Source: Tepidicella baoligensis
GTDB lineage: Bacteria; Pseudomonadota; Gammaproteobacteria; Burkholderiales; Burkholderiaceae_C
NCBI RefSeq assembly: GCF_013432195.1
Contig: NZ_JACCDB010000008.1
Location: forward strand, 1 to 64,000
Length of the DNA: 64,000 bases
Direction: 5' to 3'
The notes under the pieces were generated by a model. That model saw only the letters and a list, made by a program, of their open reading frames with translations, was not told the DNA's origin and did no database searches. Positions 1 to 64,000 of the stretch are shown piece by piece (within the stretch, counting starts at the first letter, position 1; each line of letters starts with the position of its first letter). The translations under genes and the position numbers were made by a program.

Positions 1-126
1 GGGGTAAGTGTCGAACTCGGGTGCATGGGTCTGTTCGATGTTGAAGTGCCAGAGACGAAGGGTACCGCGCGGAACTTTCCTGATGCGAAGCGTACAGGGG
101 ATGCTGAGTTGACCACCTTCAAGCCC
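1..126 (-). pseudogene. 3' part of IS-interrupted cassette gene (PD-(D/E)XK-like)
   Basis: If the IS element and one copy of the 8-bp duplication are removed, the minus-strand reading frame of the gene at 1517-2213 continues through this stretch to position 1 without a stop (about 40 codons). The joined peptide reads ...ELRVGLKVVNSASPVRF... and carries on beyond the window. This is therefore the displaced C-terminal portion of the nuclease-like cassette gene. Its true end and any following attC site lie outside the window. Confidence 0.75.
119..126. repeat. Left target-site duplication of the IS256-family element
   Basis: TCAAGCCC lies immediately before the left inverted repeat and is repeated exactly at 1517-1524 after the right inverted repeat. 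An 8-bp duplication is what IS256-family transposases make. Confidence 0.9.
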
Positions 127-1516
127 GAGCCTGTCAGGAATTTTGTGTTTGAGGCATAACCTGACGACAAGGAGCATCTATGCCAAGCAAGAAGAAGCCG
201 GCGGCTGCCGGCACGACGGAGTTGCCGTCAATTCCCCAAGAACTCATTGAGCAATTGACCGGCGGCGTCACGCCGATGACGGCAGAGCAGATCAACGCCA
301 CGACCATGGCGCTGAAGAAAGCGCTGATCGAACGCGCGCTGGGCGCGGAGCTGTCTCACCACCTGGGCTATGCACCCGGCAGTGCCCGCCCGCAAGAAGC
401 CGCCAACCAGCGCAACGGCAAGTCCGCCAAGACGGTGCTGACCGAAGACGGGCCGCTGCGCATCGAGGTGCCACGCGACCGTGCAGGCTCCTTCGAGCCC
501 ATCCTGATCCCCAAGCACGAGCGGCGCTTCACCGGCTTTGACGACAAGATCGTGGCCATGTACGCGCGCGGTATGACCGTGCGCGAGATCCAGGGCTTTC
601 TGGCCGAGCAGTACGGCACCGAGGTCAGCCCCGAGTTCATCAACTCGGTTACTGACGCCGTGATGGCCGAGGTCACCGCCTGGCAGGGGCGGCCGCTGGA
701 GCCGATGTATCCGGTGGTGTTCTTCGACGCGCTGCGAGTGAAGATACGCGAGGACGCGGTGGTGCGCAACAAGGCCATCTACCTGGCGCTGGGCGTGCTG
801 CCGGACGGCACGCGCGACATCCTGGGCCTGTGGATCGAGAACACCGAGGGGGCCAAGTTCTGAATGAAGGTCTTCAATGACCTCAAGACGCGTGGCGTGG
901 CCGACATCCTGATCGCCGTCACCGACGGCCTCAAGGGCATTCCCGAGGCGCTGGCGGCGGTGTTCCCGGCCACCACGCTGCAGACCTGCATCGTGCATCT
1001 GATCCGCAACAGCTTGGACTATGCGAGCTGGAAGGATCGCAAGGCGCTGGCAGCGGCCTTGAAGCCGATCTACACGGCACCCAGTGCAGAAGCGGCAGCG
1101 GCCGAGCTCGATGCCCTGGAGGCAGGCCCCTGGGGGCAGAAGTTCCCCACCGTTGTAGCGACCTGGCGCCGGGCCTGGGACCGCGTGATTCCGTTCTTTG
1201 CCTTCAGTCTGGCGGTGCGCCGCGTGATCTACACCACCAACGCCATTGAGAGCCTGCACAGCCGGCTACGCAAGATCATCAAGACGCGAGGGCACTTCCC
1301 CAGCGATGAGGCGGCGACCAAGCTGCTGTGGCTGGCACTGCGCAACATCACCGCCGATTGGGGCCGTGCGGCAAGAGAATGGAAGGAGGCAATGAACCAG
1401 TTCGCCATTGCCTACGGGGAACGTTTCACACGACCTGCCGCGTAATATGCGGCCTGAGCCCAGTTCAATGGACCGGGCTTACACGGAGCCTTGAACACAA
1501 AAATTCAGATAGCCCC
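127..1516 (+). mobile_element. IS256-family insertion sequence, 1390 bp
   Basis: The element is bounded by imperfect terminal inverted repeats of about 28 bp: left 127-154 and right about 1489-1516, matching at about 20 of 28 positions, including the shared TTTTGTGTT core. It is flanked by a perfect 8-bp duplication TCAAGCCC. It carries one transposase gene on the plus strand, interrupted by a stop codon. It sits inside an integron cassette gene that is read on the opposite strand. The intact ends and duplication point to a fairly recent insertion. Confidence 0.92.
180..1445 (+). pseudogene. IS256-family (mutator-type) transposase with in-frame TGA
   Basis: The two halves (180-863 and 864-1445) are in the same frame and together give a 421-codon IS256-type DDE transposase of normal length. 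The first catalytic Asp is in VVFFDALRVKIRE, before the stop. The second Asp (ITDGLKG-type, here AVTDGLKG) and the Glu (TTNAIESLH) lie after it. Codon 228 is TGA where the family has Trp in the pattern EGAKFW-M/L-K, so a single TGG-to-TGA change explains the break. An ATG follows directly (TGAATG), so re-initiation could make a C-terminal fragment, but neither half has a full DDE triad. Start chosen: ATG at 180 after an AAGGAG motif. The protein is probably inactive unless the TGA is suppressed or is a sequencing error. Confidence 0.9.
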
Positions 1517-1524
1517 TCAAGCCC
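1517..1524. repeat. Right target-site duplication of the IS256-family element
   Basis: This second copy of TCAAGCCC directly follows the right terminal inverted repeat and is identical to 119-126. Confidence 0.9.
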
Positions 1525-2213
1525 ACGCGCAACTCGGAAAATTGGCCAGACTTTCCCGCGTCCTTAAAACGCCAGAGTCCGTTCGGATGCGAATAGCTAA
1601 ACCAAAAGTCGTGTTGTTGATCGGACGCAATATTCTTTCGCAGAACGTCTCGCACGTCTTGTCTGTCCAGAATTGAACGGACGAACTGATCGATTGTCAT
1701 CGGCCCATTCACGGCAGGGAAAGTAGCTGACCGAGGTATCGGAATCTGCTCACGATCTCCGTTGTCCAGTTGCAGAACGCCGGAGACATTAAAGTCGATA
1801 GTCATCACTTCAAAAACGCCCGATGTCTCCAGTGCTGCGATAAGCGGCCAATCCGCTTCAGTGGCTTCTTCTAGGGTAAGAACCTCTATCCCATAGAAGT
1901 CGGCCTTTCGTCGTGCGGGCTCGTAAAAGCCGTTTTCTGATACGAGGATTAACTTGTCGGTTGGCAGATTCTCATGCTTCGCACGCATCTTCTCGACCCA
2001 CGGGGTGTCAGCCGGTCGTGCCCAAGAGATCACCTCAACTCCAAGCTGTACACTGTAGCCCCCAGCTATCGCTACGACCAAGACGTCCACTTCGCGCAGT
2101 TCACCGTTCACGCGATCCGCGAGCATTGCGGACTCCGTCACCTGCGCACGCCCAGCGAGCGTAGCCGTCAGGAGGGTGACTAGGCGCTGAAAGGCGTTGG
2201 TACGTTTCGGCAT
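1517..2213 (-). pseudogene. Integron cassette gene: PD-(D/E)XK nuclease-like protein, interrupted by IS
   Basis: The ORF starts at an ATG at 2213 (MPKRTNAFQRLVTLL) and would run into the IS, ending in a chimeric tail at 1479. The native 3' end is at 1-126. The N-terminal 120 residues resemble restriction-endonuclease-like proteins often carried in integrons. They contain a VTES...EREVDVLVV-type acidic strand, a GVEVISW strand, a WVEKMRAKHENLPTDKLILVS segment and a later YGIEVLTLEEA strand. The canonical Lys of the ExK motif is not obvious, so catalytic activity is uncertain. The gene follows the attC at 2224-2283, which makes it the fourth cassette from attI. It is less GC-rich than core genes. 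The specific role (defence or otherwise) is inference. Confidence 0.7.
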
Positions 2214-2223
2214 GGATTGAAAG

Positions 2224-2283
2224 GTCTAACGCCTGAATTAAGCCGCGTTGCGCAGCGGCGTCGGCTTGAATGAATTGTTAGGT
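2224..2283 (-). other. attC site (60 bp) between HEPN-like and nuclease-like cassettes
   Basis: On the plus strand it begins with GTCTAAC (2224-2230) and ends with GTTAGGT (2277-2283), matching the RYYYAAC and GTTRRRY outer boxes. Between them are complementary inner arms around AAGCCGCG...GCGTCGGCTT. It overlaps the stop codon of the upstream cassette gene, as is common. Confidence 0.88.
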
Positions 2284-2712
2284 GCCAGCCGATACAAGAG
2301 CCTCACCTAAGTCGTTGAGTGCTTGCATTAGGTAGCTGGCTAGGCCTGCAATCGACTCCATTCTCGCAATGTACTCCGGAATTTGCTCATTACGCACAAG
2401 ATGAGGCGTGGCTTCTTGATCGAAATCATGTACAAGCCAGTTGCGCTCAGCTTGAAAAAATTTGACCTTTTCCCATAGGTCTTTTGGAAGTGGCGCGGTA
2501 CGCTCGATCGCTGATATGACAACACCCATCGGCTTTGAAATGTGCAAATTGAGCTGCGCATTGGCCGCTTCCACCGAGTCGCCAGCATGCACGCGAGAGT
2601 ATGTTGCCAAGTAGCCTGCCAGTGCATATTGAACTTTCTGGCCTAGCATGATTGCTAAGCCGATTCGCCCGCATAGCTTTTGGAATTCTTTCGGCTCCGG
2701 TGGTATGTCCAT
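2278..2712 (-). CDS. Integron cassette protein with HEPN-like RX4H motif
   Basis: A 144-aa predicted soluble, largely helical protein of unknown function. I chose the ATG at 2712 (MDIPPEPKEFQKLC) rather than the longer ORF start at 2796, because the longer version would be translated from the attC hairpin. The C-terminal half contains FFQAERNWLVHDFD. Its RNWLVH fits the RX4-6H signature of HEPN domains, many of which are RNases or toxins, so a HEPN-type fold is plausible but unproven. The gene is flanked by attC sites on both sides (2716-2833 upstream, 2224-2283 downstream), making it the third cassette. There is no partner antitoxin in the same cassette. Confidence 0.6.
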   Translation of the reverse strand: MDIPPEPKEFQKLCGRIGLAIMLGQKVQYALAGYLATYSRVHAGDSVEAANAQLNLHISKPMGVVISAIERTAPLPKDLWEKVKFFQAERNWLVHDFDQEATPHLVRNEQIPEYIARMESIAGLASYLMQALNDLGEALVSAGT

Positions 2713-2715
2713 GGC

Positions 2716-2833
2716 ACCTAACGCCCAAGGTAAGCGGCGCCGGAGCACCGAAGGTGCGTAGGGCACCAACACAGGCCATGAGAATGCCGAAGGCATGGCC
2801 TGTGTTGGCGTCCGCTTGACCGACCAGTTAGGC
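2716..2833 (-). other. attC site (118 bp) following the csaA-like cassette
   Basis: The plus strand starts with ACCTAAC (2716-2722) and ends with GTTAGGC (2827-2833). The inner part is a long imperfect palindrome: AAGCGG...CCGCTT arms and CACAGGCCAT...ATGGCCTGTG arms. This gives the folded structure expected of a large attC. Confidence 0.88.
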
Positions 2834-2857
2834 GCCGGATGCCGTTAAGCCGATGAT

Positions 2858-3196
2858 TCATAGTAAACGCGTACCTAGCGGCACTTCATGTTCAGGGATG
2901 CAGAGGGTGACTTCGCCATTGATGTTGTGAAAGCCCGTGACCAGACACTCGGACATGATGGGGCCGATTTGTTTGGGGGGGAAGTTCACCACAGCGACGA
3001 CGAGTTTGCCGACCAGAGACTCAGGTTGGTACAGCGCTGTGATTTGCGCGCTTGACTTGCGTACTCCGATCTCTGGCCCGAAGTCGATCTGCAACCTGTA
3101 GGCAGGCTTACGTGCTTCGGGAAATGGGTCGGCAGCAATGACTCGGCCAACGCGGAGTTCAACCTTTGCGAAGTCGTTCCATTCGATCTGTTGCAT
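2858..3196 (-). CDS. csaA: CsaA-like tRNA-binding-domain (OB-fold) protein, cassette gene
   Basis: A 112-aa protein matching the CsaA family over its whole length. It has the N-terminal F-x-K-V-x-x-R-V-G strand, DPFPEARKPAYRLQIDFG, the KSSAQIT motif, the VVNFPPKQIGPIMSE segment and a C-terminal PLGTRLL. Family members are small dimeric EMAP-II/tRNA-binding OB-fold proteins with reported chaperone-like and RNA-binding properties in the cytoplasm. It is the second cassette from attI, between attC 3213-3282 and attC 2716-2833. The start at 3196 gives the standard family N-terminus (MQQIEWNDF). A housekeeping-type chaperone as an integron cassette is somewhat unusual but not unknown. Confidence 0.85.
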   Translation of the reverse strand: MQQIEWNDFAKVELRVGRVIAADPFPEARKPAYRLQIDFGPEIGVRKSSAQITALYQPESLVGKLVVAVVNFPPKQIGPIMSECLVTGFHNINGEVTLCIPEHEVPLGTRLL

Positions 3197-3212
3197 TGCT
3201 TGTGCCCGAGGG

Positions 3213-3282
3213 GCCTAACGACCAAGCTCAGCCGGGGAAGGCCGCATCGCGGCCTGACATCGGCTGGAGCGCCGTGTTGGGC
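3213..3282 (-). other. attC site (70 bp) following the SMR cassette
   Basis: The plus strand begins with GCCTAAC (3213-3219) and ends with GTTGGGC (3276-3282). The inner arms AGCTCAGCCG...CGGCTGGAGC and GGCCGC...GCGGCC give a stem. It lies between the SMR gene stop at 3289 and the csaA-like start at 3196. Confidence 0.88.
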
Positions 3283-3288
3283 GTTTTG

Positions 3289-3621
3289 TTAATGGGAAAC
3301 AGACTTGGAGAATACATTAATAACAACAACTCCAGCCACGATAAGCAGTAAGCCGATGATTGCGGGAATATCCAGCGTTTGTCCGAAGATGAGCCATCCA
3401 ACCAAGGCTATCAGCGCAATACCTGCACCTGCCCAAATTGCATAAGCCACACCAACAGGAATAGTCCTGAGCGTGAGCGATAGAAAGAAAAAGGCTGCTC
3501 CGTATCCGGCGACAACGATCAGCGATGGCCACAATCGAGAAAATCCGTCCGATGCCTTTAGAGCAGAAGTCCCAACCACCTCGCTGATGATAGCGACTGA
3601 AAGAAAGATCCATTGCTGCAT
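3289..3621 (-). CDS. Small multidrug resistance (SMR/Qac-type) efflux protein, first cassette
   Basis: A 110-aa protein with four hydrophobic segments spanning nearly the whole sequence. The conserved membrane Glu14 is present in VAIISEVVGTSALKAS, followed by the GYGAAFFFLSLTLRTIPVGVAYAIWAG signature of QacE/EmrE-type SMR pumps. These form dimers in the inner membrane and exchange protons for quaternary ammonium or other cationic compounds; some relatives export guanidinium. Being directly next to attI (core 3650-3656), it is the most recently acquired or best expressed cassette. The exact substrate cannot be read from sequence. The start at 3621 is followed by the usual family N-terminus. 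Confidence 0.88.
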   Translation of the reverse strand: MQQWIFLSVAIISEVVGTSALKASDGFSRLWPSLIVVAGYGAAFFFLSLTLRTIPVGVAYAIWAGAGIALIALVGWLIFGQTLDIPAIIGLLLIVAGVVVINVFSKSVSH

Positions 3622-3649
3622 TCGTATTTCCTAAGCTCTGAAGTTCGAC

Positions 3650-3656
3650 GCCCAAC
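3650..3656 (-). other. attI recombination core
   Basis: On the minus strand this reads GTTGGGC, fitting GTTRRRY. It lies just upstream of the first cassette gene and next to the intI leader, which is where the attI crossover site should be. The full attI probably extends into 3657-3720. Confidence 0.75.
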
Positions 3657-3660
3657 GTCC

Positions 3661-3686
3661 AGTATACGCCGCAAACGGCGTATACT
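3661..3686. promoter_or_regulatory. Perfect 11-bp inverted repeat in attI/Pc region
   Basis: AGTATACGCCG, a 4-nt spacer CAAA, and CGGCGTATACT form a perfect hairpin five bases from the attI core. The TATACT ends could serve as -10 hexamers on either strand. On the minus strand ATGAGT lies 17 bp upstream of TATACT and could form a weak cassette promoter Pc. Function is inference. Confidence 0.5.
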
Positions 3687-3699
3687 CATTTAAAAGATT

Positions 3700-3714
3700 G
3701 GTGTATAATACACC
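3700..3714. promoter_or_regulatory. Palindrome over the predicted intI -10 box
   Basis: GGTGTATAATACACC is palindromic apart from its central base and contains TATAAT, a consensus -10 for intI transcription (start codon at 3760). A repressor such as LexA, which controls intI in several bacteria, would be expected to bind here. The sequence is not the E. coli LexA consensus, so the identity of the repressor is open. Confidence 0.5.
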
Positions 3715-3759
3715 TTTCTACCTCTAGCTTATGCATTTATCGCACCATTGTTTTGATAT

Positions 3760-4734
3760 ATGCAGGCAACCGCCCCGCCGCCAAAGCTGCTCGTTCAGTT
3801 GCGCGAAAAGATACGGCTCAAGCACTACAGCCTGTCCACCGAGCGGCAATATGTTCACTGGGTTCGGCGTTTCGTGCTTTTCCACGGCAAGCGCCACCCT
3901 GCGGACATGGGGGCGCCTGAAGTGGAGTCATTTCTAACACATCTGGCCGTGGAGGGCAATGTGTCCTCTTCCACGCAAAATCAGGCCTTGTCGGCGCTGC
4001 TGTTTCTGTACCGCGAGGTTCTGGGGTTGGATTTGCCATGGATGCAGGACGTGGTGCGCGCCAAGCGTTCAGTCCGTTTGCCCGTGGTTTTGACGCAGGC
4101 AGAGGTGGCCGCCGTACTGGAGCGCATGACGGGTCTGCATGGGCTGATGGCGCGGCTGCTCTACGGAACTGGCATGCGCCTGATGGAGGTGGTGCGCCTG
4201 CGCGTAAAGGATGTGGATTTTGAACGCCTGGAAATTGTGGTGCGTGATGGCAAGGGCGCTAAAGACCGCGTGACCATGCTGCCGCGAAAGCTGGCGGCAC
4301 CGCTGCAAGAGCATTTGGTTTGGCGCCGCCGCCTATTTGAAGACGACACTGCCCAAGGCATGGCGGGCGTGTATTTGCCTGACGCCTTGGAGTGCAAATA
4401 CCCCAACGCCCCATATGCATGGGGCTGGCAGTATGTGTTTGTGGCAGAAAGCTATTCGCTGGACCCGCGCAGCGGCGCCCTGCGGCGCCACCACACAGAC
4501 GAAAAAGCCCTCCAACGTGCCATGAAGAAAGCGGTGCAGGCGGCCAACATTGCCAAGCCCGCCACCCCGCACACGCTGCGCCACAGCTTTGCCACCCATT
4601 TGCTGCAAAGCGGTTACGACATTCGAACCATTCAAGAACTGCTGGGCCACGCCGACGTGGCCACCACCATGATCTACACCCACGTGCTCAACCAGGGCGG
4701 CAAAGGTGTGGCCAGCCCATTGGACGCCTTGTGA
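3760..4734 (+). CDS. intI: Integron integrase (IntI, tyrosine recombinase)
   Basis: A 324-aa tyrosine recombinase with an N-terminal SAM-like core-binding domain (about residues 8-95) and a catalytic domain. The active-site set is visible: R140 (GTGMRLMEV), H271 and R274 (PHTLRHSF), H297 (LLGHADV) and nucleophile Y306 (TTMIYTHV). The extra segment [19 protein letters not shown] at about residues 209-227 is the patch that distinguishes IntI from XerC/XerD and lets it handle folded attC sites. The gene is divergent from the cassette array. Its TGA overlaps the GTG start of the next gene. The ORF is intact, so the integron is probably functional. Confidence 0.95.
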
Positions 4735-5525
4735 AGAGCTCCCCCGCCCAAGCCCTGCTGCTGGCCGCAGGCCGTGGCGAGCGCATGCGCCCGCTCACCG
4801 ACACCACCCCCAAACCCCTGCTGGCCGTGCAGGGCAAGCCGCTCATGCAGTGGCACCTGGAAGCCCTGGCCCGTGGCGGGGTGCGCAGCGTGTGCATCAA
4901 CACCGCGTGGCTGGGCGAGCAGATTGCCGAACGCTTTGGCCCCGCCTTCACCCCCGATGCAACCGCGTGGGACGGCTCCGGCCAGGCGCCCACCCTGGCC
5001 CTGCAATACTCCATGGAAGGGCAGGACTTTGGCCGCGCGCTGGAAACCGCTGGCGGCATGGTGCGTGCATTGCCCCTGCTGGACGAGGTGTTCTGGCTGC
5101 TGGCGGGCGATGTGTTTGCGCCCGAATTCGTGTTCTCTGACGCGGTGCGGGCCGCGTTTGCGCGCAGTTCCTTGTTGGCGCACATCTGGCTGGTGCCCAA
5201 CCCTGAGCACAACCCCAAGGGGGACTTTGGCGTCGCCGTGCTCCCCGGGGGCCGCCTGATGGCCCACAACGGCGCCGATGTGCCACGGCACACTTACTCC
5301 ACCATAGGCCTGTACAAGAAAGCGTTCTTTGCACAACCTTGGTGCGCCATACCGCCGGGCAACCCGCAAGGGGTTTGCGCCCCGCTGGCGCCCATGCTGC
5401 GTGCCGCCATCGACGCGGGGCTGGTGGGTGCGTCGGTCTACCCCGACCGCTGGGTGGACGTCGGCACGCCCGAGCGGCTGGCCGCCCTCAACGCCGCAGG
5501 GCCGACCGGCGCGGCGCTGCACTGA
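4731..5525 (+). CDS. murU: N-acetylmuramate alpha-1-phosphate uridylyltransferase-like nucleotidyltransferase
   Basis: A 264-aa nucleotidyltransferase of the MurU type. The N-terminal [24 protein letters not shown] motif binds the nucleotide, LLAGDVFAP holds the metal-binding Asp, and [10 protein letters not shown] closes the domain. MurU makes UDP-MurNAc from MurNAc-1-phosphate in cytoplasmic cell-wall recycling. A more generic sugar-phosphate nucleotidyltransferase is possible. The start is GTG at 4731, overlapping the intI stop (GTGA). No earlier start fits the family N-terminus, and no strong Shine-Dalgarno sequence is visible. The usual partner kinase (amgK) is not seen next to it, perhaps because the integron sits at that position. 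Confidence 0.8.
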
Positions 5526-5554
5526 CATCCCTTGCTTTACGTATCATCCCGATC

Positions 5555-6952
5555 ATGACTGCCATCCCCCACCAGGCCATTTACGCAGCCCGCCGTGCCC
5601 GCCTCGCCGCCCAGCTGGGGCCCGGGGGCATCGCCATCGTCCCCACCGCGCCGGAACGCACCCGCAACCGCGACAGCGAATACCTGTTCCGCTTCGACAG
5701 CTATTTCTACTACCTCACCGGCTTCACCGAGCCGCGCGCCTGGTTGATCCTCACCGCTGAAGGCCACGCCACGCTGTTCTGCCAGCCCAAGGACCTGGAG
5801 CGCGAGATCTGGGACGGCATTCGCCTGGGCCCCCAGGCTGCACCGGGCGCGCTGGGCGTGGATGAGGCCTATTCGGTGGACGAGCTGGACGCCCGCCTGC
5901 CCAAGTTGCTGGAAAACCGCGCCACCGTGTGGTACCCGTTCGCGGTGCATGCCGGGCTGGAAACCCGCGTGGACGGCTGGCTACAGAAAGTGCGTGCCCG
6001 GGTGCGCTACGGCGCGCTGTGCCCCGACGCGCTGCGCGACCTGTGCAGCCTGCTCGACGAGATGCGCCTGATCAAAGACGCGCACGAAATCGGCGTGATG
6101 AAACGCGCCGCGCAGATCAGCGCCCAAGCCCACATCCGCGCCATGCGCCGCAGCGCCGCCACCCTGCGCGCCGGACAGGATCTGCGCGAATACCATCTGG
6201 ACGCCGAGCTGCTGCACGAATTTCGCCAGCACGGCTCGCAGTACCCGGCTTACGGCAGCATCGTGGCCGCCGGTGCCAACGCCTGCGTGCTGCACTACCG
6301 CGCCGACGCGGCCCCCGTGCGTGACGGCGATTTGGTGCTGATCGACGCCGGCTGCGAACTGGACGGCTACGCCAGCGACATCACCCGCACCTTCCCCGCC
6401 AACGGCCGGTTCACCGGCCCGCAACGCGACCTGTACGACCTGGTACTGGCCAGCCAGGACGCGGCCGTGGCCGCCACCCAACCCGGCAACCGCTTCGTGG
6501 ACCCGCACGACGCTTGCGTGAAGGTGCTGGCCCAGGGCATGCTGGACCTGGGGCTGCTGAACAAGAACGACGTCGGCCACCTGGACGACGTGATCGAAAA
6601 GCGGCATTACTTCCGCTTCTACATGCACCGCACCGGACACTGGCTGGGGCTGGACGTGCATGACGTGGGCAGCTATGTAGAGCCCAGCGAGGTGGGTCAG
6701 TTGAGCGAGCGCCGCGACCCGTTGAGCGGTGAAATCATCAAGGACCGGCCCAGCCGCATCCTGCGCCCCGGCATGGTGCTGACCATCGAACCCGGCCTGT
6801 ACGTGAGCCCGGCCGAAGGCGTACCCGAGCATTTCTGGAACATCGGCATCCGCATCGAAGACGATGCGGTGGTGACCGAGACGGGCTGCGAACTGATCAC
6901 CCGCGGCGTGCCGGTGAAGGCCGACGAGATCGAGGCGGTGATGGGCGGCTGA
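5555..6952 (+). CDS. pepP: Xaa-Pro aminopeptidase
   Basis: A 465-aa M24-family metallopeptidase that removes N-terminal residues preceding proline. It has an N-terminal AMP-N domain (about 1-140, RNRDSEYLFRFDSYFYYLTGF) and a pita-bread catalytic domain. Metal ligands are visible as Asp in LIDAGCELDGYASDITRTF, His in HRTGHWLGLDVHD, Glu in LTIEPGLY and Glu in IRIEDD. It is 29 bp downstream of murU and probably co-transcribed. The start ATG at 5555 gives the standard N-terminus. Confidence 0.93.
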   Translation: MTAIPHQAIYAARRARLAAQLGPGGIAIVPTAPERTRNRDSEYLFRFDSYFYYLTGFTEPRAWLILTAEGHATLFCQPKDLEREIWDGIRLGPQAAPGALGVDEAYSVDELDARLPKLLENRATVWYPFAVHAGLETRVDGWLQKVRARVRYGALCPDALRDLCSLLDEMRLIKDAHEIGVMKRAAQISAQAHIRAMRRSAATLRAGQDLREYHLDAELLHEFRQHGSQYPAYGSIVAAGANACVLHYRADAAPVRDGDLVLIDAGCELDGYASDITRTFPANGRFTGPQRDLYDLVLASQDAAVAATQPGNRFVDPHDACVKVLAQGMLDLGLLNKNDVGHLDDVIEKRHYFRFYMHRTGHWLGLDVHDVGSYVEPSEVGQLSERRDPLSGEIIKDRPSRILRPGMVLTIEPGLYVSPAEGVPEHFWNIGIRIEDDAVVTETGCELITRGVPVKADEIEAVMGG

Positions 6953-6969
6953 AGCCGGCCCGTCAACCC

Positions 6970-7917
6970 TCAGTTCAATGCCATGCTGAGCTTGCGCCGG
7001 TAGCGCGAGACCAGTTCGCGCTGGGGGTCTTCTTGCACGGCGGTGCTGCCCGCGATCTGGATTCCACTGGCCGCCGCCGGGCTTGCGGTTTCTGGCTTCG
7101 GAGCCGCAGGCGTCATCAGCTCCAGCAGGCCAATGTAGGTCTTGCGCGGAACCTCGTCGGCCCAGTGCTTGTCGCGCATGATGATTTCGAGCAGCTCGTC
7201 CAATGCGGCCGGCCAGTCGCCGGTGGCAATGAGAACCCGGCTTTTGGCCAAACGGGTGTCGAAATCGCGCTTGTTCTTGGCAATGGCTTCGTCGAACTGC
7301 TGCAGGCTCCATTGGCCGCGCGGGTCGTTGGCGGTGAACAGCAGCGCGTTGAGCCAGTGAGACAAGCCTTCGAAACGCAATTGCAGCGGAATTTGCGCCA
7401 TGGCGGGAGCCAGGGCCACCTCGGCTTCCTCGAAACGGCCTTCAGCGATGAGGTGTTTCACGTATTCGAAGCGCACGTCGTCGTTGGACGGGTCTTTCGC
7501 CAGCCGGTTGGCCAGTTTGTCGAGCAAGGTGGTGGCGCCATCGGAGGTGTCGTCGGTCAGGGCGGCTTCGTCCGGCACGGCTTGGGCGGCCGCGGGCGGG
7601 AGGTGCTTGTCGAGGAAGGCCCTGACCTGCCCTTCGGGCAATGCACCCATGAAGCCATCCACCGGTTGGCCGCCCACCAGCAGCACGCAAGTGGGAATGC
7701 TGCGGATGCCGAACGCGGCCGCGAGCTGCTGCTCTTCGTCGGAATTGATCTTGACCAGCTTGAAACGCCCGGCGTAGGCCGCCTCTACTTTTTCCAGCAC
7801 CGGGCCCAGGGAGCGGCAGGGACCGCACCACGGTGCCCAGAAATCGACCAGCACGGGTACGGTGTGGGAAGCCTCGATGACTTCGGTTTCAAAGTTGGCG
7901 AGGGTAACGTCGATCAT
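6970..7917 (-). CDS. cnoX: Thioredoxin-domain co-chaperone CnoX (YbbN family)
   Basis: A 315-aa protein with an N-terminal thioredoxin domain (about 1-110) carrying an intact WCGPC active site, followed by a helical TPR-like C-terminal region (about 125-285). This is the CnoX/YbbN layout. Members act as holdases that hand clients to GroEL or DnaK and can form mixed disulfides. E. coli CnoX lacks the CGPC site, so this version may also be redox active. It is convergent with pepP and divergent from purE. Confidence 0.88.
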   Translation of the reverse strand: MIDVTLANFETEVIEASHTVPVLVDFWAPWCGPCRSLGPVLEKVEAAYAGRFKLVKINSDEEQQLAAAFGIRSIPTCVLLVGGQPVDGFMGALPEGQVRAFLDKHLPPAAAQAVPDEAALTDDTSDGATTLLDKLANRLAKDPSNDDVRFEYVKHLIAEGRFEEAEVALAPAMAQIPLQLRFEGLSHWLNALLFTANDPRGQWSLQQFDEAIAKNKRDFDTRLAKSRVLIATGDWPAALDELLEIIMRDKHWADEVPRKTYIGLLELMTPAAPKPETASPAAASGIQIAGSTAVQEDPQRELVSRYRRKLSMALN

Positions 7918-8030
7918 GGTGTCAGGGAATCAATGGGTGAGGGCGACCCCCGACAGAACCGCCGGGGTAGGGACGATTGTCGCTGCAAATGGGGGGCGAA
8001 CCGTAAAATCGCAACTTTCATGGAGCGGTG

Positions 8031-8534
8031 ATGAGCGCAAACATCCAGGTGGGCGTGGTCATGGGGTCCAGCAGCGACTGGGGCACCATGCAGCATGCGG
8101 TGCAAATTTTCCAACAGTTTGGGGTGGCGCACGAGGCGCGCGTGGTCTCGGCGCACCGCATGCCCGACGACATGTTCGCCTATGCCGAGTCCGCCGGCCC
8201 ACGCGGGCTCAAGGCCATCGTGGCCGGGGCCGGTGGCGCGGCCCACCTGCCGGGCATGCTCGCGTCCAAGACCGTGGTGCCGGTGCTGGGCGTGCCGGTG
8301 CAGACCCAGGCGCTGTCGGGCGTGGATTCGCTGCACAGCATCGTGCAAATGCCCAAGGGGGTGCCGGTGGCCACTTTCGCCATTGGTCCGGCAGGCGCGG
8401 CCAACGCGGCGCTGTTCGTGGTGGCCATGCTGGCCAACGAAAACCCCGAGCTGTTGAAGAAGCTGCAGGCCTTCCGCTCCGCGCAAACCGAAGCGGCCCG
8501 CGCCATGGTGGTGCCGCCGAAGGAGGGCGCATGA
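8031..8534 (+). CDS. purE: 5-(carboxyamino)imidazole ribonucleotide mutase
   Basis: A 167-aa class I PurE that converts N5-CAIR to CAIR in purine synthesis. It shows the GSSSDW phosphate-binding motif near the N-terminus, VSAHRMPDDM with the catalytic His, and GAGGAAHLPGMLAS. The ATG at 8031 follows GGAGCGG. The stop overlaps the start of purK (ATGA), indicating translational coupling. Confidence 0.95.
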   Translation: MSANIQVGVVMGSSSDWGTMQHAVQIFQQFGVAHEARVVSAHRMPDDMFAYAESAGPRGLKAIVAGAGGAAHLPGMLASKTVVPVLGVPVQTQALSGVDSLHSIVQMPKGVPVATFAIGPAGAANAALFVVAMLANENPELLKKLQAFRSAQTEAARAMVVPPKEGA

Positions 8535-9745
8535 GCCGCAAGCCGGTGCTGCCCGGGCAGGTGATGGCCAGCGGCCAACTGGCCACGCTGGGCGTGATGG
8601 GCGGCGGCCAGCTGGGCCGCATGTTCGTGCAGGCGGCCCAGGAAATGGGCTACTTCACGGCCGTGCTCGACGCCGACCCGGCCAGCCCCGCCGGCCTGGT
8701 GAGCCACTACCACATCCAGACGCCCTACGAAGACGAGCAAGGCCTGGCGCAGCTGATGCAGCGCTGCGAAGCCATCACCACCGAATTCGAGAACGTGCCC
8801 GCCCCGGCCCTGATGACGCTGGGCGCGCACCGGCCGGTGGCCCCCGCTGCCCAGGCGGTGGCCGTGGCACAGGACCGCATCGCCGAAAAAGCCCACTTCG
8901 TGGCCTGCGCTCAGGCCGGCGGCGTGGGTCCCGCGCCCTATGCCGCCATCGACAGCGAGGCGCTGCTCAAGGCCGTGCCCGCCGATCTGCTGCCCGGCAT
9001 CCTGAAAACCGCACGCCTGGGCTACGACGGCAAGGGCCAAATTCGTGTGCAGGACCGCGCGGCGCTGGCCGCCGCCTGGGAGCAAATGGGCCGTGTGCCT
9101 TGCGTGCTGGAAAAACGGCTGCCGCTCAAGGACGAGCTGTCGGTGATCGTGGCGCGCGGCGCCGACGGCCAGATCGTGCATTTCCCGCCCCAGCGCAACC
9201 TGCACCGTGACGGCATTCTGGCCGTGACCGAGGTGTTCGAAGGCAACCTGCCCGCTGCGCTCGCGCAACAGGCCGTGGCCAGCACCCGCGCCATTGCCGA
9301 GCAGTTGCAGTACGTGGGCGTGCTGTGCGTGGAGTATTTCATTGTGGACGACGGCAGCGCCGAAGGCGCGCTGGTGGTCAACGAAATGGCGCCCCGCCCG
9401 CACAACAGCGGCCATTACACGCTCAACGCCTGCGACGTGTCGCAATTCGAACTGCAGGTGCGTGCCATGGCTGGCCTGCCGCTGGTGCAGCCGCGCCAAC
9501 ACAGCCCGGCCATCATGCTCAACCTGCTGGGGGACCTGTGGTTCGATGCAGAGGGAAAAGCACGCACCCCCGACTGGGCTGCGGTGCTGGCGCTGCCCGG
9601 CACCCACCTGCACCTGTACGGCAAGCTCGACGCGCGCGCCGGGCGCAAGATGGGCCACCTCAACATCACCGCCGCCACCGTGGAGCAGGTCCGTGCCACG
9701 GCACGGCAGGCGGCTGCCCTGCTGGGCATCGCTCCGTGGGCATGA
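8531..9745 (+). CDS. purK: 5-(carboxyamino)imidazole ribonucleotide synthase
   Basis: A 404-aa ATP-grasp enzyme that makes N5-CAIR from AIR, bicarbonate and ATP, feeding PurE. Visible motifs are GGGQLGRMFVQAAQEMGY at the N-terminus, KTARLGYDGKGQ in the ATP-grasp core, and NEMAPRPHNSGHYT. It starts within the purE stop and its own TGA overlaps the tsaC start, so the three genes form one coupled operon. Confidence 0.95.
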   Translation: MSRKPVLPGQVMASGQLATLGVMGGGQLGRMFVQAAQEMGYFTAVLDADPASPAGLVSHYHIQTPYEDEQGLAQLMQRCEAITTEFENVPAPALMTLGAHRPVAPAAQAVAVAQDRIAEKAHFVACAQAGGVGPAPYAAIDSEALLKAVPADLLPGILKTARLGYDGKGQIRVQDRAALAAAWEQMGRVPCVLEKRLPLKDELSVIVARGADGQIVHFPPQRNLHRDGILAVTEVFEGNLPAALAQQAVASTRAIAEQLQYVGVLCVEYFIVDDGSAEGALVVNEMAPRPHNSGHYTLNACDVSQFELQVRAMAGLPLVQPRQHSPAIMLNLLGDLWFDAEGKARTPDWAAVLALPGTHLHLYGKLDARAGRKMGHLNITAATVEQVRATARQAAALLGIAPWA

Positions 9746-10761
9746 CCCTGATACCGCACCCGGCCGACCCACAGGCCCTGGCCCAAGCCGTGGCCACCTT
9801 GCGGCGCGGCGCCCTGGTGGCCATGCCCACCGAAACCGTCTATGGCCTGGCGGCCGACGCCGACGCGCCCGAGGCCGTGGCACGCATTTTTGCGGCCAAG
9901 GGCCGCCCCAGCGACCACCCTCTCATTGTGCATGTGGCGCCATCGGCCCAAGCCGGCACCGCCCCGCTGGCCGTGATGCATTACGCGCGCCACATACCGG
10001 CCTTTGCCCAACGGCTGATGCAGGCCTTCTGGCCAGGGCCGCTCACGGTCATCCTGCCCAGGCAGCCGGGCATCGGTCAGGCCTCTGCGGGGGGGCAGGA
10101 TTCGATCGGCCTGCGCTGCCCGGCCCACCCGGTGGCGCAGGCGCTGCTTACCGCCTGCGCCGAGGCCGGCATCCACGGCCTGGCCGCCCCGAGCGCCAAC
10201 CGCTTTGGCCGCGTCAGCCCCACCACGGCGGCCCATGTGGTGGACGAATTCCAAGGGCTACTGAGCCCGCAAGACCTGTTCATCCTCGACGGCGGTGCCT
10301 GCGCGGTGGGCATCGAGTCCACCATCGTGGACTGCACGCGCGAGCGCCCGGTGCTGCTGCGCCCGGGCATGCTGCCGCTGAGCGAGCTGGAACGGGTGGC
10401 GGGCCAACCGCTGGGCGCGCGCGATGCCAACGCCCCCCGTGCCTCCGGTACCCTGGCCTCGCACTACGCGCCGCGGGCCCGGGTGCGCCTGATGACGGCT
10501 GCCGAGATCCAGGCTGCGTTGGACGTGCTGGGTGCCGACGCCCGGCACATCGCGGTGTACAGCCGCACCCCCATGGGCAGCCGCAGCCACCACGTGCGGC
10601 TGGAGCGCATGCCCGAGCAACCCGGCGCCTGTGCGCACGAGCTGTTCGCCGTGCTGCGCGCGCTGGACACCCCCGCCACGCGGCTGATCTGGGTCGAAAC
10701 CCCGCCCGACGACCCCGCCTGGGACGGCGTGCGCGACCGGCTGCAACGGGCAGCGGCCTGA
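9742..10761 (+). CDS. L-threonylcarbamoyladenylate synthase (Sua5/YrdC long form)
   Basis: A 339-aa protein with a YrdC domain (about 10-200; PTETVYGLAADADAPEAVARIFAAKGRPSDHPLIVH) and a C-terminal Sua5 domain (about 240-335), the long Sua5 form rather than the short TsaC. It makes threonylcarbamoyl-AMP from Thr, bicarbonate and ATP for the t6A37 tRNA modification. It overlaps the purK stop by four bases. The SxSANxSG-type segment is seen as LAAPSANRFGRVSPTTA. Confidence 0.93.
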   Translation: MTLIPHPADPQALAQAVATLRRGALVAMPTETVYGLAADADAPEAVARIFAAKGRPSDHPLIVHVAPSAQAGTAPLAVMHYARHIPAFAQRLMQAFWPGPLTVILPRQPGIGQASAGGQDSIGLRCPAHPVAQALLTACAEAGIHGLAAPSANRFGRVSPTTAAHVVDEFQGLLSPQDLFILDGGACAVGIESTIVDCTRERPVLLRPGMLPLSELERVAGQPLGARDANAPRASGTLASHYAPRARVRLMTAAEIQAALDVLGADARHIAVYSRTPMGSRSHHVRLERMPEQPGACAHELFAVLRALDTPATRLIWVETPPDDPAWDGVRDRLQRAAA

Positions 10762-10816
10762 ACCCGTACACCGCAGTTGATCGGTCGGGTGATCGATCTG
10801 TGTTACACCTCCACGC

Positions 10817-11728
10817 ATGAATACCGACTGGATCCAACCCTTCAACGATGCCCTGCAGCAATGGGGCGGCAGCTTCGGCCAGCTGGCCATGACCAGCCTG
10901 CGCATCGGCGTCATCATCTTGGCTGCCTGGCTCATCAAACGCGTGCTGCACAAGGCGGTGGGTGGTTTGCGTCACCACCTGACCAAGGGCTTTGACGACC
11001 GTGAGGCCATCAAACGCGCCGAAACCCTGGGCCGTGTCATCCGCTACCTGGTCAGCGTGGTGGTCACGCTCGTCGGCACCATGCTGGTGCTGTCCGAAGT
11101 GGGCATCTCGCTCGCCCCCATCCTCGGGGCCGCCGGTGTGGTGGGCCTGGCCGTGGGTTTCGGCGCCCAGAGCCTGGTGCGCGACTATTTTTCAGGCTTC
11201 TTCCTGCTGCTGGAAAACCAGGTCCGGCAGGGCGACGTGGTGACCCTGGCCGGGCAGACCGGCACGGTGGAGGAAGTGACGCTGCGCTACGTGCAGCTGC
11301 GTGACTACGCCGGCAATGTGTACTTCATCCCCAACGGCCAGATCAGCACGGTGGTGAACATGTCGCGCGGCTTTGGCAACGCGGTGATCGAGGTGGGCGT
11401 GGCCTACCGCGAGGACGTGGACGAGGTCATGGCCGTGATGCAGCGCGTGGCTGCCGAACTGCGCGAAGACCCGGAGTTCGGCCCGCGCATCCTGCAAGAC
11501 CTGGAAATGGCCGGCGTGAACGACTGGGCCCAGTCTGCCGTGATGATCCGTGCCCGCATCCGCTGCCAGGCGCAGGAGCAGTTCGGCGTGCGACGCGAGT
11601 TCCTGCGCCGCCTCAAGAAAGCGTTCGACGCCGAGGGCATCGAAATCCCCTTCCCGCACCTGACCGTTTATGCAGGTGAGCCCAAGAAGGGCAAGGCTCC
11701 AGCATTCCGGATCGAACAACAGGCCTGA
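10817..11728 (+). CDS. MscS-family mechanosensitive ion channel
   Basis: A 303-aa inner-membrane protein with about three hydrophobic segments in residues 20-125. The pore helix and beta-domain entry GAAGVVGLAVGFGAQSLVRDYFSGFFLLLENQVRQGD is a close MscS signature. A cytoplasmic alpha-beta domain follows (about 180-285). It acts as a tension-gated release valve under hypo-osmotic shock. It is monocistronic as far as visible, after tsaC and convergent with the large GGDEF/EAL gene. Confidence 0.9.
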   Translation: MNTDWIQPFNDALQQWGGSFGQLAMTSLRIGVIILAAWLIKRVLHKAVGGLRHHLTKGFDDREAIKRAETLGRVIRYLVSVVVTLVGTMLVLSEVGISLAPILGAAGVVGLAVGFGAQSLVRDYFSGFFLLLENQVRQGDVVTLAGQTGTVEEVTLRYVQLRDYAGNVYFIPNGQISTVVNMSRGFGNAVIEVGVAYREDVDEVMAVMQRVAAELREDPEFGPRILQDLEMAGVNDWAQSAVMIRARIRCQAQEQFGVRREFLRRLKKAFDAEGIEIPFPHLTVYAGEPKKGKAPAFRIEQQA

Positions 11729-11826
11729 ATCCGCTCCGCTCGAGGCTGGGCTGGGGTTGCGGCCGCGAGTTCATGCAACACCCGGCAGGTGCCAGCGTGT
11801 ACGCCGGCTGCGAAACTGCCAAGTCG

Positions 11827-14800
11827 TCAGACCGCAGCCGTATTGTTCCTCACGAACTCTTCGAATGCCTGTGCTTCCAAAGGCCGGCTGAACCAATAGC
11901 CCTGCACATCATCACAACCGCAGCGCATCAGCTGCTCCGCCTGTTCGGGGGTTTCGACCCCTTCGGCGATGGTGCGTATGCCCAGGGTATGCGCCAGCTG
12001 CACGATCGCGCGCACGATGGCCTGGTCGCTGCGATTGTCGGCCAGATCCCTCACGAAGGACTGGTCGATCTTGAGCTTGTCGATGGCATAACGCTTGAGG
12101 TAACTCATGGACGAATACCCGGTCCCAAAATCGTCCAGCGCCACCTTGAAACCCGCCTGGTGCAGGCGTTGCATCGTGACGGCAGCCTGCTCCGGTGCTT
12201 TCAGGGCCACGGCCTCGGTCAATTCGAGTTCCATGCGCTGAGGTGCCATACCGGCCTGCCTCACCAGCTCCAGCAACTCCTCCACCAGATGCGGCCTGAC
12301 GAACTGCACCGCCGACACGTTCACCGACACCGTCAACGGCGGCAGACCGGCTTCGTCCCAGAGCCGCAACTGGCGGGCCACCTGTCCCACGGTCCAGGCA
12401 CCGATCGGCACGATCAGGCCGGTCTGCTCGGCAATGGGTATGAACTCGCCGGGAGACACGACGCCCCACTTCGGGTGTTTCCACCGCAACAGGGCCTCGG
12501 CACCGAGCAGTTCGCCCGTGTGCAGGCAGCGCTGGGGTTGGTACACCAGAAACAGCTCGCCTCGCTCGACAGCGGTCTTGAGCCCGGCCGCGAGTTCCAG
12601 TGACCGCTGGGTGGTGGCCTGCATGTCGGGCGAATAGAAGCGCAGCCCGTTTCGACCTTCCTCCTTGACCCGGTACATGGCCACCTCGGCGGCAGAGGCC
12701 AGTGCACCAGCGGTCTGGGCATCGTCGGGAAACACCGCAATCCCCGCAGAGGCCCCCACCGACACGAAGTTGTCCTGGATCGTGAGCGGTTCCTGTAACG
12801 CCGTCAGCGCGTCCTTGACCATGATGGCGGCGGTGGCCTGATCCACCCGAGGCAGAATGGCCACGAAGGCGTCACCCGAATGACGGGCCACTTCAAATGG
12901 AGGTCCAAATCCCTCTCGCAGACGGTTGGCCATCTCCACCAGCAGTTCGTCTCCCGCCACGTGGCCCAGGGTGTCGTTCACCGACTTGAAGTTGTCGAGG
13001 TCAATCCAGACCAGGGTCAGTCGCTCCTGCTGTATTCGGGCCTGATGGATGGCTTGTGCCAGATGTTCATCGAAGGACTTCTTGTTCAGCAAGCCCGTGA
13101 GCGCATCGAAATCAGAGAGGGCCCGCAAGCGGGCTTCGGCCTCACGCCGCTGGGTGATGTCTTCCTTGTGGGCTACGTAGTGGGTCAACTGACCCGCTGC
13201 ATCGGTGACAGGGTAGAGCGAGGCATGCTCGATATAGATATGTCCTGCCTTGTGGCGGTTGATGAACTCGCCCTGCCAAGGCAGGCCCCGCGTCAGCCGA
13301 TCCCACATGTTCCGGTAAGTGGATTTCGGCGTCTGGCCTGACTGCAGAAAACGGGGATTCTTTCCCAGCACCTCGGCTTCGGAATAACCACTGACCGTGG
13401 TGAAAGCCCGGTTGACGTAAATGATGTCGGCCTTGGCATCGGTGATGATCACAGGGTACGGGCTCTGATCCAGGGCCTCTGACAACCGGTGTATGGTGGC
13501 CTCCTGGCGCCGATCCTTGACCTGTTTCCAGGTGGCCTCGGCCAAGGTCTGCAAGGCCTCGATATCGTGTTGGTCGTAAGGCCGAGACTTGTTGGCCACG
13601 CCCATCAGCAGCCGCACCGATGACCCGTCCAGCACGGGCAGACAAACCAGACGAAGCGGTTCCGCATGACCCGGCTCAGACCCTGTCACTTGGCGAATGC
13701 CGGCAGCGTCATTGAACACCAGGGCATGGCGTTCGCTGACCACCCGTTTCCACAGCCCCCATTGTTCCCAGGCTGCTCTCGCGTCGATGGACAGGTTGAC
13801 CCATGCCCCGGGCGACCACACCCATCCCCCGACCGTTTTCTGGTCCTCATGGATGAACCGGATGAAGGCCATCGGGCTGTCGGTAAGCCGTTCTGCGTGC
13901 TGGACCGCGCGTTGCAGGAGTTCTTCTTCCTGACGGAAGGGCTGGTTCTGCTGCAAATCCAGCAAGGCCGCATTGAGGCGGGCTTCAAACGACATGCGCT
14001 GCTCGTGTTCGACCGTGCTGGTGATGTCGCGCGAAAGCACGAGATATGTCGCCTCACCGCCTTCCGGAGCGGGTTTGCGCGCCGCCGACAGTTCGAAATG
14101 TCGAACCCCCTGCGGCAGTTCGATGGTGATGCGTTGACCCCGGGTGCTGCCTTGGCGTTCCGCCTGTTCTATGACCTGAAAGTAGGTCTGGGCAGCCGCT
14201 GGGGGCAGCATTTCCGATACCGTATGGCCAATCAGTCGGTCGGCCGGCGCGGACAGTTTGTCGGTTTCCTTGGCATAGGCAGACAGATAGACCCCTTGCC
14301 GGCTCACCTCGAACAGCAGATCGGGCAAGGTCTCCAGGGTGGCGCGCTGGCGGACCTCGGCCTGACGCAAATCCTGATACGGACGCTGAACCGTTTCCAC
14401 GAACAGCGCCCGGTACAGAAACCCGTAGGCAATCACTTTATAAACGTGCCCGAGCACGTTGTAGATGTCGGTCACGTTGGCATAGAGCGTGAAGTAAAAC
14501 TCGCTCATCGCCATCGTGAAGGAAGCCAGAGCCAGTCGCGACACCCCGAGTGAGCGGGGTTGACGTGTCTGCCACAAGAAACCCAGGCCGGCCACGGTGT
14601 AGAGGCCGATCAGCAGGTATTCGAAGCGCACCTTGAAACGCGTGAGCCCCTCACCGTCCACAAAGGTTCGCGGCACCAGATCCGGATGGAAGAGAAACAC
14701 ATAATGCGCCACTGCGACGAGCACCAGCACCCAGACCAGCGCAGCGTGGCGTGAACGCTGGTTCAGCCAGTCGGCCCAGCGCGGTGGCCACAGCGCGATG

Positions 14801-15186
14801 CAGAGCAGCGCCAGTGCTGCCAGCAAGCGGGCTGCGAGCCAGAAATTGATGGCCTTTTCAACACCACTGGGGGTGATGAAGTCGGGCATGCCCTTATACG
14901 AAAGCGCATGCGAAAGATCCAGGATGGCCACACCGAGAAAAGCCACCCCGATGAGCATGACCTTCCCATCGCGCCGATACTGCTGGGTGGCCCAGGAGAT
15001 TCCAAACACCAGGATGGCCACGGCGATCGCCACCACTTCCATGGCCGTGTGCAAAGGCAGATAACCGGCCAATCCACGCGCCTCATCCGGTGCCGGCAAC
15101 AAGCGAAACAAACCCAGACCGGCAAGCAGGCCCGCCAGCCAGTAACTGGCCTGGCGCCATTCAGTCTGATGGCTGGGATGGATCAT
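11827..15186 (-). CDS. MASE3-PAS-GAF-PAS-GGDEF-EAL signalling protein
   Basis: A 1119-aa membrane sensor. Residues about 10-265 hold seven hydrophobic helices of the MASE3 type. A PAS region (about 275-395), a GAF domain (about 410-570; FIRFIHEDQKTVGGWVWSPGAWVN) and a second PAS with PAC (about 575-700) follow. The GGDEF domain (about 705-870) has RHSGDAF in place of GGDEF, so cyclase activity is doubtful. The EAL domain (about 885-1110) keeps EALLRWKHP, the ELTEA Glu, DDFGTGYSS and EGVETPEQ, so c-di-GMP hydrolysis is likely. It probably lowers c-di-GMP in response to a membrane or cytoplasmic ligand. The input signal is unknown. Confidence 0.9.
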   Translation of the reverse strand: MIHPSHQTEWRQASYWLAGLLAGLGLFRLLPAPDEARGLAGYLPLHTAMEVVAIAVAILVFGISWATQQYRRDGKVMLIGVAFLGVAILDLSHALSYKGMPDFITPSGVEKAINFWLAARLLAALALLCIALWPPRWADWLNQRSRHAALVWVLVLVAVAHYVFLFHPDLVPRTFVDGEGLTRFKVRFEYLLIGLYTVAGLGFLWQTRQPRSLGVSRLALASFTMAMSEFYFTLYANVTDIYNVLGHVYKVIAYGFLYRALFVETVQRPYQDLRQAEVRQRATLETLPDLLFEVSRQGVYLSAYAKETDKLSAPADRLIGHTVSEMLPPAAAQTYFQVIEQAERQGSTRGQRITIELPQGVRHFELSAARKPAPEGGEATYLVLSRDITSTVEHEQRMSFEARLNAALLDLQQNQPFRQEEELLQRAVQHAERLTDSPMAFIRFIHEDQKTVGGWVWSPGAWVNLSIDARAAWEQWGLWKRVVSERHALVFNDAAGIRQVTGSEPGHAEPLRLVCLPVLDGSSVRLLMGVANKSRPYDQHDIEALQTLAEATWKQVKDRRQEATIHRLSEALDQSPYPVIITDAKADIIYVNRAFTTVSGYSEAEVLGKNPRFLQSGQTPKSTYRNMWDRLTRGLPWQGEFINRHKAGHIYIEHASLYPVTDAAGQLTHYVAHKEDITQRREAEARLRALSDFDALTGLLNKKSFDEHLAQAIHQARIQQERLTLVWIDLDNFKSVNDTLGHVAGDELLVEMANRLREGFGPPFEVARHSGDAFVAILPRVDQATAAIMVKDALTALQEPLTIQDNFVSVGASAGIAVFPDDAQTAGALASAAEVAMYRVKEEGRNGLRFYSPDMQATTQRSLELAAGLKTAVERGELFLVYQPQRCLHTGELLGAEALLRWKHPKWGVVSPGEFIPIAEQTGLIVPIGAWTVGQVARQLRLWDEAGLPPLTVSVNVSAVQFVRPHLVEELLELVRQAGMAPQRMELELTEAVALKAPEQAAVTMQRLHQAGFKVALDDFGTGYSSMSYLKRYAIDKLKIDQSFVRDLADNRSDQAIVRAIVQLAHTLGIRTIAEGVETPEQAEQLMRCGCDDVQGYWFSRPLEAQAFEEFVRNNTAAV

Positions 15187-15246
15187 CCCTGTCAGTATGA
15201 CTTAAACCCAGGTGATTTCGATTGGGATGGGACCAAAAGATGCCCG

Positions 15247-15507
15247 TCAACGGGTTTCCGGCAGTTCGATCTTGACTTCCAGCACTTCCAGGTTGTCCTG
15301 GCGTTCCAGATGGACCTTGATGTCGTCGGGGTTGATGCGCACGTACTTGCCGATCACGGCCACCAGCTCGCGTTGCAGATCGGGCAGGTAATCGGGTTCG
15401 GCGGCGTTGCGGCCCGAACGCTCATGCGCCAGGATGATTTGCAGGCGCTCTTTGGCCACGCTGGCCGTTTTCTTTTTTTCGCCCAGCAGGAAGGAGAGAA
15501 ACGACAT
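15247..15507 (-). CDS. minE: Cell division topological specificity factor MinE
   Basis: An 86-aa MinE. The N-terminal membrane-targeting and MinD-contact part reads [23 protein letters not shown] and the dimer domain ends with VEIELPE-like KIELPETR. It stimulates the MinD ATPase and drives Min oscillation. I chose ATG 15507, five bases after the minD stop. The same frame is open far upstream inside minD, but that is not coding. Confidence 0.93.
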
Positions 15508-15512
15508 GCCGC

Positions 15513-16325
15513 TCACCTCCCGAAGAGCCGCTTGAGCAGGCCGGGTTTCTGGGCATCGATGAAGCGCAGCGGGCGCTCGTTGCCGAGGAAGCGTTCGATC
15601 ACGTCCTTGTAGGCTTCCGACACATCGGTGCCTTGCAGGTGCACCGCCGGCACACCCTGGTTGGAGGCCTGCAGCACGCTTTCGCTCTCGGGGATGACTC
15701 CGATGAGCTTGATGCGCAGGATGTCCTGGATGTCTTCCAGCGACAGCATCTGCCCGTCCTGCACCCGGTTCGGGTTGTAACGGGTGATGAGCAGGTGTTC
15801 CTTGATGGGTTCCTTGCCTTCGATGGCCCGCTTCGTCTTGCTGCCCAACATGCCCAAGATGCGGTCGGAATCGCGCACGCTGGAGACTTCGGGGTTGGTC
15901 ACCACCAGCGCCTCGTCGGCAAAGTGCATGGCCATCAGGGCGCCGGTTTCGATGCCAGCGGGTGAATCGCAAACGATGTAGTCGAAGCCCATGCCGGCCA
16001 GGTCGTTGAGCACCCGCTCCACGCCTTCCTGGGTCAGGGCGTCCTTGTCGCGCGTCTGGCTGGCGGCCAGCACGTAGAGGTTGTCGCACTGCTTGTCGCG
16101 GATCAGCGCTTGGTTCAGGTTGGCTTCGTTGTGAATGACGTTGATGAAGTCGTACACCACGCGGCGCTCGCAGCCCATGATCAGGTCGAGGTTGCGCAGA
16201 CCCACGTCGAAGTCGATGACCACGGTCTTGAAACCCTTGAGCGCCAGGCCGGCGGCAAAGCTGGCGCTGGTGGTGGTCTTGCCCACCCCGCCCTTGCCGG
16301 ATGTGACTACAACGATTTTGGTCAT
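15513..16325 (-). CDS. minD: Septum site-determining protein MinD
   Basis: A 270-aa ParA/MinD ATPase. The deviant Walker A motif [19 protein letters not shown] is at residues 10-28, [16 protein letters not shown] forms the switch region, and the C-terminal amphipathic membrane helix is [11 protein letters not shown]. It recruits MinC to the membrane and, with MinE, places the division site at midcell. It lies between minC and minE on the same strand. Confidence 0.97.
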
Positions 16326-16361
16326 GGATGGCTTTCTTCTTTCCTGGAAAAAGGCCCGTCA

Positions 16362-17102
16362 TCAGGCCAGGGGTTCGATGAGCAAGCGATCACCCTGTTC
16401 GTTGCTGTCGAGCCGGATCTGTGCCGCCTTGCCACGCACGTTGTCGGGCAGAGGCACTTCGCTGGTGCGGTACACCCCGGCAATGGACACCAGTTCGGCC
16501 TCCAGTTCACGCGCGAAGATGCGGGCCGTGGCGTCCCCGCGTGCCCCGGCGATGGCCTTGCCCCGCAGCGGTGCATACACGTGGATGTGGCCGTCGGCCA
16601 CCACCTCGGCTCCCGGGTTCACCATGGCGGTGACGATGAGATCCCGTCCCCGCGCATAGACCTGCTGCCCGGAACGCAAGGGCCGATCCACGACCAATGC
16701 CCCTGGGGGCGAAACGGATGCCGAAGGCGTCGCGGCAACAACTGGCTCGGGCTGGCGTTCGGTCGCCAAGGCATCGTCAGCACAGGCCAACCCTGCCTGA
16801 CTGGCCGCCTCGCGCAATGCAGAGGAGCCGCCTTTGTAAGCCATGGGGCACAGACGGTGGTCGCGCAGCAGTTGCAGAAGCGCTGCAACCTCGAGGTCCG
16901 TGTCCTCGGGCAAGGCGGTGAAATCGATCAGAAGGGGATCGTGATCGAAGAAATCACTCTGGGCGCCAAACCGCTGCGCCCAGTCGTGTTGCAGCCGGCG
17001 CAGATCGGCGGTGCGCAATGCCAGGGCAACCACAGGCCATTGGGCGCTCTTGATGTCGAAACTGGCAATGGTGGGGGCTGCGGATGCAGACGGCATGAGC
17101 AA
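16362..17102 (-). CDS. minC: Septum site-determining protein MinC
   Basis: A 246-aa FtsZ polymerisation inhibitor. The N-terminal MinC_N domain covers about 1-105. After a linker, the C-terminal beta-helix contains [20 protein letters not shown] and [17 protein letters not shown], the part that binds MinD. It is the first gene of minC-minD-minE; its start at 17102 gives [11 protein letters not shown], and a start one or two codons later is possible. Confidence 0.95.
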
Positions 17103-17432
17103 AGGTCTCGGGGAAAGCCGAATCTTACCAGCCCAGACTGGGTTTTTCGGACCCGTTCCGGACGGGTCTCCGATCGGAGTCGCCGCGATGCCGGTGTGTG
17201 TTGTCCACTAATCTTTCTGTTCATGAATGAAAAAGGATAGTCGTAGTAGTAGGCAGCGGTTCCGTCTGGGGACAAGACGGAATCGGCCATCTGGTCAATG
17301 ACTTGCATCTATCCGCAGGATGTGGATGAAGGCGGGACTCGGAACGTGCCGAAGAGGGATAAGTGTGCCCGATGGCACCAACCTGTGGATAAGTTTCGGG
17401 TTGTTCCGAAACTGTCCACAGGGTTGTGCGGC
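17103..17432. other. 330-bp gap with DnaA-box-like sequences and a long hairpin
   Basis: No gene was recognised. A perfect DnaA box (TTATCCACA on the minus strand) is at 17384-17392. One-mismatch or related boxes are at 17321-17329 (TGTGGATGA) and 17201-17209 (TTGTCCACT), and within 17411-17421. The segment 17382-17399 and the segment 17406-17422 are inverted copies with one indel, forming a long hairpin that holds two of the boxes. A 7-bp hairpin GACCCGT/ACGGGTC is at 17150-17168. The region must also hold the minC promoter. Confidence 0.5.
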
Positions 17433-17897
17433 TCAACCGTTCGTCGGCTGGTGGCGTCCGCGGGGTTGGTGATGGCGGTCGAAGATTTGCCGCTGTTCGG
17501 GGCTGAGGGTGTCGTAGAGTTGGCGCATGGCCTGCAGCCGTTGATTCATCTGTTCATGGCGCGCCTGCATGTATTGCAGCTGGCGTTCCATGCGCTCGGG
17601 CGTGGTCAGGTTGTCGCTGGCAGGGGGGTGGTCAGGACGCGTGGGCGTCATGGCTGCGGTGTAGGCCTGCCAAGCGTTTTCCTGGGCTGGGGTGAGCTGC
17701 AAGGCTTCCTTGAGCTGCGCGTGGTGTTGTGCCATGCGTTGCTGCATGCGCTCGGCTCGTGCGCTGTGATCGTGTCGGCCTTCTTGGGCATGGCATTCCG
17801 AGGCTTTCATGGCGGGGCTGGCTGAGGCCAAACCGGCGGTGGTCAGGGCGGTCACGGCGGCGCAGGCCAGCGCCAGGTGTCGGAGTCGGGTTTTCAT
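17433..17897 (-). CDS. Spy/CpxP-like LTXXQ periplasmic protein
   Basis: A 154-aa secreted protein. A signal peptide occupies about residues 1-26 (MKTRLRHLALACAAVTALTTAGLASA). The mature part is His/Gln-rich and helical, with two LTXXQ-type motifs (LTPAQENAW and LSPEQRQIF). Spy and CpxP relatives are periplasmic chaperones or stress sensors, often induced by copper or zinc. Placement next to copZ/copA fits a metal-stress role. The ATG at 17897 is followed by the best signal peptide. Confidence 0.8.
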   Translation of the reverse strand: MKTRLRHLALACAAVTALTTAGLASASPAMKASECHAQEGRHDHSARAERMQQRMAQHHAQLKEALQLTPAQENAWQAYTAAMTPTRPDHPPASDNLTTPERMERQLQYMQARHEQMNQRLQAMRQLYDTLSPEQRQIFDRHHQPRGRHQPTNG

Positions 17898-18042
17898 GGA
17901 TGCGTCCTTTCGCTTGTGAGAGGGAAGGCCTCCAGTGTGTGATCGCGTCTTGTACGCTGTGTGTGCCATGTGTGACGCTTGTGTAAAGAGTGAACGGGCG
18001 GTGTTGGAGCTCGTCAGTCGGGGCTGGAGGCACGCGCCGCGT

Positions 18043-18237
18043 TCATGCGACCTGATACCCTTCTTCGGCGATGGCGTGTGCCAGGGTGTCGCGGGGCAGG
18101 TCGCTGCGCACCTGGACCCGCTGGGCTTGGCGATCGATGCGCACCTCGGCCTGCGGGTCCACGCCCCGCAACGCCTGCGTGACGGCTTTTTCGCAATGGC
18201 CACAGGTCATGCCTTGCACGGTGAATACGTGTTCCAT
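18043..18237 (-). CDS. copZ: Copper chaperone (HMA domain, CopZ-like)
   Basis: A 64-aa single heavy-metal-associated domain with the metal site GMTCGHC near residue 10. It has the usual beta-alpha-beta ending GYQVA. It is expected to carry Cu(I) in the cytoplasm to the CopA pump encoded divergently 112 bp away. A MerR-type promoter on the minus strand lies at 18267-18297. Confidence 0.92.
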   Translation of the reverse strand: MEHVFTVQGMTCGHCEKAVTQALRGVDPQAEVRIDRQAQRVQVRSDLPRDTLAHAIAEEGYQVA

Positions 18238-18266
18238 GGAAACTCCTTGTTCGATACGGTCTGTTC

Positions 18267-18297
18267 AGTATGAATCTTCCCACGGCCTCGATGTCAA
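18267..18297 (-). promoter_or_regulatory. MerR-family-type promoter for copZ (19-bp spacer)
   Basis: On the minus strand TTGACA (18297-18292) and CATACT (18272-18267) are separated by 19 bp, the over-long spacer typical of promoters activated by MerR-type regulators such as CueR. Dyad symmetry in the spacer is weak. Confidence 0.6.
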
Positions 18298-18311
18298 GCC
18301 TGAACGAGGGC

Positions 18312-18342
18312 TTGACCCTGACCTGATGTCAGGGTTCATACT
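18312..18342 (+). promoter_or_regulatory. CueR-type promoter/operator for copA (19-bp spacer)
   Basis: TTGACC (18312-18317) and CATACT (18337-18342) are separated by 19 bp. The spacer holds a perfect dyad ACCCTGAC-CTGAT-GTCAGGGT (18315-18335), the classic MerR/CueR arrangement. The -10 box ends six bases before the copA ATG, so the transcript may be leaderless or nearly so. No cueR gene is in the window. Confidence 0.75.
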
Positions 18343-18348
18343 GTGGCC

Positions 18349-20685
18349 ATGAACACGCCAACCTCCTCGACCGATTCGCCTGCCTGGGACCTGGGCATCG
18401 GCGGTATGACCTGCGCCTCCTGTGTGTCCCGGGTGGAACGGGCGTTGCGCAAGGTACCTGGGGTGCAGGACGCCACGGTGAATCTGGCCACCGAATCCGC
18501 CCGCGTGTATGGCCAACCGGAACCGGGCGAGGACCTGGCCGCCTGGCGCGCACGGGTTCAGCGCGCGGTGCGCGATGCCGGCTATGAACCCCGTCTGGTC
18601 GAACAGGCCGGCAGTGCAAAGGTGGATCGGTTCGCCGGTTTGCCCAGGGATCTGTGGCCAGTGGTCTGCGCCGTGTTGCTGACCTTGCCACTGGCCGGGC
18701 CCATGGTGGGAGATCTGTTCGGCGAACACTGGATGCTGCCGGCCGCCTGGCAGTTCGTGCTCGCCACGCCGGTGCAGTTTTTGCTGGGGGCCCGTTTCTA
18801 CCGCGTCGGCTGGCACGCGCTCAAGGCTCGGACGGGCAACATGGAGCTGCTGGTGGCCATGGGCACCACGGCTGCCTGGGGCATGAGCACCTGGTTGTGG
18901 TGGCGTGCCGAACCGGGTGAGCCGGTGCATCTGTATTACGAGGCGTCGGCCATGGTGATCACGCTGGTGTTGCTGGGCAAGTGGCTGGAGGCACGGGCCA
19001 AGCATCAGACCACCGAAGCCATCCGCGCCTTGCATGCCCTTCGACCCGACCGGGCCCATCTGCTGCCCGACGGCGTGCGCCGAGAAACCCTCCAGGACGT
19101 GCCGGTCGCCGAGCTGTTGCCGGGTGATGTGGTGCTGATCAAGCCGGGCGAACGCATCCCTGCGGACGGGCAGGTGGTCCGCGGCTTGACCCAGGTGGAC
19201 GAATCGATGTTGACTGGCGAACCCTTGCCGGTGACACGTGGCGTGGGTGACCTGGTGACCGGGGGCAGCCTCAACGGCGATGGCGCCATCGAGGTGCGGG
19301 TGACGGCCGTGGGCACGCGCACCGTGTTACAGCGCATCATTGCCATGGTCGAGGACGCCCAGGCCGTCAAGGCTCCCGTTCAGCGGTTGGTGGACCGGGT
19401 CGCGGCGGTGTTCGTGCCGGTGGTCTTGTTGGTGGCGCTGCTCACCTTCGGCTTGTGGTGGGGTTGGCAACAGGTGCCGCTCGAAGAGGCGGTGTTGCAT
19501 GCGGTGGCGGTGCTGGTGATCGCTTGTCCCTGTGCGCTGGGCCTGGCCACGCCGGCGGCCATCATGGCAGGCACCGGGGTGGCGGCACGGCACGGCATTC
19601 TGATCAAGGACGCCGAGGCGCTGGAGCGGGCACACCGCGTGGACACGGTGGCCTTCGACAAAACGGGCACGCTGACGGTGGGCCATCCCCGTCTGGTGGC
19701 GGTGGTGCCCGCTGCTGGCGTGGACGAGGCCGCGGTGTTGCAAACAGCCGCCGCGCTACAGCAGGCGAGCGAACACCCCCTGGCACGGGCGGTGATGGAT
19801 GCGGTGCCGGACCGTGCGGATGAATGGCCCGCAGCCGAAGAGGTGCAGGCGGTGCCCGGTTACGGCACCCAGGGCCGGATACAGACCACCCGCCTGTACC
19901 TGGGCAGCCTGTCGTGGATGCGTGCCCTCGGCGTGTCGCTGGAAGGCTGGGATGATGCCATCGCCCGCCTGAACCGACAGGGAGCCACGGTGTCGATGTT
20001 GGCGGCTCAATTGGCGGCTCACCCCAGCGGGCATTCGTGCAGTCCCGTACCCATGGCCTTGCTGGCGTTCGCTGACGAACCCAAACCCCATGCGGCCGCA
20101 GCCTTGGCCGATCTGCGTGCCCGGGGTCTGAAGCTGGTCATGATCTCGGGCGACAACCGTGCCGCCGCCGAGGCCATGGCGCGCCGGATCGGGTTGCGGC
20201 CCGAAGCCGGGGAGGTGTTGGCCGACGTCCTGCCGGGGGACAAGGCGCAGCAGGTGCAGCGGCTCAAGGCCGGTGGTCGTGTGGTGGCGATGGTGGGCGA
20301 TGGCGTCAACGACGCCCCTGCCCTGGCCTGTGCCGACGTGGGCATGGCCATGAGCCATGCGCAAGGCGGATCGGACGTGGCCATGCATGCGGCCGGCATC
20401 ACGCTGATGCGGGGCGACCCGCTGCTGGTGGCGGCGGCGCTGGACATCTCGCGCCGTACCGTGGGCAAGATCCGCCAGAACCTGTTTTGGGCTTTCATCT
20501 ACAACACCGCTGGTATCCCGCTGGCTGCCCTCGGCTACCTGAGCCCGGTGGTGGCCGCAGCCGCGATGGCGCTGAGCTCGGTGAGCGTGGTCAGCAACGC
20601 GCTGATGCTGCGGCGCTGGCGGCCGATGGCCTCTGCGGTGGCGAAATCTGAACAGGTTTTGACCCCGATCAAGGCACCCGGCTGA
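18349..20685 (+). CDS. copA: Cu(+)-exporting P1B-type ATPase
   Basis: A 778-aa heavy-metal P-type ATPase. The N-terminal HMA domain has GGMTCASC (about residues 19-26). Transmembrane helices run from about residue 100, and the actuator motif is LTGEPLPV. The Cu(I)-site CPC is in [15 protein letters not shown], the phosphorylated Asp in FDKTGTLT, the SEHPLA motif binds ATP, and [10 protein letters not shown] forms the hinge. It exports cytoplasmic Cu(I) across the inner membrane. I chose the ATG at 18349 rather than an upstream GTG at 18343, because the promoter -10 box ends at 18342. Confidence 0.95.
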
Positions 20686-20733
20686 GGAAGCGGCGAAGCT
20701 GCCCATTGGTAGCGGCCCAGCCAGGAGACCCGA

Positions 20734-21318
20734 ATGAACACCCCCGACACCCTGCGTGTGATCCACGACGAGCACATGGCCCTGTCGGCCATGTTGCAAT
20801 CGCTCAACCTGTTGATCCGCCAGGGCCCAGGCGAGGACCGGCGCGGCTTTTTCGACACCTTGCGGGCGATGTTGTTCTACATCGACGAATTTCCCGAGCG
20901 CTTGCACCACCCCAAGGAGTCCGATTTGCTGTTTCCGCGCGTGGTGCGGCTGGCGCCGCAAACCATGGCCGTGGTGCAGCGGCTGGAACAGGAGCACCTG
21001 CGCGGCGAACCCGCGGTACGGGCTCTGCAACACTTGCTATTGGCCTGGGAACTGCTGGGGGAGGGACGACGGGCCGCATTCGTGCATGCGTTTTCCGACT
21101 ACATGGCGTTTTACCTCGAGCACATGCGGCTGGAGGAGACCGAGATCCTGCCGGTGGCGCAGCGTTGCCTTTCACAAGACGACTGGTGCGAGCTGGACGA
21201 GGCCTTTGCCGCGAACCAGGATCCGCTGACCGGCAAGTACCCAGCCACGCCCGAGTACGAACACCTGTTCCAGCGCATCCTGCGCGAGGCCCCCGCGCCC
21301 GTGGGTCTGGGGGCCTGA
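20734..21318 (+). CDS. Hemerythrin-like (HHE) domain protein
   Basis: A 194-aa helical protein. Putative diiron ligands are visible as HDEH (residues about 10-13), RLHHPKESDLLFP, an EQEH around residue 88, and HMRLEETEILPVA. It belongs to the hemerythrin HHE cation-binding family, linked to oxygen, NO or iron handling in the cytoplasm. It lies 48 bp after copA on the same strand and may be co-expressed. The particular function is unknown. Confidence 0.85.
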   Translation: MNTPDTLRVIHDEHMALSAMLQSLNLLIRQGPGEDRRGFFDTLRAMLFYIDEFPERLHHPKESDLLFPRVVRLAPQTMAVVQRLEQEHLRGEPAVRALQHLLLAWELLGEGRRAAFVHAFSDYMAFYLEHMRLEETEILPVAQRCLSQDDWCELDEAFAANQDPLTGKYPATPEYEHLFQRILREAPAPVGLGA

Positions 21319-21330
21319 CCGGGCCTGCCG

Positions 21331-22698
21331 TCAGCGAGGCAGCACGTCCAGCAGTTCGTCGAAGGCATCCAGCAGGGCTTGCACGTCCTGTGCCGAGGTG
21401 GCGGGCGAGCACAGCATCATGCTGTGGAACGGCGTGAGCAGCACCCCGCGGTTGAGCATGAACAGGTGGGTGAAGGCTTCCAGCGCCGGCTGGCCGAAGT
21501 CGCGCACGTCCTGCGCATGGCGCGGGGTCTGCGGCATGAATTGCAGTTCCATGCGGGCGCCCAGACGGGTGACGGTCCAGGGGCGGCCAGCGGCATGGAT
21601 GCGTTGCATCAATCCCGCCTCCAAGGTCTGGGCGGTGTCCAGCATGTGCACATAGGTGGCCGGCGTGTGCAGGTGTTCCAGCGCGGCATGCAGGGCCGCC
21701 AGGGTCAGGGCGTTGGCGCTCAGCGTGGTGCCGATGCCGCTGTGGCCTTCGGGGGCAGCGGTCTTGGCCTCGCGCATGCGCTGGCCGACTTCTTCGGTGA
21801 AGCCGTACACCGCGCAGGGCAGGCCACCGGCCACGGCCTTGCCCGCCACCCACAGGTCGGGTCGCAGCCCATGGGCCCGGGTATAGCCGCCGACCCCGCT
21901 GGAGAGGGTGTGGGTTTCGTCGAGCACCAGCAGGGTGCCATGGCGCCGGCACAGGGCCTGCGCGGCTTCCCAGAAACCGGGCTGTGGCGGCACCAGGCCG
22001 AAGTTGGTGAGCGCGGGTTCGGCGAGCAGCAGCGCCACGTCGCCAGGGGCCAGGGCCGCTTCCAGGGCGCTCAAGTCGTTGAATGGAACCACGCGGGTGA
22101 AGGCGTCGTGGTTGTGCACCTGTCCCAATACCGAGGGCCGGGGCAGCGTGCGGCCGCTGGCCGGGTCCAGGTCGACCAGGGTGTCGTCCACCGCGCCGTG
22201 GTAGCAGCCGTCAAAAACGAGCAGTTGGGGTCGCCGGGTGATGGCCCGGGCCCAGCGCAGCACGAAGCGGTTGGCGTCGCTGGCGGTCAGGGTCATTTGC
22301 CACAGCGGCAGGCCGAAGCGTTCCTGCAACAACCGCCCCACCCGTGGCGCCAGGGTGCTGGGAAGCATGCAGGTCAGGCCCTGAGCCGCCTGCTGGGCGA
22401 TGGCCTGGGCCACGGGGGCCGGGCTATGCCCGAACATGGCACCGGTGTCGCCGAGGCAGAAGTCGCGGTAGGTCAAACCGTCGGCACAGGTCAGGGCCGT
22501 GCCTTGCGCCTGTTGCACGAACAGGGTGGCGGGGCTGGGCCAGTCGCGCATCCAGTGCAGGGGCACGCCGAACAGGAAGTGCGCTTCGGCGGCCTGAGCC
22601 AGGGCCATCGATCGAGGGTGGGTGTGGACGAATCGGGTGCGTTCCTGCGCCAGCAGCGTGTCCAGGGTTGAGGCGCGGTTCATGGGGGTGTCGCTCAT
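21331..22698 (-). CDS. Class III aminotransferase (GSA-aminotransferase-like)
   Basis: A 455-aa PLP enzyme of fold type I, class III. The PLP-contact Asp is in LLVLDETHTLSSG and the Schiff-base Lys in DLWVAGKAVAGGLPC. The YHGAVDDTL segment and overall layout resemble glutamate-1-semialdehyde aminotransferase and related beta-transaminases. As the polyamine locus starts next door, an amine or amino acid transaminase role is plausible, but the substrate cannot be read. It is divergent from the MFS gene with a 42-bp gap. Start codons at 22698 (MSDTPMNRAS) and 22683 are both possible. Confidence 0.8.
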   Translation of the reverse strand: MSDTPMNRASTLDTLLAQERTRFVHTHPRSMALAQAAEAHFLFGVPLHWMRDWPSPATLFVQQAQGTALTCADGLTYRDFCLGDTGAMFGHSPAPVAQAIAQQAAQGLTCMLPSTLAPRVGRLLQERFGLPLWQMTLTASDANRFVLRWARAITRRPQLLVFDGCYHGAVDDTLVDLDPASGRTLPRPSVLGQVHNHDAFTRVVPFNDLSALEAALAPGDVALLLAEPALTNFGLVPPQPGFWEAAQALCRRHGTLLVLDETHTLSSGVGGYTRAHGLRPDLWVAGKAVAGGLPCAVYGFTEEVGQRMREAKTAAPEGHSGIGTTLSANALTLAALHAALEHLHTPATYVHMLDTAQTLEAGLMQRIHAAGRPWTVTRLGARMELQFMPQTPRHAQDVRDFGQPALEAFTHLFMLNRGVLLTPFHSMMLCSPATSAQDVQALLDAFDELLDVLPR

Positions 22699-22740
22699 GT
22701 CGCATGAGCTTACGCCACAGCGGCGGTAGGATGCAGAGCC

Positions 22741-24000
22741 ATGTCCGTTCCCGACACCAGATCCGCTTTGCATGCCATGCCGCTGTGGCAGGGGGTGATG
22801 CTGGCCGTGCTGCTGTCGCTCGGGGCGGCGGTCTCGCTGGGGGTGACACGTTTCGCCTACGGGCTGCTGCTGCCGCCGATGCGCGACGACCTGGGCTGGA
22901 GTTATGCGCTGGCCGGTGCGATGAACACCTTCAATGCGGTCGGGTATCTGCTCGGTGCGCTGTCGGTGCCGTGGCTCATGCGGCGCTGGGGGGCGGGGCC
23001 GGTGCTGGTCGCAGGAGCGGCGCTGGCCAGCGTGTTCATGGCCGGCAGCGGGTTTTTCACCGCCGCCACCCCTTTGCTTGCCCAGCGTTTGCTGGCTGGT
23101 GTGGCGAGTGCCTGGGTGTTCGTGGCGGGCGGTCTGCTGGCGGCTCGGCTGGGCGGTTTCTGGCCGCAGCGCAGTGGCTGGATTCTTGGTCTCTACTACG
23201 GCGGGACGGGTTGGGGCATTGTGGTGTCGGCGCTCGGCGTGCCGCCCACCTTGGCCTGGGCGGCGCCGCTGGCGCATGGCTGGACTTGGGCGTGGTGGTT
23301 GCTGGCGCTGGTCTGCGCCATGTCCACTGCGGTGTTGGCCGGGCTGGTGCAGGCATTGCGGCGTCTGGGGCTGGAAGTCGATGGAGGCTCCGCGGCGACC
23401 GCTTCGTCGGCTGCACCGGCGAGCCACCCGGCGTTGAGGCAACTGGGTTGGGCGCTTGGAGGCTATGCGCTGTTCGGAGTGGGCTACATCGGCTACATGA
23501 CGTTCGTGATCGCGCTGTTGCGCGAGCAAGGGCATGCAGACGGCGCCATCACGGTGTTCTACACCCTGTTGGGCGTGGCGGTGGTGGGTTCGTCACGCCT
23601 GTGGGCTGGCTGGCTGGACCGTTTCCGAGGAGGGCAGGCGTTGGCACGTCTCAACGGGCTGCTGGGCGTGGCCACGGTGATGCCGGCGCTTACCTCGGCA
23701 TGGGGGGCACTGCTGGCTTCCGGGCTGCTGTTCGGGGCGGTGTTCCTGTCGGTGGTGGCGTCCACCACGGCGCTGGTGCGGCACAACCTGCCGGTCACCC
23801 AATGGGCCACCGGCATCAGTGCTTTCACCATCGTGTTCGCGGTGGGCCAGATCGTCGGACCGACCGTGGTGGGCTGGATCGCGGACGGGCCCGGAGGCCT
23901 GGAGCGCGGGTTGCTGTTTTCCGCGCTGGCGCTGTGGCTGGGCAGTGCGCTGGCCTGGCGGCAGCGGCCGCTGCAAGGCAGCGGTGGTCAGGCCGGATGA
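22741..24000 (+). CDS. YbfB/YjiJ-family MFS transporter
   Basis: A 419-aa inner-membrane protein with about 12 hydrophobic helices. The segment GVTRFAYGLLLPPMRDDLGWSYALAGAMNTFNAVGYLLGAL is the hallmark of the YbfB/YjiJ family of the major facilitator superfamily. Substrate is unknown. It is followed after 72 bp by puuB on the same strand, with a GC-rich hairpin (24020-24037) but no T-run between them. Confidence 0.85.
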   Translation: MSVPDTRSALHAMPLWQGVMLAVLLSLGAAVSLGVTRFAYGLLLPPMRDDLGWSYALAGAMNTFNAVGYLLGALSVPWLMRRWGAGPVLVAGAALASVFMAGSGFFTAATPLLAQRLLAGVASAWVFVAGGLLAARLGGFWPQRSGWILGLYYGGTGWGIVVSALGVPPTLAWAAPLAHGWTWAWWLLALVCAMSTAVLAGLVQALRRLGLEVDGGSAATASSAAPASHPALRQLGWALGGYALFGVGYIGYMTFVIALLREQGHADGAITVFYTLLGVAVVGSSRLWAGWLDRFRGGQALARLNGLLGVATVMPALTSAWGALLASGLLFGAVFLSVVASTTALVRHNLPVTQWATGISAFTIVFAVGQIVGPTVVGWIADGPGGLERGLLFSALALWLGSALAWRQRPLQGSGGQAG

Positions 24001-24072
24001 CCGGCGATTGGACCCCTGAAACCCCCTGTTCGGGGTTACGCTAACGGCCATTCGTCGTGGGGAAAGCGCGTC

Positions 24073-25392
24073 ATGTTCCAGCCGTCTTTGTTGCGTTCCG
24101 ATACCCTGCTCAACCAGCGCAGCTATTACGAAGTCAGTGCCGTGCGCGAGGCACCTCAGCCGCCGTTGCAGGGTTCGGTGCGGGCCGATGTGGTGGTGGT
24201 GGGTGGTGGATTTGCCGGCCTCAGCGCGGCCATCGAACTCGCCGACCGGGGCTTGCAGGTGGTGCTGCTGGAGGCCGAGCGTGTGGGTTTCGGTGCCAGC
24301 GGCCGCAATGGGGGGCAGGCCATCGTGGGATATGCCTGCGGACAGGAGCCGTTCGAGCAACAGCTGGGCCGGGAAGATGCACAACGCGCCTGGGCCATGT
24401 CGCTGGAAGGCATCGAGCTTATCGGCCAGCGCATCGAGCGTTTCGGCATCGAGTGCGATTGGGTTCGAGGCTACCTCTATGCGGCAGACTCCCCGCGCAA
24501 GGCGCGACGGCTGCTGGAAGACCTCGCGGCTCAGGAACGGGATTACGGCCTGGCCTGCGAGATCGCCACGGGTGCCGACGTGCAGCGCTACATCGGCAGC
24601 GAGCGCTACCACGCCGTGGGCTACGAGAACACCTCCGGTCATTTGCATCCGCTCAAGTACGCCCTGGGTTTGATGCGCGCGGCGCGCTCGCTCGGCGTGC
24701 GGGTGTATGAAGGCACGGTGGCCCAGGGCTTGACCGACAACGCCGAGGGGGTTTTGCTGACCACCCCGCAAGGCTCGGTGCAGGCCCGTTACGCGGTGCT
24801 GGCGGGCAACTGCATGTTGCCGGAGTATGCCCCCCGGCTCGCCGCGCCGATCCGCGATCGCATCATGCCCGTGGGCACCTATATCATCGGCACCGCACCG
24901 GTGGATGAAGCCCTGTGCCAGCGCCTCATTCCCGGCCGCGCCGCGGTCTGCGACAACAACTTCGTGCTCGACTATTTCCGTTTCAGCGCCGACCGGCGCA
25001 TGCTGTTCGGCGGGCGGGTGAGCTACACCACCATGACACCGCCCCGGCTGCAGACGGTGATGCGGCGCCGCATGGTGGACATCTTTCCCGACTTGGCCGA
25101 GGTGCCGGTCGAATACGTGTGGGGCGGCTTCGTGGACATCAGCATGAACCGCGCTCCGGATTTCGGGCGCCTGTCGCCACAGGTGTATTACCTGCAGGGC
25201 TTCAGCGGTCACGGGGTGGCGCTTACCGGGCTGGCCGGGCGGGTGGTGGCGGAGGCGATTGCCGGTCAGGCCAGCCGCTTTGACGTGTTCGCTCGCCTGC
25301 GGCACCGCCCCTTTCCCGGTGGGCCGTGGCTGCGTACTCCGTTGCTGGCGCTGGGCATGCTGTGGTACCGGCTGCGCGACGCGCTGGCCTGA
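24073..25392 (+). CDS. puuB: Gamma-glutamylputrescine oxidoreductase-like FAD enzyme
   Basis: A 439-aa DadA/GlpO-type flavoprotein. The FAD-binding Rossmann motif VVVVGGGFAGLSAAIELADRG is at about residues 38-58, and GASGRNGGQ is typical of PuuB/OrdL enzymes. The C-terminal FAD loop is QGFSGHGVALTGLAG. PuuB oxidises gamma-glutamylputrescine to gamma-glutamyl-gamma-aminobutyraldehyde with O2. puuA, puuC and puuD nearby support the assignment. Confidence 0.85.
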   Translation: MFQPSLLRSDTLLNQRSYYEVSAVREAPQPPLQGSVRADVVVVGGGFAGLSAAIELADRGLQVVLLEAERVGFGASGRNGGQAIVGYACGQEPFEQQLGREDAQRAWAMSLEGIELIGQRIERFGIECDWVRGYLYAADSPRKARRLLEDLAAQERDYGLACEIATGADVQRYIGSERYHAVGYENTSGHLHPLKYALGLMRAARSLGVRVYEGTVAQGLTDNAEGVLLTTPQGSVQARYAVLAGNCMLPEYAPRLAAPIRDRIMPVGTYIIGTAPVDEALCQRLIPGRAAVCDNNFVLDYFRFSADRRMLFGGRVSYTTMTPPRLQTVMRRRMVDIFPDLAEVPVEYVWGGFVDISMNRAPDFGRLSPQVYYLQGFSGHGVALTGLAGRVVAEAIAGQASRFDVFARLRHRPFPGGPWLRTPLLALGMLWYRLRDALA

Positions 25393-25400
25393 CCGCGCCG

Positions 25401-26891
25401 TCAGACTGGCCGCTGCTCCAGGGCTTCGGCGATGCGTTGGCAAAGCACCGCGCCATGCCGGCGGATGGCGGACAGCGAGGCGTAGCCATAGCCGATGACG
25501 AGACCGCGCAGGTCGTTGCGTTGCAGGCAGTAGGCCGACAGCGGGCGCACGGTCAGCCCGTCGCGTGCCAGGGTCTGGGCAAGAGCCCGGTCGTCGAGGT
25601 GGCGCGGCAGGTGCAGGCACAGATGCAGGCCTTGCGCCGCGCCGCCGATGCGGGCCTGACCGTCGCGCAACAGCGGCGCCAGGTGGTCCAGCAGCACCTG
25701 GCGCCGCTCGGCGTAGGTCTGGCGCGCGCGCCGCAGCGACGAGGCGAAATGCCCCATCTCGATGAACTCGGCCAGTGCCGACTGCAGCGGCATCTGGCCG
25801 GGCCGGTTGAGGTCGTAATGGGCGCGCCGGAACGCGCCGATCAGCCCCTTGGGCACCACCAGATAGCCCAGCTTCAGCCCTGGGTAGAGCACCTTGGAAA
25901 AAGTGCCCAGATACAGCACCCGCGCCGCCGTGTCCAGCCCACACAGCGACGAAATGGGCGGGCCGGTGAAGCGAAACTCGCTGTCGTAATCGTCCTCCAG
26001 GATCCACGCCTGGTGGTGCGCCGCCATGGCCAGCAGTTGCTGGCGACGGGCCAATGACATCACCGCGCCCGTGGGGTATTGGTGCGACGGCGTGATGTAG
26101 ATCATTCGCGGCGGCACACGTTCGTCCTGCGGGCTGGGGGCCATGCCGTCGCCATCCACCCCCACCGGGTGCAGGTGCAGCCCGGCGGCGGTGAAAGCCT
26201 TGACCGCGCCCCAGTACGCCGGGTCCTCGATCCAGACCGTCTCGCCATGATCGGCCAGCAGGTGTGCGCACAGCTCCATCGATTGCTGGGTGCCACTGGT
26301 GATGAGCACCTGGTCCGCATCCAGCGGCACGCTGCGCAAGATGCGCAGGTAATCGGCCACGGCGCGGCGCAGCGGGCCGTAGCCGCCCGAGTCGTTGTAG
26401 TCCAGCATGCTCGGCCCGGCTTGGCGCCAGTGTTTGTTTTGCAGCCGCTGCCACAGCGCGACCGCAAACGCGCTGAAATCGGCCGGCCCGGGGGTGAAGG
26501 GCTGGATTTCGAGGTCCGCGGCGCTGTAGCGGTGCGCCAGCGCCTCGCCTCGTTGCGACAGCCGCGTCGGGGGAGCCGGGTTTTTCGAGGCCATCATCCG
26601 GCCGCCCTGTGCCAGCGGCACCTGCTCGTGCACGAAGGTGCCGCTGCCCACGTGGCTGACCAAATAGCCCTCGACCGTGAGTTGCCCCATCGCGGCCACC
26701 ACCGTGTTGCGTGACAGGCCCAAATCCTGCGCCAGATCGCGGCTGGAAGGCAGCCGGTCTCCCGCCGACAGCTTGCCCTCCAGAATGGCGCGGCGCAGCG
26801 CCTCGTACAGACGCCGGTGCAACGGCAGGTCGGCCGTCGAGCCGGGGCGGTGGATTTCAGCCAGCAGGTATTCGGACAGCATGGTGGGCAT
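25401..26891 (-). CDS. MocR/GabR-type regulator (GntR wHTH fused to aminotransferase-like domain)
   Basis: A 496-aa fusion. The N-terminal GntR winged helix (about 18-85) is seen in YEALRRAILEGKLSAGDRLPSSRDLAQDLGLSRNTVVAAM. A class I aminotransferase-like domain (about 125-490) has a PLP-type Lys in YLGTFSKVLYPGLKLGY. MocR proteins such as GabR and PdxR sense a PLP-linked amine or amino acid and bind direct repeats. It is divergent from puuD, and direct repeats lie between the two genes, so it most likely controls the puu genes. Confidence 0.88.
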   Translation of the reverse strand: MPTMLSEYLLAEIHRPGSTADLPLHRRLYEALRRAILEGKLSAGDRLPSSRDLAQDLGLSRNTVVAAMGQLTVEGYLVSHVGSGTFVHEQVPLAQGGRMMASKNPAPPTRLSQRGEALAHRYSAADLEIQPFTPGPADFSAFAVALWQRLQNKHWRQAGPSMLDYNDSGGYGPLRRAVADYLRILRSVPLDADQVLITSGTQQSMELCAHLLADHGETVWIEDPAYWGAVKAFTAAGLHLHPVGVDGDGMAPSPQDERVPPRMIYITPSHQYPTGAVMSLARRQQLLAMAAHHQAWILEDDYDSEFRFTGPPISSLCGLDTAARVLYLGTFSKVLYPGLKLGYLVVPKGLIGAFRRAHYDLNRPGQMPLQSALAEFIEMGHFASSLRRARQTYAERRQVLLDHLAPLLRDGQARIGGAAQGLHLCLHLPRHLDDRALAQTLARDGLTVRPLSAYCLQRNDLRGLVIGYGYASLSAIRRHGAVLCQRIAEALEQRPV

Positions 26892-26926
26892 TTCGGAGTG
26901 GGCGAGACTTGCCGAACGAAGCGCTC

Positions 26927-26962
26927 AATGGCACCATCACAAGGCGCCTAATGGCACCCATT
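26927..26962. promoter_or_regulatory. Direct repeats AATGGCACC between the MocR-type gene and puuD
   Basis: AATGGCACC occurs at 26927-26935 and 26950-26958, start-to-start spacing 23 bp (about two helical turns). The second copy also forms a small palindrome AATGG-CAC-CCATT (26950-26962). This is the kind of operator MocR-family regulators use. Binding is inference. Confidence 0.55.
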
Positions 26963-26984
26963 GTCATCCAATTTCGAGCCCACA

Positions 26985-27815
26985 ATGCATCGAATCATGT
27001 ACACCGATGTTTTTTCACACCCCCCGATGGTCTGGTTGCCGGCCGACCATCGGCTGCTCGGCGATCATGGTCACGCCATGCCCTACCTGCTGTTGGGCGA
27101 CAAATATGCCCGCGCGGTCAAGGTCGGCGCCCATGCCCAGCCGGTGATGTTTCCGCTGGCCGATGCGGTGCAGGTGCCGCAACTGCTGGACCTCGTCGAT
27201 GGCGTGATGCTCACCGGCTCGCCCTCCAACGTCCACCCCTCCCATTTCCATGAGGAAGTCCACGATCCCAGCCTGCCGCTGGACCCCGAGCGAGACTCCC
27301 TGACCCTCGCCCTGGTGCGGGCCTGTGTCGAGCAAGGCGTGCCGCTGCTCGGCATCTGCCGCGGGTTCCAGGAGATCAACGTGGCCCTGGGGGGCAGCCT
27401 GCACCAAGCGGTGCATACCGTGGCTGGCCTGATGGACCATCGTGAGCCCGACGGGGTGCCGATCGAGCAGCAATATGCGCCCAGTCATCCGGTGCGGCTG
27501 GAGCCAGGCTCAGCCCTGGCCGAGTGGGCAGGCGGCACCGAAGTCATGGTCAACTCCCTGCACGGGCAGGGCATCAAGCGTCTGGCCGACGGGTTGCGCC
27601 CCCTGGCGGTGGCACCTGATGGCTTGATCGAGGCGTTCGAGGTGGCAGGCGCGCGCGCCTTCGCGTATGCTTTCCAGTGGCACCCCGAATGGCGTTGCTG
27701 GGAAAACCCGTTTTATTCGGCCATCTTCCGGGCCTTTGGCGATGCGGTGCGCCGCCGCCGCCAAGCCCGGTTGCAAGAAGGCCGCGCGTTTGCGGCGACA
27801 CCGGAGAAGCCCTGA
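26985..27815 (+). CDS. puuD: Gamma-glutamyl-gamma-aminobutyrate hydrolase
   Basis: A 276-aa class I glutamine-amidotransferase-like hydrolase of the peptidase C26 type. The nucleophile Cys is in LLGICRGFQEINVALGGSLHQ and the His-Glu part of the triad in AFQWHPEWR. It cleaves gamma-glutamyl-GABA to glutamate and GABA, the last step of the Puu pathway. The start is ATG 26985 or the ATG at 26997 (MYTDVF); the first is used. Confidence 0.9.
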   Translation: MHRIMYTDVFSHPPMVWLPADHRLLGDHGHAMPYLLLGDKYARAVKVGAHAQPVMFPLADAVQVPQLLDLVDGVMLTGSPSNVHPSHFHEEVHDPSLPLDPERDSLTLALVRACVEQGVPLLGICRGFQEINVALGGSLHQAVHTVAGLMDHREPDGVPIEQQYAPSHPVRLEPGSALAEWAGGTEVMVNSLHGQGIKRLADGLRPLAVAPDGLIEAFEVAGARAFAYAFQWHPEWRCWENPFYSAIFRAFGDAVRRRRQARLQEGRAFAATPEKP

Positions 27816-27872
27816 GTACCAGGCCGCCGGCCGCCTGCGATGATGCGACTCTGACTTGTTCCGGTTACCGCC

Positions 27873-29240
27873 ATGCAACACACCACCCCCCACAATTTCA
27901 ACGAACTCGAACACTGGCTCAACGAACGCCGCGTCACCGAGGTCGAGTGCCTCGTGCCCGACCTCACCGGCGTGGCCCGCGGCAAGATCCTGCCGCGCGA
28001 GAAGTTCACGGAAGACCGGGGTATGCGACTGCCCCATGCCATCGTGGCCATGAGCGTGACGGGCGAGCAGCCGCCCAGCGGGCCGTATTACGACGTGATC
28101 GAGCCCACCGACCGCGACATGCAGCTCCGCCCCGACCCCACGACGGTGCGCATCGTGCCCTGGGCAGCCGACCCGACGGCGCAGGTGATCCACGACTGTT
28201 TCGATTCAAAGGGCAAGCTCGTGCCATACGCCCCACGCAGCGTGCTGCGCCGCATCTGCGACCTGTACGCCGCCGAAGGCTGGGACCCGGTGATCGCGCC
28301 CGAGCTGGAGTTCTATCTCACCGCGCGCAACACCGATTCCAACGTCCCCCTGCGCCCACCGATCGGCCGCAGTGGCCGGGCCGAAACCTCGCGCCAGGCG
28401 TACAGCATCGACGCCGTCAACGAGTTCGACCCGCTGTTCGAGGAGATCTACGAGTATTGCCACGTCATGGGCCTGAATGTGGACACACTGATCCACGAAA
28501 TCGGTGCCGGGCAGATGGAGATCAACTTCTTCCACGACCACCCGCTCGGGTTGGCCGACGAGGTCTTTTTCTTCAAGCGCACCGTGCGCGAAGCCGCGCT
28601 GCGCCACGACATGTACGCCACCTTCATGGCCAAGCCGATCGCCGGCGAGCCAGGCAGTGCCATGCACATGCACCAGAGCGTGGTGAGCAAGGCTGACGGC
28701 CGCAACATTTTCAGCAACCCCGACGGCTCGCCTTCCGAGGCCTTCTTCCATTACATCGGCGGCCTGCAGAAGCACGTGCCCTCGGCCATGGCGCTGGTGG
28801 CGCCGTATGTGAACAGCTACCGCCGCCTCTCACGCTACACCGCCGCGCCCATCAACATCGAATGGGGGTATGACAACCGCACGGTCGGCATCCGCTCGCC
28901 CATTTCGTCGCCCGAGGCGCGCCGCGTGGAAAACCGCGTGATCGGGGCCGACGCCAACCCCTACCTGGCCATGGCCATGACCCTGGCCTGCGGCTACCTG
29001 GGCATGAAGAACAAAATCAAGCCCAAACCCGAGATGAAAGGCGACGCCTATCTGTCGCCCTATGCCCTGCCGCGCAGCCTGGGCGAGGCGCTGGACTGGC
29101 TGCGCCGCGACACCGACCTGCACGAAGTGCTCGGCCGCGAGTTCATCACCGTCTATACCGAAATCAAAGAGTTGGAATTCGCCGAGTTCATGAAAGTGAT
29201 CTCGCCGTGGGAACGTGAGCACCTGTTGCTCCACGTCTGA
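27873..29240 (+). CDS. puuA: Gamma-glutamylputrescine synthetase (glutamine synthetase family)
   Basis: A 455-aa GS-family ligase with an N-terminal beta-grasp domain (LVPDLTGVARGKILPREKF) and a catalytic domain containing PELEFYL, GAGQMEINFFHDHPL, and the ATP-site SAMHMHQS. The ending GREFITVYTEIKELEFAEFMKVISPWEREHLL is typical of PuuA-like rather than nitrogen-assimilation GS. It ligates glutamate to putrescine using ATP. It is followed after 36 bp by the transaminase gene. Confidence 0.88.
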   Translation: MQHTTPHNFNELEHWLNERRVTEVECLVPDLTGVARGKILPREKFTEDRGMRLPHAIVAMSVTGEQPPSGPYYDVIEPTDRDMQLRPDPTTVRIVPWAADPTAQVIHDCFDSKGKLVPYAPRSVLRRICDLYAAEGWDPVIAPELEFYLTARNTDSNVPLRPPIGRSGRAETSRQAYSIDAVNEFDPLFEEIYEYCHVMGLNVDTLIHEIGAGQMEINFFHDHPLGLADEVFFFKRTVREAALRHDMYATFMAKPIAGEPGSAMHMHQSVVSKADGRNIFSNPDGSPSEAFFHYIGGLQKHVPSAMALVAPYVNSYRRLSRYTAAPINIEWGYDNRTVGIRSPISSPEARRVENRVIGADANPYLAMAMTLACGYLGMKNKIKPKPEMKGDAYLSPYALPRSLGEALDWLRRDTDLHEVLGREFITVYTEIKELEFAEFMKVISPWEREHLLLHV

Positions 29241-29276
29241 TCGCCCGTGCATCCCGCCCTGAACAAGGAGAAGCGC

Positions 29277-30695
29277 ATGAATGCCCCCATTGACACCAAG
29301 AGCCTGAGCACCGCCGAGCTGCAGTCGCTCGACAGTGCCCATTTTCTGCACCCTTTCACCGACCACAAGGACCTGGCCGCCAAGGGCGCGCGTGTCATCA
29401 CCCACGCCAAAGACATCTATGTCTGGGACAGCGAGGGCCAGAAGATCCTCGACGCCATGAGCGGCCTGTGGTGCGTCAACGCCGGCTACGGCCGTCAGGA
29501 ATTGGCCGATGCCGCCCATGCGCAAATGATGAAGCTGCCCTTCTACAACAGCTTTTTCCAGACCACCAATGAGCCAGCGGTGCGGCTGGCCGCCCGCTTG
29601 GCGGAACTGGCCCCGGCGGTGGATGGACGCCGTTTCCAGTACGTGTTTTTCAGCTCCAGCGGCTCCGAGAGCAACGACACCAATGTGCGCATGGTGCGCC
29701 GCTATTGGGACCTGATGGGCCAGCCGCAACGCAAGGTCATCATCAGCCGGCACAACGCCTACCACGGCTCCACCATGGCAGGGGCCTCGCTGGGCGGCAT
29801 GAGCGGCATGCATGCGCAGGGTGATTTGCCCATTCCCAACATCACCCACATCCAGCAGCCCTACTTCTATGAACTGGCCGAGCCCGGCGAGAGCAAAGAG
29901 GCCTTCGGCCTGCGGGCTGCGCGCTGGCTGGAAGAGAAGGTCCTGGAGATCGGTCCGGACAAGGTGGCCGCTTTCATCGCCGAGCCGGTGCAGGGCGCAG
30001 GCGGCGTCATCATCCCGCCCGAGACCTACTGGCCTGAAATCCAGCGCATCGTGGACAAGTACGGCATTCTGCTCATTTCGGACGAGGTGATTTGTGCCTT
30101 CGGTCGCCTGGGTCACTGGTTCGCCTACGAGAAATTCGGCTACAAGCCCGATCTGATCACGTTCGCCAAAGCCGTGACCAGCGGCTACGTGCCGCTGGGC
30201 GGCGTGCTCGTCGGCGACCGGGTGGCCCAGGTCTTGATCGACAAAGGCGGCGAATTCAACCACGGCTACACCTACAGCGGCCACCCCGTGGCCTGTGCGG
30301 TGGCGCTGGCCAACATCGACCTCATGGAGCGGGAAAATCTGCCCGGCCGGGTGCGTGACGACATCGGCCCCTATCTGGCCCAAACCTTCGAATCCCTCAA
30401 AGACCACCCGTTGGTCGGTGACGCCGAGACCTGTGGTTTCGTCGGCGGCCTCGTGCTGGTGCGGGACAAGGCCGCCCGCCAACCGTTCCCCGAGGACTGG
30501 GCGGTGGGCATGATGTGTCGGGCGCACTGTTTTGGCAACGGGCTGATCATGCGCGCCGTGGGCGATCGCATGATCATCGCGCCGCCGCTGACCATGACCC
30601 GGGAACAGATCGACGAAATGGCGACTCTGATACGCCATGCACTCGACTTGACGCTGCAGGAGCTGCAATTTCAGGGAAAATTCCCCGCTCGGTGA
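29277..30695 (+). CDS. spuC: Putrescine/polyamine-pyruvate aminotransferase (SpuC-like)
   Basis: A 472-aa class III PLP aminotransferase. The PLP site Lys is in LITFAKAVTSGYVPLGG, and LLISDEVICAFGRLGHWFA is the substrate/PLP segment of the omega-transaminase group. SpuC-type enzymes transaminate putrescine or related amines with pyruvate, an alternative to the gamma-glutamyl route. The start ATG 29277 follows AAGGAG. Substrate assignment rests on neighbours and family resemblance. Confidence 0.8.
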   Translation: MNAPIDTKSLSTAELQSLDSAHFLHPFTDHKDLAAKGARVITHAKDIYVWDSEGQKILDAMSGLWCVNAGYGRQELADAAHAQMMKLPFYNSFFQTTNEPAVRLAARLAELAPAVDGRRFQYVFFSSSGSESNDTNVRMVRRYWDLMGQPQRKVIISRHNAYHGSTMAGASLGGMSGMHAQGDLPIPNITHIQQPYFYELAEPGESKEAFGLRAARWLEEKVLEIGPDKVAAFIAEPVQGAGGVIIPPETYWPEIQRIVDKYGILLISDEVICAFGRLGHWFAYEKFGYKPDLITFAKAVTSGYVPLGGVLVGDRVAQVLIDKGGEFNHGYTYSGHPVACAVALANIDLMERENLPGRVRDDIGPYLAQTFESLKDHPLVGDAETCGFVGGLVLVRDKAARQPFPEDWAVGMMCRAHCFGNGLIMRAVGDRMIIAPPLTMTREQIDEMATLIRHALDLTLQELQFQGKFPAR

Positions 30696-30783
30696 CTAGA
30701 ATGGCACTGGGTGCGGATATTGCTTGAAATCGGCAGGTCCGCCGTTTCGCTGGATCGTTGAACCCACACATGGAGCTAAGCGC

Positions 30784-31914
30784 ATGAAAAAATCCCTCCT
30801 GGCCGTGGCCCTGTCCGCCGTATTTCTGGTGGCCTGTGGCAAGAAAGAAGAGCCCGCAAGCACCGCTGCTGCGCCTGCCGACACCGGCACCAAGGTGCTC
30901 AACATCTACAACTGGGACGATTACATCCCCGAGGGCATGATCGCCGCCTTCGAGCAGGAGTTCGGCATCAAGGTCAATTACGACACCTTCGAAAACAACG
31001 AAACCCTGCACGCCAAGCTGATCGCCGGCAACTCGGGTTATGACATCGTGGTGCCCACCGTTGGCTTTTCTAAGAAGCAGCTCGAAGCCGGCTTGTTCCA
31101 GCCGCTGGACAAGAGCAAGATTCCCAACCTCGCCAACCTCGACCCCACCTTCATGAAGAAGCTGGCCTCGATCGACGAGGGCAACCGCCACTACGTGCCC
31201 TGGGCCTGGGGTTTCACCACCGTGGGCATCAACCGCCAGAAGGTGGAAGCGGCGCTGGGCACGTCCGATCTGCCGGCCAATTCCTGGGAGCTGGTGTTCA
31301 ACCCCGAGTACACGCGCAAGCTGCGCAGTTGCGGCATCCTGTTCCTGGATTCGCCGACCGAGATCATGCCGGCCGCCCTGCACTACATCGGCAAAGATCC
31401 GTACAGCAACAACCCGGATGACATCCGCGCCGCTGGCGAGATGCTGGCCCAGGTGCGCCCGGACATCCGGCTGTTTTCCAGCAACATGATCGACGACATC
31501 GCCGGCGGCCTCGGTTGTGCTTTCGTGGGTTGGTCCGGTGACATCAACATCGCCGCCGACCGCGTCAAGGAGCAAGGCGGCAGGGATGAGATCGTGCCCT
31601 TGCTGCCGAGCACCGGCGGGGTGTTTTTCGTGGACGTGATGGCCATTCCGGCCGATGCCCGCAACGTCGAGAACGCCCACCTGTTCATCAACTTCTTCCT
31701 GCGGCCTGAAAACGCCGCCGCCATGGCCAACGAGATGAACTATCCCACCGGCAACAAGGCCGCGCTGCCGCTGATCAACGACGAGATCAAGAACAACGAG
31801 ACCATCTTCCTCAGCGAAGAGAACATGGCCCGTCTGATTCCGTCGGGCGGTTACGCCAATGAAATCAGCGGGGTGCTCAACGAGGTTTACAACGCGTTCA
31901 AGCGCGGCCGCTGA
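30784..31914 (+). CDS. potF: Putrescine ABC transporter substrate-binding lipoprotein
   Basis: A 376-aa periplasmic spermidine/putrescine-binding protein. A lipoprotein signal peptide ends in LVAC (Cys at about residue 18). The mature start contains NIYNWDDYIPEGM, the PotD/PotF aromatic-acid motif that contacts the polyamine. It has the full length of PotF. A strong terminator-like hairpin follows (31947-31976), before potG. Confidence 0.92.
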   Translation: MKKSLLAVALSAVFLVACGKKEEPASTAAAPADTGTKVLNIYNWDDYIPEGMIAAFEQEFGIKVNYDTFENNETLHAKLIAGNSGYDIVVPTVGFSKKQLEAGLFQPLDKSKIPNLANLDPTFMKKLASIDEGNRHYVPWAWGFTTVGINRQKVEAALGTSDLPANSWELVFNPEYTRKLRSCGILFLDSPTEIMPAALHYIGKDPYSNNPDDIRAAGEMLAQVRPDIRLFSSNMIDDIAGGLGCAFVGWSGDINIAADRVKEQGGRDEIVPLLPSTGGVFFVDVMAIPADARNVENAHLFINFFLRPENAAAMANEMNYPTGNKAALPLINDEIKNNETIFLSEENMARLIPSGGYANEISGVLNEVYNAFKRGR

Positions 31915-31946
31915 ACGCGGTTGTCTGGAATCATGGATTCCGCAGG

Positions 31947-31976
31947 GGGCTGGTGCTAGCTATCAGCCCTTTTTTT
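31947..31976 (+). terminator. Rho-independent terminator between potF and potG
   Basis: GGGCTG (31947-31952), an 11-nt loop and CAGCCC (31964-31969) are followed by seven T (31970-31976). It probably limits read-through so that the binding protein is made in excess over the membrane components. Confidence 0.8.
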
Positions 31977-32016
31977 CTGGGTGTGCTCTTGGTGATGAAA
32001 GGTTGAGGGAGCGCTC

Positions 32017-33132
32017 ATGACTCTGGCTGCAAAAAACCCCGCTTCGGGCGAAGGGTATTTGGTCACCGACAAACTGGTGAAACGGTTCGATGACACGGTC
32101 GCCGTGGACGAGGTGTCGCTGTCCATCGGCAAGGGCGAGATCTTCGCCCTGCTGGGGAGTTCCGGTTGCGGCAAGTCCACCCTGCTGCGGATGCTGGCCG
32201 GTTTCGAAACGCCCACGTCCGGACGCATCCTGCTCGGTGGGCAGGACGTGGCGAACATGCCTCCGTATGTGCGCCCGGTCAACATGATGTTCCAGAGCTA
32301 TGCGCTGTTTCCGCACTTGAGCATCTGGGAAAACGTGGCCTTTGGTCTCAAGCGCGAGGGGTTGCCCCAGCCCGAAATCCAGAAACGCACCAACGAAATG
32401 CTCAATCTGGTGCAGCTCGGGCCTTATGCGAAGCGCAAACCGCACCAGCTCTCGGGCGGGCAGCAGCAGCGCGTGGCCCTGGCGCGCAGCCTGGCCAAGC
32501 GGCCCAAGCTGCTCCTGCTCGACGAGCCCCTGGGCGCGCTCGACAAGAAGCTGCGTGAACAGACGCAGTTCGAGCTCGTCAACATCATCGAACAGGTGGG
32601 CGTGACCTGCGTGATGGTGACGCACGACCAGGAAGAGGCCATGACCATGGCCAACCGCATCGCGGTCATGAGCAAGGGACGGGTGCTGCAAGTGGGCACG
32701 CCGGAGCAGGTGTACGAGTACCCTTGCAACCGTTTCGTGGCCGACTTCATCGGCAACGTCAACCTGTTCGAGGGACGGCTGTCGGTGGACGAGGCCGACC
32801 GCTGCGCCGTCAGCACGTCCATTGGTGAGATTCATGTCGGGCACGGGGTCAGCGGAACGCTGGACATGCCGATCGTGGTGGCCGTGCGGCCCGAGAAGAT
32901 CGCCATCAGCAAGGTCGCGCCGACCGACGTGCCTTGCAACCTGTTCCGTGGGCGGGTCAAGGAAATCGCCTACTTTGGCTCCTACAACACCTACATCGTC
33001 CAGACGCCGGACGGGCGCAAGGTCAAGGTCACCGAGGCCAACACTTCGCGCCACGACCTTTCGGACATCACCTGGGAGGACGAGGTGTATTTCTGGTGGC
33101 GGCCCCGCGCCAGTGTGGCGTTGCGCGACTGA
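32017..33132 (+). CDS. potG: Polyamine ABC transporter ATP-binding protein
   Basis: A 371-aa ATPase. Walker A is GSSGCGKST, the signature is LSGGQQQRVALARSLAKRP, Walker B is LLLLDEPLGALD, the H-loop is VTHDQEEAM, and the C-terminal TOBE domain (about 290-365) is present. It energises putrescine import with PotH/PotI and PotF. It is the first gene after the internal terminator. Confidence 0.93.
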   Translation: MTLAAKNPASGEGYLVTDKLVKRFDDTVAVDEVSLSIGKGEIFALLGSSGCGKSTLLRMLAGFETPTSGRILLGGQDVANMPPYVRPVNMMFQSYALFPHLSIWENVAFGLKREGLPQPEIQKRTNEMLNLVQLGPYAKRKPHQLSGGQQQRVALARSLAKRPKLLLLDEPLGALDKKLREQTQFELVNIIEQVGVTCVMVTHDQEEAMTMANRIAVMSKGRVLQVGTPEQVYEYPCNRFVADFIGNVNLFEGRLSVDEADRCAVSTSIGEIHVGHGVSGTLDMPIVVAVRPEKIAISKVAPTDVPCNLFRGRVKEIAYFGSYNTYIVQTPDGRKVKVTEANTSRHDLSDITWEDEVYFWWRPRASVALRD

Positions 33133-33148
33133 ACCGACAGGGGCACCC

Positions 33149-34066
33149 ATGGCTCTGAAATTCACCCTGCCCGGCCGCCGCTTCGTGATCGCGGTGCCCT
33201 ACGCGTGGCTGCTCACGTTCTTCCTGTTGCCGTTCCTGATCGTGCTCTACATCAGCTTCGTCGATCAGGGCACCAGCATCCACCCCTTCCTGCCGCTGTG
33301 GGACCCTGACACGGGCGTGCTGCATCTGCGCTACGAAAATTACCTCTCGATTTTCCGTACCCACGAAGGTGCGCCGCTGTTCCGAACCATTTACATCGAG
33401 GCCTATGGCCGTTCGGTGTATTACGCGGCCATCACCGCCTTGCTGTGCCTGCTCATCGGCTACCCCTTCGCCTATTTCATCGCCCGTGCGCCCGAGGGCA
33501 TCCGGCCGGTGCTGCTGCTGATGGTGATGCTGCCCTTCTGGACGGCTTTCCTCCTGCGCGTCTATGCCTGGCGCGGCCTGCTGAGCGACCGCGGCATCAT
33601 CAACCAGTTCTTCATGGCGATCGGGCTCACCAGCGAGCCCATCCGCATGGTCTATACCGATGTTTCCATGATCGTCGGCATGACCTATGTGTACCTGCCG
33701 TTCATGGTCCTGCCGCTGTATGCCAATCTGGTGAAGATGGACACCCGTTTGCTGGAGGCCGCGTACGACCTGGGGACCACGCCATTCAAGGCATTCTGGT
33801 TGATCACGGTGCCGCTGTCCAAGGCGGGCATCATCGCCGGCTGCATGCTGGTGTTCATTCCCTGTGTGGGCGAATTCGTCATTCCCTCCCTGCTGGGCGG
33901 ACCGCAAAACCAGATGATCGGCCGTGTGGTGTGGGATGAGATGTTCCTGGGCAACAACTGGCCGCGTGCCACGGCGCTGGCGGTGGTCATGATCCTGCTC
34001 ATCGTGGTGCCCCTGGCCATTTACTACCACTACAGCGGCAAGCAGCAGCAAGGAGAGCGGGCATGA
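33149..34066 (+). CDS. potH: Polyamine ABC transporter permease
   Basis: A 305-aa inner-membrane permease with about six hydrophobic helices. The EAA loop that contacts the ATPase is seen as LLEAAYDLGTTPFKAFWLITVPLSKAGI. The same frame is open upstream inside potG. The ATG at 33149 (MALKFTLPGRR) is the fitting start. It overlaps potI by four bases. Confidence 0.92.
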   Translation: MALKFTLPGRRFVIAVPYAWLLTFFLLPFLIVLYISFVDQGTSIHPFLPLWDPDTGVLHLRYENYLSIFRTHEGAPLFRTIYIEAYGRSVYYAAITALLCLLIGYPFAYFIARAPEGIRPVLLLMVMLPFWTAFLLRVYAWRGLLSDRGIINQFFMAIGLTSEPIRMVYTDVSMIVGMTYVYLPFMVLPLYANLVKMDTRLLEAAYDLGTTPFKAFWLITVPLSKAGIIAGCMLVFIPCVGEFVIPSLLGGPQNQMIGRVVWDEMFLGNNWPRATALAVVMILLIVVPLAIYYHYSGKQQQGERA

Positions 34067-34917
34067 TGCGCTTTCTCGAAAGGCACTTGGGCAAGTTCTG
34101 GCTGACGATTGTCTACGCCTTTCTCTACCTGCCGCTGGTGTTCATGATCGTGTTCTCGTTCAACAGCACGCGGCAGGATGCCCGGTTCACCGGCTTTTCG
34201 CTGCGCTGGTATGAGGCGCTGTTCAACGACAACCGCATCATCGAAGGGTTCTGGACCTCGCTCAAGGTGGCCACCACGGTGGGCGTGCTGTCGGCCACGC
34301 TCGCCACGTTCGCGGCGTTCGTGTTGGTGCGCTACCGCAAGTTTTTCGGGCGCACCCTGTTTTCCGGGATGGTCAGCGCGCCACTGGTCATGCCCGAGGT
34401 GATCATCGGCCTGTCGCTGTTGCTGCTCTTCGTGGGCTCGCAGAACCTGTTCGGCTGGCCGCAGCGCGGCCTCATGACGATCATCATCGGCCACACCTTG
34501 TTGGGCATGGCGTTTGCCGTGGTGGTGATCCAGAGCCGATTGCAGGACATGAACCGCAGCCTGGAAGAAGCCGCCATGGACCTGGGCGCGCGGCCGCACC
34601 AGGTGTTCTTTCTCGTCACGCTGCCCAACATCTCGCAGGCCATTCTGGCGGCGTTCCTGCTCTCGTTCACGCTGTCGTTCGACGACGTGGTGATCGCCGA
34701 ATTCCTCTCCGGCCCGGGTGTCAACACCCTGCCCCAGGTGATCTACGGCTATGCGCGGCGCGGCATCAACCCCACCATCTACGCGGCGGCCACGCTGCTC
34801 ATCCTCACGGTGACGGTGATCGTGGTGAGCTACGCCGTGTGGGTGGCACGCTCCACACGCAAGCGGGCGCGCGAGATCGCGGCGGCCGAGCGACAGGAGT
34901 TGAAAGCGCTCGGCTGA
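34063..34917 (+). CDS. potI: Polyamine ABC transporter permease
   Basis: A 284-aa permease, partner of PotH, with about six hydrophobic helices and the EAA loop LEEAAMDLGARPHQVFFLVTLPNISQAI. It starts inside the potH stop (ATGATG; either ATG possible). It is the last transporter gene, followed 92 bp later by puuC. Confidence 0.92.
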   Translation: MMRFLERHLGKFWLTIVYAFLYLPLVFMIVFSFNSTRQDARFTGFSLRWYEALFNDNRIIEGFWTSLKVATTVGVLSATLATFAAFVLVRYRKFFGRTLFSGMVSAPLVMPEVIIGLSLLLLFVGSQNLFGWPQRGLMTIIIGHTLLGMAFAVVVIQSRLQDMNRSLEEAAMDLGARPHQVFFLVTLPNISQAILAAFLLSFTLSFDDVVIAEFLSGPGVNTLPQVIYGYARRGINPTIYAAATLLILTVTVIVVSYAVWVARSTRKRAREIAAAERQELKALG

Positions 34918-35009
34918 TCCCCGCTGGCACCGCGGAGTTGGTCTGCAATGGCTGCCCGTTTACGGTCTGAGCGGCGGTAAGATGGGGTCCATTTTCAGGA
35001 GACCTGCAC

Positions 35010-36491
<1,482 letters not shown>

Positions 36492-36507
36492 GCGGCGGGT
36501 CGGCGGC

Positions 36508-37647
36508 TCAGTCCAGCGTGGGATAGTCGGTGTAGCCCCGTTCGTCACCCCCATAGAAAGTGGCGCGATCCGGCGTGTTGAGCGGGGCGCCTTCGCGCAG
36601 CCGCCGGGTCAGGTCCGGGTTGGCGATGAAGGCCCGGCCAAAGGCCACCAGGTCGGCGCCCTCGGCCAGCGCCTGCTGGGCCAGCGCCAGGGTGTAACCG
36701 TTGTTGACCATCCACGCGCCTTGCCCGCCGGCATCACGGTAAGCCTGACGCAGTGCGGTGTAGTCGAAGGGGGTTGGGCCTTGCTGGTAATCGCGGGCAC
36801 CCCCGGTCTGGCCTTCGATGATGTGCAGGTAGGCCAGGTTCAGCGGGGCGAGGTGGCGTACCACGTACTCGAACAAGGGTTGGGGCTGGTCGTCGAAGGC
36901 GTCGTTGGCGGGGGTGACCGGCGACAGGCGCAGGCCCACCCGGTCGCCGCCGATCTCGTCCACCACGGCGCCCATCACGTCGAGCAGCAAGCGGGCACGG
37001 TTCTCGATCGGGCCGCCGTAGGCGTCGGTGCGCCGGTTCGAGCCGCTGCGCAGGAACTGGTCGAGCAGATAACCATTGGCCCCATGCACCTCCACCCCGT
37101 CGAAGCCGGCGTCCAGTGCGTGGCGTGCGGCCTGCCGGTAGGCGTTGACGATGCCGGGGATCTCGTCCAGGCGCAGGGCACGGGGTTCGGATGTGTCGAT
37201 GAAGGCCCCCGCGCGCTGGCCATTTTCCTGTTCCACGAACACATAGGTTTTCGCCTGGGCACGCACGGCCGATGGCGCCACTGGCGCCTGACCATGAGGC
37301 TGCAGGCTGGTGTGGGAAATGCGCCCTACGTGCCACAACTGTGCCACGATGCGCCCGCCGACGCGATGCACCGCATCGGTCACGGTTTTCCAGGCGGCGA
37401 TCTGCTGCGGCGTGTGCAGGCCGGGCGTGTCGGCATAGCCGTGCCCCTCAGGGCAGATCGGGGTGGCCTCGCTGATGATGAGGCTGGCCCCATGCTGGGG
37501 GTGGGCACGCTGGGCGTAATAGGTGGCCATCGCGGCCGTCGGGACCTGGCCAAAGGCGCGGTTTCGCGTCAACGGGGCCATGACCACGCGGTGTGGCAAG
37601 GTCCAGGCACCTACGCGCAGGGGTGTGAAAATTGCAGAGTTGCTCAT
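36508..37647 (-). CDS. Old yellow enzyme family NADH:flavin oxidoreductase (alkene reductase)
   Basis: A 379-aa FMN-dependent TIM-barrel enzyme of the NemA/OYE group. Features are MAPLTRNRA near the N-terminus, QLWHVGRISH, the FDGVEVHGANGYLLDQFL signature with active-site His and Asn, and LVAFGRAFIANPDL for FMN phosphate. It reduces activated C=C bonds or nitro-esters; the natural substrate is unknown. The start at 37647 gives MSNSAIF; an upstream ATG at 37659 is also in frame. It is divergent from the acyltransferase gene. Confidence 0.88.
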   Translation of the reverse strand: MSNSAIFTPLRVGAWTLPHRVVMAPLTRNRAFGQVPTAAMATYYAQRAHPQHGASLIISEATPICPEGHGYADTPGLHTPQQIAAWKTVTDAVHRVGGRIVAQLWHVGRISHTSLQPHGQAPVAPSAVRAQAKTYVFVEQENGQRAGAFIDTSEPRALRLDEIPGIVNAYRQAARHALDAGFDGVEVHGANGYLLDQFLRSGSNRRTDAYGGPIENRARLLLDVMGAVVDEIGGDRVGLRLSPVTPANDAFDDQPQPLFEYVVRHLAPLNLAYLHIIEGQTGGARDYQQGPTPFDYTALRQAYRDAGGQGAWMVNNGYTLALAQQALAEGADLVAFGRAFIANPDLTRRLREGAPLNTPDRATFYGGDERGYTDYPTLD

Positions 37648-37691
37648 GTTGTGGATCATAGGGCAAGTGGTGCTGCATAATCCTTGGCGAC

Positions 37692-38579
37692 ATGTCTCCC
37701 CGAGTTTCACCCCAACCAGCAGCCTGGTGGCTGCGTGCGCTGGCGCATTTGCCCGTGCCGGTGTTTCGCATGGCGGGCTGGGTCATGGGCACAGGGCTGA
37801 TGGCCTTGGCCCCCCGGCGTCGGCGCGTGGTGCAGCGCAATCTGGCACTGTGTTTTCCCCAGGTGTCCTCCTGGCGGCGCTGGCACTGGACGTGGCAGAC
37901 CTTCAAGTATTTTTCCCAGTCGTTTCTGGATCGGGTGTGGATTTGGCATGGCCCCTCGGAGCGGGTGCGCCAGCGCGTCAGCATTGACGACCCGCATGGC
38001 GTCTTGGACCGAGAAGGGGCGATGCTGTTTTTCGTGCCCCATTTCTATGGACTGGATGCCGGCTGGGCGCGGCTGACGCTGTGTGTGCCGCGCCGTTGGT
38101 GGACTTTCTATGCGCCGCAAGGCAACCCCACGATGGACCGCTGGGTGAAAGCAGGGCGCCAGCGTTTTGGTTCCCCCCGCCTGGTGTCCCGGCGGGAAGG
38201 TTTGCGCCCGCTGCTGAAGGGCTTGCGCGACGGGGCATCGCTGTGCCTGCTGCCGGACATGGACCACGGCGACCGCAACTCGATTTTCGTGCCGTTTTTC
38301 GGCGTTCAGGCGGCCACGGTCACCTCCTTGCCGCGCCTGGCCAGTGCCGCAGACGTCCCGGTGGCCACGTTGGTCTGTCGCATGGTGCCAGGCGGCTATC
38401 GCATCCATGCGGGCGGCGTCTGGTCGGACTTCCCCATGGGCGACGACGCACAGGATGCCCGGCGCATGAACGCCGAATTGGAGCACCTGATCCTGACCAT
38501 GCCAGGGCAGTATCACTGGTTGCATCGGCGCTTCAAGACCCGGCCGGCCGGGGCGCCGCCTGTCTACCATGACGATTGA
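37692..38579 (+). CDS. Lipid A lauroyl acyltransferase-like protein (LpxL/HtrB family)
   Basis: A 295-aa lysophospholipid acyltransferase of the LpxL/LpxM family. The HX4D catalytic motif appears as VPHFYGLDAG, and an N-terminal hydrophobic anchor precedes PRRRRVVQRNLALCFP. It adds secondary acyl chains to lipid A on the inner face of the inner membrane. The family ending W(L/I)HRRFKTRP is present. It is followed after 12 bp by a small ORF starting in a parS site. Confidence 0.87.
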   Translation: MSPRVSPQPAAWWLRALAHLPVPVFRMAGWVMGTGLMALAPRRRRVVQRNLALCFPQVSSWRRWHWTWQTFKYFSQSFLDRVWIWHGPSERVRQRVSIDDPHGVLDREGAMLFFVPHFYGLDAGWARLTLCVPRRWWTFYAPQGNPTMDRWVKAGRQRFGSPRLVSRREGLRPLLKGLRDGASLCLLPDMDHGDRNSIFVPFFGVQAATVTSLPRLASAADVPVATLVCRMVPGGYRIHAGGVWSDFPMGDDAQDARRMNAELEHLILTMPGQYHWLHRRFKTRPAGAPPVYHDD

Positions 38580-38583
38580 TGGT

Positions 38584-38599
38584 GGTTTCACGTGAAACC
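38584..38599. other. parS site 1
   Basis: The 16-bp perfect palindrome GGTTTCACGTGAAACC contains the 14-bp parS core GTTTCACGTGAAAC. It lies between the LpxL-like gene and a small ORF and covers the GTG start of that ORF. ParB is encoded at 45072-46052. Confidence 0.93.
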
Positions 38600-38936
38600 T
38601 GCTGAGCCTCCGGCATCGACGGCTGGTGCCCCCCGGTCGCTGCGCTATCTGTTTTTTGAACGCAGCGAAGACGGTCTGGGGATGGTGTCATTCGACGCGG
38701 TGGCCAGCGTGCGCCCGCAGCGGCTGGCCGAGGTGCAAGCGGAGGCCGATGCGGTCATTCTGTGGGCACGGACCACCTTACTCGGGCCGGAAGGGCCGCT
38801 GGACGAAGGCGGGGCCTGGGATCATGAGCGGATCGTCACCGAGGAAGGCGACGGGTGGCACAGCCTCGCCCTCACGCTGACGGGGGATGCAGCCTTTGCC
38901 CGGCTGTTCGAACAGGCCTTCCCCGCCCAGGGTTAG
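38592..38936 (+). CDS. Hypothetical protein (114 aa)
   Basis: I do not recognise a family. The protein is soluble, acidic and has no signal peptide or membrane segment. Features include LRYLFFERSEDGLGMVSFDAVASV and a C-terminal LFEQAF. The only in-frame start is GTG 38592, inside the parS site; the sequence MKPAEPPAS follows. Codon use (GC-rich third positions) looks like its neighbours, so it is probably real. It may be co-transcribed with the acyltransferase. Confidence 0.6.
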   Translation: MKPAEPPASTAGAPRSLRYLFFERSEDGLGMVSFDAVASVRPQRLAEVQAEADAVILWARTTLLGPEGPLDEGGAWDHERIVTEEGDGWHSLALTLTGDAAFARLFEQAFPAQG

Positions 38937-39025
38937 AGGGCTGCGGCGGCGGTGCCTGCTTCCAGGCGGGTCCGATGGCGCAGGGCGTGCTGGCGGTTTG
39001 ACCCGCGCATGGCGGCATCAGCCGT

Positions 39026-39622
39026 TCATGGCCGCAACGCCTGGCCGAAAGCCTGGCTCGCCCACAGGGTGTCCCGCACCACGGCGTCCACGGCGTCCCG
39101 ATCGGTGGGGGAGATCAGTTGCCCCTGGGCGTCGAATGCTTCGGCGGCCTTCGGGAGAGCAAACTGGCGCGGGTTGACCCAGCATTGCAGGTTCATCAGC
39201 AAGGGTGTGAGGTGGCTCAGGCTGCGCAGACCGCCCAGCGCTCCGGGGGATGTCGACAGCAACCCCACGACCTTGCCGGCGAAAGGCTTGAGGCCATCCG
39301 ACCATTCGGGGAGGCTCTGCACCGGGCTCGATACCCAATCGATGGTGTTTTTCAGCAGCCCGGTGTAGCTGCCGTTGTATTCCGGCGAGCAGATGATCCA
39401 GGCCGGATGGGCATGGAAGACCTCTTTGAGGCGGATCACATCGGGCGGCGTGCCACGGGCTTCGAGATCGGCGTTGTACAGCGGGATGTCGAAATCGCCC
39501 AACTCCAGCAACGTGACAGCCGCGCCAAGGCGTTCGGCGGCCTCGGCGGCGCGGCGGGCCAGCAGGCGGTTCCAGGATGCGGTGCGGGTGCTGCCCGCAA
39601 AGATGAGGATGGGATGTTTCAT
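39026..39622 (-). CDS. NADPH-dependent FMN reductase
   Basis: A 198-aa flavodoxin-fold protein. The N-terminal FMN phosphate loop is FAGSTRTASWNRLLAR, and the signature CSPEYNGSYTGLLKNTIDWVS is characteristic of the NADPH-dependent FMN reductase/chromate-quinone reductase family. It is probably a cytoplasmic quinone or flavin reductase. Divergent from mnmG. Confidence 0.88.
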   Translation of the reverse strand: MKHPILIFAGSTRTASWNRLLARRAAEAAERLGAAVTLLELGDFDIPLYNADLEARGTPPDVIRLKEVFHAHPAWIICSPEYNGSYTGLLKNTIDWVSSPVQSLPEWSDGLKPFAGKVVGLLSTSPGALGGLRSLSHLTPLLMNLQCWVNPRQFALPKAAEAFDAQGQLISPTDRDAVDAVVRDTLWASQAFGQALRP

Positions 39623-39720
39623 GGCCGTGATTGTCGCTCAGCACCCAAACCCTTTTACGGCGAGGGTTGCGTGAGTCGTTGTGGGGGTGTTCGGCCAAAC
39701 CAATTAAAATCAAGCGGTTA

Positions 39721-39752
39721 CCGGCGTCCGTGACGCTGGTTTTCTTGTTTTG
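39721..39752 (+). terminator. Terminator-like hairpin upstream of mnmG
   Basis: CCGGCGTC, loop CGT, GACGCTGG (one mismatch) is followed by a T-rich stretch (TTTTCTTGTTTT). It lies 30-60 bases before mnmG on the plus strand and could terminate upstream transcripts or attenuate mnmG. Confidence 0.5.
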
Positions 39753-39783
39753 GGGCCCTGTTGCGGCCGTTCGGATGGTGGAA

Positions 39784-41766
39784 ATGTGGTATCCCCAGGA
39801 ATTTGACGTGATCGTCATCGGTGGCGGGCATGCCGGCACCGAGGCGGCGCTTGCGGCGGCGCGCATGGGTTGCGAGACTTTGCTGCTGACCCACAACATC
39901 GAGACGCTGGGACAGATGAGTTGCAACCCGTCGATCGGCGGCATCGGCAAAGGCCACCTGGTCAAGGAGGTGGATGCGTTGGGCGGGGCCATGGCTCTGG
40001 CCACGGACGAGGCGGGCATCCAATTCCGGATTCTCAACGGCTCCAAGGGTCCGGCGGTTCGGGCCACCCGCGCCCAGGCCGATCGCATGCTCTACAAGGC
40101 GGCCATCCGGCGCAGGCTGGAAAACCAGCCCCATTTGACGCTGTTTCAGCAGGCCGTGGACGATTTGATGGTGGAGGGTGATCGCGTGGTCGGGGCGGTC
40201 ACGCAAATAGGCATCCGCTTTCGTGGGCGTGCTGTGGTCCTCACGGCGGGCACGTTCTTGGATGGCAAAATCCATGTCGGTTTGGAGAGCCATGCCGGAG
40301 GCCGCGCTGGAGACCCGCCAGCGGTCCGTCTGTCGGCCCGATTGAAGGAATTGAAGCTGCCGCAGGGTCGCCTGAAAACGGGCACCCCACCGCGCCTGGA
40401 TGGCCGCACCATCGACTTTTCCCGGTGCATCGAGCAGCCGGGTGACGGCATGCCCGGCTCCGACACGGCCGACCGCCCGGTGCCGGTGTTCAGCTTCATG
40501 GGTCGCGCCAGCATGCACCCGCGCCAGCTGCCCTGCTGGATCACCCACACCAATGCACGCACGCACGAGATCATCCGTTCGGGCTTTGACCGCAGCCCCA
40601 TGTTCACGGGCAAAATCGAAGGGGTGGGCCCGCGCTATTGCCCCAGCGTGGAAGACAAGATCAATCGCTTCGCTGACAAGGAGAGCCACCAGATCTTCCT
40701 GGAGCCCGAGGGCTTGACGACCCATGAGTTCTATCCCAACGGCATTTCCACCAGCCTGCCTTTCGACATCCAATACGCGCTGGTGCGCAGCATTCCCGGG
40801 CTGGAGAATGCGCACATCCTGCGTCCGGGCTACGCCATCGAATACGACTACTTCGACCCGCGCGAACTCAAAAGCAGCTTCGAGACCAAGGCCATCCGCG
40901 GCCTGTTCTTTGCCGGGCAGATCAACGGCACCACCGGTTATGAAGAAGCGGCGGCGCAGGGCTTGTTCGCGGGCATCAACGCGGCACTGCGGGTGCGGGG
41001 CGAAGAGCCCTGGTGCCCGCAGCGCGACGAAGCCTACCTGGGTGTGCTGGTGGATGACCTGATCACCAAGGGCGTGACCGAGCCTTACCGCATGTTCACC
41101 AGCCGGGCCGAGTTCCGCTTGCAGTTGCGAGAGGACAATGCCGACATGCGCCTGACCGAAACCGCTCGCCGCATGGGCTTGATCGACGATGCGCGTTGGG
41201 ACGCCTTCAACCGCAAACGCGACGCGGTTTCACGTGAAACAGAGCGTTTGAAGGCCACCTGGGTGAACCCACGCATCCTCTCTGCCGCCGAGGCAGAGCG
41301 CGTGCTGGGCAAAGCCATCGAGCGGGAATACAGCCTGTTCGATCTGCTTCGTCGGCCCGGTGTGACCTATGCCGATTTGATGACGCTGGAGGGTGGCCGC
41401 TTCCAGGCGGATGCTGCGAGCGTTTCACGTGAAACGCTCGGGGGCCTCTATGAGCCGGTGCTGGAGCAGGTGGAAATTGCCGCCAAGTACGCGGGCTATA
41501 TCGATCGCCAGCGCGATGAGGTGGAGCGTGCTGCCCATTACGAAAACCTCAAGCTCCCGGCAGACCTGGATTACATGCAGGTGGCGGCGTTGAGTATCGA
41601 GGTGCGGCAAAAGCTGAATAAACACCGACCCGAGACGCTGGGCCAAGCATCTCGCATTTCCGGTATCACCCCGGCTGCCATCTCTCTGCTGCTCATTCAT
41701 CTGAAACGCGGCAAATTCAAGGGCTTCTCTGGCCCGGCCGATGCGAACGAGGCGGTGGCGTCATGA
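39784..41766 (+). CDS. mnmG: tRNA uridine-5-carboxymethylaminomethyl(34) synthesis enzyme MnmG
   Basis: A 660-aa FAD enzyme that, with MnmE, installs cmnm5 at U34 of certain tRNAs. The N-terminal FAD motif [19 protein letters not shown], the [21 protein letters not shown] segment, the [17 protein letters not shown] motif and the C-terminal [28 protein letters not shown] are diagnostic. I chose ATG 39784 ([11 protein letters not shown]) over 39775, by family N-terminus. Two parS sites are embedded in the coding sequence, each giving the peptide VSRET. The gene overlaps rsmG by four bases. Confidence 0.96.
41226..41241. other. parS site 2 (inside mnmG)
   Basis: GGTTTCACGTGAAACA contains the perfect 14-bp parS core at 41227-41240. 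It encodes AVSRETE in MnmG. Confidence 0.93.
41418..41439. other. parS site 3 (inside mnmG)
   Basis: The perfect 14-bp core GTTTCACGTGAAAC (41422-41435) is extended into a 22-bp perfect palindrome with GAGC/GCTC flanks. It encodes SVSRETL in MnmG, repeating the peptide made by site 2. Confidence 0.93.
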
Positions 41767-42428
41767 GCCATCCGCAAGAGGTCGGCCTGCGCGCAGGCCT
41801 GGGCGAGCTTGGTCTGGATCTGACGCCTGAGCAGATGGCGACGCTGCTGGCTTACCAGGACTGGATGGTCAAGTGGAACCGCGTGTACAACCTAACCGCT
41901 GTTCGAGATCCGCAGGAGATGTTGACGCACCATGTGCTGGATAGCCTGGCCGTGGTTCTGCCTTTGCGGCGGTATTTGCGGGATCGGACGGGCCATGACC
42001 GGACGCGCTTGCTGGACGTGGGCTCGGGAGCGGGTTTGCCGGGCGTGGTGTTGGCGATCGCCTGCCCTGAATTGGAGGTGAGTTGCGTGGACACGGTGGC
42101 CAAAAAGGCGTTGTTCATCCAGCAGGTGGCCGCCGCCTTGCGTTTGCCCAATTTGCTTGGCCTGCATGCCCGGGTAGAAACCTTGACGCAACCTTATGAC
42201 GTGGTGGCCTCGCGGGCCTTTGCGTCGCTGGCCGACTTCACGCGATGGTCTGAAGGGGCGCTGGCCGAGCAGGGTGTGTGGATGGCCATGAAGGGCAAGG
42301 TGCCGCACGACGAAATGGCCGCGCTGCCCGCTGGCGTGGAGGTGTTTCACGTGGAACCGTTGGCCGTGCCGGGGCTGGATGCGGAGCGGTGCTTGGTGTG
42401 GATGCGGCGTTTGGCTGGGGCAGCTTGA
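41763..42428 (+). CDS. rsmG: 16S rRNA (guanine(527)-N(7))-methyltransferase RsmG
   Basis: A 221-aa SAM-dependent methyltransferase (GidB). The segment [23 protein letters not shown] and the SAM loop [28 protein letters not shown] are characteristic. It methylates G527 of 16S rRNA. It starts within the mnmG stop. A one-mismatch parS lies near its 3' end. Confidence 0.95.
42344..42357. other. Degenerate parS site 4 (inside rsmG)
   Basis: GTTTCACGTGGAAC differs from the parS core at one position (G for A at 42354). It may be a weaker ParB site or a decaying one. Confidence 0.6.
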
Positions 42429-43099
42429 CCGCTCCTCGCGTTGGTGCCTCGCTCGCTGCGGCAGACCTGGCCCTGCGGGGGCTCATACTGTGACGGTCGC
42501 CGCCCTTGGCGCCGACTCCGCTGCGTCCACCTGCCTGGGGCCGGTGCGACGGAACTCGCTGCACGCTTGCAGCGCTCCGCTCAAACAGCCGCCGCAAGTC
42601 AGTTCACGAAGCGCGCTCACGCGCGCCCAGCCCCAGGCAGGCGGCCACAGCCGCCACAGAAATCGCCCCCGCAGGGCCAGGCCTGCCGCAAACACCAAGA
42701 ATGTTGGAGTGCAGCCGTTGGTGTTCAAACAGTAGCTCTGCCAAGGCGAGTGCGCCCAGGGGCTGGCGCGCCTTGCGGGGTGCCGAGAAGCGCAGAGGCC
42801 GTGGCCGCACGCCCAGCGTGCATCCACCTCTGACTCGCGGCGGCTGTTTGAGCGCAGTGAGCGCCAAGCGAACGAAGCGAGTTCCGCCGCGTGGTCACGG
42901 CATCGAGCATCGCAGGGGGGTGCGCAGCACCGGCCACCTCGCAGAAGTGCCAGCCCCTGGGCGCACTCGCCTTAACCGCCCACGCCAGCCGCAACCAAGC
43001 AACCAACACCCCAGCGAAAGCACGTAAACTCGGAGTCTGCGCTGTCGCCCTGCCGGCCAAGGCAGGGTGGCGTTTCCCACGAGAGAAAGAACCCCCACC
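42429..43099. repeat. 671-bp gap with nested inverted repeats
   Basis: No credible gene was found. Three inverted-repeat pairs are visible: 42547-42601 with 42831-42889 (about 55 bp, strongly similar), 42740-42767 with 42949-42976 (about 27 bp), and 42461-42482 with 42665-42686 (one mismatch in 22). CCTGCCTGGGGC also recurs inverted near 42526 and 42640. Several short ORFs here look like translated repeats. The right end must contain the lysE-type gene promoter. Confidence 0.7.
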
Positions 43100-43714
43100 A
43101 TGTTCGGTGTCGCCGACTATGGCGCCTTTGTGGTTGCCGTCATCGTGTTCCTCGCCATTCCCGGGCCGGGCAATCTGGCCCTGATCACCTCCACCAGCAA
43201 AGGCGGCGTGCCGGCGGGTCTCGCGGCCACCCTCGGCGTGATCGCCGGTGACCAGGTGCTCATGTGGCTGGCCGTGGCGGGGGTGGCGGCGTTGCTGGTG
43301 GCCTATCCTGCCGCTTTTCATGCGGTGCAGTGGCTGGGCGCGGCCTATCTGGCCTGGTTGGGCTTGCTCATGCTCAAGGCCCGGCCCGGTGATGCGCCGG
43401 TGCTCCACATCCAGCCGCGCCACTATTTCCGCCAAGCGTTGACCATCACGCTGCTCAACCCCAAAGCCATCGTGTTCTACATGGCCTTCTTCCCGCTGTT
43501 TGTCGATCCGCAGCGGCATCTGGGCCTGATTACCTTCGCGTTCATGGCTTTCACGATTGCCGTGCTGACCTTTCTGTATGGCCTGATCGTGGTGTTGTTG
43601 ACGCGCCAACTCGCCCGCCGGATGGATGCCAGTCCCCGCATCGGGCAGGTGTTCAACAAGCTGGCCGGGCTGTTCCTGATCGGCTTTGGCATCAAGCTGG
43701 CCCTTTCCCGATAA
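43100..43714 (+). CDS. LysE/RhtB-family exporter
   Basis: A 204-aa inner-membrane protein with about six hydrophobic segments. The motif FLAIPGPGNLALITSTSKGGVPAGLAATLGVIAGD is the LysE/RhtB signature, and LTITLLNPKAIVFYMAFFPLFV follows. It is likely an amino acid or homoserine-lactone type efflux protein; the substrate is unknown. It precedes parA by 12 bp on the same strand. Confidence 0.88.
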   Translation: MFGVADYGAFVVAVIVFLAIPGPGNLALITSTSKGGVPAGLAATLGVIAGDQVLMWLAVAGVAALLVAYPAAFHAVQWLGAAYLAWLGLLMLKARPGDAPVLHIQPRHYFRQALTITLLNPKAIVFYMAFFPLFVDPQRHLGLITFAFMAFTIAVLTFLYGLIVVLLTRQLARRMDASPRIGQVFNKLAGLFLIGFGIKLALSR

Positions 43715-43726
43715 CGAGCAAGCCCC

Positions 43727-44500
43727 ATGGCAAACATTTTCTGTGTCGCCAACCAGAAAGGCGGTGTCGGCAAGACCACCACCACGGTCAACCTCGCGGC
43801 CGGGCTGGCCAAGGTGGGCCAGCGGGTGCTGATGGTGGACCTGGACCCACAGGGCAACGCCACCATGGGCTCGGGTGTGAACAAACGGGAACTGGCGCTC
43901 ACGGTGTACGACGTGCTGCTCGGTTCGGCCCAGGTGGCCGAAGCGGCGGTGCCGGCCGAGGCGTGCGGCTTCCATGTGCTCGGGGCCAACCGCGAGCTCG
44001 CCGGTGCCGAGGTGGAATTGGTGGAGCTGGAGCAACGCGAGAGGCGCCTGAAGCAGGCGCTGGCGCTCGTGGATGCCGACTACGACTTCGTGCTGATCGA
44101 CTGCCCGCCCTCTTTGAGCATGCTCACGCTCAACGGGCTGTGCGCCGCGCACGGCGTGATCGTGCCCATGCAGTGCGAATACTTTGCGCTGGAGGGGCTG
44201 TCGGATCTGGTCAACACCATCAAGCAGGTCCATGCCAACCTGAACCGCGACCTCAAAATCATCGGGCTGTTGCGCGTGATGTTCGACCCCCGCATCACCC
44301 TGCAACAGCAGGTCAGCGACCAGCTCAAGGGCCACTTTGGCGACAAGGTGTTCGATACGGTGATTCCGCGCAACGTGCGCCTGGCCGAGGCGCCGAGCTA
44401 CGGCCTGCCGGGCGTGGTGTTCGATCCGTCGGCGCGTGGTAGCAAGGCTTTTGTGGACTTCGCGCGCGAGATGGTGGCACGTATTGGGCAGATGGCATGA
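43727..44500 (+). CDS. parA: Chromosome partitioning ATPase ParA (Soj)
   Basis: A 257-aa ParA-type ATPase with deviant Walker [19 protein letters not shown] at about residues 11-28, MVDLDPQGNATMGSGV, and FVLIDCPPSLSMLTLNGL. It works with ParB and parS to segregate the origin region. The stop overlaps the next gene's start (ATGA). Confidence 0.95.
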   Translation: MANIFCVANQKGGVGKTTTTVNLAAGLAKVGQRVLMVDLDPQGNATMGSGVNKRELALTVYDVLLGSAQVAEAAVPAEACGFHVLGANRELAGAEVELVELEQRERRLKQALALVDADYDFVLIDCPPSLSMLTLNGLCAAHGVIVPMQCEYFALEGLSDLVNTIKQVHANLNRDLKIIGLLRVMFDPRITLQQQVSDQLKGHFGDKVFDTVIPRNVRLAEAPSYGLPGVVFDPSARGSKAFVDFAREMVARIGQMA

Positions 44501-45069
44501 CGACCCCCGTGGTGGTGCTGCTGCCCGGCTGGCGCAACAGCGGACCTGCCCACTGGCAGAGCCGCTGGGAGGCGCTGCATGGGGATGTGCGCGTGCAACA
44601 GCACGACTGGGAGTGGCCCCGCCGTGGCGACTGGATGGCCCGGCTGGACGAGGTGGTGCAGGCGCAAACCCGCCCCGTGGTGCTGGTGGCGCACAGCTTG
44701 GGCTGCTTGCTGGTGGCGGCCTGGGCCAGTGTGTCGCGTCATACCGCGCCGGTGCGCGGTGCCTTGCTGGTTGCCCCGGGAGATATAGAGGTCGATGGGG
44801 GTCCGGTGCCCCCGCTGCCGGGGTGGCGGCCCATCGTGCGTCAGCGCTTGCCATTTCCTTCGGTGCTGGTGGGCAGCCGCAACGATCCCTGCTGCACCTT
44901 GGCGCGTGCCCAGGGCATGGCCCGCGACTGGGGCAGTGTCTGGGTGGATCTGGGGCCGCGGGGCCACATCAATGCCGATTCCGGGCTCGGCGACTGGCCC
45001 GAAGGGCGGGAACGGATCGCCCCTTGGCTCCAGGCAACCCCCGCCCACACGAACGCAGAGGAGGAATGA
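44497..45069 (+). CDS. RBBP9/YdeN-type serine hydrolase between parA and parB
   Basis: A 190-aa alpha/beta hydrolase of the RBBP9 family. The N-terminal LLPGWRNSGPAHWQSRWE is typical, the nucleophile Ser is in VLVAHSLGCLLVAAWA, the Asp is probably in GSRNDPCC, and the His in GPRGHINADSGLGDWPEG. The cellular substrate is unknown. It overlaps both parA and parB by a few bases, so it is translated as part of the par operon. Confidence 0.85.
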   Translation: MTTPVVVLLPGWRNSGPAHWQSRWEALHGDVRVQQHDWEWPRRGDWMARLDEVVQAQTRPVVLVAHSLGCLLVAAWASVSRHTAPVRGALLVAPGDIEVDGGPVPPLPGWRPIVRQRLPFPSVLVGSRNDPCCTLARAQGMARDWGSVWVDLGPRGHINADSGLGDWPEGRERIAPWLQATPAHTNAEEE

Positions 45070-45071
45070 CC

Positions 45072-46052
45072 ATGGTAACCAAGAAACCCAAAGGCCTCGG
45101 CCGTGGCCTGGAGGCTTTGCTGGGCCCCAAGCTCGACGATGCCACCAGCCTGGACCCGGCGCAGCGCGACGTGCCCTCGACCCTGGCACTGACCGATCTG
45201 GTACCCGGCGCTTACCAGCCGCGCACCCGCATGGACGAGGGGGCCCTGTACGAACTGGCGCAAAGCATTCGCAGCCAGGGCATCATGCAGCCCATTCTGG
45301 TGCGAAGGCTCGAAGACGGTGAGGGCGAGCGCCGACTCGCCGAATGGTGTGCCGCCCAAGGGTTGCCCAACGTGACGCGGGGCGCACGCCCGGTGTACGA
45401 AATCATCGCCGGTGAGCGGCGCTTCCGCGCGGCCCGGCTGGCTGGGTTGGAGAGCGTGCCGGTGCTGGTGCGCGACGTGCCCAACGAGGCCGCCGCCGCC
45501 ATGGCGCTGATCGAGAACATCCAGCGCGAAGACCTGAACCCGCTCGAAGAAGCCCAGGGTTTGCAGCGCCTGGTGCGTGAGTTTGGACTCACTCACGAGC
45601 AGGCCGCCCAGGCCGTCGGCCGTTCCCGCAGTGCCGCCAGCAACCTGCTGCGCTTGTTGAATCTGGCCGAGCCGGTACAGACCATGCTCATGGCCGGTGA
45701 CATCGACATGGGCCACGCGCGTGCCTTGCTGTCGCTGGACAAGGCGACCCAGATCACGGCGGCGCATCAGATCAGCGCCAAGTCGCTGTCGGTCCGGCAA
45801 GCCGAAAGCCTGGTCAAGAAGCTCGGGGCCGAGTTCGCGCTCACCCCGCTCAAGCCCAAGAAGGAAAAGTCGCGCGACATCCGTCGGGTGGAAGAGGAGT
45901 TGTCGGATCTGCTCACCGCGGCGGTGGAGGTGCGGGTGAAAAAGCGTGTCAAGCGCCATGGGCGGGTGGAGGAGCAGGGCGAGCTGGCCATCCAGTTCGG
46001 CTCGCTCGACGAGCTCAACGGCTTGATCGAGCGTCTGCGTGGCATGGGCTGA
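45072..46052 (+). CDS. parB: Chromosome partitioning protein ParB (Spo0J)
   Basis: A 326-aa ParB. The N-terminus KKPKGLGRGLEALLG is standard, followed by the ParB/Srx CTPase domain (LVPGAYQPRTRMDEGALYELAQSI; GERRFRAARLAG), a helix-turn-helix (GLTHEQAAQAVGRSRSAASNLLRLL) and a C-terminal dimer domain. It binds the parS sites at 38.6-42.4 kb. I chose ATG 45072 because GAGGAG lies 8 bases before it; an in-frame ATG at 45066 is too close to that motif. Confidence 0.95.
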   Translation: MVTKKPKGLGRGLEALLGPKLDDATSLDPAQRDVPSTLALTDLVPGAYQPRTRMDEGALYELAQSIRSQGIMQPILVRRLEDGEGERRLAEWCAAQGLPNVTRGARPVYEIIAGERRFRAARLAGLESVPVLVRDVPNEAAAAMALIENIQREDLNPLEEAQGLQRLVREFGLTHEQAAQAVGRSRSAASNLLRLLNLAEPVQTMLMAGDIDMGHARALLSLDKATQITAAHQISAKSLSVRQAESLVKKLGAEFALTPLKPKKEKSRDIRRVEEELSDLLTAAVEVRVKKRVKRHGRVEEQGELAIQFGSLDELNGLIERLRGMG

Positions 46053-46220
46053 CCCCCTGGTGAATAAGGGATGGCGGCGATGCAGGGAATGTTCGAGCAC
46101 GGCGCTTCAACCGTTGCCACCGACATCAAGCAGATGAAAACCGTGATCCCACCAGCCCAGCGTGTGCCCAAGGGGTGCGAGGCCAGAATTTGCTTCGCCA
46201 AGGGCAGCCACCGTGTCGGA

Positions 46221-46244
46221 CGTGCAATGAACGGTCATTGCACG
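46221..46244. other. Perfect 10-bp hairpin downstream of parB
   Basis: CGTGCAATGA, a 4-nt loop ACGG and TCATTGCACG form a perfect stem 169 bases after the parB stop and 13 bases before the next start. There is no T-run, so it is not a classical terminator. It could be a protein-binding site or part of the next gene's leader. Confidence 0.5.
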
Positions 46245-46256
46245 CGGGCCTGACCG

Positions 46257-47000
46257 ATGCGCTGGGCTTGGCCGTTGCCAGCGGTGTTCGTCTGGCTGGG
46301 TGCTTGGGGCTGGTATGCGGGTCTGCTGGCTTTCGGGCTGAGCCAGGCCGTGTCCTTTGCGGTCGCAGCGAGTCTGGGCATGCTGGCCAGCCTCTGGGGC
46401 GACAGCCGATGGCGGCGTGTATGGATCGGATTGGGGTTTCCACTTTCCTGGGTGCTGCTGCACGGGGCGGCCGATATGCCGGCCTGGGTATGGCTGCTGC
46501 CGGCAGGGGTGTTTCTGCTGCTGTACCCACCCGTCGCTTGGCGTGACGCGCCGCTGTTTCCGACGCCTCCCGATGCACTGGAGGGTTTGCGCGAGCAGGT
46601 GCCGCTGCCTCCGATGGCGCGCATCCTCGACGCGGGCGCGGGCATGGGCGACGGTCTGCGGGCGCTGGAGCGGGCTTACCCGGACGCCCGCCTCGAAGGG
46701 GTTGAGCGCAGCTGGCCGCTGGTGCAACTGGCACGTTGGCGCTGCCCAGGGGCACGGGTGTTCCGAGGCGACATGTGGCGCTCCGACTGGTCCGCGTACG
46801 ACATGGTCTACCTGTTCCAGCGACCCGAAACCATGCCACGCGCAGCTGAAAAGGCCCGTCGGGAACTGCGGCCCGGAGCCTGGCTGGTCAGCCTGGAGTT
46901 CGAAGCGCCCGGGCTGGAACCGGTGGTCCAACTGGAAAGTCGCGCAGGCAAGCTTGTCTGGGTGTATGCACCCGCCGCCGGAGCCCGTGATCAGCGATAA
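46257..47000 (+). CDS. Membrane-anchored class I SAM methyltransferase-like protein
   Basis: A 247-aa protein. Residues 1-95 hold about three or four hydrophobic helices (LPAVFVWLGAWGWYAGLLAFGLS...). The remainder is a Rossmann methyltransferase-like domain with the SAM loop ILDAGAGMGDGLRALERAYPDARLEGVERS and the acidic end GDMWRSDWSAYDMVYLF. The substrate is unknown. Its 3' end overlaps that of the convergent hydrolase gene by 10 bp. Confidence 0.75.
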   Translation: MRWAWPLPAVFVWLGAWGWYAGLLAFGLSQAVSFAVAASLGMLASLWGDSRWRRVWIGLGFPLSWVLLHGAADMPAWVWLLPAGVFLLLYPPVAWRDAPLFPTPPDALEGLREQVPLPPMARILDAGAGMGDGLRALERAYPDARLEGVERSWPLVQLARWRCPGARVFRGDMWRSDWSAYDMVYLFQRPETMPRAAEKARRELRPGAWLVSLEFEAPGLEPVVQLESRAGKLVWVYAPAAGARDQR

Positions 47001-48088
47001 CGGTTGAAGAATGCGATCATGCGCTCCGTCGCGTCCTTGGTGATGGCGGCGTCGTAGCGATAGGTCATGGTTTCCCCGCTCACGGTGCGATAGACGTAGC
47101 CGTTGTTTTCGGCCTTGTCCCATGCGTGCGTGGTGCGCGGGTAGATGTGCCAGTGAACGTCCTTGCCGGCGGCGCGCATTTCCTCCAGCAGCGGAAAGCA
47201 GGTGGCAGGCGGGGTTTCGATGTCGAGTTCCGCCATCAGCATCAGGATCGGGCGGTCGCTGTCCGCTGTCAGCATGGGCAGGGTTGTAGCGCCGCCGCTC
47301 GCACTGGTGTATGGCCCCGCGATGCTGCAGGACGCGTAGTTCGACACCGTTGCACGAAAGCGTCCCTGTGCCTTGAATTCCTGCGCGCCTTCGGGGCTGG
47401 CCAGCAGCGCAGCTGCCAAACCCCCGTACGAATAGCCGGTCTGGAAAATGCGCTCCTTGTCGATGAATGGCAGCGACTGCAGGTGCGCCAGCGCGTCGTA
47501 GGCATCCTTCGCGAACTCGCTGGGCAGCGGCTCGCGCACACCAGCGCGGTAGCCGCGGGGGCCAAAGGTGTCGACCACCAGGACGGCAAAGCCCGCGTCA
47601 AGCAGCGAGCGCGCATGTACCCGCAGGTGCTCCGACAGGCCTTTGGTTCCGCTGATGACCACTGCCGGGAAGGGCCCATCCCCGGCCGGAGCAAAGACCT
47701 TGTTGGCCATGGCCTGGACGCTGGTGAACATGCCAAAGCGTCCCCGCTCCGGGCTGAATTTCAGAGGGTCGGCCGTGGCCAGCCAACGCAGTTTGGCCGG
47801 CTCGAACACCTCGGCGATTCCGCAATCCTGGCGCAGAAGCGCGCCAGCCGCCGGTACGCTGGCAAAAGGTTGTTGCAGTTTGCGAGTCGCAACCATCGGG
47901 GTGATGGTATCGATGACGGTCTTACGTCGCTCATCCTCTGACAGTTGGCAGTAAGCGCTCAAATCCGGGTACTTCGCACGGATGGTGTCGTACACCAGCT
48001 GCACTTCCGCATCGGTGCTGGCGAGTGCAGGGGCGGCCAGCATGGGCAGCACCGCCGCCCCCAGGCACAAGGTCAAACGTTTCAACAT
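46991..48088 (-). CDS. Secreted dienelactone-hydrolase-like protein with extra N-terminal domain
   Basis: A 365-aa exported protein. The signal peptide (about 1-23) is MLKRLTLCLGAAVLPMLAAPALA. An N-terminal domain (about 24-95) contains YPDLSAYCQ and LRQDCG. The C-terminal alpha/beta hydrolase domain (about 115-360) has nucleophile GYSYGGLAAALL, Asp in MAELDIETP and His in RTTHAWD. It probably acts in the periplasm; the substrate is unknown. The N-terminal domain resembles the small protein encoded just upstream. The ATG at 48088 has AAGGTGG before it. A longer start at 48103 would lie almost against a terminator T-run. Confidence 0.8.
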   Translation of the reverse strand: MLKRLTLCLGAAVLPMLAAPALASTDAEVQLVYDTIRAKYPDLSAYCQLSEDERRKTVIDTITPMVATRKLQQPFASVPAAGALLRQDCGIAEVFEPAKLRWLATADPLKFSPERGRFGMFTSVQAMANKVFAPAGDGPFPAVVISGTKGLSEHLRVHARSLLDAGFAVLVVDTFGPRGYRAGVREPLPSEFAKDAYDALAHLQSLPFIDKERIFQTGYSYGGLAAALLASPEGAQEFKAQGRFRATVSNYASCSIAGPYTSASGGATTLPMLTADSDRPILMLMAELDIETPPATCFPLLEEMRAAGKDVHWHIYPRTTHAWDKAENNGYVYRTVSGETMTYRYDAAITKDATERMIAFFNRYR

Positions 48089-48109
48089 CGGTACCACCTT
48101 CATCGGGCC

Positions 48110-48133
48110 AAAAAAAAGCCGGCATGAGCCGGC
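48110..48133 (-). terminator. Rho-independent terminator between small secreted protein and hydrolase
   Basis: On the minus strand GCCGGC, loop TCAT, GCCGGC is followed by eight T (plus-strand A at 48110-48117). It should stop most transcripts from the 48157-48429 gene before the hydrolase gene. Confidence 0.85.
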
Positions 48134-48156
48134 CATGAACTGGAGGCCAATGGCTG

Positions 48157-48429
48157 TCAGCCTCCGCGGCATTCACGGCCGAGGCGCTGGCCGGCAGCGT
48201 TGCCGACATCCTGAGGGTTGCTCTGAAGCTTCCCTTGCGATGCCAGGCTGGCAATGGCTTGTCCAACAGCTGCCCGCATGCCGTCAGGCCCCTTTTGACA
48301 CAGAGACCGCATGTCTGGGTTTGCAGCCTTGACGGCCTCCACCGTGGCATCGACATCGCTGGCGCTCTGAGCATGGGCACCGACAGCCACCATCAACGCG
48401 GCGGCAAGAACACTCATTGGAGTACGCAT
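48157..48429 (-). CDS. Small secreted protein related to the hydrolase N-terminal domain
   Basis: A 90-aa exported protein with a signal peptide of about 20 residues (MRTPMSVLAAALMVAVGAHA). The mature part, with two Cys (NPDMRSLCQ and GRECRGG), aligns with residues about 24-95 of the neighbouring hydrolase (YPDLSAYCQ ... LRQDCG), including a central KLQ and the spacing between Cys residues. No catalytic domain is present. I chose ATG 48429 because GAAAGG precedes it and the signal peptide starts there. Function is unknown. Confidence 0.75.
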   Translation of the reverse strand: MRTPMSVLAAALMVAVGAHAQSASDVDATVEAVKAANPDMRSLCQKGPDGMRAAVGQAIASLASQGKLQSNPQDVGNAAGQRLGRECRGG

Positions 48430-48528
48430 GGAAGACCTTTCGGCGGGTTGAAAAGGCTCAAACTCGTTTCGCATTACGCTACAGACAAATGCCGTCTGCA
48501 AGCAAAGGCCATGATCAGGGAAGGGGCA

Positions 48529-51500
48529 TTATGGATTCGGCTCAGCGCCTCCACCTGGGTTGGAGCGCCAGCGCGTGATCATCGCATCGGCCGGTTCGGG
48601 CCGACCATACAGATAGCCCTGCAGCAGCACCTGGGGATGGTGTTGGAACACCGCTGCCTGTTCGGGCGTTTCCACGCCTTCGGCCACCACCCGCAGGTGC
48701 AGGTGCCGTGCCACCGACAGGATGGCCTCCACCAGCGCCGCGTCGCTGGCGTCGTGCGGGGCATCCTGCACGAAGCTGCGATCGATCTTGAGCTCGTGGA
48801 TCGGCAGCGTTTTCAGGTACGACAGCGATGAGTAGCCGGTGCCGAAATCGTCGATCGAAAACCGCACGCCGTGCCGGTTCAGCGCCTTCATGCGCTCGAT
48901 CACGTCATCGATGTCCTCCACCACCACGCTCTCGGTGATTTCCAGGATCAGGTCCTCTGGCGCTGCGCCGGTGGATTCCAGCAGCGCCAGCAGTTCGTCG
49001 GCGAAGCGGGGCTGGTGAAATTGGCGCGGGCTGATGTTGACGGCGATGGGCAAGCGCAGCCCTTCCCGGCGCAGAGCCCCCCAGGTGCTGGCAGACCTCG
49101 CGCAGCACCCACAGACCGATCTGGTCGATGAGGCCGCTTTCCTCTGCCACCGGAATGAACACACCCGGAGGCACCAGGCCGTTGTCGGGGTGTTTCCAGC
49201 GCACCAGAGCCTCGGCACTGACGATGCGGCCGCTCGCTTCGGCCTGGGGTTGCAGGTACAGCCGCAGCTCGCCGGCGGCGATGCCGCGCCGCAGGTCCTG
49301 CTCGATTGCAAAGCGCTGGCCCACCGCCTGGCCCATGGCAGCGTCGAAGAAGGCCGTCTGGCGGCCACCGCCCTGCTTGGCCCGCTGCAAGGCGGTGTCG
49401 GCGCGGCGCAGCACCTCGCTCGGGGTGTCGCTGTAGTGGTGGGGCAGCACCGTCACGCCGATGCTCAGGGTCATGTTGATCTGGCGCTGGTCGGGCAGGA
49501 CGAACGGTTGCTGCATGCTTTTGTGCACCGTCTCGGCCAGGTGCAGCGCTTCTTGGGAGAGCTTGTCCTCGTCGCCGTCGTTGGCGCGTATGAGCAAGGC
49601 GAACTCGTCGGCGCCCAGGTGGGCCAGCAGCAGGCCGGGACGCATGAGCGAGGCCAGCCGTTCGGCCAGCCGCTGCAGCAGGCGGTCGCCGGCGGCGTGG
49701 CCCAGGGCGTCGTTCAGCGTCTTGAAGCGGTCGATGTTGAGCAGCAGCAAGGCGCTGAGGCGGTGGCCGCGGCGGTCGGCGGACAGGGTCTCGGCCAGTT
49801 CGCGCAGCAGGTGGCGCCGGTTGGGCAGGCCGGTGAGCAGGTCGAACCAGGAGAGCTGATGCGCCATGTCCTCCGCGTGGCGCTGGGCGGTGATGTCGAG
49901 CTGCGCCGCGAGGTAATGCGTGACCGTGCCCGAAGGGTCGCGTACCGGCGCGATGGTGACGGCCTGGGTGTATTCCCGCCCGTTTTTGTGGCGGTTGACG
50001 ATTTCCCCATGCCAGGTTTCACCGGCCCGCAGCGACCGCCACATGGCCGCGTACACCTCGGGCGGCGTTTTGCCGGACTGCAGCAGGCGAGGGTTGTGCC
50101 CGATCACCTCTTCCCGCGCGTAGCCGCTCATGTGTTCGAAGGCGGCGTTCACGTATTCGATGCGCCCCTGCACATCGGTCAGGATGACGCCGGCAGGGCT
50201 CTGCTCGGTGGCTTGCGAGAGTTGCAGAATCGTCGCTTCGGCCTGCCGGCGGGCGGTGATGTCGCGGGTCACGCCTTGGAGTTGGATCGGGCGGCCGGTG
50301 GCGTCGGTGACGAAGGTGGTGACGACCTCGATCGGGATGCGGTGGCCGTCGCGGTGGATTTGTTCGAGCTGGTCGATCTGTGAGCGGGCGTTGATATCGC
50401 CCCGCAAAAAGGCTTTCAAGCGTGGCGGCAGGGTGGACTGGACCTGGGCCAGGGACTCCGGCGTCAGGATGTCGGCCAGGTCCTTGCTGTGCATTTCCTC
50501 GGGGGAGTAGCCAAGCTGTTGCTGGACCGAAGGGCTGACGTAGACGAAGCGGTGGGTGGCGAGGTCCAGCAGCCAGACCACGTCGCTGCCGTTTTCCGCC
50601 AGCTGCCGGTAGCGCGACTCGCTGGCGGATAGCTGCTGCCGGATGGCCTGCAGATCCCCGATGAAACGGGCGGACTGGCGCAACTGCTGGCGCTGCACAT
50701 ACAGGTACACCGCGACACCGAGGGCGAACAGGGCCAGTATGCCGCTTAGGGCGATGTTGAGGCCGCCTTGCACGGCGTCGAACATGAGTTCGCTGCGGTC
50801 CTGTTTGACCAGCAGCCACCAGCCGGTGTCGCCGACCGGCAGGACCACGGCGTAGACCGGGACGCCGGCATAGTCCAGGCCCTCCACCAGCGTTCCGGGG
50901 GCGGCATCGCCCCGCATCACGCGGGCGGTGGGGAGTTGCGACTCGTTCACCGACAGTGTGAACCGCAGGGCGGCGTTGGGCAGGCGCTTGAGATCGCTCA
51001 GGTACTCGATCCGGTCGCCTTCCTGCCGGAACAGCACCGCCTCGCCCGTTTCCTGGGGCAGGGGCCAGGTGGCGAGCGCCGGGTGGAAGGTGGCGGGCGG
51101 GTCGTAATCCAGCACGGCGACCACGGGGCGCTCGTGGCCCAGGGCCACCGGTGCCAGGAAATAGAGGCGGGGCCGGCCCTGGTGATCCAGATGCGGGCCG
51201 AAGCGCTGTACGGTTCCGGCGGCCAGGGTGGCGCGCACCGCGTCGAGCAGGGCCGGGTCGCTGGAGAGTTCGGGGTGTTGAGGATCGTTGATGCCCCGGC
51301 CTTCGGCGTCGATCAGCTCGACCCGGTTGAACTGGCCGGCCAGGGCGATTCGGCGCAGCCGCGCCTGCAGGGCTTGCCGGGTTTGTGGCAAGCCTTCTCG
51401 TGCCCACATCAGCCACTGCTGCGCCAGCTCCACGCTGATCTGCACGGCCAGGGCGTTGTTCCAGCGCTCCTGGTGCCAGGCGGCGATCTGTTCGGCCTTG

Positions 51501-51925
51501 GCGGCGCCGATGGCGTGCAACTGGTGGCCGGCGACTGTGCGTCTTTCCTCGTAGCGCTCGGTGATGTTGATCCAGCTGAGGGCCACGATGGTGCCGCCGA
51601 GCGCCAGGATGGCCAGCCAGGGCACCAGGCGCTGCCGGGGCGTGCCGGTGCTGACGCCAGCAAGGACCTCGCCGTCAGGCTGCGACGACAAGGGCTGCAG
51701 CAGCGCGAAGTACAGCAGTATCGAGGTGACGGCCACGAACAGCCAGCCCTTGAGCGTGTGCGCCATCAGGCGGTGTTGCAGGTCGTCGGCCAGCAGCCAG
51801 TCCACCGCCCGGTCAGACAGCAGGATCCACAGCGCCGAGAAGCAGGCGTAGAGCAGCACCACCGTCAAGGCGTGCCGTCCCCGGTTGCTCACGAACGGCG
51901 GGAACCTGCGGCTGGGTGGGCGCAT
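48529..51925 (-). pseudogene. PAS-GGDEF-EAL signalling protein, frameshifted in the EAL domain
   Basis: Two overlapping frames (48905-51925 and the C-terminal part from about 49082 to 48529) join into a protein of about 1130 residues if one base is removed from the six-C run at 49077-49082. The N-terminus has two membrane segments and later a third (about residues 395-415) around an extracytoplasmic sensor region. Two PAS/PAC domains follow (about 435-680), then GGDEF with the motif HLGADEF (first Gly kept, second changed to Ala), then EAL with EALVRWKHP. After the frameshift come VNISPRQFHQPRF, ITESVVVED, IDDFGTGYSSLSYLK and EGVETPEQ. As given, translation from 51925 ends at 48905 and lacks most of the EAL domain. 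Either a true frameshift or a sequencing error in a homopolymer. Confidence 0.85.
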
Positions 51926-51954
51926 GGGGGCAGAGCGAGAGACGGGGCGATCCG

Positions 51955-53379
51955 TCAGGTGGTGAAGATCTTGCCGGGGTTGAGGATGTGGTGCGGGTCC
52001 AGTGCCTGCTTGAGGGTGCGCATCATGTCGATTGCGCCCTCGCCGGCCTCGTCGCGCAGGAAGCCCATCTTGTGCAGGCCCACGCCGTGCTCGCCGGTGC
52101 AGGTGCCTTCCAGCGCCAGGGCGCGGTGCACGAGGCGGTCGTTCAACGCTTCGGCGGTTGCGCGCTCCTGTGCGTTGTCGGGGTCGATCAGGTAGCCGAA
52201 ATGGAAGTTGCCATCACCCACATGGCCGACGAGGAAGTAAGGCAGGCCGGAGGCGTCGGCCTCGGCCACGGAGTCGAGCAAACAGTCGGCCAGGCGGCTG
52301 ATGGGCACACAGGTGTCGGTGGAAATGGCGCGGCAGCCCGGCTTGCTCTGGATGGCGGCGAAGTAGGCGTTGTGCCGGGCCGTCCACAGGCGGGTGCGCT
52401 CCTCGGGGGTGGTGGCCCATTCGAAGGCCTGACCGCCGTGCTCGCTGGCGATCTCCTGCACGAGTTCGGCCTGCTCCTGCACGCCGGTCGGGGAGCCATG
52501 GAACTCCATCAGCAGCATGGGTTCCTCGCGCAGGCCGAGCTTGGCATAGGCGTTGACCATTTTCACGGTGCCGCCATCGAGCAGTTCGCAGCGCGCGATG
52601 GGAATGCCCATCTGGATGATGGCGATGGTGGTGCGCACGGCCGCCTCGATGCTCGGGAAAGAGCAGATGGCGGCGGAAATGGCTTCCGGCAGCGGATAGA
52701 GCTTGACGGTGATTTCCGTCATGATGCCCAGCGTGCCTTCGCTGCCCACCATCAGGCGGGTGAGGTCGTAACCGGCGCTGGACTTCTTGGCCCGGCTGCC
52801 GGTGCGGATGACCTCGCCTTGCGCCGTGACCACCTCCAGCGCCAGCACGTTCTCGCGCATGGTGCCGTAGCGCACGGCGTTGGTGCCGCTGGCGCGGGTG
52901 GCGGCCATGCCGCCGATGGAGGCATCGGCGCCGGGGTCGATCGGGAAGAACAGGCCCCGATCCTTCACCGCGTCGTTGAGCTGCTTGCGGGTCACGCCCG
53001 GTTGCACCGTTGCGGTCAGGTCTTCGGCATGGACGCTGAGCACGCGGTTCATGCGGCTCACGTCCAGGCTGATGCCGCCCTGCACCGCGAGCAAGTGCCC
53101 TTCCAGCGACGAGCCCACGCCGAACGGGATCACGGGCACCCGGTGTTCGGCGCAGAGCCGCACGGCATCGGCCACGTCCTGCGTGGACTCGGCGAACACC
53201 ACGGCAGCGGGCGGAGGCACGGTGGTGAAGGCGGATTCGTCGCGCCCGTGTTGTTCACGCACCGCCTGTGCCGTCGAGCACTGCGCGCCGAAGCGGGCTT
53301 TGAGCGCATCGAGGAAGGCCGTCGGAACCTCGCGCAGGCGGACGTCGGGCAATAGATCGGTGGGCAGGGGGGCGTTCAT
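51955..53379 (-). CDS. FAD-linked D-lactate/glycolate-type dehydrogenase
   Basis: A 474-aa flavoprotein of the GlcD/Dld (FAD_binding_4 plus FAD-oxidase C) family. The FAD-binding part contains PFGVGSSLEGHLLAVQGGISLD and GADASIGGMAATRASGTNAVRYGTMRENVL; the C-terminal domain has VGHVGDGNFHFGYLID and CTGEHGVGLHKMGFL. It oxidises a 2-hydroxy acid such as D-lactate, passing electrons to the respiratory chain. Which acid is not certain. Confidence 0.88.
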   Translation of the reverse strand: MNAPLPTDLLPDVRLREVPTAFLDALKARFGAQCSTAQAVREQHGRDESAFTTVPPPAAVVFAESTQDVADAVRLCAEHRVPVIPFGVGSSLEGHLLAVQGGISLDVSRMNRVLSVHAEDLTATVQPGVTRKQLNDAVKDRGLFFPIDPGADASIGGMAATRASGTNAVRYGTMRENVLALEVVTAQGEVIRTGSRAKKSSAGYDLTRLMVGSEGTLGIMTEITVKLYPLPEAISAAICSFPSIEAAVRTTIAIIQMGIPIARCELLDGGTVKMVNAYAKLGLREEPMLLMEFHGSPTGVQEQAELVQEIASEHGGQAFEWATTPEERTRLWTARHNAYFAAIQSKPGCRAISTDTCVPISRLADCLLDSVAEADASGLPYFLVGHVGDGNFHFGYLIDPDNAQERATAEALNDRLVHRALALEGTCTGEHGVGLHKMGFLRDEAGEGAIDMMRTLKQALDPHHILNPGKIFTT

Positions 53380-53454
53380 GCGTGTCTCCGGCTCATGTAT
53401 GTCTCCGGTCGGGACGCGGCGTGCGAGCGTGTGGCCGCCGTGTGGTCGGGTCAG

Positions 53455-53472
53455 GATAATCTAAGGATTATC
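53455..53472. promoter_or_regulatory. Palindrome upstream of the adenosyltransferase gene
   Basis: GATAATC-TAAG-GATTATC is a perfect 7-bp inverted repeat 26 bases before the ATG at 53499, between two divergent genes. GATAAT could be a -10 box; the dyad could be an operator. Confidence 0.45.
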
Positions 53473-53498
53473 ACCTTACAACCCTTCGTGGAGCAGAC

Positions 53499-54062
53499 AT
53501 GGGTAACCGTTTGACACAGATCGCCACCCGCACCGGCGATGCGGGCACCACCGGCCTGGGCAACAACCAGCGCGTGAGCAAGAACAGCCTGCGCGTGCAC
53601 GCCATGGGCGACGTGGACGAGCTCAACTCCCACATCGGCCTGCTGCTGTGCGAGGACATGCCGCCCGACGTGCGCGCACTGCTGGTGGAGATCCAGCACC
53701 AGCTCTTCAACCTGGGCGGCGAACTCAGCGTGCCCGGCTTCGAGCTGCTCAAGCCCGACGCGGTGATCGCCCTCGACGAGGCGCTGCAACGGTACAACGA
53801 GCAGCTGCCGCGCCTGCAGGAATTCATCCTGCCCGCCGGCACCCGCGCGGCGGCGCAGGCCCATGTCTGCCGCACCGTGGCTCGGCGGGCCGAGCGCCAA
53901 GTCGTGGCCCTGGGCCAGGAAGAGGCCCTCAACGACGCGCCGCGCCAGTACCTCAACCGCCTGAGCGACCTGATGTTCGTGCTGGCCCGCGTGCTCAACC
54001 GGATGCACGGCGGGGATGACGTGTACTGGAAAAGCGAGCGCATGCAACGCGGCGAAGCCTGA
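53499..54062 (+). CDS. PduO-type ATP:cob(I)alamin adenosyltransferase
   Basis: A 187-aa helical-bundle protein. The ATP-binding N-terminus is TRTGDAGTTGLGNNQRVSK, and DVDELNSHIGLLL and CRTVARRAERQVVAL are typical PduO/MMAB elements. It makes adenosylcobalamin from cob(I)alamin and ATP. Nearest neighbours do not reveal the B12-dependent enzyme it serves. It is divergent from the D-lactate dehydrogenase-like gene. Confidence 0.93.
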   Translation: MGNRLTQIATRTGDAGTTGLGNNQRVSKNSLRVHAMGDVDELNSHIGLLLCEDMPPDVRALLVEIQHQLFNLGGELSVPGFELLKPDAVIALDEALQRYNEQLPRLQEFILPAGTRAAAQAHVCRTVARRAERQVVALGQEEALNDAPRQYLNRLSDLMFVLARVLNRMHGGDDVYWKSERMQRGEA

Positions 54063-54081
54063 CCCTGCTGGAGGCCAGCCC

Positions 54082-54717
54082 ATGTACAACCCCGCCCACT
54101 TCACCCTCACCGATCTGTCCGACCTGAGGCGCATCCTTGAGGCGTACCCGTTGGGCATGCTGGTGACGCACGGCCCTGAAGGCCTGGACGCCAACCACAT
54201 CCCCTTTGTCTTTGACCCGCAGCGGGGCGGGTGCGGCACACTCACCGGCCACGTGGCCCGCGCCAACCCGGTGTGGCGGCAGTGCAGAGAGGGCGCCGAC
54301 GTGCTGGTCGTGTTTCGCGGGGTGGAGGGCTACATTTCACCGAGCTGGTACCCGAGCAAGCACGACACCCACCGCCAGGTGCCGACCTGGAACTACGAGG
54401 TGGTGCATGCCCACGGGCGGCTCACGGTGCGCGACGACGAAACGTTCGTGCGCGGTGTGGTGGCGCGCCTGACCCGGACCCACGAAGCCGCCGAACCGTC
54501 ACCGTGGAAGATGGGCGACGCTCCGTCCGACTACCTGGACGCGATGCTCCGGGCCATCGTGGGCATCGAGATCGAGATCACCCGGCTGGAGGGCAAGGCC
54601 AAGCTGAGCCAGAACAAGGAGCTGCGCGACCGGCAGGGCGCGGTGGAGGCGTTGCAGGCCCGTGGTCAGACGGGACTCTCCACCGCCATGCGATCAGGCC
54701 TCCCCCCAGTGGTGTAG
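54082..54717 (+). CDS. PaiB-like FMN-binding protein
   Basis: A 211-aa protein of the PaiB family (FMN-binding split barrel). Seen features are MYNPAHF at the N-terminus, LVTHGPEGLDANHIPFVFD, FRGVEGYISPSWYPSKHDTHRQVPTWNYEVVHAHG and KLSQNKELRDRQG near the C-terminus. Bacillus PaiB is described as a negative regulator of sporulation and protease genes, but in proteobacteria the role is unclear, possibly an FMN-linked oxidoreductase. It is 19 bp after the adenosyltransferase gene. Confidence 0.87.
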   Translation: MYNPAHFTLTDLSDLRRILEAYPLGMLVTHGPEGLDANHIPFVFDPQRGGCGTLTGHVARANPVWRQCREGADVLVVFRGVEGYISPSWYPSKHDTHRQVPTWNYEVVHAHGRLTVRDDETFVRGVVARLTRTHEAAEPSPWKMGDAPSDYLDAMLRAIVGIEIEITRLEGKAKLSQNKELRDRQGAVEALQARGQTGLSTAMRSGLPPVV

Positions 54718-54884
54718 GAATTTGCCTGACAGACCGGTGCCTGGCGCCTGACGCGCCGAACAGCCGTTTTCCGATTCAAGGTTTGTAGGTCGACTTTCAC
54801 AATCCTTTTCAACGAATCGACGCTTTTCCGGCCGTGCTAACCCTTCCGGGCACGGCGGCGTCGGAACCGAAACAGGAGTGTGAA

Positions 54885-55223
54885 ATGAACCCAGCCGCCG
54901 ATGCCCTGATGGACCAGATCCGCGAGGCCAACCTGACCTACCTTATGCTGGCCCAGCAACTGATCCGCGCCGACAAGGCCGAGGCCGTGTACCGCCTGGG
55001 CATCAGCGAAGAGTCGGCCGAGCTGATCGCCACGCTTTCGCCGGCCCAGGTGTTCAAGCTGTCGTCCACCAACACGCTGCTGTGCCGCTTCCGGGCCGAC
55101 GACGACATGGTCTGGGGCTTGCTGACCAGCAGCCACGCCCCGAACCGCGTGGGCAACGACACCACCCAGCGCCTGCACGCCAACATCCTCATGGCCGGCC
55201 GCCTGGCCGAAGCCGCCGCCTAA
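54885..55223 (+). CDS. flhD: Flagellar transcriptional activator FlhD
   Basis: A 112-aa FlhD with the family pattern IREANLTYLMLAQQLIRADKAEAVYRLGIS and LSPAQVFKLSSTNTLLCRFR. FlhD4C2 is the master activator of flagellar class II genes. AGGAG lies 7 bases before the ATG. A 7-bp stem (GCCGTGC/GCACGGC, 54831-54856) sits in the leader. Confidence 0.95.
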   Translation: MNPAADALMDQIREANLTYLMLAQQLIRADKAEAVYRLGISEESAELIATLSPAQVFKLSSTNTLLCRFRADDDMVWGLLTSSHAPNRVGNDTTQRLHANILMAGRLAEAAA

Positions 55224-55266
55224 TCAATCTCGCCCCCCCCTGTTACCCGACCCGCAGGAGCTCACC

Positions 55267-55806
55267 ATGGCCGCCGTCAAGAGCATCGTCAACGAAAGCA
55301 AGGACATCGAGCGCGCAGTCGCGCTGATCCGCATGGGCGCCCGCTTGCAGGTGCTGGAAAGCGAAACCAGCCTGTCGTACGAAAAGCTGCTGCGGCTGTA
55401 CAAGGAAGTGGTGGGCAAGTCGCCGAGCAAAGGGCAATTGCCGTTTTCCACCGACTGGTTCCTGAGCTGGCAGCCCAACATCCATGCCTCGCTGTACGCC
55501 AACATCGCCGAATACCTGAACAAGACCGTGGCGCTGGATTCGATCGACGTGGTGATGAAGGCCTACAAGCTCTATGAAGAGCAGATGAGCGCTTGTGGCA
55601 TCGAGCCGTTGCTGAGTTTCACCCGCGCCTGGCGCCTGAGCAAGTTCATGGACGCCGGCATGCTGGTGCGCACCAAGTGCACCTGTTGTGGTGGTCACTT
55701 CGTGACCGACCAATACGAGAATCCCCGCCACTATGTGTGCGGCCTGTGCAAGCCCCCCGCCCGCGCCGGTAAAGGCAAGGCCGACGGCGGCTTGCGGCTG
55801 GATTGA
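55267..55806 (+). CDS. flhC: Flagellar transcriptional activator FlhC
   Basis: A 179-aa FlhC with FSTDWFLSWQPNIHASLYANIAEYL and the four-Cys zinc site CTCCGGHFV...YVCGLCKPP near the C-terminus. It provides specific DNA contacts in the FlhD4C2 complex. It is 43 bp downstream of flhD. The motAB genes that often follow flhDC are absent here. Confidence 0.95.
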   Translation: MAAVKSIVNESKDIERAVALIRMGARLQVLESETSLSYEKLLRLYKEVVGKSPSKGQLPFSTDWFLSWQPNIHASLYANIAEYLNKTVALDSIDVVMKAYKLYEEQMSACGIEPLLSFTRAWRLSKFMDAGMLVRTKCTCCGGHFVTDQYENPRHYVCGLCKPPARAGKGKADGGLRLD

Positions 55807-55877
55807 GTGCGCGTCCACGCCCCGGTAACAGGCACACCATCGGCTGAATCGCCTCTGGTCCGCTAACATGGCGGGCC

Positions 55878-56846
55878 ATGCCATGGTCTGCTTTGGGGTC
55901 CGCGACCCGTCAACGCTTGGACGCCTTCCGCCAACTCGGGCGGATGCAGGCGGGCTCGCTCATCATTTCCGTGTTCGGTGATGCGGTGCTGCCGCGGGGC
56001 GGGCGCATCTGGCTGGGCAGCCTGATCGGGTTGCTGGAGCCGCTGGGCCTCAACGAGCGGCTGGTGCGGACCTCCGTGTTCCGGCTGGTGAAGGACGAGT
56101 GGCTGGCGACCGAAGCCGTCGGCCGGCGCAGCGATTATTTCCTCACCGCAGCCGGCCGCCGCCGTTTTGAGGAAGCGGCCCGCCAGATCTATGCCGCTCA
56201 AGCCCCGGTCTGGGACCGACGCTGGCGACTGGTGCTGGTGGTGGGCGAGCTTGACGCGCGGGCGCGTGAGCGCTTGCGCCGGGCGCTGTTCTGGCAGGGG
56301 TTTGGCGACCTTCGGGCCGGCTGTTTCATTCACCCCAGCGCCGACCTGCGGCAGGTGTTCGACGCCCTGACCACCGACGGCATGGGGGCCTGGCTGCCCG
56401 CACTCATGCCCTTGCTGGCGGCCAACCCGCACCTGGGTGTTTCGGCCTTGGACAGCGACATGGTGCGCCGGGCCTGGAACCTGGACGACCTGGCCGCCGG
56501 CTACCAGGGCTTCGTGCAGTGTTACCGCCCCCTGCTCGACGAGTGGGCGGCGCCCGGGCGGCGGCCCCGCGACACCGCCATGGCATGGCAGTTGCGGTTG
56601 TTGCTGATCCACGACTACCGTCGCCTGCTGCTGCGGGACCCGGAACTTCCCGAGGTTCTGCTTCCCGCCGACTGGCCGGGCCACCAGGCGCGGGCCCTGT
56701 GCCGCGACCTGTACCAGTGCCTGCTGGACCCCTCGGAGCGTTTTCTGGACGGCGCCCTGCGCCTGGCAAATGGGGAGGTACCCACCGCCACCCCGCTGTT
56801 GCAGGAGCGTTTTCAGTTGTTGAGCCCGGACGCCGTCCCGGTCTGA
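55878..56846 (+). CDS. paaX: PaaX-family transcriptional repressor
   Basis: A 322-aa PaaX-like protein. The N-terminal winged-helix part contains GSLIISVFGDAVLPRGGRIWLGSLIGLLEPLGLNERLVRTSVFRLVKDEWLATEAVGRRSDYFLT, and the C-terminal PaaX domains end with PLLDEWA and LIHDYRRLLLRDPELP. PaaX represses phenylacetate genes and releases DNA when phenylacetyl-CoA binds. It lies just upstream of the paaN operon, in the same orientation. Confidence 0.93.
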   Translation: MPWSALGSATRQRLDAFRQLGRMQAGSLIISVFGDAVLPRGGRIWLGSLIGLLEPLGLNERLVRTSVFRLVKDEWLATEAVGRRSDYFLTAAGRRRFEEAARQIYAAQAPVWDRRWRLVLVVGELDARARERLRRALFWQGFGDLRAGCFIHPSADLRQVFDALTTDGMGAWLPALMPLLAANPHLGVSALDSDMVRRAWNLDDLAAGYQGFVQCYRPLLDEWAAPGRRPRDTAMAWQLRLLLIHDYRRLLLRDPELPEVLLPADWPGHQARALCRDLYQCLLDPSERFLDGALRLANGEVPTATPLLQERFQLLSPDAVPV

Positions 56847-56878
56847 CCCTTCCCTGGCGCATCCTGTGCCATCCATCG

Positions 56879-56898
56879 ATATGGGGAAAACCCCATAT
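56879..56898. promoter_or_regulatory. Hairpin downstream of paaX
   Basis: ATATGGGG-AAAA-CCCCATAT is a perfect 8-bp inverted repeat 33 bases after the paaX stop. A few T follow, so it may act as a weak terminator or as an operator. Confidence 0.45.
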
Positions 56899-56920
56899 TT
56901 ACGCTGGCGCGCTTTCGTTT

Positions 56921-56957
56921 GATACTATTGGACTTGAAAAATCCAATAATTTGTATC
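56921..56957. promoter_or_regulatory. Compound palindrome in the paaN promoter region
   Basis: ATTGGA-9 nt-TCCAAT (56927-56947) is framed by GATAC (56921-56925) and GTATC (56953-56957), giving a broad dyad about 65 bases before paaN. This is the only AT-rich stretch in the gap, so it likely holds the paaN promoter and a regulator site (PaaX or another). It does not match the E. coli PaaX operator. Confidence 0.5.
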
Positions 56958-57021
56958 GCATTGGGCGGTCGGTTTGGTGTCCTCCAGCCGCTTCCCTCCG
57001 CGATGCATTTGTTTGCGCACC

Positions 57022-58689
57022 ATGACCCATCCACTGTTTGAGAAGCATCGCGCCACGCTCGAAGGCGCCCTCCAGGCCATTGCCACCCGCGGCTACTGGT
57101 CGCCCTACAGCGAAATGCCCAGCCCCAAGGTCTATGGCGAAACCGCCGCAGCCGACGGCAAGGCGGCGTTCGAGGCCCACCTCGGCAAAAACTTTGAACT
57201 GAACCAGCCGGGCCAGAGCGGTTGGGGCGGGCGCGAGGCGTCACCCTATGGCGTGGCGCTGGACGTGCGCTACCCCGTCTGCGACCCCGATGCACTGGTC
57301 GCCGCCGGGCAGGCCGCGATGAAGGGCTGGCAGGCCGTGGGCGCCGCCGGCCGCACCGGCATCTGCCTGGACATCCTGGACCGGCTGTACTGCCAGAGCT
57401 TCGAGATGGGGCATGCGGTCATGATGACCACCGGTCAGGGCTGGATGATGGCCTTCCAGGCCGGCGCCGCCCACGCGCTCGACCGGGGCTTGGAAGCCGT
57501 GGCCTACGCCTGGCGCGAACAGAGCTTCGTGCCGGCCCACTCCACGTGGGAGAAGCCCCAGGGCAAGAACCCCGCGCTGGTCATGAAGAAGCACTACGAG
57601 ATCGTGGGCCGTGGCGTCGGTCTGGTGATCGGCTGCGGCACCTTCCCGACCTGGAACACCTACCCCGGCCTGTTCGCGGCGCTGGCCACGGGCAACGCGG
57701 TCATCGTCAAGCCGCACAGCAACGCCATCTTGCCGGCGGCCATCACGGTGCGCACCATCCGCGCGGTGCTGGCCGAAAACGGCATCGACCCCGACCTGGT
57801 CACGCTGTGCGTGGCCGAACAGCGCAGCGTCACCCAGGCGCTGGCCACGCACCCGGGTGTCAAATCGGTGGACTTCACCGGCAGCAACGCGTTCGGCCAG
57901 TGGCTGCTCGAGCACTGCAAGCAGGCGCAGGTGTACGCCGAGCTGGCGGGTGTGAACAACATCGTCGTCGAATCCACGAACGCCTACAAGGCCATGCTGG
58001 GCAACCTGGCGTTCACGTTGTCGCTGTACTCGGGGCAGATGTGCACCACCACCCAAGCCCTCATCGTGCCGGCCGGCGGCATCGACACCGACGAAGGCCA
58101 CAAGTCGTTCGACGAGGTGTGTGCCGATCTGGCCGCCGCCGTGCAAAAGTTCCTGAGCAAGCCGGAAGTGGCGTGCGCCGTGCTGGGTGCCATCCAGAGC
58201 AGCGCCACCGCCGAGCGTGTGGACCTGGCCAACAGCGGTGCCCTGGGGCGCGTGGTGTTGGCCTCGCAGAAGCTGGCCAACCCTGAATTCCCGGGCGCCG
58301 ACGTGCGCACCCCGGTGCTGCTGGCGGTGGACGCCGCCGACGAAGCGGCCTATATGGAAGAACGTTTCGGTCCCATCAGCTTCCTCGTCAGGGCGGCGGA
58401 TGCGCAGGCGGCCATTGCCCTGTCGGAGCGCATCGTGCGCACGCACGGCGCGCTCACCGTCGGCCTCTACTCCACGAAGTCCGACGTGATCGACGCCATG
58501 ACCGAAGCCAGCTGGCGCGGCCAGGTGGCGCTGTCCATCAACCTGACCGGCGGCGTATTCGTGAACCAGTCGGCCGCGTTCTCCGACTACCACGGCACCG
58601 GTGGCAACCCGGCGGCCAATGCCTCGTACTGCGATTCGGCCTTCGTGGCCAACCGTTTCCGCGTCGTGCAGCGGCGCTACCACGTCTGA
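57022..58689 (+). CDS. paaN: Phenylacetate degradation protein PaaN (aldehyde dehydrogenase family)
   Basis: A 555-aa ALDH-fold protein of the PaaN type. The nucleotide-binding region contains GCGTFPTWNTYPGLFAALATGNAVIVKPH and the catalytic Cys is in LSLYSGQMCTTTQALIVP. PaaN relates to the dehydrogenase part of PaaZ, which oxidises the ring-opened semialdehyde; this version lacks the hydratase domain. The start at 57022 (MTHPLFEKHRATLEGAL) is preferred to the longer frame at 56974. First gene of the operon. Confidence 0.92.
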   Translation: MTHPLFEKHRATLEGALQAIATRGYWSPYSEMPSPKVYGETAAADGKAAFEAHLGKNFELNQPGQSGWGGREASPYGVALDVRYPVCDPDALVAAGQAAMKGWQAVGAAGRTGICLDILDRLYCQSFEMGHAVMMTTGQGWMMAFQAGAAHALDRGLEAVAYAWREQSFVPAHSTWEKPQGKNPALVMKKHYEIVGRGVGLVIGCGTFPTWNTYPGLFAALATGNAVIVKPHSNAILPAAITVRTIRAVLAENGIDPDLVTLCVAEQRSVTQALATHPGVKSVDFTGSNAFGQWLLEHCKQAQVYAELAGVNNIVVESTNAYKAMLGNLAFTLSLYSGQMCTTTQALIVPAGGIDTDEGHKSFDEVCADLAAAVQKFLSKPEVACAVLGAIQSSATAERVDLANSGALGRVVLASQKLANPEFPGADVRTPVLLAVDAADEAAYMEERFGPISFLVRAADAQAAIALSERIVRTHGALTVGLYSTKSDVIDAMTEASWRGQVALSINLTGGVFVNQSAAFSDYHGTGGNPAANASYCDSAFVANRFRVVQRRYHV

Positions 58690-58699
58690 AGGTGGCCCG

Positions 58700-59170
58700 A
58701 TGAGCATCCCCGTTCCCACCGATCCGCAGGCCCTGGCCGAAGCCGTGGCGCAGGCCATGTGGTCGCGTGACCACGCCTCTCAAGCCCTGGGCATGCGCAT
58801 CGAGGCCATCGGCCCCGGCACCGCCACCCTGAGCATGCCGGTGCGTGCCGACATGGTCAACGGCCACGCCATCTGCCACGGCGGCTTCATGTTCACCCTG
58901 GCCGACAGCGCCTTCGCCTACGCCTGCAACAGCACCAACCAGAACACCGTGGCGTCGGCCTGTCACATCGACTTCCTGGCCCCCGCCCGCGAGGGCGACG
59001 TGCTGGAGGCCGAAGCCGTGGAGCGCTCGGCCAGCGGGCGCACCGGCGTGTACGACATCACCGTGCGGGTGCGCGGCGGCAAGACCGTTGCGCTGTTCCG
59101 TGGCAAGAGCTACCGTATCCAGGGCGAGGTGATCGCGGGACTGGCCGCCGCATCCGAACGCCCCGCCTGA
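58700..59170 (+). CDS. paaI: Phenylacetic acid degradation thioesterase PaaI
   Basis: A 156-aa hotdog-fold thioesterase. The signature HAICHGGFMFTLADSAFAYACNS is the PaaI active-site segment. It is thought to clear dead-end CoA thioesters of the pathway. GGTGG precedes the ATG, 10 bp after paaN. Confidence 0.93.
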   Translation: MSIPVPTDPQALAEAVAQAMWSRDHASQALGMRIEAIGPGTATLSMPVRADMVNGHAICHGGFMFTLADSAFAYACNSTNQNTVASACHIDFLAPAREGDVLEAEAVERSASGRTGVYDITVRVRGGKTVALFRGKSYRIQGEVIAGLAAASERPA

Positions 59171-59212
59171 GCCGCAACACCGCATTCAACCATTCCCCGC
59201 AAGGAGATACGC

Positions 59213-60538
59213 ATGCCCGTCAAACGCCCCGGCCCCGGTGACCTGGAGCCCATCGAAACCGCCAGCCGCGACGAAATCTCGGCGCTGCAGCTGCAGCGCC
59301 TGAAGTGGACGCTGAAGCACGCCTACGACCACGTGCCGCTCTACAAGCAGAAGTTCGATGCGGCCGGCGTCCACCCGGATGACCTGAAAACGCTGGCCGA
59401 TCTGGCCAAATTCCCCTTCACCACCAAGGCCGACCTGCGCGACAACTACCCCTTCGGGATGTTCGCCGTGCCGCGCGAGCAGGTGGTGCGCATCCACGCC
59501 TCGTCCGGAACCACCGGCAAGCCGACCGTGGTGGGCTACACCCAGGGCGACATCGACCGCTGGGCCGATTTGGTGGCGCGCTCCATCCGCGCCTCTGGCG
59601 GCCGTCCGGGTGACATCGTGCATGTGGCCTACGGCTATGGCCTGTTCACCGGCGGCCTCGGGGCCCACTACGGCGCCGAACGGGCCGGTTGCACCGTTGT
59701 TCCCATGTCGGGCGGCCAGACCGAAAAGCAGGTCCAGCTCATCATGGACTTCAAGCCCGACATCATCATGGTCACGCCGTCGTACGCGCTGGTGATTGCC
59801 GAGGAGTTCGAGCGTCAGGGCATCCCCCCTGAGCAGATCTCGCTGAAGGTCGGCATTTTCGGGGCCGAGCCCTGGGGTGAGGGCATGCGCGCCGAGATCG
59901 AGCGCAAGCTCGGCCTCGACGCGGTGGACATCTACGGCCTGTCCGAAGTCATGGGCCCGGGCGTGGCCAACGAATGCATCGAATCCAAAGACGGCCCGGT
60001 GATCTGGGAAGACCATTTCTACCCCGAGATCATCGACCCCGAAACCGGCGAGGTGCTGCCCGACGGCGCCGATGGCGAACTGGTGTTCACCTCGCTCACC
60101 AAGGAGGCGATGCCCGTCATCCGCTACCGCACGCGCGACCTCACGCGTCTGCTGCCCCCCACCTCGCGCTCGTTCCGCCGTTTCGGCAAGATCACCGGCC
60201 GCAGCGACGACATGCTTATCATCCGCGGCGTCAACGTGTTCCCGACGCAGATCGAGGAACAAATCCTGCGTGACCAGCGGCTGGCCGGCATCTACCAGAT
60301 CCACCTGAGCCGCGACGGCCACCTCGACAACGTGGCGGTGCAGTGCGAACTGCGGCGCGACCTCATGGGCCGCATCGACGCGGCCGAACGCCAGCAGATC
60401 GCCCAGGAGCTGCAGCACCGCATCAAGACCATCATCGGCATCTCCACCCGCGTCACGGTGATGGACGCCGACAGCATTCCGCGCACCCAGACCGGCAAGG
60501 CCCGGCGCGTGGTGGACAACCGCCCCAAGCAAGTCTGA
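59213..60538 (+). CDS. paaK: Phenylacetate-CoA ligase
   Basis: A 441-aa acyl-AMP-forming ligase. The P-loop is [19 protein letters not shown], the [15 protein letters not shown] motif binds AMP, and the hinge is [24 protein letters not shown]. It activates phenylacetate to phenylacetyl-CoA, the entry step and the source of the PaaX inducer. AAGGAG precedes the ATG. Confidence 0.96.
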
Positions 60539-60561
60539 GTTCAACCCCCAGGAGAGTCGCC

Positions 60562-61572
60562 ATGTATACGCAATCCTTCAGCGTGCCGGATGACAGCGGC
60601 AAGCAGGTCCAGCCGATGGTGGCCAGCGAACCACCGGAGATGCTGGCCCGGTTCGAGGCGCGCATCGACGCCGACGGCCGCATCGAGCCGCAGGACTGGA
60701 TGCCCGAGGCCTACCGCAAGACCTTGATCCGCCAGATCAGCCAGCACGCGCACAGCGAGATCGTGGGCATGTTGCCCGAAGGCAACTGGATTTCCCGCGC
60801 CCCCAGCCTCAAGCGCAAGGCCATCCTGATCGCCAAGGTACAAGACGAGGGCGGCCACGGCCAATACCTCTACAGCGCGGCAGAGACCTTGGGCATCAGC
60901 CGCGCCGAGATGCTCGACGCCCTGCACAGCGGCAGGGCCAAGTACAGCTCCATCTTCAACTACCCCACGCTCAACTGGGCCGACGTGGGCGTGATCGGCT
61001 GGCTGGTCGATGGCGCCGCCATCATGAACCAGATCCCGCTGTGCCGCTGCAGCTATGGCCCCTACGCCCGTGCCATGATCCGCATCTGCAAGGAAGAGAG
61101 CTTTCACCAGCGCCAGGGTTACGAAGCCCTGTTGGTCATGATGAAGGGCACCCAGGCCCAGCGCGACATGGTGCAGGATGCCGTCAACCGCTGGTGGTGG
61201 AAGTGCCTGGCCATGTTCGGCCCGCCCGACAGCGACAGCCCGCACACCGCCCAGGGCATGCGCTGGGGCATCAAGCGCATCAGCAACGACGAGCTGCGCC
61301 AGAAGTTCATCGACGCCACCGTGCCGCAGGCCGAGGTGCTGGGCGTGACCCTGCCCGACCCGGAGCTGAAGTGGAACGCAGAGCGCGGCCATTACGACTA
61401 CGGCCAGATCGACTGGGACGAGTTCTGGGCCACCGTCAACGGCCACGGCCCGATGAACAAGCAGCGCCTGGCCACCCGGGTGAAAGCCCACAACGACGGC
61501 CAGTGGGTGCGTGACGCCGCCCTGGCCCATGCCCGCAAACAGCAACAACGTGCCCTGAAGGAGGCCGCATGA
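60562..61572 (+). CDS. paaA: 1,2-phenylacetyl-CoA epoxidase subunit A (catalytic)
   Basis: A 336-aa diiron monooxygenase subunit. Iron-ligand helices are visible in [20 protein letters not shown] and [18 protein letters not shown] (the E-x-x-H patterns). With PaaC it forms the core that epoxidises phenylacetyl-CoA. AGGAGAG precedes the start. It overlaps paaB by four bases. Confidence 0.96.
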
Positions 61573-61883
61573 ACACCGCCACCCCCGCCACCACACCCGC
61601 CCTGAAAGACTGGCCCCTGTGGGAAGTGTTTGTTCGCAGCAAGCAAGGCCTGGAGCACAAGCACTGCGGCAGCCTGCACGCCAGCGACGCCCAGCACGCC
61701 CTGCAGATGGCGCGCGACGTCTACACCCGGCGCCAGGAAGGCGTGAGCATCTGGGTGGTGCCGTCCAAGGCCATCACCGCCAGCGCACCGGACGACAAGG
61801 GCGAGTTCTTCGAGCCGGCGGCCGACAAGATCTACCGCCACCCGACCTTCTACGACATCCCTGAAGAAGTGGGGCACATGTGA
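61569..61883 (+). CDS. paaB: 1,2-phenylacetyl-CoA epoxidase subunit B
   Basis: A 104-aa PaaB with [48 protein letters not shown], near the family consensus. It bridges the PaaAC heterodimers. It starts inside paaA and is followed directly by paaC. Confidence 0.95.
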
Positions 61884-62770
61884 TGAACGCGACCACCACT
61901 GTACAGATGACCGAGACCGAGCCAGCGCCGGGCCGCCCCAAGCAGGCGAGCGCCCCCTCGGGGGACAGCGCAGCGCCAACGAGCGCAAGCGTGGGGGCCA
62001 TTTCCTACCTGCTGCACCTGGCCGACAACGCCGTGGTGCTCGGCCAGCGCAACGCCGAATGGTGCGGTCACGGCCCCGTGATCGAGGAAGACCTGGCCAT
62101 GGCCAACATCAGCCTGGACCTGATCGGACAGGCCCGCCTGCTCTACCAACAGGTGGCCAGCCGTCTGGGCGGTGACGTGACCGAGGACACCCTGGCCTAT
62201 TTCCGCGACGACACGGCTTTCCGCAACTACACCTTGTTGGAGCTACCCCACCACGGCCCCCTCGTGGGTTACGCCAAGACCGATCTGGACTACGCCACCA
62301 CCATCGTGCGCAACTTCCTCTACAGCGCGCTGATGGTGCTGGTGTGGGAGGCGCTGCAGCGTTCCAGCGACGCCGACCTGGCCGCCATCGCCGCCAAGTC
62401 GCTCAAGGAAACGCGCTACCACCTGCGCCATTCGCGCGACTGGCTGGTGCGCATGGGCGACGGCACCGACGAATCGCATGCCCGGGCTCAGGCCGCGCTC
62501 GACCACCTCATGCCCTATACCCAGGAGTTCTGGGCCGACAGCCCGGTGGAGGCCGCCGCTGCCGAAGCCGGCCTGGGGGTGGATGTGAAGGGCCTGCGTC
62601 CACAGTGGGACGCGATCGTGGACGACGCCCTGGCCGAAGCCACGCTCAAGCGCTCCCCGGCCACCGGCTATGTGCCCCAGGGCAAGAACGGCCTGCATTC
62701 CGAACACCTCAGCTATCTGTTGGCCGAGATGCAGTGCCTGGCCCGTGCCCACCCGGGCGCCCAGTGGTGA
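61883..62770 (+). CDS. paaC: 1,2-phenylacetyl-CoA epoxidase subunit C (structural)
   Basis: A 295-aa PaaC with AWCGHGP-like AEWCGHGPVIEEDLAMANISLDLIGQARLLYQ and SLKETRYHLRHSRDWLVRMGDG. It stabilises PaaA and binds substrate. The family usually starts close to SYLLHLADNAV; here about 35 extra residues precede it, most of them (RPKQASAPSGDSAAPTSASV) encoded by a GC-rich palindromic repeat. The start ATG overlaps the paaB stop by one base. A shorter start is not available before the conserved region except further ATGs within the extension. Confidence 0.93.
   Translation: MNATTTVQMTETEPAPGRPKQASAPSGDSAAPTSASVGAISYLLHLADNAVVLGQRNAEWCGHGPVIEEDLAMANISLDLIGQARLLYQQVASRLGGDVTEDTLAYFRDDTAFRNYTLLELPHHGPLVGYAKTDLDYATTIVRNFLYSALMVLVWEALQRSSDADLAAIAAKSLKETRYHLRHSRDWLVRMGDGTDESHARAQAALDHLMPYTQEFWADSPVEAAAAEAGLGVDVKGLRPQWDAIVDDALAEATLKRSPATGYVPQGKNGLHSEHLSYLLAEMQCLARAHPGAQW
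61931..61997. repeat. GC-rich palindromic repeat inside paaC
   Basis: This stretch contains CCCCC-TC-GGGGG (61953-61964) and a following AGCGCAGCGCCAACGAGCGC-type segment ending in GTGGGGGCC. This is the look of an interspersed repeat common between genes in Comamonadaceae. Here it is in frame within the paaC N-terminus. Repeat identity is from memory of such elements and needs a genome search. Confidence 0.55.
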
Positions 62771-62781
62771 GCACCTGAGCC

Positions 62782-63309
62782 ATGAGCCAGATCGTCGAGC
62801 GCGTGTGGGCCGAGCTGGACCGCCTCAGCGATCCAGAAATCCCCGTCATCACCCTGCGGGAGATGGGCATCCTGCGAGACGTGCGTGAAACCCCCGAGGG
62901 TGTCGAGGTGGTGATCACGCCCACCTACAGCGGGTGTCCGGCCATGGGGCAGATCGAGGACGACGTGCGGGCCACGTTGCAGCGCCTGGGTGTGGGCGCG
63001 CGCGTGGTGACCCAGCTCTCTCCTGCCTGGACCACCGACTGGATGTCCGACGCCGCCCGGGAGAAGCTGCGAGCCTACGGTATCGCGCCCCCACAGGGCC
63101 GCTGTGCCAGCGACGCCGCGAGCCACCAGGCATCCGCCCACGTGCTGCGCTTCGTGCGCCCTGCGGCCCAGCCCGCGCCAGAGGTGCCATGCCCCCATTG
63201 CGGTTCCCGGCACACGGTCGAAACCTCGCATTTCGGCTCCACCGCCTGCAAGGCGCTCTACAAATGCCTGGACTGCCAGGAACCCTTCGACTACTTCAAA
63301 CCGTACTGA
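62782..63309 (+). CDS. paaD: Phenylacetate degradation protein PaaD (Fe-S/metal maturation type)
   Basis: A 175-aa protein. The N-terminal MIP18/DUF59 domain (about 1-100) has LSDPEIPVITLREMGILRDV and TPTYSGCPAM with a conserved Cys. The C-terminal zinc-ribbon-like part has CPHCGS and CLDC before FDYFKPY. It is thought to help mature the epoxidase metal centres. It lies 11 bp after paaC. Confidence 0.94.
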   Translation: MSQIVERVWAELDRLSDPEIPVITLREMGILRDVRETPEGVEVVITPTYSGCPAMGQIEDDVRATLQRLGVGARVVTQLSPAWTTDWMSDAAREKLRAYGIAPPQGRCASDAASHQASAHVLRFVRPAAQPAPEVPCPHCGSRHTVETSHFGSTACKALYKCLDCQEPFDYFKPY

Positions 63310-63310
63310 C

Positions 63311-64000
63311 ATGACCGCTCCCCGTTTCCACGAACTCACCGTCAAGCGGGTCAACCCCGAAGCCGCGGGCGCGGTGGCCATCACCTTCGAGGTCCCCCCC
63401 GCCCACCGTGACGCCTTTGCCTTCGAGCCCGGCCAATTCCTGACGCTGCGCGCCCAGGTCAACGGCCAGGAGCTGCGCCGCAATTATTCGATCAGCAGCC
63501 CGCGCAGCCGCTACCTGTGCAGCGGCGAGCTGGAGATCGGCATCCGCCCCGTCGAAGGGGGGGTATTCTCCAACTGGGCGGTCACGGCCATCCGGGTCGG
63601 TGACACCCTCAGCGTTCTGCCACCAGATGGCCGTTTCACCGTCAAGAAGGCACGCGCCATTCACCGCGTGGGCTTTGCCGCCGGCTCGGGCATCACGCCC
63701 ATCCTGTCGATCGCGGCCAGCACGCTGGAGGAACAGCCCGAATCCAAGTTCACCCTGGTCTATGGCAACCGCCGCATGAGCAGCGTGATGTTCAACGAGG
63801 CGTTGCAGGACCTCAAGGACCGCTACCCGGACCGCTTCACCATGATCCACATCCTCTCGCGCCAGGCGCAGGAAGTGGACCTGCTGCAGGGCCGTATCGA
63901 CAAGCAGAAAGTGCTCGATATCGTGGCCGCGCTGCTGCCGGCCAAGAGCATGGACGAGGTCTTCATCTGTGGTCCCGAGGCCATGATCGAAGCCACCGAG
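63311..64000 (+). CDS. paaE: 1,2-phenylacetyl-CoA epoxidase reductase subunit (partial)
   Basis: The first 230 codons are present; the window ends before the stop. The FAD-binding domain has RRNYSISSPR, and the NAD(P)-binding part has GFAAGSGITPILSIAAS and FICGPEAMI. The C-terminal 2Fe-2S ferredoxin domain expected of PaaE lies outside. It passes electrons from NADPH to the PaaA diiron centre. It begins one base after the paaD stop. Confidence 0.95.
   Translation, partial: MTAPRFHELTVKRVNPEAAGAVAITFEVPPAHRDAFAFEPGQFLTLRAQVNGQELRRNYSISSPRSRYLCSGELEIGIRPVEGGVFSNWAVTAIRVGDTLSVLPPDGRFTVKKARAIHRVGFAAGSGITPILSIAASTLEEQPESKFTLVYGNRRMSSVMFNEALQDLKDRYPDRFTMIHILSRQAQEVDLLQGRIDKQKVLDIVAALLPAKSMDEVFICGPEAMIEATE

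Follow-up and report, generated by a model that had tools for sequence, protein, structure and literature searches.

An integron beside murU

The window analysed here, a stretch of 64,000 nucleotides from Tepidicella baoligensis, carries an intact integrase gene, intI (324 aa; positions 3760-4734, plus strand), whose stop codon overlaps the start of murU (4731-5525, plus strand; NF045761 at 213.5 bits, below the cut-off of 250). pepP comes after murU on the same strand (5555-6952; matches to PF00557 and PF05195). The cassette genes lie opposite to intI, on the minus strand. Cassette 1 encodes an SMR-family small efflux transporter (3289-3621; PF00893, 114.4 bits), which is Qac-like yet below the Qac cut-off (NF033137, 147 bits vs. 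188) and is 75% identical to an SMR gene adjoining intI at a Propionivibrio locus (L080). Cassette 2 encodes a CsaA-like tRNA-binding protein of 112 aa (2858-3196), identified by the profiles NF007493 (197.6 bits, cut-off 160) and TIGR02222 (162.8 bits, cut-off 119.65). The product of cassette 3 (2278-2712, 144 aa) has no Pfam or NCBIfam match; among 398 other genomes searched within the order, 2 contain weak relatives, with attC matches at both loci. The 5′ part of the cassette 4 gene (1517-2213) has no Pfam match and is matched in 3 of the 398 other genomes.

The first-pass annotation had proposed three attC sites of 60, 118 and 70 bp, and had named their failure to score as attC as a result that would speak against an integron. 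A covariance model, R2, trained on 30 attC sites from other loci and none from the window, finds exactly these sites at the same lengths, all on the minus strand: 2224-2283 for cassette 3 (59.8 bits, E = 7.2e-12), 2716-2833 for cassette 2 (42.3 bits, E = 8.7e-08) and 3213-3282 for cassette 1 (52.3 bits, E = 4e-10). Three more R2 matches in the window score 15.8 bits or less. In a simple attC scan the same three sites rank first in the 64 kb. At a score of at least 8 the window gives 6 matches (each site counted on both strands) against a mean of 1.3 in block-shuffled windows, a control that gives little assurance at the level of the lowest-scoring site; the shuffled windows give none at 10 or above, and the reversed window none at 8. 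When the minus strand is folded as plain DNA, 5 of 200 shuffles fold as well as the site of cassette 1 and 0 of 200 as well as that of cassette 2, and folding of the cassette 3 site is not significant (56 of 200 shuffles equal or better). That last site has the top score in the covariance model. No Rfam family reached its gathering score in a scan of the window.

The array is interrupted by an IS256-family insertion sequence (127-1516, plus strand) with inverted ends, matches to Transposase_mut and transpos_IS256 in both halves, and a transposase frame broken by TGA at 861-863. It is flanked by an 8-bp target duplication, TCAAGCCC, at 119-126 and 1517-1524, and the listed plasmid IS256 matches begin at window positions 125-129. 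A further part of the cassette 4 gene lies on the far side of the element (1-126, minus strand) and runs off the contig start: a tblastn search with the homologous frame of another genome (G510, L230) gives 77% over 35 residues at window positions 125-21 (E = 5.9e-16). We considered whether the left flank could be an unrelated gene, and rejected this because the cassette 4 homologue matches both sides. Insertion of the element into cassette 4 has broken the distal array. Of the four cassettes first proposed, three are borne out with their attC sites; the fourth is split and lacks an attC within the window. The word "complete" in the description "complete sedentary-type integron" is too strong, because cassette 4 is broken. 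The suggestion that the array runs past the left edge is supported by the cassette 4 match at 21-125 on the minus strand and by a further attC on contig C23 close to tkt, a gene often located next to murU. C23 probably carries the continuation of the array and, to judge from synteny and orientation, would join the window contig (C46). The insertion sequence, the attI repeats and the overlap of intI with murU were absent from the first-pass annotation.

The integrase and its chromosomal position

The intI product scores 488.1 bits against the integron integrase model TIGR02249 (cut-off 265). Its residues R140, K165, H271, R274, H297 and Y306 correspond to R146, K171, H277, R280, H303 and Y312 of IntI1, and the IntI1 stretch preceding the second catalytic part, proposed earlier as an IntI-specific patch, aligns without gaps. 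Of 582 confirmed IntI loci the 80 best were available for comparison, and family-level searches covered a sample of 298-299 genomes from a larger group. In the IntI tree the window integrase falls in a mostly betaproteobacterial clade of 20 rows (SH-aLRT 98). The organism names of the named rows agree with the soil and freshwater betaproteobacterial clade that had been predicted, with some gammaproteobacteria inside it. The locus is not a class 1 integron, since IntI1 is about 60% identical to the window integrase and belongs to a separate IntI clade.

A reading in which a XerC/XerD-like recombinase merely lies beside chance inverted repeats is hardly credible. The catalytic residues are indeed common to tyrosine recombinases, but the XerD and XerC models give 149 bits where TIGR02249 gives 488, and all 109 of 109 IntI rows lie on one side of the tree with Xer outside (support 91), so that the clustering with XerC named in advance as a refutation was not seen. 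Three attC matches and an attI are also present. The profile scores, the covariance-model matches and the tree together refute this reading.

We then compared 69 murU regions besides that of the window (a murU match was found in 268 genomes, the window's own included). tkt lies upstream of murU and divergent from it in 40 of the 69. Remnants of intI end at the murU start in two (G002 and G044), one a sister species in which intI is internally deleted and the other a member of another genus, and the remaining 67 show no trace of intI. Because the remnants overlap the murU start in both a sister species and another genus, the junction appears to be an old one in this lineage that has decayed in two relatives, and this shared chromosomal position is that of a sedentary integron. 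Repeated insertion at one spot is a possible alternative, given the 67 regions that have no intI trace. The platform probably lies in the interval from tkt to murU, where the last codon of intI overlaps the first of murU.

The integrase is apparently functional, as judged from its intact frame, its catalytic residues and a dN (0.12) well below dS (1.64, near saturation) in comparison with the nearest IntI among the matches listed. It could be silent: a promoter scan gave no match to a full sigma-70 promoter in 3560-3860, for intI or for the cassette promoter Pc, and no LexA-type site was found within one mismatch near intI. A rather unlikely reading is that the integron is decaying, with an intact integrase no longer used and an array frozen and damaged by the insertion sequence, as in the sister species with its deleted intI. 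The insertion within cassette 4, the remnants in the two relatives and the missing LexA-type site would fit it, and a passage of PMC3108266 reports loss of LexA control alongside integrase inactivation in soil and freshwater integrons. However, an intact intI frame with its catalytic residues and a dN that is low relative to dS argues against decay, as do the high scores of the three attC sites. Moreover, a search of the sister species' array (L052) found homologues of none of the four window cassette genes, so arrays at this place have changed since the divergence of these species. Overall, the best explanation is very probably a sedentary chromosomal integron whose integrase appears functional, and the first-pass observation of an integron is confirmed and its interpretation supported.

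A palindromic attI

The attI next to intI has its core, or R box, GTTGGGC, at 3650-3656 on the minus strand. Adjoining the core on the same strand, DR2 (TATACGCC) and the inverted L (GGCGTATA) form a perfect 26-nt palindrome (3661-3686) with 11-bp arms and a 4-nt loop. DR1 (TATACACC; 3700-3707, minus strand) lies within a second palindrome (3700-3714), which also contains TATAAT on the intI strand. Similar elements recur at fixed spacing in the IntI clade: DR2 precedes L by exactly 14 bases in 17 of 20 clade rows vs. 0 of 84 other regions, DR1 precedes it by 35-38 bases in 15 of 20 vs. 13 of 84, and the L and core motif occurs with no more than 2 mismatches in 16 of 20 vs. 14 of 84, counts that are no independent test because the motif was drawn from many of the same sequences. 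Over all regions the motif is found at this threshold in 31 of 105, and in 0 of 2,100 mononucleotide shuffles. Judged by conserved sequence and spacing, the attI of the clade is attI1-like in layout (DR1-DR2-L-R), with DR1 and DR2 in direct orientation, then L as an inverted copy, then the core R. By analogy with attI1, DR1, DR2 and L would be bound by IntI. As established for the family, IntI would recombine the folded bottom strands of attC with attI at 3650-3707, and new cassettes would therefore enter beside the SMR gene.

Both sides of the palindrome have changed at 5 of the 11 pairs, with a covariation score that none of 500 shuffles equals; the number of further pair types is not above chance (212 of 500 shuffles reach it). 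Instead of serving IntI recognition, the palindrome might be a host-regulator operator for intI and the cassettes, or have arisen without selection when a quasi-palindrome was corrected by template switching. Three observations would suit such an origin: changes in DR2 are matched in L but need not be in DR1, the TATAAT facing intI also lies within a palindrome, and further pair types fall within the shuffles. But a search of three whole genomes of the genus, allowing at most 2 mismatches, finds the palindrome at just 4 places, each of them attI or attI-like, unlike a general operator (with a reversed control pattern there was 1 match in the sister species and none in the other two genomes), and its distance to the crossover core is fixed. 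We regard these origins as unlikely, though not negligibly so.

attI modules without a neighbouring integrase

Searching 298 family genomes with a pattern fitted to such sites, we found the attI module at 14 places, distributed over 12 genomes. At six of the 14 places the module stands without a nearby intI, and attC sites on the correct strand accompany it at 5 of the six. Among the 5 is one in the genome of the window itself: a second attI, beside radA on contig C12, has no intI and its own cassettes, with 0 mismatches to the 33-base pattern and attC behind it at 54.9 and 31.6 bits. A stricter pattern gave 0 matches in viral contigs. The C12 attI could be served in trans by the only IntI found in the genome.

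With intI divergent from its attC cassette array, the locus resembles the sedentary chromosomal integrons of soil and freshwater proteobacteria such as Nitrosomonas and Xanthomonas. A passage of PMC12444791 describes the Xanthomonas integron at ilvD as having an old fixed chromosomal position and frequent intI loss. Unlike those integrons, the window's lies beside murU with a stop/start overlap, and it has a DR1-DR2-L-R attI with a perfect palindrome and integrase-less attI copies elsewhere. attI1 likewise has two direct repeats with L and R (in passages of PMC4792948, PMC8946536 and PMC3053210), but its repeat sequence differs from that of the window, and where PMC3053210 touches on the matter attI is called non-palindromic. 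The same source notes that attI sequences vary considerably, and a passage of PMC4792948 says that knowledge of attI recognition is wanting. According to part of PMC8946536, the direct repeats of attI1 were perhaps acquired and Vibrio attIA has none; an Aeromonas chromosomal integron is also reported without them (PMC10609294, in part). Among the matches listed in the open-access literature searched, no description of a palindromic attI or of an integrase-less attI was found. What is new is the attI design and the integrase-less attI platforms; otherwise this is an ordinary integron.

The C12 locus and four other loci resemble CALIN in having attC without a nearby intI. These loci begin at a recognisable attI module, a feature that CALIN as defined in a passage of PMC12444791 need not have. 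We propose tentatively, at somewhat less than an even chance, that the attI modules of the clade are stable, heritable docking sites that take up cassettes without a neighbouring intI and are supplied in trans by an integrase encoded at another site in the genome (C46 serving C12), that some integrase-less attC clusters are anchored arrays with an unrecognised attI, and that the mirror-symmetric DR2-L is the recognition mark. The clade-wide motif in chromosomal integrons argues that the DR1-DR2-L-R layout is not special to mobile integrons. It also allows attI to be detected without intI, so that the feeding of integrase-less arrays in trans becomes testable. Some attC clusters occupy conserved places, as noted for Xanthomonas in part of PMC12444791, and the attI motif could help to explain this placement.

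Integrase, attC sites and cassettes

Against TIGR02249, the curated model for integron integrases, the 324-residue frame at 3760-4734 (+) scores 488.1 bits (the cut-off being 265), and the XerC and XerD models score it far lower. It shares about 60% identity with the plasmid-borne IntI1, and alignment with IntI1, whose residue numbering is that used in PMC3053210, places the catalytic positions at R140, K165, H271, R274, H297 and Y306. The first-pass annotation had proposed an intact intI with a full catalytic set, and both features are present. In the tree, the window integrase falls into a 20-row IntI clade (SH-aLRT 98) with Nitrosomonas, Thiobacillus, Sideroxydans, Rhodocyclaceae, further family members and a few gammaproteobacteria. 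It does not cluster with XerC, as three Xer-type rows are separate from all 109 IntI rows with a support of 91, in a quick tree with long Xer branches.

The three attC sites proposed earlier (60, 118 and 70 bp) were scored with a covariance model whose training alignment comprises 30 attC sites, all of other loci; the common structure of these 30 is paired in 92.7% of alignment cells, compared with 76.8% in shuffles. All three score as attC on the minus strand: 59.8 bits at 2224-2283, 42.3 bits at 2716-2833 and 52.3 bits at 3213-3282. The next-best match in the window, at 15.8 bits, is the opposite strand of the site at 2224-2283. Folding alone, without the alignment, backs only two of the three sites.

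The array holds four cassette genes, all on the minus strand and thus opposite to intI, as had been annotated. One encodes an SMR-family efflux protein (score below the Qac cut-off) and one a CsaA-like tRNA-binding protein by profile match; the other two, including the fourth, have no Pfam match. The count of four stands, but the fourth gene is broken by an IS256-family element at 127-1516; copies of its target duplication, TCAAGCCC, flank it at 119-126 and 1517-1524. A homologue in genome G510 matches both flanks of the element: residues 75-233 match one side at 74%, and 35 residues match the other at 77% (window 125-21, E 5.9e-16). The transposase frame (180-1445) is itself divided by an in-frame TGA at 861-863.

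The tkt-murU neighborhood

The window forms the beginning of contig C46. Three further attC sites were found in the whole genome at E ≤ 1 (150 of 2,724 candidates scored): two on contig C12 and one at 2476-2544 of contig C23, with a GFA-family gene and, beyond it, tkt coming next. In 40 of 69 murU regions of other genomes, murU has a divergently oriented tkt upstream, within the fetched stretch. The integron on C46 therefore probably has C23 as its left end; strand and order fit, and we infer the join from them. A different IS256-family copy is located near the C23 attC (L186 1118-2416).

In the sister species, G002, the intI-murU junction is the same; intI is shortened to 117 codons there, and an array lies between murU and a gene read from its sequence as MBL-fold. 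A YoeB/Phd-type toxin-antitoxin pair is found within this array (L052 1771-2288). In another genus (G044), intI survives as a 47-residue C-terminal remnant that terminates within the murU start; tkt lies on the opposite side. Upstream of murU, G192 has a single attC, a weak match at 21.2 bits, and no intI. No attC was detected at E 0.1 in the remaining 67 of 68 murU regions scanned, and 67 of the 69 murU regions from other genomes are free of intI traces at E 0.01. An old integron at murU, lost or broken in most lines, would explain this pattern by one insertion; alternatively, integrons may have inserted repeatedly at one spot beside murU. Given the overlap between the intI stop and the murU start, translation of murU may follow that of intI.

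attI layout in the integrase clade

Upstream of the clade's integrases, the arrangement of attI recurs. Towards the cassettes, it consists of the direct repeat DR1 TATACACC, a similar DR2, L, which is an inverted version of the repeat (GGTGTMTAC), and the core GTTRG. Of the 20 clade rows, 17 have DR2 exactly 14 bases ahead of L and 15 have DR1 35-38 bases ahead of it; the corresponding numbers among 84 rows outside the clade are 0 and 13. With up to two mismatches, the motif of L plus core occurs in 16 clade rows, 14 of the 84 remaining rows and the G002 copy, which is truncated (31/105), and in 0 of 2,100 shuffles.

DR2 and L form perfect 11-base arms in the window. Among 20 aligned attI sequences (clade members with readable attI, and G002), six keep all 11 pairs and three keep 10, and both-sided changes are seen at five pairs. 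The covariation score is equalled by 0 of 500 shuffles, although kinship can produce such scores, and the count of further pair types is not above that of shuffles (212/500). The symmetry may serve IntI binding, or it may arise from non-selective palindrome correction.

attI modules with and without an integrase gene

Within the three genus genomes searched, the palindrome alone is present four times with up to two mismatches: in the attI of G000 (the studied genome), in that of G002, on C12 of G000 and in G001. Its reversed control is present once, in G002. The fuller attI pattern, at the same tolerance, occurs at 14 places in 12 of 298 family genomes; read backwards, it occurs at none in these 298. 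Six places adjoin a full-length intI (G000:C46, G028, G235, G040:C94, G180 and G257) and two a broken or contig-split one (G002 and G154). The intI of G154 is spread over two contigs, the break falling at about codon 135 (L255 334-720, L256 317-886). In G257, 61-bp attC sites that are nearly identical occur in runs, and four of them are spaced about 241 bp apart (L170 4588-5370 and beyond), as though a single, very short cassette had undergone duplication.

The other six places have no nearby intI: G000:C12, adjoining radA; G040:C111; G136:C47 and G291:C45, of one genus and with near-identical flanks; and G059:C328 and G001:C1, of two genera, both flanked by a LysR-type gene and an aminotransferase gene (names read from sequence). 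Five of the six have correctly placed and oriented attC matches lying 0.5 to 2.6 kb from the core, the best per place scoring 39.9 to 54.9 bits; the G001 place, whose attI pattern has two mismatches, has no attC match. No intI remnant was found at E 0.01 in the fetched loci L251-L254, L187 and L236, with coverage limited to 1.7 kb on attI's far side in L253 and to 2.6 kb past the near side in L254. Integrase matches at E 1e-60 comprise one of class 1 type each in G136 and G291 and one of the clade each in G040 and G000, all on contigs other than that of the intI-less attI; among the matches listed there is none in G059 or G001.

The C12 module (2290-6475 of L187, which is G000:C12:235000-246000) has no mismatch to the pattern. 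After its attI come, in order, genes for a HEAT-repeat protein and a DNA methylase, an attC, an unknown gene, a second attC and a TIR-domain gene, and no intI was found at this locus. The genome thus has two attI sites with cassettes and one integrase found. The C46 integrase may serve the C12 attI as well, but the half-sites of the latter differ from those on C46 (TATGCACC vs. TATACGCC); the simpler explanation is that the site once had its own intI, since deleted.

Neither the attI design nor integrase-less attI modules were found described in the open-access literature, to which the comparison extends. As far as checked, the window integron belongs to a known type, and what is new would be its attI design and the occurrence of integrase-less attI modules with cassettes.
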